In this document: in pieces, positions 1-50,729 of the stretch
Layout of the letters: every line of letters begins with the position of its first letter
Position numbering within the stretch: position 1 is the first letter of the stretch
NCBI GenBank assembly: GCA_016218495.1
Contig: JACRDU010000108.1
Span: 1-50,729, forward strand
Source: Elusimicrobiota bacterium
GTDB lineage: Bacteria; Elusimicrobiota; Elusimicrobia; UBA1565
Reading direction: 5' to 3'
Length of the DNA: 50,729 nt
Made by a program: the position numbers and the translations under genes
The notes under the pieces: model-generated
The model's input: only the letters and a program-made list of their open reading frames with translations
What the model was told of the DNA's origin: nothing
Databases searched by the model: none

Positions 1-170
1 ATCTCCCGCAGACCGCGCCAGATCGTTGAGATGGACACGCCGGAGGCTCTCGCTACCCGGGCGACCCCGCCAAATCCCAGGGCGCGCGCTTCCGCCGCTG
101 CCGCCAAGCGTCGCCCGCGTTCGTTCAACGCGGGCAGCAGTACCGCGAATTTTCGCTTGAGCGTGTCCAC
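1..170 (-). pseudogene. ISAzo13-family transposase, 5' part, cut by window edge
   Basis: Read on the minus strand from a GTG at 170, the frame is open to the window edge (about 56 residues). It contains NERGRRLAAAAEARALG followed by a helix-turn-helix-like stretch (GVSISTIWRGLRE). This resembles the N-terminus of ISAzo13-type (Rhodopirellula-type) DDE transposases. An in-frame stop immediately precedes the GTG, so the start cannot lie further upstream. A good promoter lies just upstream (-35 CTGACA, 17 bp, -10 TATACT, then 6 nt to GTG). Only the DNA-binding N-terminus is visible; the catalytic domain lies outside the window, so whether the copy is intact is unknown. Recognition rests on memory of the family's N-terminal motif. 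Confidence 0.6.
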
Positions 171-176
171 TCATGG

Positions 177-205
177 AGTATACCCGTTCTACCTAAGCGT
201 GTCAG
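177..205 (-). promoter_or_regulatory. Promoter of the ISAzo13-like transposase
   Basis: On the minus strand, CTGACA (200-205) and TATACT (177-182) are separated by 17 bp. The -10 ends 6 nt before the GTG at 170, so transcription would begin at or next to the start codon. Confidence 0.6.
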
Positions 206-225
206 TTATTATTTAACAGTTCCTT

Positions 226-277
226 ACCACTGTTCGCAAGGCGGTTTTCCGCCCCTTCCGAACAGTGGTCTTTTTTT
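226..277 (+). terminator. Rho-independent terminator (plus strand)
   Basis: A perfect 11-bp outer stem (ACCACTGTTCG at 226-236 with CGAACAGTGGT at 259-269) encloses a second small stem, GGCGG-TTTT-CCGCC. It is followed by seven T residues (271-277). It would stop plus-strand transcripts; no U-tract exists for the minus strand. It sits between the transposase start and the end of the recombinase remnant, so it may belong to the boundary of the insertion sequence. Confidence 0.7.
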
Positions 278-323
278 GGCCCGGTCGTCTTTGAGGCACT
301 TTACCAATCACTTTACTTATGAT

Positions 324-1148
324 TTACGCATTCTGAGCCATGCCAGCCGCCTCGACCAGCAGGCCTTTCAAGCCCGCGACGGCTTCCTCGTTTAAATCCA
401 GCTCGATGCGGTCCTTCCAAACCCGCGCGCGCCGGATCAGGCTCCGCAGAATGGCCACCTGGCGCGGGATCGGCAGGCCCGCGAGCATCCGACCAAAGCT
501 CTTGAGCGCCTCCTGCGCCGCGGCCACGTCGTAGTTCGTATCTCGCAGGGCTGCGGTCCGGCGGTCCAGCTTTTCGACATGGCCCGCCAACTCGCGCTCG
601 ACCACATCGAGTCTCCGCACCTCTTCAGCGAGTTGTCGGAGGTCGGGGCATTTCTCCAAAAGGGGCCGGAGATTCCCGAGCCCATTGCGCACGTCCACCA
701 GGTTGAGCTCCAATTCCCGCCGCTCGCCCTCCAACTCGATGGAGTTCTTCCGCGCCTGCTTCTCCGCCTCGCGGACCACTCCGGCCAGAAGCTCCTCGTC
801 CCAGCCGATCTGCTCAAGCTGTCGGACCGCCATCTCCTCGAGTTGATCCGCGGTGATGCTCATGAAGTCGCAGGAGATGGGCGCTCCGTCCACCATGGCC
901 ATACAGCGGTAGTAACGGTAGACCTTGTTCTTCTTCGGCCGGACATAGCCTACCAAGGCGCTGCCGCATTTGCCGCAGCGAGCCAAGCCCTTGAGCGTGA
1001 AGTCGAACTTGTTGACCGAGTACTCGTGGCGCTCATGGCGGGCATGCTCGTCCATAAGCTTCTGCACTTCGTCGAAGACGTCCGACTCGATGATGGGCTC
1101 ATGCTGCCCGGGAAACTCCAGGCCCGTACGCTCATTGGTGATCTTGCC
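324..1148 (-). pseudogene. Large serine recombinase, C-terminal remnant
   Basis: The minus-strand frame ending in TAA at 324 encodes the second half of a large serine recombinase. It begins with the end of the recombinase domain (GQHEPIIESDVFDEVQ). A zinc ribbon follows (LARCGKCGSALVGY, then YRCMAM and CDF), then a long charged coiled coil and C-terminal tail. The N-terminal catalytic resolvase domain with the nucleophilic serine is absent. At about 1148 the frame passes without a stop into a transposase fragment on the same strand. Without the catalytic domain it cannot recombine DNA. It is either the scar of a deletion between mobile elements or an assembly chimera near a contig end. Confidence 0.8.
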
Positions 1149-1505
1149 CGCGTTGCTCTTGGCGCGTGCCACGAAGAAGGCTTTCTCGTCGGTAATCCGA
1201 CGGAACCAGCCGTAATCGTTGAAGCCCCGGTCGAAGCAATAGATGCTGTCCGGGACGAAGCGGAAGACCTCCTTGGCGACCGTGATGTCGTGCTGCTTGG
1301 CGTCCGTGACCGTCATGAAGACCGGGATTTGCCCACCGTGCTCGAACTGACAGTGGAGCTTGATGCCGCCCTGGCGCTTGGCGTAGCGCGCCCAAGGGAA
1401 CGCCGACAAGGCCAGCTCGATGGAGGTCGAATCGAACGAGTAGAGCGGATTCTTGAACCGAAACTTGTGCTTGGGCGTCAGGTCACGGCAGCGCCCCAAG
1501 ACCGC
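1149..1505 (-). pseudogene. IS4-type DDE transposase, internal fragment
   Basis: The minus strand encodes about 118 residues of an IS4-family (ISPepr1-like) transposase core. CRDLTPKHKFRFKN is followed by YSFDSTSIEL with the first catalytic Asp, LHCQFEHGGQIPVFMTVTDA, and CFDRGFNDY with the second Asp. The DNA-binding N-terminus is missing, and the C-terminal part with the catalytic Glu is replaced in frame by the recombinase remnant. On its other side it abuts a truncated histidine kinase on the opposite strand. No terminal inverted repeats are evident at either junction, so this is not a complete insertion sequence. Confidence 0.8.
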
Positions 1506-2207
1506 GTAGTCATCCGGGCCAGGGGCGTCGAGCTGGCGCAGGAGGCGGCCCGCCCCCTGGCGGCCGGGCGGTATGTCCGAGTGGAGGTGGAGGACTCGGG
1601 CGGCGGAATCCTCCCGGAGCACATGCCCCGCCTCTTCGACCCCTTCTTCAGCACCAAGGCCTCGGGGCGGGGTCTGGGCCTGTCCGTCTGCCATTCCATC
1701 ATGGCCCGGCACGGCGGGAGGATCGGCGCCGTGGCGAAGGCCGGTCCCGGGGCGACCTTCGTCCTGCACTTCCCGGCCGCCGACCCCGCCGCGCTGGCTC
1801 CGCAGGCCCCGCGCCCCGCGCCCACCCCCGGCATCGGCCGTGTGCTGGTGATGGACGACGACCTCCGTGTGGCCAGGGTCCTTGCGCGGATGCTCGCTCG
1901 GCTCGGCTATCAGGCCGAAACCGTTGCCGACGGGAAGGCCGCGATCGAGGCCTACCGCAGGGCGCGCTCGGACGGCATGCCCTATGCCGCCGCCATCGTC
2001 GACCTGACGGTCCCCGGCGGGATGGGCGGCCTGGATGCCATGCGCGGGCTCCGTGCCCTCGACCCGCAGGCCAAGGTCGTCGTCACCAGCGGCTACTCCG
2101 ACGACCCGGTCCTGTCCGACTGCGCCGCCCACGGCTTTTGCGGCGCCCTGCACAAGCCCTTCCGGATGGAGGACGTGGCCGAAGCCGTGAGCCGGGCCCT
2201 CGGCTAA
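1500..2207 (+). pseudogene. Hybrid histidine kinase, C-terminal remnant (ATPase + receiver)
   Basis: From about 1500 the plus strand encodes the end of a hybrid sensor kinase. It keeps the ATP-binding N-box remainder, G1 (EDSGGGI), F box (LFDPFFSTK) and G2 (GRGLGLSVCHS). A linker leads to a receiver domain (VLVMDDDLRVARVL; phosphoacceptor Asp in AIVDLTVPGG; conserved Lys in LHKPF). The sensor region, the HisKA domain with its phosphorylatable His, and the native start are missing. They are cut off where the IS4 fragment begins. Autophosphorylation is therefore impossible. No start codon with a ribosome site was found after the junction. Confidence 0.8.
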
Positions 2208-2309
2208 TCCTGCAGGTGGCTGCGCCATCCTATCCCGGCCGGAGAGCCATTTCCTCCGGAAACCCTTCGCTCCGGCCGCCTTGGCCGATTTGGTGCGTGA
2301 CGCAATGGC

Positions 2310-3224
2310 GTGAAGCGCATCTTCCTCCTCGTCCCGCTGGCCTGGACCCTGTTCATCCTTTCCCTGGCGGGGCTCAGCGTTTGGAACTCCCGCTCCTCGG
2401 CCGAGAGGGTGGCCGTAGCCCACGCGCGCGAGACCCTCGACAAGGACCTCACCTACCGGCTCTGGGTCACCGGCCACGGCGGCGTCTATGTGCCGGTCAG
2501 CGCCAACACCCCTCCCAATCCCTACCTCGCCGACATCCCGGAAAGGGACATCGTCACCCCGTCGGGCAAGAAGCTGACCTTGCTGAACCCCGCCTACATG
2601 ACCCGCCAGGTCCACGAGCTGGGTCGGCGCCAGTACGGGCTGCGCGGACACATCACCAGCCTCAACCCCATCAGGCCCGAGAACGCCGCCGACGACTGGG
2701 AGCGCAAGGCCCTGCTGGCCTTCGCCGACGGCGCGCAGGAGGCATCCTCCCATGAGACCATAGGCGGCCAGAAGTTCTTCCGCCTCATGCGCCCCCTCGT
2801 CACCGAGGCGGGCTGCCTCAAGTGCCATGCGCAGCAGGGCTACAAGGCCGGCGACATCCGCGGCGGCATCAGCGTAGCCGTGCCTTGGGAGCACATGCAG
2901 GGCGAGCTGACGCGCTCGCTCTGGGTCACTATCGCCGCCTTCGCGGCGATCTGGGCGCTGGGGCTGTGCGGCCTTTGGCTCTCCTGGAAGGTCATCACCC
3001 GCCAGGTCTTCGAGCTCCAGAGCGCGCTCAACGAGGTGAAGACCCTCTCCGGCCTCATCCCCATCTGCGCCTCGTGCAAGAAGGTCCGCAACGACAAGGG
3101 CTTCTGGCAGTCGGTGGAGAAGTACTTCGCCGCGCATACCGATGCCAAGTTCTCGCACGGCATCTGCCCCGACTGCGGGCACCGGCTCTACGGCGAATTC
3201 TATGAGGAAACCCCCCCGGAGTAG
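2310..3224 (+). CDS. Membrane haem-sensor-like protein (DUF3365/Tll0287-like)
   Basis: This 304-residue protein starts at GTG. An N-terminal membrane helix (residues about 4-24) precedes an extracytoplasmic DUF3365-type domain with one c-type haem motif, CLKCH, near residues 170-174. A second helix lies at about 208-230. The cytoplasmic tail carries the Cys-rich motif LIPICASCKKVRNDKGFW, then GICPDCGHRLY. This tail is often found at the end of sensor proteins, but here it stands without a kinase or cyclase domain. It probably senses redox or a ligand through haem and signals via a partner. The downstream permease is convergent. The function is inferred from domains only. Confidence 0.75.
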   Translation: MKRIFLLVPLAWTLFILSLAGLSVWNSRSSAERVAVAHARETLDKDLTYRLWVTGHGGVYVPVSANTPPNPYLADIPERDIVTPSGKKLTLLNPAYMTRQVHELGRRQYGLRGHITSLNPIRPENAADDWERKALLAFADGAQEASSHETIGGQKFFRLMRPLVTEAGCLKCHAQQGYKAGDIRGGISVAVPWEHMQGELTRSLWVTIAAFAAIWALGLCGLWLSWKVITRQVFELQSALNEVKTLSGLIPICASCKKVRNDKGFWQSVEKYFAAHTDAKFSHGICPDCGHRLYGEFYEETPPE

Positions 3225-3238
3225 ACCGCCTCCGGCGG

Positions 3239-4120
3239 CTATTCCTCCAATTCTGCGGGGTCGGCCGGGGCGGGACGCCCCGCGGGCAGCAGCAAGACGA
3301 GCACCCCGGCCGCGATGAAGGCGAACGCCCAGCCCGTGCGGGGCCTGAGCGGCTCGCCGAAGGCCGCCCAAGCGCCCAGCGCTCCGCCGATGGGTTCGAG
3401 CAGCTTGGCGCAGCTGAGCAGGTTCACGTCCACCGAAGCCAAGAGGTGGGTGAAGAGGGCGTGCCCGCCCAAGGTGACGACGACGGCCAGGCTGGCGACG
3501 GCGGCCCAGGTCGTCCAGGGATAGCCCGTCCAGGCCACGCCCTTGGCCGTCCCTACGGCCAGGAAACAGAGAGCCACGAGCCAATAGACCGCGCCGGCGT
3601 AGGAGGCGTTGTCGAGCGCCGCGCGAACGCGCCGCCCGCTCAGGACATACCCGGAGAAGAGCAGGGCGGAGGCCAGGGCCGCCAGGTCGCCGCGCCCGCC
3701 GGCGGCCAGCGACCAGGACCCGCCCAGCATGGTCCAGACCCCCGCGCCGGCCAGGGCGTACGCCGCAGAGAGCCTGAAGGTCACCGGCAGCCCGAAGAGG
3801 AGCCAGGCCCCCGCCCCCGTCCAGAGCGGATGGGTCTGGAAGGCGACCATGCAGTTGGCGACGCTGGTGTTCTGGGCCGCGTAGACGAAGGTCCACAGGT
3901 GGGCGAAGAAGAGCAGCCCCGCCAAGACCGTCAGCGCCCGGTCCTTCGCGCAAAGCCCGCCCCAAGCCGCCCGGCGGGCGAACAAGAGGGGCGTCAGGAG
4001 GCCAGCCGCCAGCGCCATGCGCCAGAAGCCGATGACCTCGATGGGCGCCGCGGCCCAGCGGATGAAGTTGGCGGGCTGGGACAGGCAGGCGACGGCCAAG
4101 GCCAGGAGGGCTAGGGGCAC
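3239..4120 (-). CDS. EamA/DMT-superfamily permease
   Basis: This 293-residue, very hydrophobic protein has about ten membrane helices in two halves, the EamA (drug/metabolite transporter) layout. Typical features are the early FWRM segment and the repeated LLEPIGGALGAWAAFGEPL motif near the C-terminus. The substrate cannot be predicted. The GTG start at 4120 is preceded by TACCAT ending 7 nt upstream, so the transcript may be leaderless. The gene is divergent from the SRAP gene, and their -10 boxes are separated by only 2 bp. It ends 14 bp from the haem-sensor gene, in convergent orientation. Confidence 0.85.
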   Translation of the reverse strand: MPLALLALAVACLSQPANFIRWAAAPIEVIGFWRMALAAGLLTPLLFARRAAWGGLCAKDRALTVLAGLLFFAHLWTFVYAAQNTSVANCMVAFQTHPLWTGAGAWLLFGLPVTFRLSAAYALAGAGVWTMLGGSWSLAAGGRGDLAALASALLFSGYVLSGRRVRAALDNASYAGAVYWLVALCFLAVGTAKGVAWTGYPWTTWAAVASLAVVVTLGGHALFTHLLASVDVNLLSCAKLLEPIGGALGAWAAFGEPLRPRTGWAFAFIAAGVLVLLLPAGRPAPADPAELEE

Positions 4121-4127
4121 CGCTCAG

Positions 4128-4141
4128 ATGGTAGCTATAAT
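4128..4141. promoter_or_regulatory. Back-to-back -10 boxes of divergent promoters
   Basis: On the plus strand TATAAT (4136-4141) ends 6 nt before the SRAP ATG (4148). On the minus strand TACCAT (4133-4128) ends 7 nt before the permease GTG (4120). The two hexamers are 2 bp apart. Neither has a convincing -35 hexamer. Simultaneous polymerase binding is sterically unlikely. Confidence 0.6.
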
Positions 4142-4147
4142 GGGCCC

Positions 4148-4834
4148 ATGTGCGGACGCTACACCCAGACCTCGGACGCCCGCACCCTGGCGGGACGCTT
4201 CCGCCTGGCCAAGCTCGGCGTCGATGTCCCCGCGCGCTACAACATCTCGCCCGGGCAGCCGGCCCCCGTCGTCCTCATCGAAGGCGGCCGCCGCCTGGCC
4301 CTGCACCGCTGGGGCCTCGTCCCCGGCTGGGCCGAGGACCCGCGCGTCGGCTACAAGATGATCAACGCCCGGGCGGACTCCGCCCCGCGCAAGCCCGCCT
4401 TCCGGGAGCCCTTCCAGCGCCGGCGCTGCCTGGTGCCGGCCGACGGCTTCTATGAGTGGCGCCGCGCGGGGAAGGGGAAGGTCCCCATCCGCTTCACGCT
4501 GGCGGGCGGCGGCCTGTTCTCCTTCGCCGGGCTCTGGGACGAATGGCGCTCCCCCGAGGGGGAGGTCCTGCGCAGCTTCACCATCCTGACCACCGAAGCC
4601 AACGCCGTCGTCGCCCCCGTCCACGACAGGATGCCGGTCATCCTGCGCGAGGACGGCGAATCCGCCTGGCTGGACTCGGACGCCAAGACCCACGAGCTCG
4701 AGGCCCTGCTCGTCCCCTACGAGCCCTCCGGGATGCGCGCGCGCGAGGCCTCGGCGCGCCTCAACTCCGGGCGGGAGGACCACCCGGGGCTGCTCGAGCC
4801 GGAAGCGCCGCTGCAGCCGGAGCTTGGGCTGTGA
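4148..4834 (+). CDS. yedK: SRAP-domain abasic-site protein (YedK/HMCES family)
   Basis: This 228-residue protein begins MCGRYTQ. After Met removal the catalytic Cys2 is N-terminal, as required to form a thiazolidine crosslink with abasic sites in single-stranded DNA. Other family signatures are YNISPGQPAPVV, WGLVPGW, INARADS, GFYEW (active-site Glu) and HDRMPVIL. The family shields abasic sites from breakage at replication forks. The ATG is 6 nt after a TATAAT box, so the mRNA is probably leaderless. The stop overlaps the GTG of a methyltransferase gene by GTGA, suggesting co-expression. Confidence 0.93.
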   Translation: MCGRYTQTSDARTLAGRFRLAKLGVDVPARYNISPGQPAPVVLIEGGRRLALHRWGLVPGWAEDPRVGYKMINARADSAPRKPAFREPFQRRRCLVPADGFYEWRRAGKGKVPIRFTLAGGGLFSFAGLWDEWRSPEGEVLRSFTILTTEANAVVAPVHDRMPVILREDGESAWLDSDAKTHELEALLVPYEPSGMRAREASARLNSGREDHPGLLEPEAPLQPELGL

Positions 4835-5640
4835 CGCCCCCCCGGGAGTGGTGGAAGCGGGCCTTCGTCAGCGGGGTCTACCCGCTCCCCTCCCTCGTCG
4901 ACAGCCTGGCCTTCCAGCGCCGCACGCGCATGGAGCTGCCGTTCCTGCGCCATGCGCTGCGCCTGCGCCCGGGGACGGCGCTCCTCGACGTCTGCTGCGG
5001 GGTCGGCCGGCATTCCCTCCCGCTGGCCAAGGCCGGCGTGGCGGTGACCGGGCTCGACGTCTCGCCGGTCTACCTGCGCGAGGCGCGGCGCCGCGCCCGC
5101 GGCACGCGCGCGGCGTTCGTGAAGGGCGACGCCCGCCGCATGCCCTTCTCCGGGCGCTTCGACGCGGCCATCAACATGTGGACGAGCTTCGGCTACTTCG
5201 CCAAGGCCGCCGACGACCTGGCGATGCTGCGCTCGGTGCGCCGCGCGCTCAAGCCGGGCGGGCTGTTCGTCCTCGACACCATCAACGGCGGCCGCATCGC
5301 GCGCGTGCTCGAGCTCCAGGAGACCCTGGGCCTGGACTCCGAGCGCTGGGTGGAGATGCAGGACGGGACCCTCGTGCTGGAAGACCCCCGGGTCGTCGGC
5401 GGGACCCGGGTGCGCACGCGCTGGATCTTCATACGCGGGACCAGGCGCTCCGAGCTGGTCACCGACATCCGGCTCTACACGGGTCGCTCGCTGAGCGCCC
5501 TGGCCCGCCGGGCGGGGCTCGAGGTCCTGCGCGTCTACGGGGAGACGGCCCGCCGCCCCTACACCGAGGCGGCCTCGCGCCGGGTCGTCCTCATCGCTCG
5601 GCGGCCCAGTCCTCGGACACGGCCTCGACGCGCTCGCTGA
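4831..5640 (+). CDS. Class I SAM-dependent methyltransferase
   Basis: This protein has 269 residues from the GTG at 4831, which overlaps the SRAP stop. Motif I is LLDVCCGVGRHSLPLA, followed by the acidic loop GLDVS. FDAAINMWTSFGYF and LKPGGLFVLDT are motifs II/III of the Methyltransf_25/11 type. The N-terminal WWKRAFVSGVYPL segment and the C-terminal beta-rich part resemble small-molecule methyltransferases. The substrate is unknown. The end overlaps the convergent metallopeptidase-like gene by 50 bp. Translational coupling with the SRAP gene is likely from the 4-bp overlap. Confidence 0.85.
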   Translation: MTPPREWWKRAFVSGVYPLPSLVDSLAFQRRTRMELPFLRHALRLRPGTALLDVCCGVGRHSLPLAKAGVAVTGLDVSPVYLREARRRARGTRAAFVKGDARRMPFSGRFDAAINMWTSFGYFAKAADDLAMLRSVRRALKPGGLFVLDTINGGRIARVLELQETLGLDSERWVEMQDGTLVLEDPRVVGGTRVRTRWIFIRGTRRSELVTDIRLYTGRSLSALARRAGLEVLRVYGETARRPYTEAASRRVVLIARRPSPRTRPRRAR

Positions 5641-6526
5641 AGAAGCGCACCCAGCGCTCGTAGAGCTCGTCGTCCGAGAATACCGCCAGGCAGTCCTCCT
5701 CGTGACGCATGCGCTCCTTGAGCCTGGGCAGGGGGTCGGGGCCGAATTCGGCCTTGAGCTGCGCCCGCGCCGCGGGGTCCTTCCCGCGCCACAACGCCAG
5801 GTTCCCCCGGGCCTCCTCGATGAGGGTCCGGGAGGCCTCGAGCAGCTCCGCGCGCGGCGTCGTCATCGCGCTGAGCTTGCGGTCATAGCGCTCACGGATG
5901 TCCTGCAGATAGGCGTCCGGGCCGAGCTCCCAGGACTGGAGGATGGAGGCGGAGGCGTGGTCGGTGTCGACGAAGAGGGCGTCGTGGAAGGCCGGCAGGC
6001 GCAGCGAGAGCAGGTACTTGATGGCGGCCACCTGGTCGCGGAAGGCCACCACCTCGTCCTCGACGACGTAGTCGCCGCAGACCTTCCCCAGCTCGGCCTG
6101 CATCTCGCCTTCGGTGATGCCGTGGCGGAGCTCGTGGACCAGCACGGGCAGGGCCTTCCAGGCCAGGATCTCCGGGACCTTCGCGTAGGGGACGCCCTTG
6201 GCCTCCAGCGCCGCGCCGCCCTTCCCGAGCCAGCGCCGGTTGATGCGCACCAGGCCCTCGTTGTAGATGGCGATGGTGGCCTCGCCGAAGCCCTCCCCCC
6301 CGCCCGGGAAGCGCAGGTCGACGCGCTGCTGGGACTCCACGAAGCGGTAGGACTCGCGCAGGCCCGGCTGGGTCTTGAGCATGCGCCGCCAGGCGGCGGA
6401 GAACTTGGGACCCAGGTCGGTTCGCCGCGCCAGGTAGGCGGTCACGTCCTCGGGCCCCGGCTCGTCGGCCGCGGCGGCGGGCGCCGCGGCCAGGAGCAGA
6501 GCGGCTAGGGCGAGGTTCGGGCTCAA
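5591..6526 (-). CDS. Secreted HExxH (putative zinc metallopeptidase) protein
   Basis: This protein has 311 residues if started at the TTG at 6526. That start gives a clean signal peptide (about 19 residues, ending AAAPAAAADE). It also places TATAAT 9 nt upstream, with GAGG between. A longer reading from 6613 lacks a signal peptide. Around residues 131-135 lies HELRH, an HExxH motif, followed by GITEGEMQAE, which may supply a third ligand. The rest is mostly helical and charged, including a conserved-looking YNEGLVRINRRW. I do not recognise a named family. It is predicted to act outside the cytoplasm. It overlaps the methyltransferase gene by 50 bp at the 3' ends. Confidence 0.65.
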   Translation of the reverse strand: MSPNLALAALLLAAAPAAAADEPGPEDVTAYLARRTDLGPKFSAAWRRMLKTQPGLRESYRFVESQQRVDLRFPGGGEGFGEATIAIYNEGLVRINRRWLGKGGAALEAKGVPYAKVPEILAWKALPVLVHELRHGITEGEMQAELGKVCGDYVVEDEVVAFRDQVAAIKYLLSLRLPAFHDALFVDTDHASASILQSWELGPDAYLQDIRERYDRKLSAMTTPRAELLEASRTLIEEARGNLALWRGKDPAARAQLKAEFGPDPLPRLKERMRHEEDCLAVFSDDELYERWVRFFSERVEAVSEDWAAER

Positions 6527-6570
6527 GATGCCTCGATTATAGCCCCGGGCGCATCGACCCGCCAGGAGCC

Positions 6571-6599
6571 AAAGAGAAGGGCCCCCGGTCGGGGGCCCT
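6571..6599 (-). terminator. Terminator of the secreted-protein gene
   Basis: On the minus strand, nine perfect base pairs (AGGGCCCCC with GGGGGCCCT, loop of 4) are followed by the T-rich stretch TTCTCTTT. It lies 22 bp after the stop of the 301-residue secreted protein. The U-tract is imperfect. Confidence 0.65.
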
Positions 6600-6620
6600 G
6601 TCCCTTCCCGCACGGCGCGC

Positions 6621-7526
6621 TTAGTAGAGCGAGGCGACCTCGACGAAGCCGGCCGGCGCGAACGCGCCCGCCGGGCTGTCGCCCTGCTTCATCTCGGTGG
6701 GCTTGGAGACCTTGCCCACGCGCGAGAAGGACCAGTCGACGTAGTACTTCTTGCCGGGCTTGAGCTTCTCCTTGAAGTCGCCCACCCAGGCGTTGAAGTC
6801 CACCGTGTACGCGCCGGCGGCGTCGAGCTCGAGCTCCTTCTCCAGCAGCGTCGGGTCGAACCAGCCCTCGACCTCGCGCTTGAGGGTGAGCTTGAGCTTG
6901 GTCTTCTCGCCCGCGTAGTAGGAGGCCCAGCGGTCCTTGAAGGTGAACTCCAGGGCCTGGCCCTTGGTCACCGGCGCCTCGGCGCTGATGCCCGCGGCGT
7001 CCGGGTTCATGGCCTTGCGCGCTCCGGCGCTGAGGGTGTAGTGCCCACCCACCCGGTTCGCCTTGTAGTCGTGGCCGACCTGCAGGCCGTAGAGGTTGAG
7101 CCAGCGGCCCTCGAGGCAGACCTCGAAGACCTCGCGCTCCCAGGGGAGCAGCGCCTGGCGCCCCTGCAGCTCGAGTTGGACGCGCTCGCGGTTGGTGTAG
7201 CGCGGCACCTCGCGGCAATAGCGGCCGCCGCCGTGGCGCGGGTCGCCGACCTGGTCGCAGACCTCGTCGTATTCGGTGGAGCGGAGCCACACCACATCGG
7301 AGACGGTCGGCCCGTCGGGAGCGAACGAGAACGTCGCGCAGTCCCTCTCGGCCCGGTACTTGAGCTGCTTGGTCTCGATGGGAGCCTTGTCCTGCTTGGC
7401 GGCCTCTTTGGCGGCCGACAGGAAGGCCTTCGCATCGACGCCCTTGTCAAAGTCCGCGGACGGCGCGGCGTAGGCCGCCGTGGCGCAGACTGCGGCGGCC
7501 AGCGCCGCCATAATCGACTTCTTCAT
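6621..7526 (-). CDS. Secreted protein of unknown function
   Basis: This 301-residue protein has a clear signal peptide (MKKSIMAALAAAVCATAAYA, then APSADFD). The mature part is rich in charged residues and beta-strand-like segments and contains a few Cys (ERDCATF, DEVCDQV, RYCREV, EVCLEG) that could form disulphides in the periplasm. The opening APSADFDKGVDAKAF resembles the mature start of the nearby protease (APRADFDNAGG), hinting at a shared secretion or processing context. I recognise no domain. The start is leadered: TATGAT lies about 36 nt upstream and GGAGGGGGG precedes the ATG. A terminator follows the stop. Confidence 0.7.
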   Translation of the reverse strand: MKKSIMAALAAAVCATAAYAAPSADFDKGVDAKAFLSAAKEAAKQDKAPIETKQLKYRAERDCATFSFAPDGPTVSDVVWLRSTEYDEVCDQVGDPRHGGGRYCREVPRYTNRERVQLELQGRQALLPWEREVFEVCLEGRWLNLYGLQVGHDYKANRVGGHYTLSAGARKAMNPDAAGISAEAPVTKGQALEFTFKDRWASYYAGEKTKLKLTLKREVEGWFDPTLLEKELELDAAGAYTVDFNAWVGDFKEKLKPGKKYYVDWSFSRVGKVSKPTEMKQGDSPAGAFAPAGFVEVASLY

Positions 7527-7649
7527 CCTTTAACCCCCCCTCCAGCCTGGGCCGGAGGACCCATCATATGCGTAGGTCCATTGTATCACGGGACGGCGGG
7601 AATTCAGCGCCGGATGCGCCCGGCCTCCGAAGCTCCTATAATAAGGAGG

Positions 7650-8324
7650 ATGGACCCCAAGACGATCGAGGCGTACATGAAGGCCACCCGCCTGGTGCGG
7701 CCGCCCAAACACCGCCTATCCACCTTCGGGGCCACCCGCATCGAGTACCACCTGGTCAGCCCCATCGACGACATGCCCCACAAGACGCGCCTGCGCGAGG
7801 GCTTCGTCGTCTCGGAGAAGCCCGCCGTGCTCACCGCGGAAGCCCTGGAGGAGCGCTTCGAGGGCTTCGGCACGGAGGCCGCGGACTTCAAGGACTACAT
7901 CGACGCGCGCTACGGGGACCTGCTGCGCGCGCTGGAGTACCGCTTCAAGAACGCCGACCCCCGCACCTCGGTGCTGGGCTCCGCCCCGCAGGAGACCTCG
8001 GCGCGCATCAAGGCGGACCTCGACGCCCGGGACCTTGACCAGGCCGCCCTGATCGAATGCCCGGACCCGGCCTGGCCGCTGGCCCTGATGAGCTTCACCC
8101 TGGATGAGGCCCGGCGCTCCTTCCCTGGAAACGTGTCGGACTTGGAGCGGCGCGGCCGCTTCGACCCGGACGGCGGGGCCGGCCGGCGCGTGCGGGCCGA
8201 GGTCGACGCCCTCTTCGCGCGCGCCGCCAAGGACCCCGACGCGCGCAAGCTCCTTGGCCTCAATCTGCGCGAGCACGTCCTGATGGAGGAGTTCGAGGAC
8301 CGCTTCCTCGCCCTGTTCCGATGA
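7650..8324 (+). CDS. Conserved cytoplasmic protein of unknown function
   Basis: This protein has 224 residues from the ATG at 7650 (MDPKTIEAYMKATRL). It has no signal peptide or membrane segment. The N-terminal 45 residues look compact (TFGATRIEYHLVSPIDDM). The remainder is helical and acidic. TATAAT (7637-7642) ends 7 nt before the ATG, and those 7 nt are AAGGAGG. The perfect Shine-Dalgarno therefore directly abuts the start codon and is too close to work normally. Leaderless initiation is the simpler reading. The stop overlaps the next small gene by ATGA. I do not recognise the family. Confidence 0.65.
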   Translation: MDPKTIEAYMKATRLVRPPKHRLSTFGATRIEYHLVSPIDDMPHKTRLREGFVVSEKPAVLTAEALEERFEGFGTEAADFKDYIDARYGDLLRALEYRFKNADPRTSVLGSAPQETSARIKADLDARDLDQAALIECPDPAWPLALMSFTLDEARRSFPGNVSDLERRGRFDPDGGAGRRVRAEVDALFARAAKDPDARKLLGLNLREHVLMEEFEDRFLALFR

Positions 8325-8620
8325 GCAAGAAGCCCGCCGCCGCCCTCTTTGCCGTGCTGGCCGCCGGAGCCGCCTTCGCCGCCTGGCGCCTGCGCGCGCC
8401 GAAGGCGGTCCCGCTCACCCCCGTCGCTTCCACGGAGCCGCAAGAGCCGGCCCCCTGCGGCCCCGGCGGCGAGACCGCCTCGAAGCCCGCCGCCCCCAAG
8501 CCCCTCCTCGGCCCCGCCCCCGACGAGCCCGGCTGCGCAAAGGCCCCCGCCGTCGACCCGGCCGACCCTTTCGCCAAGCCCGCCGCCCCCGCCAACCCCG
8601 CAGACCCGTTCGCCAGATAG
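8321..8620 (+). CDS. Small Pro/Ala-rich membrane-anchored protein
   Basis: This 99-residue protein has one N-terminal hydrophobic segment (AAALFAVLAAGAAFAAW). It continues as a Pro/Ala-rich tail with repeats of the type DPADPFAKPAAP and NPADPFAR. It is probably an inner-membrane-anchored periplasmic tail. It is coupled to the preceding gene by an ATGA overlap. The low-complexity composition limits inference, but the coupling and the membrane segment support a real gene. Confidence 0.5.
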   Translation: MSKKPAAALFAVLAAGAAFAAWRLRAPKAVPLTPVASTEPQEPAPCGPGGETASKPAAPKPLLGPAPDEPGCAKAPAVDPADPFAKPAAPANPADPFAR

Positions 8621-8634
8621 CCCGCCGGGCCTCG

Positions 8635-8671
8635 GCCCAAAGGGCCCACCCCTTGACTAGGCCCTTTGGGC
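8635..8671. repeat. Inverted repeat around the protease -35 box
   Basis: GCCCAAAGGGCC (8635-8646) and GGCCCTTTGGGC (8660-8671) form a perfect 12-bp inverted repeat. The 13-nt loop contains TTGACT, the -35 hexamer of the protease promoter. There is no U-tract, so it is more likely an operator or attenuating structure than a terminator. Confidence 0.55.
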
Positions 8672-8682
8672 AAAGCTAGATT
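8653..8682 (+). promoter_or_regulatory. Promoter of the subtilisin-like protease
   Basis: TTGACT (8653-8658) and TAGATT (8677-8682) are separated by 18 bp. The predicted transcript starts near 8690 and carries a leader of about 60 nt with GGAGGT 6-7 nt before the ATG at 8752. Confidence 0.55.
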
Positions 8683-8751
8683 CTGGCTGCCGAGATGGTT
8701 CCCGCCTTCGCGAGGAGCACTCACGGCACGGTGGCAGTCTTGGAGGTGGAA

Positions 8752-10062
8752 ATGAAAGTCAGCATCTCGTCTTTTGCCGCTTTAGCCCTGGTGGGGGCGA
8801 TGGCGGCGGCTCCGGCGCAGGCCGCTCCCCGCGCCGACTTCGACAACGCGGGCGGTTCCATCCGCGAGGTCGTCAACCAGGCCCGACAGGCCGTGCACGA
8901 GGACAAGAGCCCGGCGCCCGAAGGCGCCCAGCTCGCCGGCGACTCCTCGGCCGACCAGGTCGAGCATCGCATCGTCGTCTTCAAGAAGTCGACCGACCGC
9001 ATGCGCCGCCCGGACATGGTGCGCAGCCTCGGCGCCGTCCCCACGAAGGACCTCTGGATCGTCAACGCGGTCGCCGTCATGGCCCCCAAGGGCAAGATGG
9101 CCGCCTTCGACGCGAAGGCCAAGGGCCTGGGCGACATCCTGCGCGTCGAGCAGGACTTCGTCCAGAACTGGCTGGTCGCGGCCCCCGCGGCGCTGCCGCC
9201 GGCGGTCCGGGCCATGCCCGTCCCCGCGGCCGTCGACGGGCCGCAGCAGCAGGCCCAAGACACCCCCTGGGGCATCGGCCGCGTCAGCGCGGGCGAGGCC
9301 TGGTCCGTCACCCGCGGCGCCGGGGTCAAGGTGGCGGTGGTGGACACCGGCATCGACTTCGACCACCCCGACCTCAAGGTCGCGGGAGGCTTCAACGCCA
9401 TCGACAACGCCGCGTCCTTCAAGGACGACAACGGGCACGGCACGCACGTGTCGGGCACCATCGCCGCCCAGGACAACGACCAGGGCGTCGTCGGCGTCGC
9501 GCCCGACGTGTCGCTCTACGGCGTGAAGGTGCTCTCGGCCAGCGGCAGCGGGACCTTCGCCGACGTCATCGCCGGCATCCAGTGGACGCTGGAGAACAAG
9601 ATGGACGTCGCCAACTTCTCGCTGGGTGCCGGACAGGGCACCCAGGCGCTGCAGGAGGCCGTCCAGGCGGCGACGGCGGGCGGCGTGGCCATCATCGCGG
9701 CGGCCGGGAACTCCGGCCGGTCGGTGGGCTTCCCGGGAGCCTATCCCGAGGTCATCTGCATCGCGGCTTCGGACTCCTCCGACAAGGTGGCGTACTTCTC
9801 CAGCCGCGGACCGGAGGTGGACTTCATCGCCCCCGGCGTGGACGTCAATTCGACCTACATGGGCGGGGGCTACGACTCGCTGTCGGGCACCTCGATGGCC
9901 ACCCCGCACGTGGCCGGACTGGCGGCCCTGGCGGTGTCCCGCGGCGCGCACGGCGCCGAGGCCATCCGCGAGGCCTTCAAGCGGGCGGCGTCCCCGATGG
10001 GGAACGCCCCGGCCGAGCAGCAGGGTGCCGGGATGATCAACGCGGGACGCCTCGTGCGCTAG
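8752..10062 (+). CDS. Secreted subtilisin-like serine protease (S8)
   Basis: The start at 8752 gives 436 residues and is chosen for its Shine-Dalgarno (GGAGG) and signal peptide (MKVSISSFAALALVGAMAAA, cleavage near AQA|APR). A propeptide of roughly 150 residues resembles the I9 inhibitor type (EHRIVVFKKSTDRM). The catalytic domain keeps Asp198 (VVDTGID), His229 (NGHGTHVSGT), oxyanion Asn320 (AAGNSG) and Ser381 (SGTSMATPHVAG). All key residues are present, so activity after export and propeptide removal is expected. The gene has its own promoter within an inverted repeat and a strong terminator, so it is monocistronic. Confidence 0.95.
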   Translation: MKVSISSFAALALVGAMAAAPAQAAPRADFDNAGGSIREVVNQARQAVHEDKSPAPEGAQLAGDSSADQVEHRIVVFKKSTDRMRRPDMVRSLGAVPTKDLWIVNAVAVMAPKGKMAAFDAKAKGLGDILRVEQDFVQNWLVAAPAALPPAVRAMPVPAAVDGPQQQAQDTPWGIGRVSAGEAWSVTRGAGVKVAVVDTGIDFDHPDLKVAGGFNAIDNAASFKDDNGHGTHVSGTIAAQDNDQGVVGVAPDVSLYGVKVLSASGSGTFADVIAGIQWTLENKMDVANFSLGAGQGTQALQEAVQAATAGGVAIIAAAGNSGRSVGFPGAYPEVICIAASDSSDKVAYFSSRGPEVDFIAPGVDVNSTYMGGGYDSLSGTSMATPHVAGLAALAVSRGAHGAEAIREAFKRAASPMGNAPAEQQGAGMINAGRLVR

Positions 10063-10074
10063 GCTCCCTTAGAG

Positions 10075-10108
10075 AGCCCCCCGGCCCTATGGGCCGGGGG
10101 GCTTTTTA
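10075..10108 (+). terminator. Terminator of the protease gene
   Basis: A 13-bp stem (AGCCCCCCGGCCC, loop TAT, GGGCCGGGGGGCT) is followed by TTTTATT, 13 bp after the protease stop codon. Confidence 0.9.
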
Positions 10109-10169
10109 TTGCCCTCCGTTGGGCCCTACGGCCCAAGACCCTGTCCCCGGTCCGAGGTACCATGCCGAC

Positions 10170-11462
10170 ATGAAGAACAGAGCGGCGTCGGCCCTCCTCA
10201 TCCCCTTTCTCGTCTATTCGGCGTCGGCCCAGAATCTGCGTCTGCGGACGGCTCCGGTCCTCCCCGTCCAGACGCCCGCCTTCGCCCCGCTGGCCTTGCC
10301 CCCCCTGGTTTCCCCGACCCTGACGCCGTCTCCGGCCGCCGTCCCGGCGCTGAACGCCGCTTCGGCCGTCGCCCTCCCCCAGCCCGCCGTGGCCCGGCCG
10401 GTCGCGGCCGTCGCGGCACCGTCCGCCTTCGCCCCCCCCCGTGCCGCGCTCGACCGCGTGGCTCAGGACAAGAACATCCAGGCGGCCGTCGCGCCCAAGT
10501 CCGGGCCCACCGAGCGGGGAGCCTCCCTGGACCTGCTCTTCGACAAGGGAATCGGACAGGCCCCGTCCGTCCCGGCCTTCGGCGGGGCGGGCGGCGTCGA
10601 CGCGAAGGACTTCCGCGGGGCCTATGGCCTCTATAGCTGGCTCTCCGCAATGCCCGAGGTCAAGGCGATGGGCGCGGGAGAACCCCTGGCCCTGGCGCGC
10701 GTCCTCCTGAAGGCCTCCCCCCTGCTCGAACAGGGCCCCATCATCGCGATGAAGGACGCCGCGGGGCTGACTTTGATGTCGTTCAACGATCCCAGCGTCC
10801 CGCCGGTCTCCGTGAGCATGCGCGCCGAAGACCTCGGCCCTGACGGGGCCTCGCCGCAGGCCCTGCTCCTGTCCCGGAAGATCACGGCCGCCCGGGCCGC
10901 CGACAAGGCGGACGCCACCTTCGTCAACATGGCCGAGCTGATGAACTCCCTTCCGGCCATCGCGGCGTCCGCGCCCGAGCCGGCCGCGAAGCCTCAACCC
11001 ATCTACACCCCGGGCGCCGAGCTGCCCATCGACCCGGTGCGCCAGCCCGCCGAGTTCGTGCTCAGAATCCTCCGGGACGCGGGACGCTCCAGCGACCCCT
11101 ACGAGGTGCTCGCCCTGCTAAAGAGGGCGAAATCCGAGGCGCTTTCCCGGATGAACTACCAGGACGGCTCCAAGCTCGTGGAGCAGTCCTACCGCCAAGG
11201 GGAGTTCCAGGCCCGCCAGCTCATCCCGGGGCTCCTCGAGGAAGCTCAGAAGGCCGCTGCGAACAACGACAGAGCCGCCGTCGATAAGGCGCTCGATACG
11301 GCCCTGGCCTTGTGCGAATACGCCCCCAAGATGAAGGACAAGGTCGTGGCGGCCTACTACCAGGCCCAGAACACCCTCGAGCTCCTCAAGCGCTACGGCC
11401 CGATGGACGGGGCGACCGGCAAGCCCGTGGAGCGCCAAGCTCCCCCGTCGGCCCAGCCCTAG
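10170..11462 (+). CDS. Secreted Ala/Pro-rich protein of unknown function
   Basis: This 430-residue protein has a signal peptide (MKNRAASALLIPFLVYSASA, then QNLRLR). A roughly 100-residue Ala/Pro/Val-rich linker follows, then a mixed helical domain (DAKDFRGAYGLYSWLSAMPE) and a helical C-terminal region (PAEFVLRILRDAGRSSDPYE; KALDTALALCEYAPK). The proline-rich linker suggests a surface or periplasmic spacer. I recognise no domain. TACCAT (10158-10163) ends 6 nt before the ATG, the recurrent leaderless arrangement. It stands alone between a terminator and the next promoter. Confidence 0.7.
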   Translation: MKNRAASALLIPFLVYSASAQNLRLRTAPVLPVQTPAFAPLALPPLVSPTLTPSPAAVPALNAASAVALPQPAVARPVAAVAAPSAFAPPRAALDRVAQDKNIQAAVAPKSGPTERGASLDLLFDKGIGQAPSVPAFGGAGGVDAKDFRGAYGLYSWLSAMPEVKAMGAGEPLALARVLLKASPLLEQGPIIAMKDAAGLTLMSFNDPSVPPVSVSMRAEDLGPDGASPQALLLSRKITAARAADKADATFVNMAELMNSLPAIAASAPEPAAKPQPIYTPGAELPIDPVRQPAEFVLRILRDAGRSSDPYEVLALLKRAKSEALSRMNYQDGSKLVEQSYRQGEFQARQLIPGLLEEAQKAAANNDRAAVDKALDTALALCEYAPKMKDKVVAAYYQAQNTLELLKRYGPMDGATGKPVERQAPPSAQP

Positions 11463-11491
11463 GCCGGGGTCTCTTTTTATATGATGGGGCG

Positions 11492-12136
11492 ATGCCCAAG
11501 ACCCGCGCCTCGCGCTCCTTGGCCTCGACCCTCATCGTCTTGGGGACGACGGCCGTGCTGGCCGGCGGGCCGCGCCTTCTGACGCCGGAGTGGGTGCCCG
11601 ATGGGCCCCCCTACCGCAAGAAGGGCCCCGCGAACCCCGCCGTCGTCATCGCCGAATTCTCAGACTTCCAGTGCCCGGCCTGCTCCGCGGCGGCGCCCCA
11701 CCTCAAGGCCATCCTCGAGCTCTTCCCGGACAAGGTGGGCGTCGTGTTCAAGCACCGGGCCTGGGACTTCCACCCGCACGCCGTGAACGCGGGCGTGGCC
11801 GCCGAATGCGCGGGGAAGGCCGGGAGATTCTGGGACTACCACGACAAGCTGTTCTCCACCCAGCCGGCCTGGTCGGTGATGGAGAGCACCGGGGCCGCCG
11901 CGGCCTATTTCCAGAAGACCGCCGACGAGATGGGGCTCGACCGCGCGGCCTTCGCCGCCTGCGCCAAAAACCCCGCCACGGCGGAGCTGGTCGCCGCCGA
12001 CATCAAGGAAGCCGGCGAGAAGTGGGTCAACTCCACCCCGACCTTCATCATCGGGGGGAAGCGCTTCGTGGGCTCGAACCAGCTCAGGACGCTCGGCCTC
12101 AACCAGGTCGAGAACCTGCTCAAGAAGAAGTCATGA
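11492..12136 (+). CDS. DsbA-like thiol oxidoreductase (Thioredoxin_4)
   Basis: This 214-residue protein has an N-terminal membrane anchor or signal segment (STLIVLGTTAVLAGG). A DsbA/DSBA-like thioredoxin fold follows with active site CPAC at residues 61-64 (FSDFQCPACSAA). The helical insertion and the cis-Pro loop (STPTFIIGGKRFVG) are present. It is expected to make or exchange disulphides in the periplasm. TATGAT (11480-11485) ends 6 nt before the ATG. The stop overlaps the start of a MauE-like membrane protein, a natural electron partner. Confidence 0.88.
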   Translation: MPKTRASRSLASTLIVLGTTAVLAGGPRLLTPEWVPDGPPYRKKGPANPAVVIAEFSDFQCPACSAAAPHLKAILELFPDKVGVVFKHRAWDFHPHAVNAGVAAECAGKAGRFWDYHDKLFSTQPAWSVMESTGAAAAYFQKTADEMGLDRAAFAACAKNPATAELVAADIKEAGEKWVNSTPTFIIGGKRFVGSNQLRTLGLNQVENLLKKKS

Positions 12137-12594
12137 CCGACAGCCAAAAAGACGCCGCGGCCGCGACGGCACGGACCCTGATAGCCCTCATCCTTCTGGC
12201 CTCGGGCGTGCACAAGTCCTTCGCCGCCCCCGAGGAGTTCGCGGCGGTGCTCGAGAAGTACTACCTGTTGCCCCCGCACTGGCTGCTTCCGTTCTCGCGG
12301 CTGCTGCCCGCCGTGGAAGTCCTGGTGGGGACGGCCATGCTGCTGGGCTGGCGGGTCAAGGCCTCCTCCACCGCCGCCATGGCCTGCTTCCTCGCCTTCA
12401 TCGGGGCCCTGCTCTCCACGAAGCTCAGGGGCATCCCGCTCGAGGACTGCGGCTGCTTCGGCAAGGGCATCCACATGAAGCCCGAGGCCACCATGGCCCT
12501 GGACAGCGTCCTGATAGCCCTGTCATACTTGAGCCGTACCCGGCCGAAGGCGTTCGCCTGGCTCGACGCTTGGACACAACGGGGGAGCGACTGA
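12133..12594 (+). CDS. MauE/DoxX-like membrane protein
   Basis: This 153-residue protein has four membrane helices. The family hallmarks are ASGVHKSF in helix 1, a PAVEVLVG segment, and LEDCGCFGKG between helices 3 and 4. The Cys pair in DCGCFG is typical of MauE-type proteins, which accompany periplasmic thioredoxin-like proteins and are thought to pass reducing or oxidising equivalents across the membrane. The 4-bp overlap with the DsbA-like gene and the 1-bp overlap with the response regulator gene imply one transcript. Confidence 0.8.
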   Translation: MTDSQKDAAAATARTLIALILLASGVHKSFAAPEEFAAVLEKYYLLPPHWLLPFSRLLPAVEVLVGTAMLLGWRVKASSTAAMACFLAFIGALLSTKLRGIPLEDCGCFGKGIHMKPEATMALDSVLIALSYLSRTRPKAFAWLDAWTQRGSD

Positions 12595-12977
12595 TGGCCG
12601 ACAAGAAGCTGGTCCTAGCGGTGGACGACGACGCCTCGGTCTGCGAGCTCTACGAGAGCGGCCTGACCGCCCTGGGCTACGAGGTCGCCTGCGCGTCGAG
12701 CGGCGGCAAGGCCAAGGAGTTCCTCAAGACCCGCAAGCCCGACGTCATCCTGATGGACATCATGATGTCGGACCAGGACGGCATCAGCCTCACGCGCGAC
12801 ATCCGCTCCGACCCCAAGACCGCCGACGTCCCCGTCATCGTCATCAGCGGGCTCTCCGACGCGGCCACCCTCAACGACGCACTGCTCTTCGGCGCCGTGG
12901 ACTACCTGGTGAAGCCCGTCGACCTGGCCGTCCTCAAGACCAAGCTCGACCACGCCATCTCCCTCAAGAAGAAATAA
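12594..12977 (+). CDS. Single-domain response regulator (CheY-like)
   Basis: This 127-residue receiver-only protein has the acidic pair in AVDDDAS, the phosphoacceptor Asp in VILMDIMMSDQDG, Ser in VIVISGLSDA, and Lys in YLVKPVD. All phosphorylation residues are present. There is no output domain, so it would act through protein contacts or in a phosphorelay. A GGGGGAG ribosome site precedes the ATG, which is nested in the end of the MauE-like gene. No kinase is adjacent. Confidence 0.9.
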   Translation: MADKKLVLAVDDDASVCELYESGLTALGYEVACASSGGKAKEFLKTRKPDVILMDIMMSDQDGISLTRDIRSDPKTADVPVIVISGLSDAATLNDALLFGAVDYLVKPVDLAVLKTKLDHAISLKKK

Positions 12978-12980
12978 TCC

Positions 12981-13943
12981 GTGCTGCTGGACCTGGGGCT
13001 CGTGGCCGGCGGAATCGCCCTCCTCGCTTTCGCCGGGGACAGGCTCGTCGACTTCGCCTCCGCCCTGGCCGAGCGGGCCGGCCTGACTCCGGCCGTCATC
13101 GGGCTGACCGTGGTCGCGGCCGGAACCTCCGCCCCGGAGTTGGTGGTGTCCGCCTCCGCCGCCCTGCGCGGCTCCTCCGACCTGGCCCTGGCCAATGTGC
13201 TCGGGTCGAACATCGCCAACCTCACCCTCATCCTCGGCGTCACCGCGTTGGTCGCTCCGGTGCCCGCCCACGTCCAGTTGCTGGCGCTCGACTACCCGTT
13301 CGCTCTGCTGGCCTCATGGCTGACCCTGCTCCTGTGCCGCGACCTCGCCTTCGACCGTCTAGAGGGCGGGTTCTTCCTCGTCTCGCTGGCCGCCTTCACG
13401 GCCTATGCCGTCCTCGCCTCCCGGAAGATTTTGACCAAGCCGGAGCTAGACGAGGCTGCGCAAGCGGTCCCGCACCCTGCGGCGCCGACGGGCCGGCGGC
13501 CCGTCTGGCTCATCCTGGCAGGCTTGGCCGCCTCCGTCGCCGGCCTGAGCGCGGGGGCCGAGGTCCTCATCCGCGGGGCGTCCGGCATCGCCTCCGCGCT
13601 CGGCGTAACCGAGCGCGTCATCGGGCTCACCATCGTCGCGCTGGGGACCTCGCTGCCCGAGCTCGTGGCTTCCGTCATCGCCGCGCGCAAAGGGCACTCC
13701 GAGATGGCGGTGGCGAACCTGGTCGGCTCGAACATCTTCAACCTGTTGGGAATCCTGGGGGCGGCGTCGGCGCTCAGCCCCATCGTGGTCGCCCCGGCGG
13801 CGGCCGCCGTCGACTGTTGGGTGATGTTCGGAGCGCTGGCCCTGCTGGCGCCGCTTCTCTACGGCGCCAAGCGCGTCTCGCGGGCAGCCGGGGCCGTCCT
13901 GGTCGCCGGCTCCCTGGCCTACATGGCCAGCCTAAGCCTCTGA
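12981..13943 (+). CDS. Calcium/sodium antiporter (CaCA, YrbG-like)
   Basis: This 320-residue membrane protein consists of two homologous halves. Each carries the CaCA alpha-repeat: [20 protein letters not shown] with [12 protein letters not shown], and [18 protein letters not shown] with [14 protein letters not shown]. The acidic residues in the PEL motifs coordinate the exchanged cation. About ten helices are expected. The GTG start is 4 bp after the response regulator, so it is probably the last gene of that transcript. It ends with a 12-bp overlap with the convergent cation-efflux gene. Confidence 0.92.
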
Positions 13944-14810
13944 GGCTTCTTCTATCTGCAGCGTGACGTGCGAGAGCGCGAAGCGCTCCTCCAGGAGCGC
14001 CGCCGCCGCCTTGCGGGTCCCCTGCGCGTCGATGCCGCGGCGCAGGACCAGGTGGGCGCTCATCGACTCGCTGCCCGCCGAGAGCGACCAGAGGTGCAGG
14101 TCGTGGACCTCGAGGACGCCTTCAAGGGCCGTGAGGGCGGAGCGCACGGCGTCGAGGTCCAGGTGCTCAGGCGCCCCTTCGAGCAGGATGTGGATCGATT
14201 CCCGCACCAGGCGCCAGGAGGCCGCGGCGATGACGACGCAGACGAAGGCGGTGGCCAACGCGTCGGCCGGGGTCCAACCGGTCTTCCAGATGACGAGCCC
14301 GGCGGCGATGACGCCGACGGAGCCCAGCGCGTCGGACATGACATGGAGGAGCACGCCGCGCAGGTTGATGTTCTCGCTCGCCCCGCGGTGCAGGACCGAG
14401 GCCACGACGAGGTTCGTGACCAGTCCCAGGACCGCCACCGCCAGCATCCCCCCCACCATGACGGGGTGCGGGTTCTGCAGGCGGTCCAGGGCCTCGCGCA
14501 GCAGGACCCCGACCGTGATCCAGAGCCCGACGCCGTTGGCCAGGGCCGCCAGGACCTCGACGCGCCTGTAGCCGAAAGTGCGCCGCGGGTCCGGAGGCAT
14601 CTGCGACGCCCAGGCGGCGAACATCCCCAGCGCCAAGGAGGCCAGGTCCACGGCCATGTGCGCGGCGTCGGCCAAGAGGGCCAGCGAGCCGCTCCACAGT
14701 CCTCCGGCCACCTCGGCGACGAAGACGACGGCCGTCAGCGCGAAGGCGACGCGCAGCGGGGCGGACGACGGCACATGGCCATGGCCGCCGGGACAGCAGG
14801 GGTTAGCCAA
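13932..14810 (-). CDS. Cation diffusion facilitator (CzcD-like)
   Basis: This 292-residue protein has a Cys/His-rich N-terminus (CCPGGHGH) and six membrane helices. The Zn-site motifs are [12 protein letters not shown] in helix 2 and [12 protein letters not shown] in helix 5. The C-terminal cytoplasmic dimerisation domain contains [14 protein letters not shown]. It is a metal/proton antiporter for zinc, cadmium or related ions at the inner membrane. The TTG start overlaps the rlmB stop by 8 bp, so the two are co-transcribed. Confidence 0.93.
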
Positions 14811-15552
14811 GGGAGTTCTGCCGCGCCGCCTCGTAAAGGAGGACGCTCGCGGCGCAGGAGGCGTTGAGGCTGTCCACCCCGCCGGGGGACTGCGGCACGG
14901 AGATCAGCTCGTCGCAATAGGAGCGGACCAAGGACCGTATGCCCGTGCCCTCGGAGCCGATGATGAGCACCATCGGATGGTTGAGCTTGACCTTCCAGGC
15001 CGGCTGGCCCTCGGAATCGGCCCCGTACACCCAGAAGCCCTCTTCCTTGAGCTTCAACAGCGTCTGGGCCATGTTGCCGACGGAATAGACGGGGATCTTC
15101 TGGACGGCGCCGGCCGAGGCCTGGATGACGGCCTGGGTCAGCGGGGCCGTGCGCCGCTCCGGGTGGATGATGGCGACGGCACCCAGGCAGACCGCGCTGC
15201 GCGCGATGGCGCCGAAGTTGTGCGGGTCTTGTATCTCGTCGAGGGCGACGATGAGCGCCTTCTTCTTCTGCTGGGGGCTCATCTGGGCGAGCAGCTCGGC
15301 GAAGCCGATGACCTTCTTCTCGAAGACCTGCACGGCCACGCCCTGGTGCGGCGCCCCGCCGGAGACCTTCTCGATCTCGTGGCGCTCAACGAACTTGATG
15401 CGCGCCCCCGTCGACTTGGCCCGCTGGATGAGCGGCGCGTAGCGCTCCCGGTCGGCGTTGAGGACCAGGAGCTGCAGGATCTTGCGCCCGGGCGCCCCGA
15501 CGGCCTCCTCCACGACGTGACGGCCGACCAGCCAGCGGGGTCTAGGGCTCAT
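14803..15552 (-). CDS. rlmB: 23S rRNA (guanosine-2'-O-)-methyltransferase RlmB (TrmH/SpoU family)
   Basis: This 249-residue protein has an N-terminal substrate-binding domain (GRHVVEEAV, QRAKSTGARIKFV, HQGVAVQV). The SpoU knot methyltransferase domain has motif 1 in LDEIQDPHNFGAIARSA, motif 2 in LIIGSEGTGI and motif 3 in VPQSPGGVDSLNASCAASVLLYEA. It is predicted to methylate a 23S rRNA guanosine ribose. The terminal NSLG is encoded over the czcD-like start. TAGAAT ends 6 nt before the ATG at 15552, so the mRNA is probably leaderless. Confidence 0.9.
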   Translation of the reverse strand: MSPRPRWLVGRHVVEEAVGAPGRKILQLLVLNADRERYAPLIQRAKSTGARIKFVERHEIEKVSGGAPHQGVAVQVFEKKVIGFAELLAQMSPQQKKKALIVALDEIQDPHNFGAIARSAVCLGAVAIIHPERRTAPLTQAVIQASAGAVQKIPVYSVGNMAQTLLKLKEEGFWVYGADSEGQPAWKVKLNHPMVLIIGSEGTGIRSLVRSYCDELISVPQSPGGVDSLNASCAASVLLYEAARQNSLG

Positions 15553-15655
15553 CGGGCGATTCTAGTAAATGCGGCGCGGCGGCGCCGCGGCGCGTTGCGG
15601 AAAAGTCGCAGAACGGGGCTGATTCCGCGCGACTAGACGACTATAATCTCACCCG
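15553..15655. promoter_or_regulatory. Divergent promoter region rlmB / receiver-like gene
   Basis: The 103-bp gap holds TAGAAT for the minus strand (15564-15559, 6 nt from the rlmB ATG) and TATAAT for the plus strand (15642-15647, 8 nt from the ATG at 15656). A GC-rich self-complementary block near 15571-15593 separates them. The -35 elements are weak. Confidence 0.5.
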
Positions 15656-16036
15656 ATGCCCATCCGAAGTCTCCATATAGACTGCGACGACGACGCCTGC
15701 CGCCGGCGCTTCCTGGCCGCCTTCCAGGAGGCGGGGATCCACCCGGAGAGCAGCCACGGCTCCGAGGTCCCGCCGGGCACGCGCCTGCTCATCGTCTGCG
15801 GCGCGGACGCCGCCGCCTTGGCCGAGGCCGTGCGCCGCCGCCGCGCGTCCCTGCCGGCGGGAGAGACCGCCATCCTGGCGACGATGCGCGCGCCGTCCTA
15901 CGGCGACATCCCCCGCGTGCTCGACGCCGGGGCGGACGACTGCCTTCAGGCCCCGTTCGCCAACTCGCTGCTCGTGGCGCGGGCACGCTCGCTGCTGCGC
16001 CGGATGACGCCGCAGCCGGACGCCCCCTCCGCCTAA
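15656..16036 (+). CDS. Degenerate receiver-like protein
   Basis: This 126-residue protein has the length and ending of a receiver domain. The second half, AILATMRAPSYGDIPRVLDAGADDCLQAPF, follows the beta4-alpha5 pattern. However, the phosphoacceptor position (LLIVCGAD) has no suitable Asp at the strand end, and the conserved Lys of KPF is Ala (QAPF). It may be a phosphorylation-independent pseudo-receiver that binds a partner. It precedes an RR/HK cluster and overlaps the convergent OmpR-type regulator by 4 bp. TATAAT lies 8 nt upstream. Confidence 0.65.
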   Translation: MPIRSLHIDCDDDACRRRFLAAFQEAGIHPESSHGSEVPPGTRLLIVCGADAAALAEAVRRRRASLPAGETAILATMRAPSYGDIPRVLDAGADDCLQAPFANSLLVARARSLLRRMTPQPDAPSA

Positions 16037-16722
16037 CGGTGCCCGCCCTCCTGCAAACGGAACCCGCAGCCCCGCACCGTCTCGATGCGGCGGCCGGCCG
16101 TCCCCAAACGGCGCCGCAGGCGCTGGACGGTCGTCTCCACCGCGCGCGAGGTACGCGGCGGCGGGTTCCCCCAGACGCGCTGTCCCAGGAAATCCCTCGT
16201 CAGCAGACGGCCCGGCCTTTCGAGCAACACCCTCAGCAGCTCGAACTCCGCGCGCCACAGACGCACCGCCCGGCCCTCGACCGTGCATTCATGTCGGCCC
16301 GGGTCGAGCCGGATGGGCCCGGATTCGAGCGGCCTCTCGTCGGGCGCGCCGCGGCGCACGAGAGCCGCCGCCCGGGCGGCCAGCTCGTCGGGATGGAACG
16401 GCTTGGGCAGGTAGTCGTCCGCCCCGGCCCGCAGGCCCAGCACGCGCTCCTCCACGCGGCCCCGGCAGGACAAGACGAGGACGGCCACCCCCCGCGCGTC
16501 GGGGCGGGCCCACAGGCCGCGGCAGAGCTCGAGCCCGTCCCCGTCCGGGAGCATCCGGTCGAGAACCACCAGGGCCGGCAGGTCCCGGTCGAGCGCGCTG
16601 CGCGCCGCCGCCATGCTGCCGACGCCCGTGACCCGGAACCCCTCGGCTGCCAGGATTTCAGATACCAAAGTCCGTATGGCCGGCTCGTCCTCGATGACGA
16701 GCGCCCCGCGCATGTTCTTCAT
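16033..16722 (-). CDS. OmpR/PhoB-family response regulator
   Basis: This 229-residue protein has an N-terminal receiver (LVIEDEPAIR, phosphoacceptor Asp in VVLDRMLPDGDG, LSCR, Lys in YLPKPFHP). A winged-helix DNA-binding domain follows (LWRAEFELLRVLLERPGRLL, VETTVQRLRRRLG, IETVRGCGFRL). It should be a phosphorylation-controlled transcription factor. No kinase shares its strand nearby; the closest is at 17488 on the other strand. The upstream gap to the divergent regulator at 16797 is 74 bp. Confidence 0.93.
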   Translation of the reverse strand: MKNMRGALVIEDEPAIRTLVSEILAAEGFRVTGVGSMAAARSALDRDLPALVVLDRMLPDGDGLELCRGLWARPDARGVAVLVLSCRGRVEERVLGLRAGADDYLPKPFHPDELAARAAALVRRGAPDERPLESGPIRLDPGRHECTVEGRAVRLWRAEFELLRVLLERPGRLLTRDFLGQRVWGNPPPRTSRAVETTVQRLRRRLGTAGRRIETVRGCGFRLQEGGHR

Positions 16723-16796
16723 GCCCAGAGGATGCCCGCGCAGCCCGCCGCGGTCTTGTGCTGCATGTGGGCAAGTTGTGAAATGTACAGGAGTCC

Positions 16797-17495
16797 ATGC
16801 CCCGGCTGCTGATCATCGAAGACGACCCCAGGATAGTCGACTCCGTGACGAAGGCGCTCTCGTTGGAGGACGGATTCTCCGTGCGCTCCATCGCCGACCC
16901 GGAGGCGGCGCCGGCCGCCGCCGTCGAATACCGCCCCGACATCATCCTCCTCGACATCCGGCTTCCCGGCGGGGACGGCCGGCAGGTCCTCAAGCGCCTC
17001 AAGGCGAACCCCGCCACCCTCGCCATCCCGGTCATCTTCCTGACCGGGATGGCCAGCGAGGGAGACCGCGTGCTGGGCCTGGACCTGGGCGCGGACGACT
17101 ACGTCGTGAAGCCCTTCGGGGCCCTGGAGCTGCTGGCCCGCATCAAGGCCGTGCTCCGCCGCACCAGCCCGGCCTCCCAGGGCGGGCTCCTGCACGCCGG
17201 GGCGCTGCGCCTCGACCCCGCGTCGCGGCGCGCCTTCCACGGCAAGGACGAGCTCTCCCTGCAGCCCAAGGAGTTCGAGGTCCTCTACCTGCTGGCCCGC
17301 CATCCCGGCCGGACCCTGTCGCGCGCGTTCCTGATAGAGAACACCTCCTCGTACGGGACGGAGGTCGAAACGCGCAGCCTCGACACCCACATCAAGAACC
17401 TGCGCAAGAAGCTGGGGGCGGAGGCCTGGTGGATCCGGACCGTCCACGGCATGGGCTACCTGTTCAGCCAGGACGGACCGCCCGCCGATGCGTGA
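16797..17495 (+). CDS. OmpR/PhoB-family response regulator
   Basis: This 232-residue protein has a receiver with LLIIEDDPRIVDSV, phosphoacceptor Asp in ILLDIRLPGGDG, Thr in IFLTGMAS and Lys in YVVKPFGA. Its winged helix contains LQPKEFEVLYLLARHPGRTL, LDTHIKNLRKKLG and IRTVHGMGYLF. AGGAG precedes the ATG. The downstream histidine kinase starts within its last codons (8-bp overlap), so this is a classic cognate RR-HK pair. Its targets are unknown; the pilin operon begins just after the kinase. Confidence 0.95.
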   Translation: MPRLLIIEDDPRIVDSVTKALSLEDGFSVRSIADPEAAPAAAVEYRPDIILLDIRLPGGDGRQVLKRLKANPATLAIPVIFLTGMASEGDRVLGLDLGADDYVVKPFGALELLARIKAVLRRTSPASQGGLLHAGALRLDPASRRAFHGKDELSLQPKEFEVLYLLARHPGRTLSRAFLIENTSSYGTEVETRSLDTHIKNLRKKLGAEAWWIRTVHGMGYLFSQDGPPADA

Positions 17496-18741
17496 CCGGC
17501 GCTGGACCTTCTTCGTCTTCCAGGGCCTGCTCACCGTCATCATCCTGCTCTTCTTCTTCTACAACCGCACGGCCATCCCGCACTGGGCGGGGAAATTCGC
17601 CGCCCTCTCCGTCGCGTTCCTGCTCTCCCTCCTGGCGCTGAGAAACATCGACGAGGTCGTGCTGGGTTCGTTCCGGGTCCAGGCCGCGCTCTTCCTCTCC
17701 GACGCCGTCCTCGCCTCGCTGACGCTGGTGTGGACGCAGCAGCCGCGCTCCGAAATCTACCTGACCTACTTCCTAATCATCTTCGGCACCGCCCTCACCA
17801 AGAACCTGCGCCAGAGCTTCCTGATCGCCCTGGTCGCCTCGGCCGCCTACGTGATGACGGCCTGGGACCCCGGGCTGGGCGTGGTCCAGGAGTCGAGCTT
17901 CTGGCTGCGCCTGGTCTTCCTGTGGGTGATGGCCTCCTTCGCCGCCGTCCTCTCCATCGACGCGCTTTCCGAGCGCGCGCTGAGCGAGAAGGGGCACCAG
18001 GCCCAGGTGCGGCAGATGGAGCAGCTGGCCGCCATCGGCCGCCTCTCCGGCGAGGTGGCGCACTCCATCAAGGGGCCGTTGACGACCATCCTGGTGGACA
18101 CCGACGTCCTGCTCCAGCGCCACGGCGCCCTGCCCGCCATCGCGACGGAGCTCAAGGAGATCCAGGGCGAGGTGGAGCGCTGCAAGGTGATCCTGCAGGA
18201 CCTGCTCGAGCTGGGACGCATCGAGGAGATGGGCTACGAGCTCTTCGACCTGCGCGAGCCCGTGCGCGGGGCCGTCGACAAGCTGCGTTCCAGGTTCAAC
18301 GCCCGGCGCATCATGGTCTCCGAATCGGGGTTCGAGGCCCCGGCCCCGGTCCTGGGCGACCGCTCGCTGCTCTTCGAGGCCGTCTACCAGGTCCTGCAGA
18401 ACGCCGAGCAGGCCTCGCCGGACGGGTCCCCCATCACGCTCTCCCTGCGCACGGTCCTCAAGCGCCCATGGTGGGACGCCGAGTCCGGGGCCGCGCGCGA
18501 ACAGCTGGAGCTGGAGGTCGCCGACTCCGGGCGGGGGATCGAGTCGCGCAACCTCGCCCGCGTATTCGACCCCTTCTACACCACCCGCGGGCGGGAGGGC
18601 TCCGGCCTGGGGCTTTCCGCGGCGCTGCGCATCCTGAACAAGCACAGCGGGGCCCTCGAGGTCTTTAGCGCCGGGCTCGGGCGGGGCTCCCGCTTCGTCT
18701 TCAGCCTCCCCTACTTCCGCCAAGCCCCCGCGGCCGGCTAG
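17488..18741 (+). CDS. Membrane sensor histidine kinase
   Basis: This 417-residue protein has five or six N-terminal membrane helices (residues about 8-155) with almost no extracytoplasmic loop, suggesting a membrane-intrinsic signal. HisKA follows with GRLSGEVAHSIKGPL (phosphorylatable His). HATPase_c has N box VLQNAEQASPDG, G1 VADSGRGI, F box VFDPFYTT and G2 GSGLGLSAAL. All catalytic motifs are intact. It overlaps the response regulator at 16797 by 8 bp, its likely partner. It ends 62 bp before the pilin-type operon. Confidence 0.93.
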   Translation: MRDRRWTFFVFQGLLTVIILLFFFYNRTAIPHWAGKFAALSVAFLLSLLALRNIDEVVLGSFRVQAALFLSDAVLASLTLVWTQQPRSEIYLTYFLIIFGTALTKNLRQSFLIALVASAAYVMTAWDPGLGVVQESSFWLRLVFLWVMASFAAVLSIDALSERALSEKGHQAQVRQMEQLAAIGRLSGEVAHSIKGPLTTILVDTDVLLQRHGALPAIATELKEIQGEVERCKVILQDLLELGRIEEMGYELFDLREPVRGAVDKLRSRFNARRIMVSESGFEAPAPVLGDRSLLFEAVYQVLQNAEQASPDGSPITLSLRTVLKRPWWDAESGAAREQLELEVADSGRGIESRNLARVFDPFYTTRGREGSGLGLSAALRILNKHSGALEVFSAGLGRGSRFVFSLPYFRQAPAAG

Positions 18742-18791
18742 CCTTCACAAACCGACCACATCGCGCACAAGCGCCTCCTGCGCGCCCCGCC

Positions 18792-18803
18792 TATCCTGCA
18801 GGC
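18792..18803 (+). promoter_or_regulatory. -10 box at the head of the pilin/two-component run
   Basis: TATCCT (18792-18797) is followed by 6 nt and the ATG at 18804. A clear -35 hexamer is not visible. This is the only promoter-like site before the promoter at 25409-25437. Confidence 0.5.
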
Positions 18804-19262
18804 ATGAGGGTACCGGGCAAGCGCGGCAGGCGGAGCGGCTACCTCCTGCTGGGAAACGTCCTCGTCGTCTTCCTCATGACGACGGCCGCGCTGGGCTTCA
18901 TCGCGATGATGCAGCGCTCGATGGTCTCCGTCTTCAAGGCCTCCGAGGTCGCGGCCTGCTCCCGCGCGTCGCAGACGGCCTTCGCCCGGCTGCGCAGCAT
19001 CGACCTCTACAGCCTGTTCGCTTTGGATTCCGCGTCGACCGACTACGGACTCTGGGCCGCCTACCCCCACAAGGCCGTGCTGGACGGGGTCCGCGTCGCC
19101 CTGTCCAACGCCCGGTTCGACCGCTACCGCGTCACACAGACCCCCATGCGCCGAGACGCCTCCTTGAGCGGCAAGAGGGTGACCGTGGAGGTCTATCGGC
19201 GCGGGCGCCTGGTCTGCTCGCAGACCGGGCTGGTCCCGTTCGAGCGGATGGCTCGCAGATGA
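18804..19262 (+). CDS. Pilin-like (PilX/PilV-type) minor subunit
   Basis: This 152-residue protein has a short basic leader (MRVPGKRGRRSG), then a single long hydrophobic helix (YLLLGNVLVVFLMTTAALGF). It ends with a small extracytoplasmic domain containing one Cys pair (ACSRA; LVCSQ). The leader-plus-helix resembles class III/type IV pilins cut after Gly, but the usual Glu5 is Asn. That is also seen in PilX/GspK-like tip subunits. It heads an operon of prepilin-like genes. ATG-TGA overlap couples it to the next gene. The pilin call is inferred from topology and context. Confidence 0.6.
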   Translation: MRVPGKRGRRSGYLLLGNVLVVFLMTTAALGFIAMMQRSMVSVFKASEVAACSRASQTAFARLRSIDLYSLFALDSASTDYGLWAAYPHKAVLDGVRVALSNARFDRYRVTQTPMRRDASLSGKRVTVEVYRRGRLVCSQTGLVPFERMARR

Positions 19263-20350
19263 ACGCCGCGCCGCCGCGCCTCGGCACCGTCTTGCGCCGC
19301 CAGGCCGCCGTCGGCGCCCTGGCGGCCGCGTTCCTCGCCCTCATGGTCCTCGCGCCCCACCGCTTGGAGCGCCTAGCCGTCGAAGACGGTCCCGTCGAAT
19401 GGCTGACCGTAGGCGCCTGCCTCGCCGCGGGGGCCGCCTTCGCGTTCAGGGCCGTCGCCGCCAAGGGCCCGGCGCGTCTGGGCGCCGCGCTGGCCGCCGC
19501 TTTCTGCATCTTCGTGGCCGGCGAGGAGGTGAGTTGGGGCCAGCGCCTCCTGGGCTTCATGCCGCCCGAGGTCTTCCTGCGGGAGAACGTCCAGCAGGAG
19601 TCGTCCCTCCACAACATCCTGCAGTCCGTCGTCCGTCCAAAATGGGCCGTCATCCTCCTCCTGGCCTCCTGGGGCTTCGCACTGCCGCTGTCGCTGCGTT
19701 CTTCGTTCGCAGGCCTCGTCCCGGCACCGGCGCGGGAAACCGCCCCTCCGACGGAACTGGCGCAGTGGTCCGCCGCGGGCGTCGTCCTCCTGCTGGTATA
19801 CCCGGTCGAATTCAGCGGCGAGTTCGCCGAACTCCTGACCGCCCTCATCCTCTTGGAGGCCGGCGTCGCGCCTCTGAGCGCGGGACACGTCGCCGGAGCC
19901 TATGCCGCCGCCCTCCTCGCCGGCGGTGGCGGGCTGCTCATGACCGACCTGCGCCCCCTCTCCCAGGGGGCGGTCCATTGCGCGCAGGCGGAGACGAAGG
20001 CGCTGGCGGCCGCCGTCGCCTCGGCGGCGCTCGACCCGGAGCGCGCCCCCGACTCCCTCGACAAGCGAATGTACCGCGCCGCCGAGGAGGGCTACATCAA
20101 GCGCCTGCCCCTGGCGCGGGCGATGGAAGCCGCGGCCTGCCCGGACGACTCCCACGCTCCCCTGCGCAGGACCTATCTGGTCGACCCTTGGGGGCAGCCG
20201 TACCGTCTCCGGCTCTCTTCTTCCGAGGACGGCACGGACGTCGCCACGGTCTACTCGGCGGGACCGAACCGGCGCCTCGACGACGGGGGCGACGACGTCC
20301 GCTCCAGCGCCGCGCTTTCCGGCGAAGCCGGGGTCTTCCTGGAGCTATGA
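19259..20350 (+). CDS. Polytopic membrane protein with GspG-like C-terminal domain
   Basis: This 363-residue protein has about six membrane helices (residues 15-235) containing FVAGEEVSWGQRLLGF and NVQQESSLHNIL. I associate this conserved EE.SWGQ/N.Q.E..LHN pattern with an uncharacterised membrane family. The C-terminal 110 residues lack membrane helices and end in TYLVDPWGQPYRLRL ... VYSAGPNRRLDDGGDD. That is the calcium-binding C-terminal motif of GspG-type major pseudopilins. The normal pilin N-helix is replaced by a multi-pass membrane region. It overlaps both neighbours by 4 bp, so it belongs to the pilin operon. Confidence 0.65.
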   Translation: MNAAPPRLGTVLRRQAAVGALAAAFLALMVLAPHRLERLAVEDGPVEWLTVGACLAAGAAFAFRAVAAKGPARLGAALAAAFCIFVAGEEVSWGQRLLGFMPPEVFLRENVQQESSLHNILQSVVRPKWAVILLLASWGFALPLSLRSSFAGLVPAPARETAPPTELAQWSAAGVVLLLVYPVEFSGEFAELLTALILLEAGVAPLSAGHVAGAYAAALLAGGGGLLMTDLRPLSQGAVHCAQAETKALAAAVASAALDPERAPDSLDKRMYRAAEEGYIKRLPLARAMEAAACPDDSHAPLRRTYLVDPWGQPYRLRLSSSEDGTDVATVYSAGPNRRLDDGGDDVRSSAALSGEAGVFLEL

Positions 20351-22803
20351 GACCTCTCGCACGCCCGCGGCGCGGCGTCACCCTGGTCGAACTGATGATC
20401 GCCGTCGCCTTCATCTCGGCCGTGGGCGTGGCCACCGCGCTCGTCTTCACCAGCACCATGAAGGCCCTGACGCTCTCGAAGGCGCGCGGAGCCAGCGCCC
20501 GCATCGCACAGGACAAGATCGAGTCCCTGCGCGCCCTCTCCTACCCGCTCCTCCTCGTGACCTCGCAGGAGGACCTGGACACATCCCCGGGGGTGGACCT
20601 GACCAACTACCCGCCCGAGACCTTCATCATGAGCGACAAGGCGTTCGAGCGCAGCGTCATCGTCAAGAAGGTCTACAAGGACTCCGGCGGCGCCATCGTA
20701 GCGCTGGCCCCCAGCGCCGCCGACACGGGGCTCAAGCAGGTGACCGTCCGCGTCGAGTTCCCCTTGGGCACCGGCACGGAGACCCGCACCTACACCGCCC
20801 TCATCTCCGATTCCGACCTGGTGGCGCTCGACGGCATGCTCTACGGCGTCGTCACGGACACCTCCGGCGTCGCCCTGGCCGGGGCCAAGGTCTTCATCAA
20901 CGAGAACCAGAACTGGACGGCGCTGACATCGGCCACCGGCTATTACCAGATCGAAACCGACACCAAGACCTATACCGCCACCGCGATGCTGTCCGGCTAC
21001 TTCGACCTAGCCACGGACTCGATCACGATCGGCGTGGGAGGCCAGCAGCGCGACTTCTCCCTGACCCGGCGGGACCGCGGCAAGGTCACGGGCCAAGCCA
21101 TGCTCCAACCCCCCGACCACCTCCTTATCAGCCAGGTCGTATTCTCCACCGTCACGCAGTGCGACGGAGGCCTGCGCGACGTGGAGTACGTCGAACTGTT
21201 CAATCCCACCACCTACGCCATCAACATAGGCGTCAGCGGCGGGCCGAAGACCTGGTACCTGAACTTCACGGACGAGGACGGCGGGTCCGACAACAAGGCT
21301 GACGCGGGCTTCGCCTTCGTCCACATCGCCACCTACGTGCCCCCGGCCAGCTACTACCTCTACGCCAACGCGACGTACTTCTTCGCCGCGGGCTCGTGGG
21401 TCAACCCCGACGCGTACTACGGGACGCTCTACGCCAACTACCTCAATGCGGGCGAGGCCGGGACCCTGGCGCTCCAAGACTCGGGCGGGACGACGACGGC
21501 CGACCGCCTGGGCTGGAACGACGCCGACGATTCGGCGCCCTCGCACGAGGGGACCCCGGTCCCGAACCCTCCCTCGGGCGACGGCCCCGGGGTCGGCAAC
21601 CAGCTCGTGCGGCGCTCGAGCTGGAACTTCGCCAGCTCCTCCTACGGCCGTGCCCTCGACACGGACAGCAACATCGACGACTTCCTCTCCGCCTCGACGA
21701 CGACGGGGCTGAACCACCGCCCCTTCGGCTCGTCCGACCCCGCCCAGCCCATCTCCATGCCCGCCTCCAGCGCCACCATCGTCGTCACCGACGGGTTCTC
21801 CTCCGCCGTCTACGCGTCGGCGACGGGCTACTTCCTGGTGACCGACGTGGCCACCGGCACCTGGGCCATGGCCGCCTATTGGAACTCCTTCTCAACGATC
21901 ACGGCGGCGGAGGTCTCCGTCCTGGCGGGCCAGACGACCCAGCGGGCGCTCGCCCTCGAAGGCGGTTCCGGCGGGATCGGCGGCATCTCCGGCGTCGTCC
22001 GGCGCTCCGACACCCTGACGCCGTTGTCGGGCATCACGGTGACGGCCGGCACGAAATCCAGCGTGACCGACCTGGCGGGGACCTACATCCTCAGCGTCGC
22101 GACGGGCTCGCACACCTTGATCGCCAACGACGGCTACGCGGACCTCAATTACAGCGTGATTTCGGCGTCTCTGACGGTGTCGAACAGCAGCGTCGCCGTC
22201 GGCATGAACTTCAGCCTGACCCCCGCCGGGCGGGCCTCGGGCAAGGTGACGACCAACGGCGTAGACCCCTATCCCGGCATCCTCGTGCACGGCCTCCTGG
22301 GGGGGGTTGAATACGCCACAGCCCTCAGCGACTCGGGCGGCAACTTCACTCTCTACGGCATCCCCGTCGGCGGGGCCGTCGTCGAGCCCGTGCTCGACCC
22401 GCAATCGCAGACCAGCTCCCCGGGATCGAGCAACGCCACGGTCACCCAGGGCGGCGACGCCGCCGACAACGACTTCGCGGTGACGAGCAGCCTGGGCATC
22501 ATACGAGGAACCGTCAAATCCGCGACGACCGCCATCACCACCGGAGTCCTCGTCACCGCCTCTACGACGTCCTTGGCGTCGCTGCCGACCGTCGACAACG
22601 CCTACCGCACCGGCTCCACCGTCCTCTACAGCGTCGTCAGCGACACGGAGGGGAACTACTCCCTCAGCGTCGTGAAGAACTCCACCTACGCCATATACGG
22701 GATCTACACGACGCTTTCGGGCACGACCGGCACTAATTCGGTCCAGGTCAGCTCCACAAACGTGCTGGTCTCGACCATCTCCACGGTGAACCTCGTATGG
22801 TGA
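20347..22803 (+). CDS. Giant modular type IV pilin-like protein with lamin-tail domain
   Basis: This 818-residue protein has a prepilin signal RRGVTLVELMIAVAFISAVG (cleavage after Gly, Glu5 present). A pilin domain spans to about residue 160. A carboxypeptidase-regulatory-like Ig domain follows (LYGVVTDTSGVALAGAKVF, about 165-245). Next is a lamin-tail-like domain (HLLISQVVF ... VEYVELFNPTTYAINIG, about 257-460). Further carboxypeptidase-regulatory-like repeats begin near 544 (GISGVVRRSDTLTPLSGI), 628 (ASGKVTTNG) and 717 (GIIRGTVKS). Normal pilins have 120-200 residues. This one is likely a surface-exposed adhesin or tip subunit. It shares 4- and 7-bp overlaps with its neighbours. Confidence 0.85.
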   Translation: MRPLARPRRGVTLVELMIAVAFISAVGVATALVFTSTMKALTLSKARGASARIAQDKIESLRALSYPLLLVTSQEDLDTSPGVDLTNYPPETFIMSDKAFERSVIVKKVYKDSGGAIVALAPSAADTGLKQVTVRVEFPLGTGTETRTYTALISDSDLVALDGMLYGVVTDTSGVALAGAKVFINENQNWTALTSATGYYQIETDTKTYTATAMLSGYFDLATDSITIGVGGQQRDFSLTRRDRGKVTGQAMLQPPDHLLISQVVFSTVTQCDGGLRDVEYVELFNPTTYAINIGVSGGPKTWYLNFTDEDGGSDNKADAGFAFVHIATYVPPASYYLYANATYFFAAGSWVNPDAYYGTLYANYLNAGEAGTLALQDSGGTTTADRLGWNDADDSAPSHEGTPVPNPPSGDGPGVGNQLVRRSSWNFASSSYGRALDTDSNIDDFLSASTTTGLNHRPFGSSDPAQPISMPASSATIVVTDGFSSAVYASATGYFLVTDVATGTWAMAAYWNSFSTITAAEVSVLAGQTTQRALALEGGSGGIGGISGVVRRSDTLTPLSGITVTAGTKSSVTDLAGTYILSVATGSHTLIANDGYADLNYSVISASLTVSNSSVAVGMNFSLTPAGRASGKVTTNGVDPYPGILVHGLLGGVEYATALSDSGGNFTLYGIPVGGAVVEPVLDPQSQTSSPGSSNATVTQGGDAADNDFAVTSSLGIIRGTVKSATTAITTGVLVTASTTSLASLPTVDNAYRTGSTVLYSVVSDTEGNYSLSVVKNSTYAIYGIYTTLSGTTGTNSVQVSSTNVLVSTISTVNLVW

Positions 22804-23282
22804 GCGGAGCGCGCGGCTACACTCTGACCGAACTGATGGTCACGGTCGCCATCACGGGGACGGTGAGCTCGGTGGGCTGGCTGGTCATGCAGAAGTCCTT
22901 TCAGGCGCAGTTCATGGTCGACGCGCAGAACGAGATCCAGCAGGGGGCCTTCACGTCCTTTGACACGCTCACGCGCCTGCTCCGGCCCGCCAGCGCCTCG
23001 AGCATCATCATCGACCGCTTTGATTCCAGCCAGCCGCCTTGGAGCCGCATCACCTTCGACATCCCTTCGAGCGGCCAGACCGTGTCCGTCTACCAGAAGG
23101 GGCAGACCCTGTACTTCGGGAGCGTGCCGACGTTCAAGGGGCTTCGCCGCATCACCTTCTCCTATCCGAAGAGCACCGACGCCGCCCTGCTGAGCGTCAG
23201 CCTGACCTTCGAGAAGGGCGTCGGTGGAGGGCGCAGCAAGGCCATCCAGCTCTACATCCAGAAGATCAAGGTCCAGAACTGA
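22797..23282 (+). CDS. Type IV pilin-like protein (PilW/GspJ-type)
   Basis: This 161-residue protein has prepilin motif RGYTLTELMVTVAITGTVSS with Gly before the cleavage point and Glu at +5. A long N-terminal helix follows, then a beta-rich domain (SRITFDIPSSGQTVSVYQKG). N-terminal NEIQQGAFTSFDTLTRLLRPAS is typical of PilW/GspJ minor subunits. It overlaps the giant pilin by 7 bp and is followed after 2 bp by a histidine kinase on the same strand. It would be processed by a prepilin peptidase, which is not encoded in the window. Confidence 0.85.
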   Translation: MVSGARGYTLTELMVTVAITGTVSSVGWLVMQKSFQAQFMVDAQNEIQQGAFTSFDTLTRLLRPASASSIIIDRFDSSQPPWSRITFDIPSSGQTVSVYQKGQTLYFGSVPTFKGLRRITFSYPKSTDAALLSVSLTFEKGVGGGRSKAIQLYIQKIKVQN

Positions 23283-23284
23283 CC

Positions 23285-24328
23285 ATGACGACCCGTTTCC
23301 GCGACGATTTCTCCACCTTCACCGCCGCCGCGGTGGGCGGCGCCCTCGAGCTCTTCCTAATAGGCATCCTGCTCTTGGACCGCTGGTCGGGGGCGGCGGG
23401 CATAGCCAGCCCGATGACCTTCCTCGCGCTCGGCCAGGCGTTCCTCGTGGCGGCCGGCCTGGCCGCGGCCGCGGCGTCGCGGGCGTTCCTGGGTCCTCTG
23501 GCGGCCATCGTCCGGGGAGTCGAACTCTTCGCCCAGGGGAACCTCGACCACCGCATCCCGCCCAGCCGCGTGCGAGAGATCAACGACTTGGCCGCCCAGC
23601 TCAACCGCATGGCGGCCGACCTGCGCTCCTTGGAGGCGATGAAGGACGAGTTTGTTACGACGGTGAGCCATGAACTGCGCTCCCCGATGGCGGCGGTCGA
23701 AGGCTACGCCCGCCTGCTCGCCGACGAGGGCGGCCTCTCGCCCCGCGGGAAGACGAACCTCGCGAAGATCGGCGGCAACCTGGCCCGCCTGAGGGAGCTC
23801 GTGGAGAGGATCCTCGACCTCTCCAGCATCACGGCCGGCACGCTGGCAGTGGAGCGGCGTCCGGTGGACCTGGCCGCCGTCGTGTCCGAGGCCTCCGCCC
23901 TCTTCGCAGAAGCGTTCCAACAGCGCGGCCTGTCGCTGGAGGTGCTGCTGCCTCCGGGCTTCCCCTGCGTCACCGGGGACCCGCTGCGGGTGCGCCAAAT
24001 CGTCACGAACCTCATGGACAACGCCATCAAGTACAACCGGCGCGGCGGCCGCGTGCAGTTAATCGGCCGCGTCGACGGCGGCATGGTGGAACTCGAGGTC
24101 CGCGACCAAGGACCCGGCATCCCCGGCGACATGCGGGAGGCGGTGTTCGACAAGTTCCGGCGCCTGCCCCAGACGGACCCGGAGCTCTCCTCGGTCAAGG
24201 GGGTCGGCCTGGGCCTGCCCATCAGCCGCGGCCTCGCGCGCATGATGTGCGGCGAACTGCGCATCGCGCGCTCCTCGCCGGACGGGTCCGGCTTCCTGCT
24301 GACGCTGCCCAGGGGCGCGGCGCCATGA
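23285..24328 (+). CDS. Membrane histidine kinase with HAMP domain
   Basis: This 347-residue protein has two membrane helices (about 14-35 and 40-65) with a minimal loop. A HAMP domain follows (FLGPLAAIVRGVELFAQGNL), then HisKA (EFVTTVSHELRSPMAAVEGY) and a complete HATPase_c (NLMDNAIKYNRRGG, RDQGPGIPG, VFDKFRR, GVGLGLPISRG). It lacks a periplasmic sensor domain, so it may sense the membrane or a neighbouring pilin complex. It lies 2 bp after a pilin gene and overlaps the next response regulator by 4 bp. Confidence 0.95.
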   Translation: MTTRFRDDFSTFTAAAVGGALELFLIGILLLDRWSGAAGIASPMTFLALGQAFLVAAGLAAAAASRAFLGPLAAIVRGVELFAQGNLDHRIPPSRVREINDLAAQLNRMAADLRSLEAMKDEFVTTVSHELRSPMAAVEGYARLLADEGGLSPRGKTNLAKIGGNLARLRELVERILDLSSITAGTLAVERRPVDLAAVVSEASALFAEAFQQRGLSLEVLLPPGFPCVTGDPLRVRQIVTNLMDNAIKYNRRGGRVQLIGRVDGGMVELEVRDQGPGIPGDMREAVFDKFRRLPQTDPELSSVKGVGLGLPISRGLARMMCGELRIARSSPDGSGFLLTLPRGAAP

Positions 24329-24705
24329 CGACCTGCCGCATCCTCGTCATCGACGACGAGCCCGCATTCCACGACATCCTCTCCCAGTCGCTGGAGGCCC
24401 GGGGGTTCGAGGTCGCGCACGCCTACGACGGGGCCTCAGGCCTGGCCGCCCTGGCCGCGGGCGACGCCCACGCCGTCATCCTGGACCTCTCGATGCCCTC
24501 CATGGACGGCTTCGAAGTCTGCCGGCGCATCCGCTCCGACCCGGCGCTCGCCGAGACCCCGGTCTTGATGCTCACCGTGCGCAGCATGGAGCGCGACATC
24601 CTGGCGGGGCTGGACATCGGCGCGGACGCCTATGTCGCCAAGCCGTTCGACCCCGACGCCCTGGCCCTGCGCCTCAGAGCCCTCATCGAGCGTTCCCGAA
24701 CATGA
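24325..24705 (+). CDS. Single-domain response regulator
   Basis: This 126-residue receiver starts at the ATG overlapping the kinase stop. It has ILVIDDEPAFHD, phosphoacceptor Asp in AVILDLSMPSMDGF, Thr in LMLTVRSM and Lys in YVAKPFDP. No output domain follows. It is probably phosphorylated by the adjacent HAMP kinase and acts by protein binding, for example on the pilus machinery. Its stop overlaps the ATG of the following winged-helix regulator. Confidence 0.93.
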   Translation: MTTCRILVIDDEPAFHDILSQSLEARGFEVAHAYDGASGLAALAAGDAHAVILDLSMPSMDGFEVCRRIRSDPALAETPVLMLTVRSMERDILAGLDIGADAYVAKPFDPDALALRLRALIERSRT

Positions 24706-25412
24706 CTCCCCTGCGCTCCTTCCTGGTGGCGAGTTCCGACCCCGGCCGCGTCGCGGGCGTGGCCCGCCTCCTGCCCGCCGCAGAACAAAACCGGGTCGCG
24801 CCGTGCCGGCCCGAGGACCTCCTCGCCCAGACGCGGGCGACGCCCCCGACGGCCGTCTTCCTCGATGTCGACGAAGGCTCGGGCGACCCCTACGGACTGT
24901 GCCGGCGCCTGCGGCGCGCTCTGGCGCGCTGGCATTGCGCCATCCTGACGTTCGGGGCGTCGACGAAGGCCCAAGACGTGGCGCGCGCCCTGGACGCCGG
25001 AGCCGACGACCACTGGCCTTTCCCCTTCAACGAGCCGCTCTGCCGCGCCTATCTGCGCTCCATCCTGCGCCGCCTCGCAGCCGCCCCCGGCATCCCGGCC
25101 CGCATCGCGCGCTGCGGCCTCCTGGAGCTCGACGCCGCGAGCGGGGAGGCGCGCCTGGAGGGGGCGCCCCTGGTCCTGCGCGCCAAGGAGTTCGCCGTCC
25201 TCTTCGCGCTGGTCGCCCGGGCGGGCGCCGTGGTGAGCCGGGAGTGCCTGCTCGAGGAAGTCTGGGGCTTCGACGACTACGGCAACAGCCGCGCCATCGA
25301 CTTCCACGTGGCCCAACTGCGCAGGAAGCTCGGCTCCCGCGCCGAGGAGATCGAGACGGTGCCGGGACGCGGCTACCGCCTCCGAAAGCCATCTAACACG
25401 AATCTTACTTGA
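24702..25412 (+). CDS. OmpR-type regulator with degenerate receiver
   Basis: This 236-residue protein has a receiver-like N-terminus that lacks the usual acidic pair (FLVASSDPGR). It retains an Asp in AVFLDVDEG but replaces the conserved Lys (HWPFPFNEP instead of KPF). The C-terminal winged helix is intact (LRAKEFAVLFALVARAGAVV, FHVAQLRRKLG, IETVPGRGYRLRK). It probably binds DNA without classical phosphorylation control. It is the third gene of a kinase-receiver-regulator trio inserted between pilin genes. The -35 of the next promoter overlaps its stop codon. Confidence 0.85.
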   Translation: MTPLRSFLVASSDPGRVAGVARLLPAAEQNRVAPCRPEDLLAQTRATPPTAVFLDVDEGSGDPYGLCRRLRRALARWHCAILTFGASTKAQDVARALDAGADDHWPFPFNEPLCRAYLRSILRRLAAAPGIPARIARCGLLELDAASGEARLEGAPLVLRAKEFAVLFALVARAGAVVSRECLLEEVWGFDDYGNSRAIDFHVAQLRRKLGSRAEEIETVPGRGYRLRKPSNTNLT

Positions 25413-25437
25413 CCTTTTGCCACTCTCGCGTTAACGT
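25409..25437 (+). promoter_or_regulatory. Promoter of the Asp-rich pilin gene
   Basis: TTGACC (25409-25414) and TAACGT (25432-25437) are separated by 17 bp. The -35 overlaps the preceding stop codon. A short leader carries GGAGGAG 3 nt before the ATG at 25461, so this is an ordinary Shine-Dalgarno start. It allows expression independently of the upstream genes. Confidence 0.6.
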
Positions 25438-25460
25438 CAAAAGAGCACATGGAGGAGACG

Positions 25461-27017
25461 ATGAAGAATACCTGCAGCCTCGGCCGAGAACGCGGCCAGA
25501 TCATGATGGGCGCCGTCATCGTGATGGGCGTGGTGGCCCTCATCTTCATCGCAGCCGTCGTCTTCAAGAACGTGCAGACCCAGAAGGCCTCCAGCGCCTC
25601 CCAAAAGGGGATCTCCGCGTACGAGGTGGCCCGGGCGGCGGCCGAGAAGGCCACCTGGACCCTCAACCTGGACAACGACAACTGGAAGGCCCTGTCCAGC
25701 GGCACGCCGCTGACGGGTTTCGACGGCGGGACCGTGTTCACCGACGTCCCGGGCGGCAAATACAAGGTGGCCATCACCTCCGGCCCGACGACGGACGACC
25801 GCACCGTGACGGTCTGGGCGAAGGACGGCTCGGCCAGCCCCGAGTACCGCGGCCTGCAGGTGGTCCTCAGCAAGACCGTCGCCCAGTTCGGCGTGGTCAT
25901 GGCCAACAAGATCAAGTTCCAGCAAAGGACCAAGGCTCATTGGGGGCCGATCTACGCCTACGAGGAGCTGGACATGAAGCGGAAGGCCCGCGTCTCCTAC
26001 CCGCGGCTGTTCTCCAAGGGGAAGATCAAGCATATCGACAACAAGTCGTCCTTGCCCAACACCGACGGCGTACGCTGGTGGTCGTTCAATTTCCCTCCCG
26101 GCGTGCCCAGTTGGCCGCAGATCGACTTCGAGTACTACAAGTCCATCGCCCAGAACCAGGGCACCTATTACGCCAAGGGCGACCGCTCCAAGAAGAAGAA
26201 GCACAGTGACGACAAGGACTCCGACAAGAAGGACTCCGACGAGAAGGACAACGACAAAGACCGCTCCGGCGACGACGAGTGGATTTTCTCGAACATCATC
26301 GACACGCAGCCTTACGTACGCTACTACGACACCGGCGTGAAGGCGAAGTTCCAGAAGGGCAAGAACCTCCTGCGCGGCGCCATCATCGCCATGGACACCG
26401 TCGAGTTCAAGGACGGCACGGCCAGCTTGGCCGACGTGAACGCCAAGTACGCGGCCTCCGGCCTGGCCGCCTACTATCCCCGCACCGTGAACATCCCGTC
26501 GACCGCCTGGAGGGAGTACCAGAAGGTCGACACCGCCGAGGCCGGGGACTATCCCGGCGACGTCGGGGGCCCCGGCAAGACCGGCATGAACGCCACCTAC
26601 ACCTTCGGCGCGGCCTCGGCGGACAACCTCCAGACCGACGCGCCCATCCACATCGAAGGCTGGGTCTATGCCGGCGAGAAGCTCAAGCTCCACCGGGCCG
26701 GCACCATCGTGGGCCTGGTCATGTGCCCGAGCAAGAACGTGAAGCTCGAGAACTCCGAAGAGGACAAGGATTCGGACAGGGATACGGACTACGACCAGGA
26801 CCACAGGTCGAAGTACACCAGCGACAAGGACACCGACAACGACCATCACGACCAGGACTCCGACGGCGTCAGCACCCATGTGGACCACAGCAACGACTGG
26901 CACCAGGACGCGCACAAGAAGAGGCTGACGTTCTACTTCCAGGACCTCGACATCAAGACGAAGGGCTCGTCGATCACCCAGAAGTCCTGGCGCGAGATCC
27001 CGGTCCAGGCGTTCTGA
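25461..27017 (+). CDS. Large pilin-like (PilX-type) protein with two Asp-rich segments
   Basis: It has 518 residues from the ATG at 25461, chosen for GGAGGAG. An alternative ATG lies 12 nt upstream. The N-terminus RERGQIMMGAVIVMGVVALI resembles PilX-type subunits: leader Gly, then a hydrophobic helix without Glu5. The body is beta-rich. Two low-complexity tracts (residues about 243-273 and 431-487) are made mainly of Asp, Lys, Ser and His. The second includes DQDSDG, a DxDxDG calcium-binding signature. The protein is far larger than a normal pilin, and calcium-dependent folding outside the cell is plausible. It is followed by a methyltransferase-like gene overlapping its stop. Confidence 0.7.
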   Translation: MKNTCSLGRERGQIMMGAVIVMGVVALIFIAAVVFKNVQTQKASSASQKGISAYEVARAAAEKATWTLNLDNDNWKALSSGTPLTGFDGGTVFTDVPGGKYKVAITSGPTTDDRTVTVWAKDGSASPEYRGLQVVLSKTVAQFGVVMANKIKFQQRTKAHWGPIYAYEELDMKRKARVSYPRLFSKGKIKHIDNKSSLPNTDGVRWWSFNFPPGVPSWPQIDFEYYKSIAQNQGTYYAKGDRSKKKKHSDDKDSDKKDSDEKDNDKDRSGDDEWIFSNIIDTQPYVRYYDTGVKAKFQKGKNLLRGAIIAMDTVEFKDGTASLADVNAKYAASGLAAYYPRTVNIPSTAWREYQKVDTAEAGDYPGDVGGPGKTGMNATYTFGAASADNLQTDAPIHIEGWVYAGEKLKLHRAGTIVGLVMCPSKNVKLENSEEDKDSDRDTDYDQDHRSKYTSDKDTDNDHHDQDSDGVSTHVDHSNDWHQDAHKKRLTFYFQDLDIKTKGSSITQKSWREIPVQAF

Positions 27018-28513
27018 ACGCCGCAGCGCCGGAGAAGGGCGCCCCCGCCTGGGGGCGCCTCGCCGTCCTCCTCCTCGGGGGGTCCAATCTCTTCATCCTC
27101 CAGTTCCTAGCCGTCCGGAACCTGGCCGAAATCCTGTTCGGGACGGAGGTCGTCCTCCTCCTCATCGTCCTGAGCTACTTCCTCGGCCTGTCGGCCGGCT
27201 ACCGGCTCAGCGGCCGGCTCTCCGAGGCCGCGGTGCGCCGCCTGCTGTGGCTGCAGTGGGCGACGCATCTCACGCTGCCCTTCTCCCTGCGCTGGCTGGG
27301 CGGGGCGCTGGAGTCCCTCGGCTCCGACGCCTGGGCGACGGCCCTGCCCCTCTTCTTCGGCGGCTTCTGGGCGAGTTCCCTCTACAGCGTCGTGCTCCCG
27401 CGCCTGCTGGCCCAGGCCCAGGGCGACGCGGCCCTCTTCTCGCGCTGGTACGCCGTGGAGCTCGCCGGAGGGGCTTTGGGGCTGGCCGCCACCGCGCTCG
27501 TAGGCTCCGTCTCCCCTCCCGCTCTGGCGGCCTTGTATCAAGCGAGCCTGGCCGCGATCGTCGCTCTTCTCATGCCCGGTTGGAAGACGACGGCGATAGT
27601 CGCGACGGGCGCGGCGCTCTTCCTCGGTTCGGCCGCGCGCCTGGATGCAGGCAGCACGGCGTATCTGTTCCGGGCCGGACACGACCTGGACGTCGCCCGC
27701 GTGGTCTTCAGCGCGGACACCCCATACCAGCGCGCCGTCATCATCGAGGAGGTCGACGGCACCCGGCATCTCTATCTCGACGGCATACGGCACTACGGCT
27801 CCGATTCCTTGAGCGAATTCAACTACCTGGTGGCGGGCCTGCCCGCGAGCATCCTCGAGAAGCCGCGCACGGTCGTCGTCGGCAGCGGCTCCTACGAGGC
27901 TGCTTTCCGCTCCCTGGTCAAAGGCGGGCGCGTGACCAGCGTGGAGCTCGACCCCCTGGTCGCGGAGGCCGGTCTGCGCCTGCTCGCCGTGCCGCCGCCG
28001 CACGAGCCGGCCTCGCGCTGGGAGATCGTCGTGGACGATGCGAAGCACCACTTCGCCCACATGCGGGAACGTCCCGACCTGGTCGTGCTCGACGTCGCCG
28101 GCCCGTTCCAGAGGCAGGTCGCCCTGCTCTATACCGCGGAATTCCTGACCCTGCTCAAGTCGCGCCTCGCCGAGGCGGGCCTGCTCTCTTTGCCTCTCAA
28201 CGGCGACTTCACGGGACAGAGCCGCGCCGCCTGCCGGATCGCGCGCACGCTCCTCGACGTCTTCCCCGACGTCTATGTCCTCGCCCGGGGAGGAGGCGCG
28301 TCGAGCTTCGCCATCGCCGGGCCCGCACGCCGGAACCTGAAGCCCAGGCTTGCGGCGGAACTCCTCGCCGCGGGGCGCGGCGACGTGAAGGTCTACGACC
28401 GGGCCGAGGTCGAGCAGATGGCCGATCGGCCCGGTTGCGGCCCGATCAGCCTGGACTCCCTCGATATCGTCTGGGACAAGGGTTGGACGAGGCTGCTGAG
28501 GAGCTTCCGATGA
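27014..28513 (+). CDS. Membrane-bound spermidine synthase-like protein
   Basis: This protein has about 499 residues. The N-terminal half has 6-7 membrane helices (GSNLFILQFLAVRNLAEILFG ...). The C-terminal half is a polyamine-synthase-like Rossmann domain (TPYQRAVI, RHLYLDGIRHYGSDSLSEFNY, VVVGSGSYEAAFRSL, VTSVELDP, WEIVVDDAKHHF, DLVVLDV). The glycine motif GSGSYEAA deviates from the usual GGGxG, and DDAKHHF replaces DDAR.F. No ATG, GTG or TTG sits near the membrane region's start. CTG at 27014 overlaps the pilin stop (CTGA) and is the best start. The substrate is unknown. A small membrane partner follows with ATGA overlap. Confidence 0.75.
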   Translation: MNAAAPEKGAPAWGRLAVLLLGGSNLFILQFLAVRNLAEILFGTEVVLLLIVLSYFLGLSAGYRLSGRLSEAAVRRLLWLQWATHLTLPFSLRWLGGALESLGSDAWATALPLFFGGFWASSLYSVVLPRLLAQAQGDAALFSRWYAVELAGGALGLAATALVGSVSPPALAALYQASLAAIVALLMPGWKTTAIVATGAALFLGSAARLDAGSTAYLFRAGHDLDVARVVFSADTPYQRAVIIEEVDGTRHLYLDGIRHYGSDSLSEFNYLVAGLPASILEKPRTVVVGSGSYEAAFRSLVKGGRVTSVELDPLVAEAGLRLLAVPPPHEPASRWEIVVDDAKHHFAHMRERPDLVVLDVAGPFQRQVALLYTAEFLTLLKSRLAEAGLLSLPLNGDFTGQSRAACRIARTLLDVFPDVYVLARGGGASSFAIAGPARRNLKPRLAAELLAAGRGDVKVYDRAEVEQMADRPGCGPISLDSLDIVWDKGWTRLLRSFR

Positions 28514-29046
28514 CGCCGTGGGCCGCGCCCTACTACTTCAGCGCCGGCTGCGCTCTGGCCTCGCTGCAGTTCTGCCTCTTCTTCCTGCTGGAGTCCTCCG
28601 TCTCCTCGACCTGGCTGAGCTACGCGTCGGTCACCGCGAGCTGGCTGACCGGCTCGGTGGCCGCCCTGCTCCTGCCCCGACCTCCGGCGGCCGTCCCCAC
28701 CGCGGCGGCGGCCGGCGTTGCCTACTATGCTTGTCTCGCCGTGCTCTCCGCCAGGCCTTTCACCGACCCCGCCCTGGCGCTCGGCGCCCTGGCCGCGGCG
28801 CTGGCAGGGGCTTACTCCGGCGTGTTCTTCCGGGAGGCCTACGCGGAGTCCGGAGCCGTAGCGCCCCTTTTCGCCTGGGAGAACGATGGATTCATCGCCG
28901 GCCTCGCCGCCGTAAGCGCCGGCCTCTACCTGGATGCCAGGCTCCTGCTTTGGGTCGCCCCGGCGGCGGCCCTGACGGCCCACTGCGCAGTCCGCCACGC
29001 ACGCCGGATTTCCAACGAGCCGGTGCAGAATCCGAGCGCGCCCTAG
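28510..29046 (+). CDS. Small polytopic membrane protein, partner of the synthase-like gene
   Basis: This 178-residue protein has about five or six membrane helices (YYFSAGCALASLQFCLFFLL; SYASVTASWLTGSVAALLL; and others) and one conserved-looking loop (LFAWENDGFIAGLAAVSAG). It resembles one half of the membrane module of large spermidine-synthase-like membrane proteins, split off as a separate gene. It overlaps the preceding gene by ATGA and closes the run of same-strand genes that began at 18804. Its end overlaps the convergent cysS by 4 bp. I recognise no specific family. Confidence 0.65.
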   Translation: MTPWAAPYYFSAGCALASLQFCLFFLLESSVSSTWLSYASVTASWLTGSVAALLLPRPPAAVPTAAAAGVAYYACLAVLSARPFTDPALALGALAAALAGAYSGVFFREAYAESGAVAPLFAWENDGFIAGLAAVSAGLYLDARLLLWVAPAAALTAHCAVRHARRISNEPVQNPSAP

Positions 29047-30476
29047 GCGCGGGACCAGGTGGAGCCCTGGGGGGTGTCCTTCACCTTGATCCCTTTGGCG
29101 GCCAGCTCGGAGCGCAGGGCGTCCGACGACTTGAAGTCCTTGGCCTTCTTGGCCGCGGCGTAGCGCTCGAAGAGGGCCTGAAGGTCGGCGGGCAGGGACT
29201 CGGCCTTGGGCGCGTCGAGCAGGCCCAAGGCCAATACCGCCTCCGCGGCGCGCAGGAATGAAAGGCGCTTCTCGGGAGTCCCCAGCCGCGACATGGATTC
29301 ATGGACCACCGCCATGGCGTTGGGCATATTGAGGTCGTCGCCCACGGCGTCCCTGAATCTCTCCTGAAAGCCGCCCGAATCTCCCGGCTCCGGCCCGGCG
29401 GCCTTGAGGTCCTCGAGAGCCCGCTCCCGCAGCCTGCGGCGCGCCGTCTTCGCGGATTCCAGCGCCTCCCAGGAGAAGTCCAGCTGCTTGCGGTAGTGGG
29501 CGCCGTAGCAGTACATCCGGTAGTCCAGCGGGTCGAAGCCCTTGTCCTTGAGGTCGGCCAGGGTGATGAAGGTGCCGTCGGACTTGGACATCTTGCCCGC
29601 CTTCACGAGCAGGAACTCGCCGTGCAGCCAGAAGCGCACGAAGTCCTTGCCCGAGGAGCACTCGGCCTGGGCGATTTCGTTGGTGTGGTGGATCGGGATG
29701 TGGTCGACGCCGCCGCAGTGGATGTCGAAGGTGTCGCCCAGGTAGGTCTTGGCCATCGCCGAGCACTCGATGTGCCAGCCGGGAAATCCCTTGCGGCCGC
29801 GGTAGTCCCACTCCATCTGGCGCGCCTCGCCGGCCGGGGAGAACTTCCACAGCGCGAAGTCGGTCGGGTTGCGCTTCTCGCCCATCGAGACCCGCGCCCC
29901 CTCCTGCAGGCCCGCGATGTGCGCCTCGCCGACGAGCTTGTAGTAGCCGGGGAACTTCGCTGTATCGAAATAGATGCCGTCGGCGGTCTCGTAGGTGAAG
30001 CCTTTGGCCGCCAGGGCGTCCACCATCGCGGTCTGCTCAGGGATGTGGCCGGTGGCGTAGGATAGGATGTCGGCGGCCTCGCGCCGGACCTCCCGCTTGG
30101 CGTCGGCGGGGGCGGTGAAGTCGATGCGCAGGGACTTGATGTCGTCGAGGAAGGTCGCCGTGTAGAACTTCGCCACGTCCCAGGCGGTCTTGCCCTCGCG
30201 CTTGGCCGCCACCGTCATCTTGTCGTCGCCCTCGTCGGCCTGGCTGGTCAGGTGGCCCACGTCGGTTATGTTCATCACGTGGCGGACCTTGAATCCATGG
30301 AGCTTGAGCGCCCGCTTGAGCACGTCCTCGAAGACATAGGTCCGGTAGTTGCCGATGTGGAGGTAGTTGTAGACCGTGGGGCCGCAGGTGTAGAGGGTCA
30401 CGACCCCTTCCTTGTCCCAGAGCGGCGTGAACGCGTCGACCTTGCGGGTGAGGGTGTTGAAGAGCCGGAGCGCCAT
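29043..30476 (-). CDS. cysS: Cysteinyl-tRNA synthetase
   Basis: This 477-residue class I synthetase has the HIGH-type motif in TCGPTVYNYLHIGNYR, the zinc site including WHIECSAM with DIHCGGVDHIPIHHTNEIAQ, and KMSKS in LVKAGKMSKSDGTF. The C-terminal DALR-like anticodon-stem domain ends in SDALRSELAAKGIKVKDTPQG. It charges tRNA-Cys. The start at 30476 (MALRLFN) matches the family. A TTG 15 nt upstream is unlikely because it would precede the -10. TAGAAT ends 5 nt before this ATG, again leaderless-like. Confidence 0.97.
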   Translation of the reverse strand: MALRLFNTLTRKVDAFTPLWDKEGVVTLYTCGPTVYNYLHIGNYRTYVFEDVLKRALKLHGFKVRHVMNITDVGHLTSQADEGDDKMTVAAKREGKTAWDVAKFYTATFLDDIKSLRIDFTAPADAKREVRREAADILSYATGHIPEQTAMVDALAAKGFTYETADGIYFDTAKFPGYYKLVGEAHIAGLQEGARVSMGEKRNPTDFALWKFSPAGEARQMEWDYRGRKGFPGWHIECSAMAKTYLGDTFDIHCGGVDHIPIHHTNEIAQAECSSGKDFVRFWLHGEFLLVKAGKMSKSDGTFITLADLKDKGFDPLDYRMYCYGAHYRKQLDFSWEALESAKTARRRLRERALEDLKAAGPEPGDSGGFQERFRDAVGDDLNMPNAMAVVHESMSRLGTPEKRLSFLRAAEAVLALGLLDAPKAESLPADLQALFERYAAAKKAKDFKSSDALRSELAAKGIKVKDTPQGSTWSRA

Positions 30477-30502
30477 CCCCCATTCTATCAAGATGTTGAC
30501 TC

Positions 30503-30554
30503 AGGGGTCAGACGCCTATTGTTGCGTTAAGGGCCAGGCCCCTCTGTTGCGTTA
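30503..30554 (+). repeat. Two tandem REP-like units
   Basis: Unit 1 (30503-30529) is AGGGGTCAGACGCCT plus ATTGTTGCGTTA. Unit 2 (30530-30554) is AGGGCCAGGCCCCT plus CTGTTGCGTTA. Each starts with a small palindrome of the type AGGGGYCAGRCCCCT and ends in the same TGTTGCGTTA. Such palindromes are typical of REP sequences mobilised by Y1-type transposases. Unit 2 supplies the -35 of the next gene. Confidence 0.55.
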
Positions 30555-30575
30555 TTCGCGGCGCGGTGTTATGCT
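30547..30575 (+). promoter_or_regulatory. Promoter of the Yip1-domain gene
   Basis: TTGCGT (30547-30552) and TATGCT (30570-30575) are separated by 17 bp. The -10 ends 6 nt before the ATG at 30582. The -35 lies inside the second REP-like unit. Confidence 0.65.
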
Positions 30576-30581
30576 TCGGGC

Positions 30582-31748
30582 ATGAGCGACCCCAGAATCG
30601 TCGAATACCTGCGCCAGAACATGGGCAAATTCCCCGTGGACGCCCTCAAGGCCGCCTTGGTCAAGCAAGGCTTTTCCGAAGCCGACGTGGAGGCCGCCGC
30701 GGCCCACGCCTCGGGCGGGACGCCGCCGCCCCCCGCCCCGAACATCAGCGGCCAGCCCGCCGCGGAATACGTCGCCTTCGGCCCGAAGCGGATTCTCGTC
30801 AACGCCACGGCCCTCTTCAAGGACGCCCCGGACTTCTTCTCTCGCCTCGACCCTGAGGCCGGCTACGGGCCGGCCATCGCCACCATCGCCACCTGGGGGG
30901 CCATCAGCGGGGTCCTGACCCTCCTGCTGGCCTTCGTGAAGCCGGCGCCGTTCGGCGTCCTGGTGTCGGCCGCCCAGGTCGTCGTGCTGCCCGTCATGGC
31001 CATCGTGATGAGCTGGATCGCGGCGGGCATCTTCCATATCGTCTGCCTCGTCCTGGGAGGGAAGGCCGGATACAAGTCGAGCTACCAGGTCATCACCTCC
31101 ATGTCGGCGCTGTTCCCCATAAGCACGGTCCTGGGAGCCATCCCCTTCGGGACCGTGCCCATCCAGCTCTACGGGCTCTATCTCAGCGTCTCGGCGGCCC
31201 ACGCCGTCCACACCGTCGCCAAGGGGAGGGCCTGGGCCGTCTTCGGCATCCTCACCGGCATCGGCGTCCTCGGTTCGGTCTTCGCCCACATCGGCATGAA
31301 GCAGATGGAACAGGGCGCCCTGGGGATGCGCCCACCCATACCGGGCCAGCCGACGGCCATGCCGGCCGACGCCGCCCAGATGCTGTCCCAGCTGGGCGGC
31401 CAGATGACTCCCGAGGCCCAGGACGCCATGAAGCAGGCCATGGAGAACCCAGGGGCCATACTCCAGGAGCTGACGCGCTACGGAAACCTCGAGACCGCCC
31501 CCGAGACGACCCTGGCGCTGCTGGACGCCGAAGGGAAGGCGCGCCTGGAGAAGTCCTGGCCCAAGATGAGCGCGCCGATGCGCAAGTCGCTCATCGAGAC
31601 CCTGCCCACGGTCCCCCCCGCCGAGCGCAACGGCTTCATGGACCAGATGGAAGCCTACACCAAGGACCTCAACACCACCCTCAACCAGTCCATGCAGATG
31701 ATCCAGCAGGCCATGGACCAACAGGGCGCCCCCCCCAAAGGCCGTTAG
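30582..31748 (+). CDS. Yip1-domain membrane protein
   Basis: This 388-residue protein has a short helical N-terminus (MSDPRIVEYLRQNMGKF, a UBA-like helix-turn segment). A Pro-rich linker follows, then a Yip1-type membrane domain of about five helices (residues 85-245; ILVNATALFKDAPDFFSRL leads in). The cytoplasmic tail is helical and Met/Gln-rich (LSQLGGQMTPEAQDAMKQAM). Yip1 domains occur in membrane-trafficking and bacterial membrane proteins without a defined bacterial role. The gene is monocistronic, driven by a strong promoter built on REP-like repeats, and ends in a perfect palindrome. Confidence 0.8.
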   Translation: MSDPRIVEYLRQNMGKFPVDALKAALVKQGFSEADVEAAAAHASGGTPPPPAPNISGQPAAEYVAFGPKRILVNATALFKDAPDFFSRLDPEAGYGPAIATIATWGAISGVLTLLLAFVKPAPFGVLVSAAQVVVLPVMAIVMSWIAAGIFHIVCLVLGGKAGYKSSYQVITSMSALFPISTVLGAIPFGTVPIQLYGLYLSVSAAHAVHTVAKGRAWAVFGILTGIGVLGSVFAHIGMKQMEQGALGMRPPIPGQPTAMPADAAQMLSQLGGQMTPEAQDAMKQAMENPGAILQELTRYGNLETAPETTLALLDAEGKARLEKSWPKMSAPMRKSLIETLPTVPPAERNGFMDQMEAYTKDLNTTLNQSMQMIQQAMDQQGAPPKGR

Positions 31749-31795
31749 GACGGAATACCTTCTTGGTGCCTGGCACCAAGAAGGTATTCCGTCCT
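31747..31795. terminator. Perfect 24-bp palindrome between convergent stop codons
   Basis: Positions 31747-31770 and 31772-31795 are perfectly complementary around a single T; the centre reads GGTGCCTGGCACC. The palindrome fills the whole gap between the Yip1 stop (TAG, 31746-31748) and the peptidase stop (TGA, 31797-31795). It would form a hairpin in both transcripts. There is no U-tract, so it may act as a 3' stabiliser or bidirectional terminator. The centre resembles REP palindromes. Confidence 0.7.
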
Positions 31796-33894
31796 CAGTG
31801 GTGCATCGAGTGGTCGCCGGCGGCGTCGGCGGCGGCTGACTCCAGCTCTTTGAGCAGGGCCGGCATCGGGTAGATCGAGCGTAGGCTCTCGAGGATGCCC
31901 CCGGCGTGGACGGATACCGCGCGGCCGCGCTCCTCGGAATAGAGGTACTCGTTCGGGAAAGATTCCACGTTCCCGTCGAAAATCAGCCCCACCAGCCGCA
32001 GGTCCTTGTCGATGACCGGACTGCCCGAGTTGCCGCCCGTGATGTCGTTGGACGAGACGAAATTGAGCGGGGCCTTCATGTCCACCTTGCCCCGGGAGGC
32101 GGCCGCCAGAGGGGGCAGGTCGAACGGCGCCTTCCCGTCGAAGGAATCGGAACGGGCGAAGAGCCCCGAGAACACGGTCTTATAGGGCACCAAGGTCTTG
32201 CCCTGCTCGTAGCCGGCCGCCTTCCCGAAGGCGAGGCGGAGGGTGAAGGTGGCGTCCGGATAGGTCGACTTGCCGTAGACGGCGAAGCGCGCCCGCGCGA
32301 TGCGCTCGCTGGCCTCGGTCTCCACGCTCTCGATATCGTCCTCGTACCAGTCGCGCATCTGGCGGTAGAACGGGTCCGCGCGCCGGGCGAAGGCGATCAG
32401 GGGGTCGTCCGACGCCGCCACCGCCTTGCGGCCGCCCTCGACCAGCGCCTTGCGGAAGGCCGGGGCGCCCATCTTCGTGCCGCGCACCGCCGCGGCGGCG
32501 GCTTCCTCGGCGGTCTTCCCGTCGAGCAGGGCCTTCACGAAGGGGTCGTCGGCGCCCAGCTCCTCGACGTACTCCCTGAGGCGGTCGGCGAGCAGGAACT
32601 CCTCCATCTCCGGATAGGTCGGAGCCGGGGAGAACAGCCGCCAGCGCAGGGACTCCAGGGCCGAGTCGCGGAACTCCGCGTAGCGGTCGCCGTTGGGCTT
32701 CTCGGCCTCGGCCACCCAGCGCACGATGGTCTCCGCCGCCGGAGCCAGGGAGTGGGCCCGGTAACGCGAGCCGGTGTAGATGCGGTGGCGCTTGTAGTCG
32801 GCGCCGTAGGCCTTCACGGCGGCGGCCATCTTCTCCCAGGCGTCCCCGTAGGCCTTCTGCAGGGCGGGGTCGGCCGCGACGCGCGAGCGCAGGTCGGACT
32901 CCTCCGCCTCCTTCTTGGCGAAGAATTTGGGCTCGGAGAGGCCCTCCCACTCGCCGGAGCGGACCTTGAGCCCGTTCTCGACCCCGAACAAGCTGTTGCC
33001 CGCCTGGCGGGCCTGCTCGGGCCCCTTCGCCGACCACGCCTCTAGCGCCGCGCGGGAGCGCCGCATCGACTTGAGGGACACCGGCATGGCGAGGTCCCGC
33101 TCGAAGGCCAGCTGGGCCGCCGTGAGGAGCCGGGAGGTGGAGCCGGGGTGCCCCGTGACGAAGACCAGCTCCCCTTCGGAAGGTCCCGCGCCCTTGAACG
33201 GGAAGAACCGGGCCGGGCGGGCCGGCTTGCCTCCTTCATAGACCCGGAAGAAGGCGTAATCCAGGTCGAAGCGGGGGTAGGTGAAGTTGTCCGGGTCGCC
33301 GCCGAAGAACGCGGCCTGCTTCTCCGGCGCCATCACCAGGCGCACATCGGTGTACTTCTTGTAGCGGTAGACCCAGTATTCCCCGCCCTGGTAGAGCTCG
33401 ACCACGTCGCAGCGCAGGCCGGTCTTGTCCGTGCAGTCCTTCTCGAGGGCGGCGATGGCGGCCTTGCGCTTCTCGTTGGCCGCGGCGGGAGGCACGTCTT
33501 TGGGGATGGCGGCCATGACCCGCTCGGTGGCGTCCTCGTAGGACACGAGCTGGTTTATCTCCAGGTCCGGACAGGGAATCTCCTCGGAGCGGGACTTGGC
33601 GTAGAAGCCGTCCTTGACGAAGTCCTTCTTGGGCGAGGACATCTTCTGGAGCTGGCCGACCGCCACATGGTGGTTGGTCAGGGCCAGGCCGTCGGGGGAC
33701 ACGAAAGACCCCGAGCCGCCGTCGCTGAAGCGCAGGGACGCCAGGCGCGCGTGCTCGAGCCAGGACGCGGTCGGCACGAACCCGTAACGCTCGAAGAGCT
33801 GGTCCTCCGGGGGGTTGTCGAAGGTCCACATGCCTTCGTCGGCCCGCAGCGGGGCGGCGAGGAGGGCGGCGAGCAGGAAGAGGGCGGGTTTCAT
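31795..33894 (-). CDS. Dipeptidyl-peptidase, S46 family (DPP7/DPP11-like)
   Basis: This 699-residue protein has a signal peptide (MKPALFLLAALLAAPLRADE). The mature start EGMWTFDNPPEDQL is a family hallmark. The chymotrypsin-like catalytic residues are His in LALTNHHVAVGQLQ, an Asp in the FDLDYAFFRVYEG region, and Ser in DITGGNSGSPVIDKD. FDGN after the Ser carries Gly, which I recall as the DPP7-like (non-acidic) S1 pocket. The long helical insert is present. It removes dipeptides from peptides in the periplasm. TTGAAT ends 6 nt before the ATG. It is divergent from the SPFH gene. Confidence 0.93.
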   Translation of the reverse strand: MKPALFLLAALLAAPLRADEGMWTFDNPPEDQLFERYGFVPTASWLEHARLASLRFSDGGSGSFVSPDGLALTNHHVAVGQLQKMSSPKKDFVKDGFYAKSRSEEIPCPDLEINQLVSYEDATERVMAAIPKDVPPAAANEKRKAAIAALEKDCTDKTGLRCDVVELYQGGEYWVYRYKKYTDVRLVMAPEKQAAFFGGDPDNFTYPRFDLDYAFFRVYEGGKPARPARFFPFKGAGPSEGELVFVTGHPGSTSRLLTAAQLAFERDLAMPVSLKSMRRSRAALEAWSAKGPEQARQAGNSLFGVENGLKVRSGEWEGLSEPKFFAKKEAEESDLRSRVAADPALQKAYGDAWEKMAAAVKAYGADYKRHRIYTGSRYRAHSLAPAAETIVRWVAEAEKPNGDRYAEFRDSALESLRWRLFSPAPTYPEMEEFLLADRLREYVEELGADDPFVKALLDGKTAEEAAAAAVRGTKMGAPAFRKALVEGGRKAVAASDDPLIAFARRADPFYRQMRDWYEDDIESVETEASERIARARFAVYGKSTYPDATFTLRLAFGKAAGYEQGKTLVPYKTVFSGLFARSDSFDGKAPFDLPPLAAASRGKVDMKAPLNFVSSNDITGGNSGSPVIDKDLRLVGLIFDGNVESFPNEYLYSEERGRAVSVHAGGILESLRSIYPMPALLKELESAAADAAGDHSMHH

Positions 33895-33951
33895 GAACGG
33901 ATTCAACCAAATTTGTACACTCCCTCGATTCTCCGTCGTAGGGAGGCTGAC

Positions 33952-34971
33952 ATGGCGATGATCGACAGGGTCAAGTTCGACGGGCCGTCCGGCGTGCTGG
34001 TCTGGAAGTTCCCCTCGGACGAGCTGTCCTGGGGCGCGAAGGTCATCGTCAACCAATCGCAGGAAGCCATCTTCTTCAAGGGCGGCGAGGCGCTCGACAT
34101 CCTGGGCCCCGGCACGCACACCCTGGAGACCTCCAACATCCCGCTCCTGCGGCGCCTGGTCAACATCCCCTTCGGGAACCAGACCCCGTTCGCCGCCGAG
34201 ATCTTCTTCGTCAACAAGGCCGCCCAGCTCGACGGCAAGTGGGGCACCAAGTCCCCCATCCCGCTGCTCGACCCCAAGTACAACATCCCGATCCCGGTCC
34301 GGGCGTTCGGGCGCTTCGGCGTGCGCGTCGCCGACTCGCGCAAGCTGGTGGTCGGGCTCTCGGGCACCGTGTCGCAGTACACCGTCGAGACCCTGACCGA
34401 GCACTTCCGCGGCCTGGTGATGACCAAGACCAAGGACTACCTCGCCGAGACCGTCTCCCGGCGCAAGGTCAGCTTCCTCGAGATCACCGCCTTCCTCGAG
34501 GAGATCTCGGCCGACCTCAAGGAGAAGCTCAAGGACGACTTCGCCTCCTTCGGCGTGGAGCTGCTCAACTTCCTGCTCGAATCGGTCACCGTCCCCGACG
34601 AGGACCCGGCCGTCTCGCGCCTCAAGAAGGTCCTGGCCGACAAGGCCGAGATCGACATCCTCGGCGGCGAGTACAAGATGAAGCGCACCTTCGACACGAT
34701 GGAGAAGGCCGCCGGCACCGAGGGCTCGGTGATGGGAGCCGGCATGGGCCTGGGGATGGGCGCGGCGGCCGGCGCCCAGTTCGGGGCGGTCACCGGCGCG
34801 GCGATGGGCCCGGCGGCCGCCGTCTGCCCCGCCTGCAAGGCCCCCGCCCAGCCGGGCGCCCGGTTCTGCGGCGGCTGCGGCGGCGCGCTCGGCCCCAAGC
34901 GCTGCGCCAAGTGTTCGTCCGAATCCGCTCCCGGAGCCAAGTTCTGCTCTTCCTGCGGCTCGTCCCTGTAA
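33952..34971 (+). CDS. SPFH-domain protein with C-terminal zinc ribbons (YdjI-like)
   Basis: This 339-residue protein has an N-terminal SPFH/band-7-like domain of the 'virion core protein' (YdjI) type. Supporting motifs are VLVWKFPSDELSWGAKVIV, QEAIFFKGGEALDILGPG, TLETSNIPLL and IPVRAFGRFGVRVADSRK. A Gly/Ala/Met-rich hinge (VMGAGMGLGMGAAAGAQFG) follows, then two zinc ribbons (CPACKAPAQPGARFCGGCG; CAKCSSESAPGAKFCSSCG). GGGAGG lies 5 nt before the ATG, so the start is leadered. Such proteins are thought to organise membrane-stress complexes. Its last 61 nt also encode the start of the lytic transglycosylase. Confidence 0.88.
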   Translation: MAMIDRVKFDGPSGVLVWKFPSDELSWGAKVIVNQSQEAIFFKGGEALDILGPGTHTLETSNIPLLRRLVNIPFGNQTPFAAEIFFVNKAAQLDGKWGTKSPIPLLDPKYNIPIPVRAFGRFGVRVADSRKLVVGLSGTVSQYTVETLTEHFRGLVMTKTKDYLAETVSRRKVSFLEITAFLEEISADLKEKLKDDFASFGVELLNFLLESVTVPDEDPAVSRLKKVLADKAEIDILGGEYKMKRTFDTMEKAAGTEGSVMGAGMGLGMGAAAGAQFGAVTGAAMGPAAAVCPACKAPAQPGARFCGGCGGALGPKRCAKCSSESAPGAKFCSSCGSSL

Positions 34972-36311
34972 TCCTCGCCGTCGCCGCGGCGGCCCAGGCC
35001 CCCGGCGACCCGAACTCGGTCGACGACGCCGAATCCGGCGTGCTGTCCCAGCTCAAGCGGGCGGAGCGCTCCTACGGCGAGGCCCTGGCCGACTTCCGCT
35101 CCGAGCGGGAGGAAGAGGCCCGCGCGCACCTGCGCAGGGCCTTCCTCGAGCTCTCCGACTCGCTGACCGACGAGAGCCTGGTCAACGACGCCCGGGCCGA
35201 CTTCCTCGCCATCGTCGAGAAGGTCAGGACCTTCGACGGCGCCGCGGCGCCTCCCGAGGAAGAGCGGCCGACCGGCCTCGACGCCGACCCCGCGGCCCTG
35301 GCCGCGGTCTCCCCGGCCGCCCCCGTCGTGGGCCGCGACGAGAGGCACGCCATCCGCATCGACTCCGACAACGAGACCGTGCAGCGCTACATCGCCCTCT
35401 ACACCGGCAAGGAGTCCCGGCGCCGGGCCGTCGAGGAGGCTCTCGGCAGGGCCGAGCTCTACAAGCCGATGATGACGGCCGCGCTGCGCAAGGCCGGCCT
35501 CCCCGAGGAGCTCTTCTGGCTCGTGATGACCGAAAGCGAGTTCAAGATGAAGGCGGTCTCGGGCGCCGGGGCGGCGGGCCTCTGGCAGTTCATCCCCGGC
35601 TCGGCCCGGAACTACGGGCTGGAGGTCTCCTACTGGGTCGACGAACGCTTCAACCCCGAGAAAGCCACGCAGGCCGCGCTGCGCTACCTCAAGGACCTCA
35701 AGGTCTGGGTCGGGGACTGGCATCTGGCGCTGGCCGCCTACAACCGCGGCGAGAACGGCGTCGGACGGGACCTGCAATGGACGCGCTCCACCGACTTCGC
35801 CCAGCTCGCGGGCCGCGGGGCCCTGCCCAACGAGACCCAGGCCTATGTGCCGAAGTTCATGGCCTGCGTCCTCATCGGCGAGCATCCGGAGCGCTACGGG
35901 CTCAAACCCGCCTCCGAAGCCCCGGAGCCCTTCGACACCGTGCGGGTGGAGCGCGACCTCGACCTGAGCGTCGCGGCGAAGTGCGCCGGGACCACCGAGG
36001 AGGTCCTGCGCCGCCTCAACCCGGAGTTGCGGGCCTGGTGCACGCCGAAGGGCCGGCCCTACTCCCTGAAGGTCCCCGCCGGCTCGCGCGAGTCGTTCCT
36101 GGCCGCGCTGGCCGAGGTGAAGGACTGGAACCCCGGGCCCCAGGTCGTCGTCCACCGGGTCCAGCGGGGAGAATACCTGGGGAAGATCGCCAAGCGCTAC
36201 CGGACCACCGTGCGCGCCATCATGAACCACAACTCCCAGATAAAGAACGCCCGTTCCCTGCGCCCGGGGATGGTCCTGCGCATCCCCCCGGGTAAGGGAT
36301 TCATAAAATAA
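34911..36311 (+). CDS. LysM-containing lytic transglycosylase (MltD-like)
   Basis: It has 466 residues from the GTG at 34911. This start gives a basic N-terminus and signal peptide (MFVRIRSRSQVLLFLRLVPV, then ILAVAAAAQA). It lies 61 nt inside the SPFH gene; no other start gives a signal peptide. A helical region leads to the SLT domain with catalytic Glu in VMTESEFKMKAVSGAGAAGL, WQFIPGSARNYGL and LALAAYNRGENGV. The C-terminal LysM is HRVQRGEYLGKIAKRYRTTV with LRPGMVLRIP. A degenerate LysM-like segment lies near residues 345-400. It cleaves peptidoglycan glycan strands in the periplasm. Confidence 0.9.
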   Translation: MFVRIRSRSQVLLFLRLVPVILAVAAAAQAPGDPNSVDDAESGVLSQLKRAERSYGEALADFRSEREEEARAHLRRAFLELSDSLTDESLVNDARADFLAIVEKVRTFDGAAAPPEEERPTGLDADPAALAAVSPAAPVVGRDERHAIRIDSDNETVQRYIALYTGKESRRRAVEEALGRAELYKPMMTAALRKAGLPEELFWLVMTESEFKMKAVSGAGAAGLWQFIPGSARNYGLEVSYWVDERFNPEKATQAALRYLKDLKVWVGDWHLALAAYNRGENGVGRDLQWTRSTDFAQLAGRGALPNETQAYVPKFMACVLIGEHPERYGLKPASEAPEPFDTVRVERDLDLSVAAKCAGTTEEVLRRLNPELRAWCTPKGRPYSLKVPAGSRESFLAALAEVKDWNPGPQVVVHRVQRGEYLGKIAKRYRTTVRAIMNHNSQIKNARSLRPGMVLRIPPGKGFIK

Positions 36312-36334
36312 TCGGCGCGGCACCCCCCCTTCAC

Positions 36335-36363
36335 TTGACGGCTCCGGGCTGTCCCCTTACCCT
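36335..36363 (+). promoter_or_regulatory. Promoter of the pseudokinase gene
   Basis: TTGACG (36335-36340) and TACCCT (36358-36363) are separated by 17 bp. The -10 ends 6 nt before the GTG start at 36370, so the mRNA would be leaderless. Confidence 0.7.
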
Positions 36364-36369
36364 TAACGC

Positions 36370-38385
36370 GTGAACTGGGCCGCCCTGCTGGTCCTCCATG
36401 GGACCTTCCTCGCCTCCCCCGCCCTGGGGGCGGACAAGCCGCGCCTGAAGCCCCTGCAGCGCGGGGGCTATCAGGCCGAGTCCCAGAAGGCCCGGACGAC
36501 GGAGGACCAGACCGAGGTCCTCCCCCCGCTGAGCCAGACCCTGCAGACGCTCCAAGAGGCCCAGAACTCGCCGTTCGTGACGCCCCAGCTGCGCGAGCAG
36601 ATCCAGGGGGTCATCGACCAGGGAACGGCGATGGAACCGACCACCGGGGGCGTGGAGTACAGCCGTCCCGCCGGCGCCCGGCGTCCGGGCAACGTGCCCC
36701 CGGACTCGCGCCGGGCGCTGCCTCGGGCGGAACCCGCCCTCGACGTCCGCGCCCTGCGGCCCCAGTCCCCCGTCTCCGACCGCTCGGCCGCCCCCGGGTC
36801 TTCCGAGCTGCGTTCGGGCGCCGCCGCGGCCGGCGTCTCGTTGGCGCCCCCGCCGCTCCAGCCGTATTCATCGTTGCGCGAGTCCAGCATCCGCAGCTTC
36901 GCCGTCCCGCTCGAGAAGCAGGCGGTCTGGGCGGGACGCGCCGCCGCCGCCCAGCAGACCCTCGATGACCGCCCCGCCGACCCGGCGGCCCTCCAGAGCC
37001 TGGCCCGGGCCGAATTCGCCCAGGGCCGCTTCGAGGCTGCCGCCGCGGCCGCCGAGCAGGCCGTGCAGGCCTCTCCCGAGAGCGCGGACGCCGCCTGGCT
37101 GCGCGCGATGACCCGCGAACGCCTGGGCGACCGGACCGGAGCCATGTCCGACGCGAACCGGGCCGCCCTGCTCGACCCGAGCCGCTACGCCGGCCGCGCC
37201 GCCATCGCCGCTGCGGGCGGGTCCCTGTTCGACCCGGGCAGCGACGACTCCTGGGGACTGCTGGAGCAGATGAATCCGCCGCCCAAGGCGGAAGGCCGGA
37301 CCCCCTGGGTGCTGCTGCTCTTGCTGCTGCTGGCCGGCGCGAGCGGCGCGGCGGCCTACGCCGGCCGGGCGCTGTGGAACGACCTGCCCCCCGAGAACAA
37401 GCAGCGCGTCATGGGCCTGCTGCGCAAGGCGGCCCCGAAGGGCTCCTTCCCGGTCCCCCGCGCCGCCACCCCGCTGCCGGTCAAGCCGGGGGCCGCCCTC
37501 AAGACCGGGGCCTCCTTGGGCGCGAAGTTCGACCTCGTCGGCCAGGTGGGGCGCGACGGGACCGTCGAGGTCTGGAAGGCCCACGACCGCACGCTGGGGC
37601 GCGACGTCCTCCTGAAGCGCCTCTATGCCGGTCCCGACTCGGGGGAGCTCGACCTGCGCCGCGCCGACGCCAAGCAGGCGGCCGGCCTGCACCACCCGAA
37701 CATCGTCGAGCTCTACGAAATCGTGGAGCTTCCCGAAGGGCTCTTCGCGGTCTACGAATACGCGTCCGGGAAGTCGCTGCGCCAGGTCCTCGACGAGAAG
37801 AAGACCCTCTCCCTGCGCCAGACCCGGGACGTCCTCATCCCGGTCTGCCGCGCTCTCGAGCACGCGCACCGGCGCGGGATCGCACACGGCGGCCTGTCCC
37901 CCGAACGCATCATCCTGACCCGCCAAGGCTACGTCAAGGTGATCGACTTCGTCCTGGCGCGGACGACGGGGGCCGGAACCGAGGCGTATTCCGCCCCGGA
38001 GACGCGCCGCGGGGCCCCCACCCCGGCCTCCGACGTCTATTCCCTGGGGATGGTCCTGCACGAGCTGCTCGTCGGCGAGCGGCCGGGGGCGGGCGAAAAG
38101 GAGCCCCCGGCGTCCTTTGCCCGCATCCTGGAGTCCGCGCTCGACCTCGACGCGCGCTCACGGACGCAGTCGGCCCGGAAGTTCCTCGAGGACCTGCGCG
38201 GGGTCAACGCGTCCACGCTCCCCCCCCGCCCCATCGAGACCCCCGAAGAGGCGCTGGCCCAGGCGGAGTCCAGCGAGCCCCAAGCGGACAACGCCGCGGT
38301 CAAGGACGCCGCGGCGCAGGGGGCCGACGACGGCGATGCCCTCGTGGACCCCGGGCCCGCCACCCATCCGACCAATCCGGGCTGA
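36370..38385 (+). CDS. Membrane pseudokinase with exported TPR-like region
   Basis: This 671-residue protein has a signal-like N-terminus (NWAALLVLHGTFLASPALGA). A Pro/Arg-rich segment and TPR-like repeats follow (residues about 180-270; FAQGRFEAAAAAAEQAVQAS), then a membrane helix (about 311-332) and a Ser/Thr-kinase-like domain (375-610). The kinase keeps the ATP Lys416 (DVLLKRL), Asp526 of the DFG position (IDFVLAR) and an APE motif (SAPETRRG). The catalytic HRD loop reads HGGLSPERI, so the catalytic Asp is Gly508. It is therefore probably catalytically dead and acts as a scaffold or ATP switch. The final 60 residues are acidic and low-complexity. Confidence 0.75.
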   Translation: MNWAALLVLHGTFLASPALGADKPRLKPLQRGGYQAESQKARTTEDQTEVLPPLSQTLQTLQEAQNSPFVTPQLREQIQGVIDQGTAMEPTTGGVEYSRPAGARRPGNVPPDSRRALPRAEPALDVRALRPQSPVSDRSAAPGSSELRSGAAAAGVSLAPPPLQPYSSLRESSIRSFAVPLEKQAVWAGRAAAAQQTLDDRPADPAALQSLARAEFAQGRFEAAAAAAEQAVQASPESADAAWLRAMTRERLGDRTGAMSDANRAALLDPSRYAGRAAIAAAGGSLFDPGSDDSWGLLEQMNPPPKAEGRTPWVLLLLLLLAGASGAAAYAGRALWNDLPPENKQRVMGLLRKAAPKGSFPVPRAATPLPVKPGAALKTGASLGAKFDLVGQVGRDGTVEVWKAHDRTLGRDVLLKRLYAGPDSGELDLRRADAKQAAGLHHPNIVELYEIVELPEGLFAVYEYASGKSLRQVLDEKKTLSLRQTRDVLIPVCRALEHAHRRGIAHGGLSPERIILTRQGYVKVIDFVLARTTGAGTEAYSAPETRRGAPTPASDVYSLGMVLHELLVGERPGAGEKEPPASFARILESALDLDARSRTQSARKFLEDLRGVNASTLPPRPIETPEEALAQAESSEPQADNAAVKDAAAQGADDGDALVDPGPATHPTNPG

Positions 38386-38448
38386 TGTCCTCATACCCCC
38401 GCTAAGCCCAATGCCGGTTAGTTAAGATCTTCTTCGCACCTGGACTGC
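38386..38448. other. Spacer between pseudokinase gene and inverted-repeat element
   Basis: These 63 bp contain no gene, promoter or hairpin that I can support. Confidence 0.4.
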
Positions 38449-38508
38449 GCCATTTACGCGCCTCGGGCGCGTGGGTTCGAGAATCGCAGACAGCGCGATT
38501 CTCGAACC
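38449..38508 (+). repeat. Left double-hairpin end of the 455-bp element
   Basis: This 60-nt unit is GCCATTT, then stem ACGCGC/GCGCGT (loop CTCGG), then G, then a perfect 14-bp stem GGTTCGAGAATCGC/GCGATTCTCGAACC (38474-38487 and 38495-38508, loop AGACAGC). It aligns gap-free with the reverse complement of 38844-38903 (46 of 60 identical). The differences are in loops or are compensated within stems. Confidence 0.85.
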
Positions 38509-38843
38509 TCCTCTCCTTTACATCGCGCGCGCGATGCTAATTTAGATTGCAGTAGGCGGAAGATTTTTCCAGACCGTGACGCGGCCGAAGAACGGCATCA
38601 GCAAGCCGACTCTAGACGATTGCGCAGAACGCGGAGGCAATCCCAGCCTCGGGACCTGCACGCTCTATTGAAATAGTCCTGCATTTTCCATATCAAATTC
38701 CGTCGCCAGCGACGGCAAATTGCCCTGAAAACATGTGAGGAATTTCCCGGAAACTCTCATGTATTGGGCCCGGTTTCAGCCGCGCCGAGGGCTCTGCCGC
38801 GGCATCCCCGCTCGCCTCCGGAACTCCATCCCCTGGCACCAGG

Positions 38844-38903
38844 CCTTCGAGAATTGCGCCGCATGCAATTCTCGAAGGCACGCGCACACAGCGCGTAAAC
38901 GGC
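38844..38903 (-). repeat. Right double-hairpin end of the 455-bp element
   Basis: Read on the minus strand: GCCGTTT, stem ACGCGC/GCGCGT (loop TGTGT), G, then a perfect 14-bp stem CCTTCGAGAATTGC/GCAATTCTCGAAGG (loop ATGCGGC). Relative to the left end, the outer GG:CC pairs are swapped to CC:GG and a C:G pair is changed to T:A, so base pairing is preserved. It ends 14 bp from the ispDF stop. Confidence 0.85.
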
Positions 38904-38917
38904 CCCGGCGATGCCCG

Positions 38918-40111
38918 TCACAGCGGGGCTACCGCCCCGCTGCGCAGGCGGACGGTGGCCACAGCGTAGCAGGCGATGGCCTCGCCCCGGCCGATTTCGC
39001 CGAGGCCCTCGTGGCTCTTCGCTTTGAGGTTGACGCGGCCGCGCTCCAGCCTGAAGCAGGCGGCCAGGGAGTCGGCCATCCGCCCGTAGTGGGGCTTGAG
39101 CTTGGGCTCTTCGGCCACCAGGGTCACGTCGAGGTGCTCGATCGCCGCGCCGCGGGCGGCGGCCTTCTCGAGGACGTGCTCCACGATCCGCCTGGAGTCG
39201 AGCCCCTTGAAGCGCGGGTCGGAGGGCGGGAAGGCGATCCCGATCTCGCCGTCCCCCATCGCGCCGAGCACGGCGTCGCAGGCCGCGTGGAGCGCCGCGT
39301 CGCCGTCGGAATGCCCCAGCAGGCCCTTCGTGTGCGGGACCTCGACCCCCGCGAGCATGAGCGGGCGGCCTTCGACGAGCCGGTGTATGTCGTAGCCGAA
39401 CCCCGTGCGCTCCGACGGACGCCCCAGCCGCGAGGACAGGAACGCCTCGGCCGTGACCAGGTCCTCGGGAGTCGTCACCTTGATGTTCTCATAGGAGCCC
39501 TCGACGATGCTGACCTTCTGCCCGGTCCGTTCCACCAGCTGCGACTCGTCGGTGGCGTCGGCCTCTTGGGCGAAGCGCGACAAGGCGTCCGCCAGCACCC
39601 CGCGCCGATAGGCCTGCGGGGTCTGCGCCTGCCAGTACTGCGCGCGGTCCGGCGTCTCGGCCACGGTCCCGTCGGGGGCCGCCCGCTTCAGGGTGTCCTT
39701 GGCCGGCACGGAAACCACGGCGGCGCCCGTGCGCAGCGCCGCCTCGACGGCGGCCCGGATCACGGCGGGCGTCACCAGCGGCCGGGCGCCGTCATGCACC
39801 GCGACGGCGTCGACCTCGGGGGGCAGGGCCGCGAAGCCGTTGCGGACCGAACCCATCCGGGTGGCGCCCCCCGGCACGACGGCGACGCGCTCGCCGGCCA
39901 AGCGCGCCCCGTGCAGGCCGATGTTCTCGGGCGACAGGACCAATGCGACCTTCACGACCTCCGGACAGTCGAGGAAGGCCTTCAGGGCCCACTCGCAGAC
40001 CGGGAGCCCGCAGAGCGGCAGGAACTGCTTGGGCCGACCCATCCGCGTGCCGGACCCGGCCGCGACGATGACGGCCCCCACGGCAGGACGGGTCGGCCCG
40101 CCGCGGGTCAT
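38918..40111 (-). CDS. ispDF: Bifunctional IspD/IspF isoprenoid enzyme
   Basis: This 397-residue fusion starts at the ATG at 40111, overlapping the upstream stop. The N-terminal IspD (about 1-230) has AVIVAAGSGTRMGRPKQFL, AVHDGARPLV, QTPQAYRR and NIKVTTPEDL: it makes CDP-methylerythritol. The C-terminal IspF (about 240-397) has FGYDIHRLVEGRPLMLAGV, HSDGDAALHAACDAVLGA, SDPRFKG and KAKSHEGLGEIGRGEAI: it forms the cyclodiphosphate. Both belong to the MEP pathway. The order radA-yacL-ispD-ispF is familiar from other bacteria; here the last two are fused and disA is absent. Confidence 0.96.
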   Translation of the reverse strand: MTRGGPTRPAVGAVIVAAGSGTRMGRPKQFLPLCGLPVCEWALKAFLDCPEVVKVALVLSPENIGLHGARLAGERVAVVPGGATRMGSVRNGFAALPPEVDAVAVHDGARPLVTPAVIRAAVEAALRTGAAVVSVPAKDTLKRAAPDGTVAETPDRAQYWQAQTPQAYRRGVLADALSRFAQEADATDESQLVERTGQKVSIVEGSYENIKVTTPEDLVTAEAFLSSRLGRPSERTGFGYDIHRLVEGRPLMLAGVEVPHTKGLLGHSDGDAALHAACDAVLGAMGDGEIGIAFPPSDPRFKGLDSRRIVEHVLEKAAARGAAIEHLDVTLVAEEPKLKPHYGRMADSLAACFRLERGRVNLKAKSHEGLGEIGRGEAIACYAVATVRLRSGAVAPL

Positions 40112-41091
40112 CGCTCTCCTTTGGCCTTTATGAACACCATGCGGCCCGCCTTCGTCTGCGTGATGGAGGTCACGGTGCCCTCCACGCGCTTGCCCACATG
40201 GCGGGAGCCGCCCTCGATGACGACCATCGTGCCGTCGTCGAGGTATCCCACGCCCTGGTCGCGCTCCTTGCCCTCCTTCATGACGAAGACCCCCATGGTC
40301 TCGCCCGGCAGGACGACGGGCTTGAGGACCATCGTCAGGTCGTTGACGTTCAGGCACGGCACGCCCTCCACGGTGGCGACCTTGGAGAGGTTGAAGTCCG
40401 TGGTGAGGAGCTTCGCCCCCAGCTCCTGGGCGAGCCGGACGAGCTTCCCGTCCACCTCGGTCGCCTCCGGGACGTCGCGGTCGAGGATGCGCAGGCGGAC
40501 CTCGCGGTTCTCCTGCAGGCGGGCCAGCATGTCCAGGCCCCTGCGGCCGCGGGCCCGCTTGAGGCTGTCGGGGGAGTCGGCCATATGGTGCAGCTCGTTG
40601 ATGACGAAGCGCGGCACGACCAGTGAGCCCGAGAGGAAATGGACCTCGCAGATCTCGACCACCCGGCCGTCGATGATGGCGCTGGTGTCGAGCACCTTCA
40701 TGTCCGCCCCGCGCTTCTTCGACGAGGCGAGGATGTCGCGGTCGAGGCTGTCGAGCTCCGGGAACTTCCGGATGCTCAGCACCATCCCCAGCGCCCCGAT
40801 TGCGAAGTAGCGCAGGGTCGCGAACTGCGCCCAGACCTCGTATACCCGCTCGTTGCCCGTGTTGAAGACGACCACGTCGAGCAGGCGCATCAGGATGATG
40901 GACGCGCAGGCGCCCAGCAGGCCGAACACCGTCGTCAGCAGGCTGACGCTCTCCAAGGCGACCTCGACGGCGACCAGCGCGATGCCGGTGCCGACCCCGA
41001 TCACGACTCCCGTCTTATCACGGCTTATGGACATGTATGTGAGGAGCGGACACGCCGCGAGGATCGCGGCGCGGTATAACCATGCGCTCAT
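40108..41091 (-). CDS. yacL: Membrane PIN-TRAM protein (YacL-like)
   Basis: This 327-residue protein has four N-terminal membrane helices. A PIN domain follows (VLDTSAIIDGRVVEIC with the first catalytic Asp; VINELHHMAD; RGRRGLDML; LLTTDFNLSKVA). The C-terminal TRAM domain (RDQGVGYLDDGTMVVIEGGS; GRMVFIKAK) suggests RNA binding. PIN domains are metal-dependent nucleases; the acidic residues appear intact. The bacterial role is unclear. ATGA overlaps join it to radA upstream and ispDF downstream. Confidence 0.92.
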   Translation of the reverse strand: MSAWLYRAAILAACPLLTYMSISRDKTGVVIGVGTGIALVAVEVALESVSLLTTVFGLLGACASIILMRLLDVVVFNTGNERVYEVWAQFATLRYFAIGALGMVLSIRKFPELDSLDRDILASSKKRGADMKVLDTSAIIDGRVVEICEVHFLSGSLVVPRFVINELHHMADSPDSLKRARGRRGLDMLARLQENREVRLRILDRDVPEATEVDGKLVRLAQELGAKLLTTDFNLSKVATVEGVPCLNVNDLTMVLKPVVLPGETMGVFVMKEGKERDQGVGYLDDGTMVVIEGGSRHVGKRVEGTVTSITQTKAGRMVFIKAKGER

Positions 41092-42497
41092 GTTGTCTCC
41101 CTTGTTGGGGCGGAATGGGCGAAGGCGGATGCGGCGGCGGCGGCCAGGTCGGCGGCCGGCTTGGTGCGCAGCGGCACGGACTTCCCGAGGTCCTCGGAGG
41201 CGCGGGCGGGGATGAGCGCCGTCTTGAACCCCGCCCGGGAGGCCTCCTTGAGGCGGCCGCCCAGCGTCGAAACGCGGCCGAGCCGTCCGAGCAGACCGAC
41301 CTCCCCGACGAACACCCAGTCGGCCGGCAGGGCCTCCTCGCGCGCCGAGGACACCACGGCCAGGCACACCGCCAGGTCCAGGGCCGGGTCGCGCAGGCGC
41401 AGCCCGCCCGCGACGCTCACATAGACGTCCCGGGTCTCGAGGCGGACGTGCAGGTGCTTCTCCAGCGCGGCCAAGAGGACCAGGACCCGGTTGAGGTCGA
41501 GTCCGGTGGCCATGCGGCGCGGCAGAGGGTAGCGCGTCGGGGTCACCAGGGCCTGGACCTCGGCGAGGATGGGACGGCTCCCTTCCAGGGCGACTGAGAC
41601 CGCGCGGCCCGGCGTGGTCGAGCCGCGCTCCTCGATGAAGAAGGAGGAGGCGTCCTCGACGCCTTGGAGGCCCCCCTCGTCCATCTGGAAGAGCCCCATC
41701 TCCATGGACGGGCCGAAGCGGTTCTTCTCGGCGCGCAGGACGCGCAGCGACTGGCTGCGCTCGGTATCGAAGGAGAGGACCGTGTCGACGAGGTGCTCGA
41801 GCACCTTGGGGCCCGCCACCGAGCCCTCCTTGGTGACGTGGCCGAGGAGGAACAGGACCGCCCCGCTCTTCTTGGCCGCGCGCAGCAGCTCCGCGGCGCA
41901 CTCCCGCACCTGCCCGACGGTCCCCGGCCCGCCCGAGAGCTCCGGGTGGTAGACGGTCTGGACGGAGTCCAGCACGATGGCGCGGGGGGCGAGCTCCTCG
42001 ACGGCGGCGACGATCTTGACCAGGTCGGTCTCGGCCATCAGCAGGATGGCGTCCCCGCCGACGCCCAGGCGCTTGGCCCTGCCGGAGACCTGGGCGGGGG
42101 ATTCCTCGCCGGTGACGTAGAGGACCTTTCCCAGGGCGCCGAGGCGGTGGGCGACCTGGAGCATCAGGGTGGACTTGCCGATGCCGGGAGGGCCGGCCAG
42201 CAGCACGACCTGCCCGGCCACCAGCCCGCCGCCGAGCAGACGGTCGAACTCCGGCAGGCCGGTCGGCACGCGGCGCTCCTCGGCGCCCGATACCTCGGAG
42301 AGCGGGACGGCCTCGGAGCTGAAATCGGTCAAGGGCTTGGGAGCGCGCCCGCCGGACGCCGGGGCCCCGGAGGGACGGACCTCCACGGCCTCTTCCACCA
42401 TGGTGTTCCAGGCCTCGCACGACGGGCATTGCCCGGCCCACTTGGGCTCGTCGTGCCCGCAGGACTGGCAGCGGTAGACGGCCTTGAGCCTAGCCAT
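41088..42497 (-). CDS. radA: DNA repair ATPase RadA (Sms)
   Basis: This 469-residue protein has an N-terminal zinc finger (YRCQSCGHDEPKWAGQCPSC), Walker A GPPGIGKST, Walker B region AIVLDSVQTVY, the RadA signature KNRFG (LRAEKNRFGPSMEMGLF) and a C-terminal Lon-protease-like domain (DVYVSVAGGLRLRDPALDLA). RadA is a hexameric helicase promoting branch migration in recombination. It overlaps the MMPL gene end by 8 bp and yacL by 4 bp, so it is in the long housekeeping operon. Confidence 0.97.
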   Translation of the reverse strand: MARLKAVYRCQSCGHDEPKWAGQCPSCEAWNTMVEEAVEVRPSGAPASGGRAPKPLTDFSSEAVPLSEVSGAEERRVPTGLPEFDRLLGGGLVAGQVVLLAGPPGIGKSTLMLQVAHRLGALGKVLYVTGEESPAQVSGRAKRLGVGGDAILLMAETDLVKIVAAVEELAPRAIVLDSVQTVYHPELSGGPGTVGQVRECAAELLRAAKKSGAVLFLLGHVTKEGSVAGPKVLEHLVDTVLSFDTERSQSLRVLRAEKNRFGPSMEMGLFQMDEGGLQGVEDASSFFIEERGSTTPGRAVSVALEGSRPILAEVQALVTPTRYPLPRRMATGLDLNRVLVLLAALEKHLHVRLETRDVYVSVAGGLRLRDPALDLAVCLAVVSSAREEALPADWVFVGEVGLLGRLGRVSTLGGRLKEASRAGFKTALIPARASEDLGKSVPLRTKPAADLAAAAASAFAHSAPTRETT

Positions 42498-45039
42498 GCC
42501 CCCCCTTGCGGGCGCCCGCGGCGGCGCCCTCCGGCCCGTAGGGCTTGAAGTGGATGACGAGCAGCGGCAGCAGGGTCAGCGACATCAACAGGGCCACGGC
42601 CAGGGCGAAGGCCGTCAAGGTCCCGAACAGGATGGTCGGGATGAAGTTGGACAGCGCCAGGATGCAGAAGCCGGTGGCGTTCGTCAGGGTGGCGTAGAGC
42701 ATGGCGTGGCCGATGCTGCCGTGGCAGCGAAGCATCGTGGCGCGGTAGTCCCGGTCCTTATGGAACTCCTCTTCGAAGCGGTGCAGGTAGTGCATCGTGT
42801 TGTCGACCGCGATGCCGACGACGATCGCCACGATGGTGATGGTCATGACGTCGAGCGGGATCCCGGCCAGGCCCATGACGCCGAGCACGACCATCGAGGC
42901 GATGAAGTTAGGGACGATGACGAGCAGCGACAGGGGGACGGACCGGAAGAAGAGCAGGAACATCGGGAAGAGCGACAGAGTGCTGAAGCCGATGGTCTTG
43001 ATCTGCGAGACGTAGAGGCTCTGCAGGAGGTTGTTGTAGAGCACCATCAGGCCGCTGACCCGGAACTCCTCGGGCTTCAGCCCGACCTTCTCCACGAGGT
43101 CCTTCTTGATCTGCTTGAGCAGCGCGTCCCGGCGCAGATGGTCCATCGAGTCCCGGATGCGGGTGGTGACCCGGGCCTGCCCGTCGGCGACCGACACGTA
43201 GGGGTCGATCAGGACCTCCTTCGTGCGGCCCGGCATGGAGTTGAAGAGCAGGGCCGTGCCGAAGTCGTCCATCGCCTTTCCGCCGTTGAGGCCCTTGGCG
43301 ACCTTCCAAGCCGTCCCCAGGGACATCACCTTCCCGGTGGCTTCCAGCCCGTCGAGGTAGTCGTGGACCTTCTCGATGGTCTCGAGCTTCTTCGCCGTGA
43401 ACCAGTACTTCCCGGGGTCCTGGCTGCGGTCGTCGAACTCCTCGAAGCCGGAGAACTCGTCGTCCGCCGGGGGCCGTGCCGCGGCCGGCTTGGCGGGCTC
43501 GGGTTTGTCGAAATTCAGGATGATGTCGACCGGGGTCGTCCCGCCGAGCTCGAGGTCGATGAAGCGCATCCCCTGGGAGATGTCGGTGGACTTCTTGAAG
43601 TAGGAGATGAAGCTGTTCTCCACCTCGAGCCGCATGCAGCCCGCTATGGTCAGCGCGGCCAGGACGGCGCTGACGGCGTAGACCGCGATCGGATGCCGCT
43701 CCGAGATGCGCGCCAGGAACATCGCGGGCCTGTGCCCGAACTCGTTCTCGGCCTCCACCGGAGGGAGCTTCGAGCGCGGCATCAGGAGCAGGATGGGAGG
43801 GATGAGGACGTAGGCGAGGCCAAGCGTGATGCACAAGCCCAGCGACATCATCCAGCCGAAGCTGACGATGGGGACCACGTCGCAGAAGACCAGCGACGCG
43901 AAGCCGGCGATGGTCGTCAGGATGGCGTAGAAGATGGGCTCGAAGCTGCTGTGCACCAGCTCCTTCACGAGCTCGAGGTTCGGCCGCTCCGGCTGGTCGC
44001 GCAGCAGCTCGCGGTAGCGCATCACCAGGTGGACGCCGATCTCGATGGTGAAGACGAGCTGCAGCGAGATGAAGTTCGAGGAGACGATGGTGATGTCCCA
44101 GTGCCAGAAGCCGAGGATCCCCATCATCATCACGACCGAGAGCACGCTGGTGGCCAGCGGCAGGGCCGCGTAGCGGGCGTCCTTGAAGATGAGGGCCAGC
44201 AGGCAGACCAGGTACAGGACCATGCCGACGCCGAAGACGCCGACGTCCTTCTTGATGTAGGAGATGATGTCGTCGACTATCATCGGCACGCCGCCGAGGT
44301 AGATGCGCGCCTCGCCGCTGAACCCGGTGATCACGCGCCGGATGGCGGCGATGTCCTCGTGGCGCCAGGAGCGGTGCTCGTCGGTCATGTGGCGGTGCTC
44401 GCGCTCGACGGAGGCGAGCTGCTCGAGCTCCGCGGGCGCGATCGTCTTCAGGCGCCGCTTCTCCCGCAGCGCGTAGCGGCGCGTGGTCAGCTCGTCGAGC
44501 GCGGAGTCGGTCTGGAAGTTCACCTGGATGGCGCAGGACTTGAGGTCGGCGCTGACCAGGTTCCCCTGGTAGATGGGGCTGTCCCGGAACTCGATGATGG
44601 CCAGCTTCTTATTGGCGCTCGGCGACTCCAGGGTCTTGATGTTGTCCTTGAGCTCCTTGAGCGTCCCCGCGGGGTTCTTCAGCAGCGGGGCGTCGAGGAT
44701 GGTGACGACGGAGGAGACCCGGGGGAGGACCTTCAGCGCCTCGCGCAGGCGCTTGAGGCGCTCGAGCGAGGCGTCCTCGAACAGGTCCTCCGGCGGAGTG
44801 TAGGTGACGACGACGAAGTCGCCCGAACCGAAGCGCTCGATGACGTGCCGGAAATAGACCACGTCCTCGTCATGCTCGAGCACCAGTTGGTCGCTGGAGG
44901 CGTCCATCCGGAAGTCCTTCAGGAAATAGCCGCATGAGGCGACAAGGGCGGCGGCCAGCAGGAGGGTGAGCCGGGGCCGCGTGAGGAACAGGGCGTCGTA
45001 GACCCCTCCCCAGAAGGCTCCGGTCAGCAAGCGCGGCAT
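42490..45039 (-). CDS. RND/MMPL-family exporter (HpnN-like)
   Basis: This 849-residue protein has the RND layout: one N-terminal helix, a periplasmic loop (MDASSDQLVLEHDEDVVYFR), a helical bundle (about 275-460), a second loop with an acidic insertion (PPADDEFSGFEEFDDRSQD), and a second bundle containing AIVVGIAVDNTMHYLHRF. The family moves lipids such as hopanoids across the periplasm. Its immediate upstream partners are MlaC-like and MlaA-like genes (1-bp overlap with mlaC), suggesting a lipid pathway powered by proton motive force. Confidence 0.9.
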   Translation of the reverse strand: MPRLLTGAFWGGVYDALFLTRPRLTLLLAAALVASCGYFLKDFRMDASSDQLVLEHDEDVVYFRHVIERFGSGDFVVVTYTPPEDLFEDASLERLKRLREALKVLPRVSSVVTILDAPLLKNPAGTLKELKDNIKTLESPSANKKLAIIEFRDSPIYQGNLVSADLKSCAIQVNFQTDSALDELTTRRYALREKRRLKTIAPAELEQLASVEREHRHMTDEHRSWRHEDIAAIRRVITGFSGEARIYLGGVPMIVDDIISYIKKDVGVFGVGMVLYLVCLLALIFKDARYAALPLATSVLSVVMMMGILGFWHWDITIVSSNFISLQLVFTIEIGVHLVMRYRELLRDQPERPNLELVKELVHSSFEPIFYAILTTIAGFASLVFCDVVPIVSFGWMMSLGLCITLGLAYVLIPPILLLMPRSKLPPVEAENEFGHRPAMFLARISERHPIAVYAVSAVLAALTIAGCMRLEVENSFISYFKKSTDISQGMRFIDLELGGTTPVDIILNFDKPEPAKPAAARPPADDEFSGFEEFDDRSQDPGKYWFTAKKLETIEKVHDYLDGLEATGKVMSLGTAWKVAKGLNGGKAMDDFGTALLFNSMPGRTKEVLIDPYVSVADGQARVTTRIRDSMDHLRRDALLKQIKKDLVEKVGLKPEEFRVSGLMVLYNNLLQSLYVSQIKTIGFSTLSLFPMFLLFFRSVPLSLLVIVPNFIASMVVLGVMGLAGIPLDVMTITIVAIVVGIAVDNTMHYLHRFEEEFHKDRDYRATMLRCHGSIGHAMLYATLTNATGFCILALSNFIPTILFGTLTAFALAVALLMSLTLLPLLVIHFKPYGPEGAAAGARKGGHG

Positions 45040-45680
45040 CAGGGCCTCTCGCCCTCGGCCTTCGCGCCCTTCTTGCTCTTCTCGAGGTCCTTGGGGCGCT
45101 CGAACGGGGCCTCGCGGAGCTTCTTGAGCAGGTCCGCGGGGCTGGACTTGCGCAGGAACTCGTCATACTGCGCGCCGTAGGCCTTCACCAGGCTGATGCC
45201 CTCGATCTCGACGTCGTAGGCCTTCCAAGCGTCCTTCTTCTTGTAGAGCTTGTAGAGCATCTCGTAGCGCTCGTTCTTGGAGTGGATGTGCGTCAGCATC
45301 AGGACCTTGCCGTCCTTCTGGAGCGTCGGTTCGACGAATTCGACGGTCTCGTCGGTCAGCAGGTCGACCTTCTCGAAATAGGAGTCTTGGAGCTGGTTCA
45401 CGAAGAGGTCGGAGAACTCCTTCTGCTGCTTGGCGTCGAACTTCGGCCAGTTGTCCCGCCCTAGCACGAGCTTCGACATCAGGGCCATGTCGAAGAGCTC
45501 CTCCCCGACGGCCATGACCTTCTTCTTCTTGGCCTCGCGCTCGAGGGACTTGTCCTTCAGGATGGCCAGCACCTGGTTGACCGAGGTCTCGACCAGGGTC
45601 CGCACGGGCTTGAGGTCGCCTTCGGCGCGCACGGGCGCCGCGAAGGACAGGGCCAGCAGGGAGGTCAGGATGGCTCGCAT
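45039..45680 (-). CDS. mlaC: MlaC/Ttg2D-like periplasmic phospholipid-binding protein
   Basis: This 213-residue protein has a signal peptide (MRAILTSLLALSFAAPVRAE) and a Tol_Tol_Ttg2 (MlaC) fold: VRTLVETSVNQVLAILKDK, ELFDMALMSKLVLGRDNW, QQKEFSDLFVNQLQDSYF, and the C-terminal WKAYDVEIEGISLVKAY. A Lys-rich tail follows. It ferries a lipid between an outer-membrane protein and an inner-membrane transporter. It lies 4 bp after mlaA and abuts the MMPL exporter. Confidence 0.92.
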   Translation of the reverse strand: MRAILTSLLALSFAAPVRAEGDLKPVRTLVETSVNQVLAILKDKSLEREAKKKKVMAVGEELFDMALMSKLVLGRDNWPKFDAKQQKEFSDLFVNQLQDSYFEKVDLLTDETVEFVEPTLQKDGKVLMLTHIHSKNERYEMLYKLYKKKDAWKAYDVEIEGISLVKAYGAQYDEFLRKSSPADLLKKLREAPFERPKDLEKSKKGAKAEGERP

Positions 45681-45684
45681 GTTC

Positions 45685-46401
45685 TCACTCCTTGATCTTC
45701 TTCTCTCGGCTCTTATGGTAGGCGTCCCGGACGAACGTGTACGGGTCCAAGGCGTCCTTCTTGAGGCTCTCGTATTCCCCGACGTGCAGCGAGATGTAGT
45801 TCATCTGCTCGCCGGACGCCACCCCCATGCTGACGGGCAGGTCCGCGACATAGGGGACCGGGCTCATGAACATGGAGGGGACGATCATCAGGCCGTCGCG
45901 CAGGTTGCTGGGCCCGAGGATGGGGATGGTGAAGGGGAACCCCTCGCCCACGCCCCAGCGGCCCAGCGCCTGCCCCAGGTCCTCGGAGGGCGGGGCCTGC
46001 CAGCCGAACCACCGGTCCGCCGGGTCGAAGAGCCCCCCCAGCCCCAAGGTGGAATTCACCAGGAACCGCCGCGTCTCCTGCCCGGCGCGGCCCATCTTGA
46101 GCTGCAGCAGGCAGCCGACGAAGCGCACCGGCCAGCGCATGTTGTCGAAGCCCCGGTCCACGGCCATGCGCGCCGGCCGGGGGACCACGTGGCCGTAAGC
46201 GCGGGAAACGGGCTTGGCCAGCCAGAAGTAGAACTTGTCGTTCACATGGAAGAAGGCCCGGTTCCAATGCCGCAGAGGGTCGGGCCGCGGCGCCTCCGTC
46301 TTGAACTCCTCGCCGAAGGAGGCGAAATCGTCGTCCGGCGCGGCGTCCTGGGCGCGGGCGGCCCCCGGGAACGCCAGCAGCAGCAGCAGCAGGATGGTCA
46401 C
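45685..46401 (-). CDS. mlaA: MlaA/VacJ-like outer-membrane lipid protein without lipobox
   Basis: It has 238 residues from the GTG at 46401. Family motifs are WNRAFFHVNDKFYFWLAKPV, FDNMRWPVRFVGCLLQLKM, RRFLVNSTLGLGGLFDPAD, DLGQALGRWGVGEGFPFTIP and ILGPSNLRDG. MlaA removes phospholipids from the outer leaflet. Its signal peptide (LLLLLLAFPGAARAQ) lacks the lipobox Cys found in E. coli MlaA, so it may be soluble or embedded without a lipid anchor. It overlaps alr by 4 bp. Confidence 0.92.
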   Translation of the reverse strand: MTILLLLLLAFPGAARAQDAAPDDDFASFGEEFKTEAPRPDPLRHWNRAFFHVNDKFYFWLAKPVSRAYGHVVPRPARMAVDRGFDNMRWPVRFVGCLLQLKMGRAGQETRRFLVNSTLGLGGLFDPADRWFGWQAPPSEDLGQALGRWGVGEGFPFTIPILGPSNLRDGLMIVPSMFMSPVPYVADLPVSMGVASGEQMNYISLHVGEYESLKKDALDPYTFVRDAYHKSREKKIKE

Positions 46402-47576
46402 GGGGCGTAGACCCTGGGGACCCGGGCGGTGATGCCCGTGACGATCTCGTAGGGGATGGTCCCGGCCGCGGCGGCGATGCCGCGCGCGGTCTGCTCCTCG
46501 GAGCCGGAACGCCCGATGACGACGGCCTCGTCTCCGACCGAGACGCCGGCTACGCCCGTGACGTCGACCATCGCCATGTCCATCGAAATCGCTCCGGCGA
46601 ACGGGCAGCGGCGCCCCCGCACGAGGACCCCCCCCGCGCGGCGCCCGGTCGACAGGACGCGCGGCAGGCCGTCCCCGTAGCCGACCGGCAGGGTCGCGAT
46701 GCGCGAGGCCCGGCGGGTCCGGAACAGGCCGCCGTACCCCAGGACCGTCCCCGCCGGTACATTCTTCAAAAACACGACCCGCGTCTTCAAGGAAAGGACG
46801 GGCTCAAAGCCCTCCCAGAGGCCGTAGGCCGCCAAGCCCGGGCGCACGAGGTCCCAACGGCTCTCCGGCCAGAGCAGGGTGCCCGCCGAGTTGGCGGCAT
46901 GGCGCCATTTGAGCCGTGCGCCCAACGACTCGGCCTCCCCCACCGCGCGGGAGAAGAGGGAGAGCTGGCGCTTCGTGAACGAAGGGGAATCCTCGGCGCA
47001 GGCGAGGTGCGTGTAGAGCCCCTCGAGGCGGACCCCGGAGGAGCGCAGCAGATACTCGACCACTTCCCGCCCGGCCGGCCAGCGGACGCCGACGCGGCCC
47101 ATGCCGGTGTCGATCTTCAGGTGGCAGGACAGGGGCAGCAGGGAGCGGTCCGACCCGCGCAGGCCGCGCGCGGCGAGATGGATCCTCCGCGCCCCCTCCA
47201 GGGAGGCCACGGTCGGGGTCAGCCGGTAATGCACGGCGGCCAACGTGCTCTCGAACGGATAGAGGGACCCGAGGATGAGGATCGGAGCCTTGATCCCCGC
47301 CTCGCGCAGCACCGCGCCCTCTTCGACCGAAGAGACGCCCAGGCCCATCACGCCGTCGACCCCCAGGGCCGCCTGGGCGACGCGCACGGCGCCGTGGCCG
47401 TAGCCGTCGGCCTTCACGACGAAGAGGATGGGGACGCGGGCCACGGCCTTCAGGCGCTTGAGGTTCCGGCGCATCGCCGGGAGGTCGATTTCGGCCCAGG
47501 TGGGCCGCCAAAGGCGCGGGAAGCGCACGGCGTAGACGCCGGAGGGCGTCCGCCGGTCGCTCGGCCCGGAGCTCAC
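46398..47576 (-). CDS. alr: Alanine racemase
   Basis: This 392-residue fold-type III PLP enzyme has the PLP Lys in FVVKADGYGHGA, LKIDTGMGRVGV, LYTHLACAEDS, the catalytic Tyr region in VLGYGGLFRTRR, and LPVGYGDGLPRVL with MDMAMVDVT. It supplies D-alanine for peptidoglycan. The GTG start overlaps the dnaB stop (GTGA). The sequence begins with about 25 extra residues before the usual WAEIDL motif. Confidence 0.96.
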   Translation of the reverse strand: MSSGPSDRRTPSGVYAVRFPRLWRPTWAEIDLPAMRRNLKRLKAVARVPILFVVKADGYGHGAVRVAQAALGVDGVMGLGVSSVEEGAVLREAGIKAPILILGSLYPFESTLAAVHYRLTPTVASLEGARRIHLAARGLRGSDRSLLPLSCHLKIDTGMGRVGVRWPAGREVVEYLLRSSGVRLEGLYTHLACAEDSPSFTKRQLSLFSRAVGEAESLGARLKWRHAANSAGTLLWPESRWDLVRPGLAAYGLWEGFEPVLSLKTRVVFLKNVPAGTVLGYGGLFRTRRASRIATLPVGYGDGLPRVLSTGRRAGGVLVRGRRCPFAGAISMDMAMVDVTGVAGVSVGDEAVVIGRSGSEEQTARGIAAAAGTIPYEIVTGITARVPRVYAP

Positions 47577-48973
47577 GTGAAGCTGACCTGGGTCTCTTCG
47601 GCTTCTTCGGGGTCTTCCCCGAGCTCTTTGTTCTCGAAGCGGGCCAGCTCGGAGATGAAGGTCAGCTCGCAGGTGCCGACGGGGCCGTTGCGCTGCTTGG
47701 CGATGATGAGCTCGGCGTTGCGCTCGACGGAAGGGTCCGAGCGGTTGTAGTAGCCCTCGCGGTGGATGAGCCCCACGACGTCGGCGTCCTGCTCGAGGGA
47801 GCCCGACTCGCGAAGGTCGGAGAGCTGCGGCTTGTTGTCGGTCCGGCCCTTGTCCTCGGTGCGCCGGTTGAGCTGGGACAGCGCGACCACGGGGATGTTC
47901 ATGTCGCGGGCCAGGTGCTTGAGGCCCCGGGAGATCTCCGAGACCTCCTGCTGGCGGCTCTCGACCCGGCGGTTGGGGCCGCGCATCAGCTGCAGGTAGT
48001 CGATCATGATGAGGCCCAGCTGCTGGCCGCGCGAGTTGAGCTCCATCTGCAGGCGGCGGGCGCGCGAGCGCACGTCGAGGATGGAGAGGGCCGCGGAGTC
48101 GTCGATGAAGAGCGGGGCCTCCGAGAGACGGGAGGCGGCGTTGGTCAGGTCCGTCCAGCGGTCGCGGCGGAAGAAGCCGTTGCGCGCCTCGTGCAGGTTG
48201 ACCCGGGCCTCGGAGGCGATGAGGCGGGTCATGATGGCGTTCTTCGACATCTCCAGGGAGAAGAAGGCCGTGGGGACCGGGGTCTTCGCGTGCAGTACCA
48301 CGTGCGCCATCACGTTGAGGGCCAGCGCGGTCTTGCCTTGGCTGGGCCGCGCCGCGATGAGGATCAGATCGCCTTTCTGGAACCCCGCCGTCATGCGGTC
48401 GAACTTCTTGAGGCCGGTCGGCACGCCGGTGACCTCGCCCTTGCGCTGGTGGAGCGCCTCGATGTCGTTGATGACCTGGTGCGCGAGGTCCTTGGCGGCG
48501 ACGAAGCCGGTGACGGCGGAGCGCTGGGCGACGGCCAGGATGCGGCTCTGCGCCTCGTCGAGGAGCTTGTTCGACGGCATCTCCTCGCGGTAGGCCTGGC
48601 CTACGACTTCGGTCGCCGTCCTGATTAGCTCGCGCAGGACCGACTTCTCACGGACGATGTGCGCGTAGTGCTCGACGTGGGCCGCCGTGGAGACCTTGTC
48701 GACGAGCTCTTTGAGGAACTGGGGGCCCCCGACCTCTCCGAGGAGCTTCTGGGCGCGCAGGTGGTCCGACACCGTCACGATGTCGACGGCCTGGTTGGCC
48801 CCGTGGAGCTCGGCGGCGGCGTGGAAGACCTTGCGGTGGGAATCCTTATAGAAGTCGGATTCTTCCAGGTATTCGAGGGCCCGGTCGACGGCCTCCGCCT
48901 CGATCATCATCGAGCCGAGGACCGCCATCTCGGCCTCGAGGGCCTGGGGAGGCAGCTGGAGGAGGTCCGCCAC
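47573..48973 (-). CDS. dnaB: Replicative DNA helicase DnaB
   Basis: This 466-residue protein has an N-terminal DnaB domain (PPQALEAEMAVLGSMMIE) and a RecA-like helicase core. The core has Walker A ARPSQGKTALALN, FSLEMSKNAIMTRL, LIMIDYLQLMRG, SEISRGLKHLARDMNIPVVA, LSQLNRR and LRESGSLEQDADVV. It unwinds DNA at the fork. The GTG start lies 11 bp after rplI, a very common neighbour. Confidence 0.98.
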   Translation of the reverse strand: MADLLQLPPQALEAEMAVLGSMMIEAEAVDRALEYLEESDFYKDSHRKVFHAAAELHGANQAVDIVTVSDHLRAQKLLGEVGGPQFLKELVDKVSTAAHVEHYAHIVREKSVLRELIRTATEVVGQAYREEMPSNKLLDEAQSRILAVAQRSAVTGFVAAKDLAHQVINDIEALHQRKGEVTGVPTGLKKFDRMTAGFQKGDLILIAARPSQGKTALALNVMAHVVLHAKTPVPTAFFSLEMSKNAIMTRLIASEARVNLHEARNGFFRRDRWTDLTNAASRLSEAPLFIDDSAALSILDVRSRARRLQMELNSRGQQLGLIMIDYLQLMRGPNRRVESRQQEVSEISRGLKHLARDMNIPVVALSQLNRRTEDKGRTDNKPQLSDLRESGSLEQDADVVGLIHREGYYNRSDPSVERNAELIIAKQRNGPVGTCELTFISELARFENKELGEDPEEAEETQVSFT

Positions 48974-48984
48974 GGAGACCCCCG

Positions 48985-49431
48985 TTACGCGCGGGCGACG
49001 ACCGAGACCTTGACCTTGGCTGAGACGCCGATGGCGAGCCGGACCTCGACTTCGCTGTCGCCGGCTTCCTTGATGGCCGTCGGGAGGATGACGGCCTCCT
49101 TGACTACCTCGAAGCCGACCGCCTTGAGGCTCTTGACGATGTCGGTCTTGCCGACCGAGCCGAAGAGCTTGCCGTTCTCGCCGACGGGGCGGGAGAAGGA
49201 GAGCTTCACCTCGGCGAGCTTCTCGGACTTGGCGCGGGCCTCTCCGAGGGCCTTCTCGCGCAGCACGGCGCGGCGCTTCTCGCCCTTCTCGAACCAGGCG
49301 ATGGTGGAACCCGTGGCCTCGAGGGCCAGGCCGCGCGGGATGAGCATGTTGCGGGCGAACCCGGGCTTCACTTCCTTGACCTGGCCGGCGTGGCCGAGGT
49401 TGTCGACGTCTTTTCTGAGGATGACTTTCAT
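48985..49431 (-). CDS. rplI: 50S ribosomal protein L9
   Basis: This 148-residue protein has the signature GHAGQVKEVKPGFARNMLIP at the N-terminus, then a long connecting helix (EKRRAVLREKALGEARAKSE) and the C-terminal RNA-binding domain (GKLFGSVGKTDIVKSLKAVG). TAGGAGTAGGA provides a ribosome site. It lies in the conserved rpsF-ssb-rpsR-rplI-dnaB order. Confidence 0.98.
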   Translation of the reverse strand: MKVILRKDVDNLGHAGQVKEVKPGFARNMLIPRGLALEATGSTIAWFEKGEKRRAVLREKALGEARAKSEKLAEVKLSFSRPVGENGKLFGSVGKTDIVKSLKAVGFEVVKEAVILPTAIKEAGDSEVEVRLAIGVSAKVKVSVVARA

Positions 49432-49495
49432 GTTCCTACTCCTAAACGGTCATGCCGGCCCCCGGAACGCCCGGAAGCCGCCCGCAGTGCGCCCC

Positions 49496-49825
49496 TCAGG
49501 ACGCGGTGAACGGGAGAAGCGCCAGGTAGCGCGCGCGCTTCACGGCGCGGGTCAGCTGCCTCTGGTGCCTAGCGCAGTTGCCGGTGATCCTGCTCGAGAG
49601 GATCCGGCCGCGCTCGGTCGTGAAGGTGCGCAGGATCTGGACCTGCTTGAAGTCGACCTTCTTGATCTGCTCGACGCAGAACCGGCACACCTTGCGGCGG
49701 GGCCGGAAGGGCCCGCCGCGGCGGGGAGCGCCGGAGCGCGCCGCGCCAGCCGGGCCGCCGGCCCGGTGACCGCCGGGACGCGCGCCCGCGGTCGAAGTCT
49801 TGTCAGCCGTCGCTTCCTCAGCCAT
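49496..49825 (-). CDS. rpsR: 30S ribosomal protein S18 (zinc-binding type)
   Basis: It has 109 residues from the ATG at 49825, which shares one base with the ssb stop (TGATG). The core is [20 protein letters not shown] and [20 protein letters not shown]. The CxxC and CxxH pairs mark the zinc-binding variant. An extra Ala/Gly/Arg-rich N-terminal extension of about 35 residues precedes the core. It binds S6 on the 30S platform. Confidence 0.97.
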
Positions 49826-50256
49826 CAAAACGGAACCTCCTCAAGATCCTCATCGGATTTGGCCGCCGGGCCGCCCTTTCCGGCGGCGCCGGCGCCGGCC
49901 GCCCCGCCCGCCTTCTCAAGGGCCTGGACGCGGTTCGCCAAGATGTCGATGACCGTCCGCTTCTGGCCGGTCGCCTTGTCTTCGTATTCCCGGCTCTTGA
50001 GGCGCCCCTCGACATGGACGGGGCTGCCCTTGTGGAGCCGGTCTTTGAGCCTGGCGGCTTCGTCGCCCCAGACGTCGACGCCGATGAAAGTCGTGTCGTC
50101 CTTCCATTCGCCGCTGGCCTTGTCCTGATAGCGCCGGTTCACGGCGACGCGCATGTGCAGGACCCCGCGGCCGCCCGAGGTCACCTTATAATCGGGGTCG
50201 GCCGTCAGGTTCCCGGCGATAAGGACGACGTTCTGGGAGAGGAGGCGGATGTCCAT
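49825..50256 (-). CDS. ssb: Single-stranded DNA-binding protein
   Basis: This 143-residue protein has an OB fold: [52 protein letters not shown] and [13 protein letters not shown]. The Gly/Ala linker ends in the acidic tip DEDLEEVPF, which recruits repair and replication partners. It sits between rpsF and rpsR with 1-bp TGATG overlaps on both sides, so translation is coupled. Confidence 0.97.
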
Positions 50257-50594
50257 CAGACCGCCGGCGCGGGCTTGGGCGCGCGGGGCTTCGGCTGGAA
50301 GTGGGCCGGGTCCTCGGCGTGGACCGTCAGCGTCCGCAGGATGTCTTCCTGGATGCGGAACTGCCGATTGAGCTCGTTGACGAGGGCGCCCTTGGCGTTG
50401 TACTTGAGGTACAGATAGAAGCCCTCGCGGGAGTTCTTTATCGGGTACGCGAGCTTGCGGCGGCCCCAGCGATCGTCGCCGAGCACCTCGCCGCCGCCCT
50501 TGGAGATCGCCGCCTTGGTCTTCTCCGCGAATTCACCCACCTCGGCGTCCGAGAGCCGCGGGTGGACAAGGATGATGGTTTCGTACGTGAGCAT
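50256..50594 (-). CDS. rpsF: 30S ribosomal protein S6
   Basis: This 112-residue protein has LTYETIILVHPRLSDAEV, GDDRWGRRKLAYPIKNSREG and FYLYLKYNAKGALVNELNRQ, the typical S6 fold, and a Pro/Lys-rich tail. It is the first gene of the minus-strand housekeeping operon. TATAGT (50608-50603) ends 8 nt before the ATG, and a second, stronger promoter lies about 100 nt further upstream, giving a leadered transcript. Confidence 0.97.
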   Translation of the reverse strand: MLTYETIILVHPRLSDAEVGEFAEKTKAAISKGGGEVLGDDRWGRRKLAYPIKNSREGFYLYLKYNAKGALVNELNRQFRIQEDILRTLTVHAEDPAHFQPKPRAPKPAPAV

Positions 50595-50602
50595 GTTTGC
50601 CT

Positions 50603-50724
50603 ACTATACAAAAGACGAGGTGGTCTCCGCAAGACGACGGATACCCTCCGGCGGCAGGTCCGCCTCCGGTTCCCTCGAGATTGAACGACGGGCCATTCTA
50701 GCACACCGGGGGCCCGGATGTCCA
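50603..50724 (-). promoter_or_regulatory. Tandem promoters and leader of the rpsF operon
   Basis: Distal promoter on the minus strand: TGGACA (50724-50719), 18 bp, TAGAAT (50700-50695). It gives a leader of about 95 nt. That leader holds an imperfect hairpin with core GGCGG-ACCTG-CCGCC flanked by a symmetrical GGA/GGA internal loop. It is a possible autoregulatory S6:S18 leader, but the match to the known motif could not be tested. Proximal promoter: TATAGT at 50608-50603, 8 nt from the ATG. Confidence 0.5.
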
Positions 50725-50729
50725 CCGTC

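Follow-up and report, generated by a model that had tools for sequence, protein, structure and literature searches.

The locus studied here raises the question of what occupies the 532-bp gap between two convergent genes in a contig of an Elusimicrobiota bacterium, of which 50,729 nucleotides (the window) were analysed. The block lying in this gap is probably a copy of a family of REPIN/MITE-like, non-autonomous mobile DNA elements in Elusimicrobia. Inverted end units around a short, palindrome-rich interior are dispersed as a discrete block through one genus (three species) and a neighbouring genus; the copies are intergenic, with a preference for convergent 3' ends, and some are placed between the inverted tips of other small elements.

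The left end of the block (38449-38508) and the reverse complement of its right end (38844-38903) were aligned without gaps with 46 of 60 positions identical, exactly the value reported in the earlier note. Within the span tested, they are the best 60-nt inverted pair across the whole window, the runner-up (43/60, at 16396-17117) being located in genes that read from their sequence as two response regulators. Folding as single-stranded DNA reproduced the double hairpin already described for both ends, consisting of a first stem, one G and a 14-bp stem. The folds had energies of -25.8 and -23.5 kcal/mol, compared with averages near -10.8 after dinucleotide shuffling (z = -6.7 for each end, and 0 of 200 shuffles equally good). 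The interior had been considered AT-richer and apparently non-coding, in agreement with its GC content of 57% versus 69% for the window and with the codon-model gene calls, none of which overlapped it. Conservation reaches approximately 10 nt beyond the TTTACG that starts each end, slightly past the limits first proposed, and an extra 18-bp tip is present outside the block. The features of the locus are detailed in Table 1.

Table 1. Features of the window locus, in order of position.
Feature	Position	Strand	Basis
Protein kinase-like flanking gene (pseudokinase in the earlier note), 3' end facing the element	36370..38385	+	Codon-model call
CTAA, 3 nt outside the tip CAATGCCGGTTAGTTAAG	38402-38405		Window copy
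Outer tip CAATGCCGGTTAGTTAAG of a MITE-like composite in the own genome	38409..38426	+	8 copies in the own genome (at most 3 mismatches; reversed control, 0)
Left foot GACTGCGCCA	38443..38452	+	Family consensus AACGGMGNAR, from the outer flanks of 59 elements
Left TTT, hairpin 1 (ACGCGC-CTCGG-GCGCGT) and G	38453..38473	+	Fold; almost no variation among the 54 ends aligned
Left hairpin 2, perfect 14-bp stem, 7-nt loop	38474..38508	+	Fold; paired changes across the family
Interior, non-coding, 57% GC	38509..38843	.	Similarity to own-genome loci on contigs C131 and C145
Interior palindrome CATCGCGCGCGCGATG	38521..38536	.	Sequence read directly; similar sequence in other own-genome copies
Interior palindrome CCGTCGCCAGCGACGG	38700..38715	.	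Perfect-palindrome count over 63 elements, window element included
Right hairpin 2, perfect 14-bp stem, 7-nt loop	38844..38878	-	Fold
Right hairpin 1 (ACGCGC-TGTGT-GCGCGT) with G and TTT	38879..38899	-	Fold; 66-bit model hit
Right foot, degenerate	38900..38909	-	Position relative to the family consensus
Flanking gene (ispDF in the earlier note), 3' end facing the element	38918..40357	-	Codon-model call

The own genome (G000) was compared with two relatives of the same genus (G001 and G002), with a member of the neighbouring genus (G003) and with other members of the phylum. Orthologues of the protein kinase-like flanking gene were present in G001, G002, G003 and G006, and those of the ispDF gene in the same four genomes and in G005; the functional start of the latter gene may be downstream of its ORF start. 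At the ispDF stop codon, a 40-bp stretch (window 38902-38941) has matches of 85-90% at several places in G001 and G003 and is, to judge from its sequence, another dispersed repeat.

Four loci with such ends were found in the own genome. Besides the window copy, these were detected on contigs C131 and C145 in searches with the block, and on C82 with a covariance model; the window interior is approximately 84-85% identical over about 295 bp to the loci on C131 and C145. Many two-ended copies are present in both same-genus relatives. A pattern search allowing up to one mismatch gave 5, 64, 126 and 16 ends in G000 to G003, respectively, versus 0 with the reversed pattern, and 0 or 1 in each of four other family members. 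The covariance model of the end unit, suggested in the earlier note and built from an alignment of 54 ends, recovered many copies in the own and related genomes, with matches in 9 of 295 genomes of the phylum Elusimicrobiota, all nine in one order, the rest of which holds traces only. An exact 22-mer scan of GTDB-wide contigs yielded 103 stretches and, among the matches listed, all were in three Elusimicrobia MAGs. No end units were found in the plasmids, phages and viral contigs searched, no description of this double-hairpin element family was found in the literature search, and Rfam contained no family matching the end unit. A total of 63 distinct two-ended elements was collected, with sizes of 196-718 bp, mostly 200-430 bp.

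Several members showed particular characteristics. Locus L071 (G001 contig C16, 31695-32412) is a 718-bp two-ended element with a DUF6998 ORF inside (Pfam, E = 1e-43), which is cargo within an otherwise non-coding family. The perfect DnaA-box sequence TTATCCACA was counted 6 times across 19 kb of element sequence versus once in 302 kb of surroundings; its carriers are elements of G002 (e.g., L030, L150 and L171), and several of these boxes are beside a perfect interior palindrome. In L055 and L087 of G001 the right double hairpin is absent and the outer GCCGT-type foot apparently kept, so that the hairpin block seems to have been deleted. Units with a hairpin 1 of the same kind and a variable hairpin 2 were also observed in genus g7 of the same order (G010, G014 and G019; L251-L259 and L275), most of them with two additional hairpins upstream, and some of these multi-hairpin elements have CCTGAA-type tips and TTAA/TTAG-like flanks.

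The most similar element pairs were 86-91% identical over their full length, in either orientation, while the identity of their outer flanks was mostly 0.1-0.4. Copies alike from end to end in unlike flanks agree with the REPIN/MITE-like non-autonomous element proposed at the outset; all copies compared have diverged by at least 9%, and thus current activity cannot be inferred. The 532-bp gap that separates the flanking genes in the window corresponds to one of 5 bp in G003 and to a 37-bp overlap of the two genes in G006. The comparison of orthologous loci between the pseudokinase and ispDF genes, also suggested previously, therefore showed the block to be absent in two relatives, which belong to another genus of the family and establish this absence with no readable exact junction; G001 and G002 were not usable as empty sites because their two flanking genes are on different contigs. 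Symmetric and asymmetric scans gave no clear enrichment of a target duplication at the foot at any offset. Since the hairpin ends are not bordered by such a duplication, a single-strand (HUH/Y1-like) route seems more plausible than a classical DDE one. With gene calls from a simple codon-model caller, 29 of 55 elements were located between convergent genes, whereas among the other adjacent gene pairs 29 of 191 were convergent (Fisher p = 9e-8), and 3 of 63 elements overlapped a predicted ORF. The distance from both convergent stop codons is often 10-30 bp.

Some copies are nested in other mobile elements. The outer flanks showed inverted matches in 10 of 59 elements (at or above the 99th percentile of cross pairs; 0.6 expected), and this signal vanished once the 12 highest were removed. 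A general palindromic target preference was rejected, as it is true for about 10-12 copies with no signal among the remainder. Several of the enclosing outer repeats belong to the type found beside Y1/RAYT genes. In the clearest case, from G001, the inverted repeat bracketing the RAYT gene of contig C26 also encloses one element on contig C28; the same tip forms 13 further short inverted pairs, whose spacers measure 5-32 nt as against 317 nt when occupied, which indicates that the element occupies a REPIN loop. Loci L300-L311 of G001 contain a RAYT-linked REPIN family, GGTGYCAGKTGTTGACTTGTTGAC, of short dimers with complementary inner bases. At locus L109 (G001 contig C11) the element is beside a gene starting MKLYAAIDLHSNNN, which looks like an IS110-type transposase, and the outer inverted repeat CAGTCCCTGAAGTTCTGATT is present on both sides. 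Seven near-identical copies at contig ends of G001 have a common 65-bp outer sequence starting GTAACTGCTCAGG and are divergent beyond it; they were ruled out as the autonomous parent, since they lie inside a multi-copy insertion-sequence-like repeat, the interior of which is absent from the bin past 110 bp.

The end unit is composed of a foot followed by TTT and two hairpins that vary in different ways. Outside the foot, base frequencies are at background by -11/-12 (59 elements). Over the 54 aligned ends, hairpin 1 is near-invariant, with five of its six pairs invariant, and 11 of the 14 pairs of hairpin 2 show both-sided changes, with 134 such cells versus 2 one-sided, these tallies being of sequences and not of events. 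Among 135 distinct ends, hairpin 2 has 36 different 5' arms, and its 1890 pairs comprise 1851 Watson-Crick, 6 G-T (G-U) and 33 mismatched. Selection on structure rather than on sequence, as the earlier note had inferred, is in accordance with the paired changes of hairpin 2 and does not extend to hairpin 1, conserved in its sequence; support for it is only partial, since the same pattern would result if one palindrome arm were corrected from the other. Such templated correction, with one arm serving as the template for the other at replication, is a doubtful yet serious explanation of the paired changes. It would account for common both-sided and nearly absent one-sided changes, and the perfect interior palindromes (in 34 of 63 elements versus 1 after shuffling) likewise change in sequence between elements yet stay perfect; on the other hand, hairpin 1 has no such drift, and the tally mixes inherited and repeated changes. 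Templated correction concerns the covariation only and can be compatible with mobility. A role of the unit pair as RNA, such as terminating transcription in both directions or stabilising mRNA 3' ends between convergent genes, is very unlikely. The units do adjoin convergent genes at their 3' ends and present the same orientation to either gene, but the near absence of G-T/G-U pairs from hairpin 2 points to DNA and not RNA, no T tract was read after hairpin 2, Rfam gave no match, and dispersal would be left unexplained. Opposed structured RNAs, the other candidate put forward at first, thus found no support as the primary reading.

Two further explanations assign the movement to known kinds of elements. 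The hairpin units could be subterminal passengers of classical DDE-type MITEs defined by tips outside the hairpins, which we consider unlikely. In three other own-genome loci, CAATGCCGGTTAGTTAAG or a close variant is present on either side in inverted orientation, bordered outwards by N3-CTAG-N3; these 10 bp agree between sides at 10/10, 8/10 and 8/10 positions and are a probable target duplication, in G000 only. One of these three loci, on contig C18, has a related interior and no hairpin unit and, together with the location of the block beside a MITE-like tip, suggests that the moving unit there may be tip-defined. Related hairpins of genus g7 within CCTGAA-tipped elements are also in favour. 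The window copy has no recognisable right-hand CAATGCCGGTTAGTTAAG tip. Against tip-defined elements, conservation ends at the foot over 59 elements (most from G002), and one 258-bp class includes copies with either of two outer tips as well as copies that have no such tip. It is less probable still that the elements are true REPINs, the end unit being a REP moved by a Y1/RAYT transposase of the genome. Their layout of inverted hairpin units with a spacer, intergenic and with no target duplication, fits; every many-copy genome encodes Y1 transposases (4, 12, 5 and 6 matches in G000 to G003), and some copies are between RAYT-type inverted repeats. Nevertheless, when Y1 loci from G000-G007, G010 and G014 were checked by pattern, model and flanking inverted repeats, the end unit adjoined none of 43 Y1 ORFs, many of which possess inverted repeats of their own, of the GGTGYCAG or GGGGTCAG type, and neither the foot nor the hairpin 1 consensus contains a GTAG/GTGG-type guide 5' of the hairpin. 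RAYT was rejected as the mobiliser, as none of the examined Y1 loci carries the end unit. Neither an autonomous copy nor a cognate transposase turned up among the end positions listed and the loci examined; MAG assemblies break at identical repeats, and an autonomous copy could therefore be missing from them.

Insertion sequences of the IS200/IS605 group have subterminal DNA hairpins, make no target duplication, and have two ends that do not match as inverted repeats. The elements of this family resemble them in the subterminal hairpins and the lack of target duplication (PMC6006769) and differ in that their ends are inverted repeats of each other and no transposase gene is inside. REPINs are inverted REP doublets with compensatory changes (PMC3116915), and recognition of REPs by TnpAREP relies on a GTAG guide (PMC8266576). 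In common with REPINs and BIMEs (PMC3116915, PMC8266576), the elements have two inverted hairpin units and a spacer, are intergenic and multi-copy, show no target duplication and have stems with paired changes. Unlike them, they have two hairpins per end, one fixed and one letter-free, are mostly 200-430 bp in size, have no GTAG guide and are not adjacent to a RAYT gene bearing their end unit. Previously described repeats include REP dimers that have inserted into palindromes, CGTC repeats that lack a transposase, and TIRs of tyrosine transposase genes that contain a GGGGWSAS motif, some genes having double palindromic TIRs (PMC3733652). The present elements are similar to the CGTC-tagged dimers in being palindromic dimers with no adjacent cognate transposase, but they have no CGTC end and a 14-bp stem versus 8-9; in contrast to TIRYT repeats, tyrosine-transposase TIRs enclose some copies and do not form their ends (PMC3733652). 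With bacterial MITEs they share size, inverted ends, non-coding nature and dispersal, and are distinguished by the absence of target duplication at the conserved boundary, by structured ends and by having no identified parent insertion sequence.

As a non-autonomous REPIN/MITE-like family, the elements would be mobilised in trans, recognition depending on the sequence of hairpin 1 and on the folded DNA shape of hairpin 2. Copies nested within other elements may be carried along by their hosts, as suggested by the identical copies in one insertion-sequence-like repeat of G001. It is conceivable, though rather unlikely, that folded DNA is recognised at both donor and target and that the elements insert into hairpin loops, such as those of REPINs, via a not-yet-described enzyme. 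According to the literature examined, an end design with one hairpin kept in sequence and another kept only in shape is new to REPIN/MITE-like families. The approximately 135 natural variants of hairpin 2 constitute a test set for stem pairing by selection or by templated correction, and the nesting in RAYT-type inverted repeats, together with 13 empty copies of one family, offers a handle on hairpin-loop insertion.
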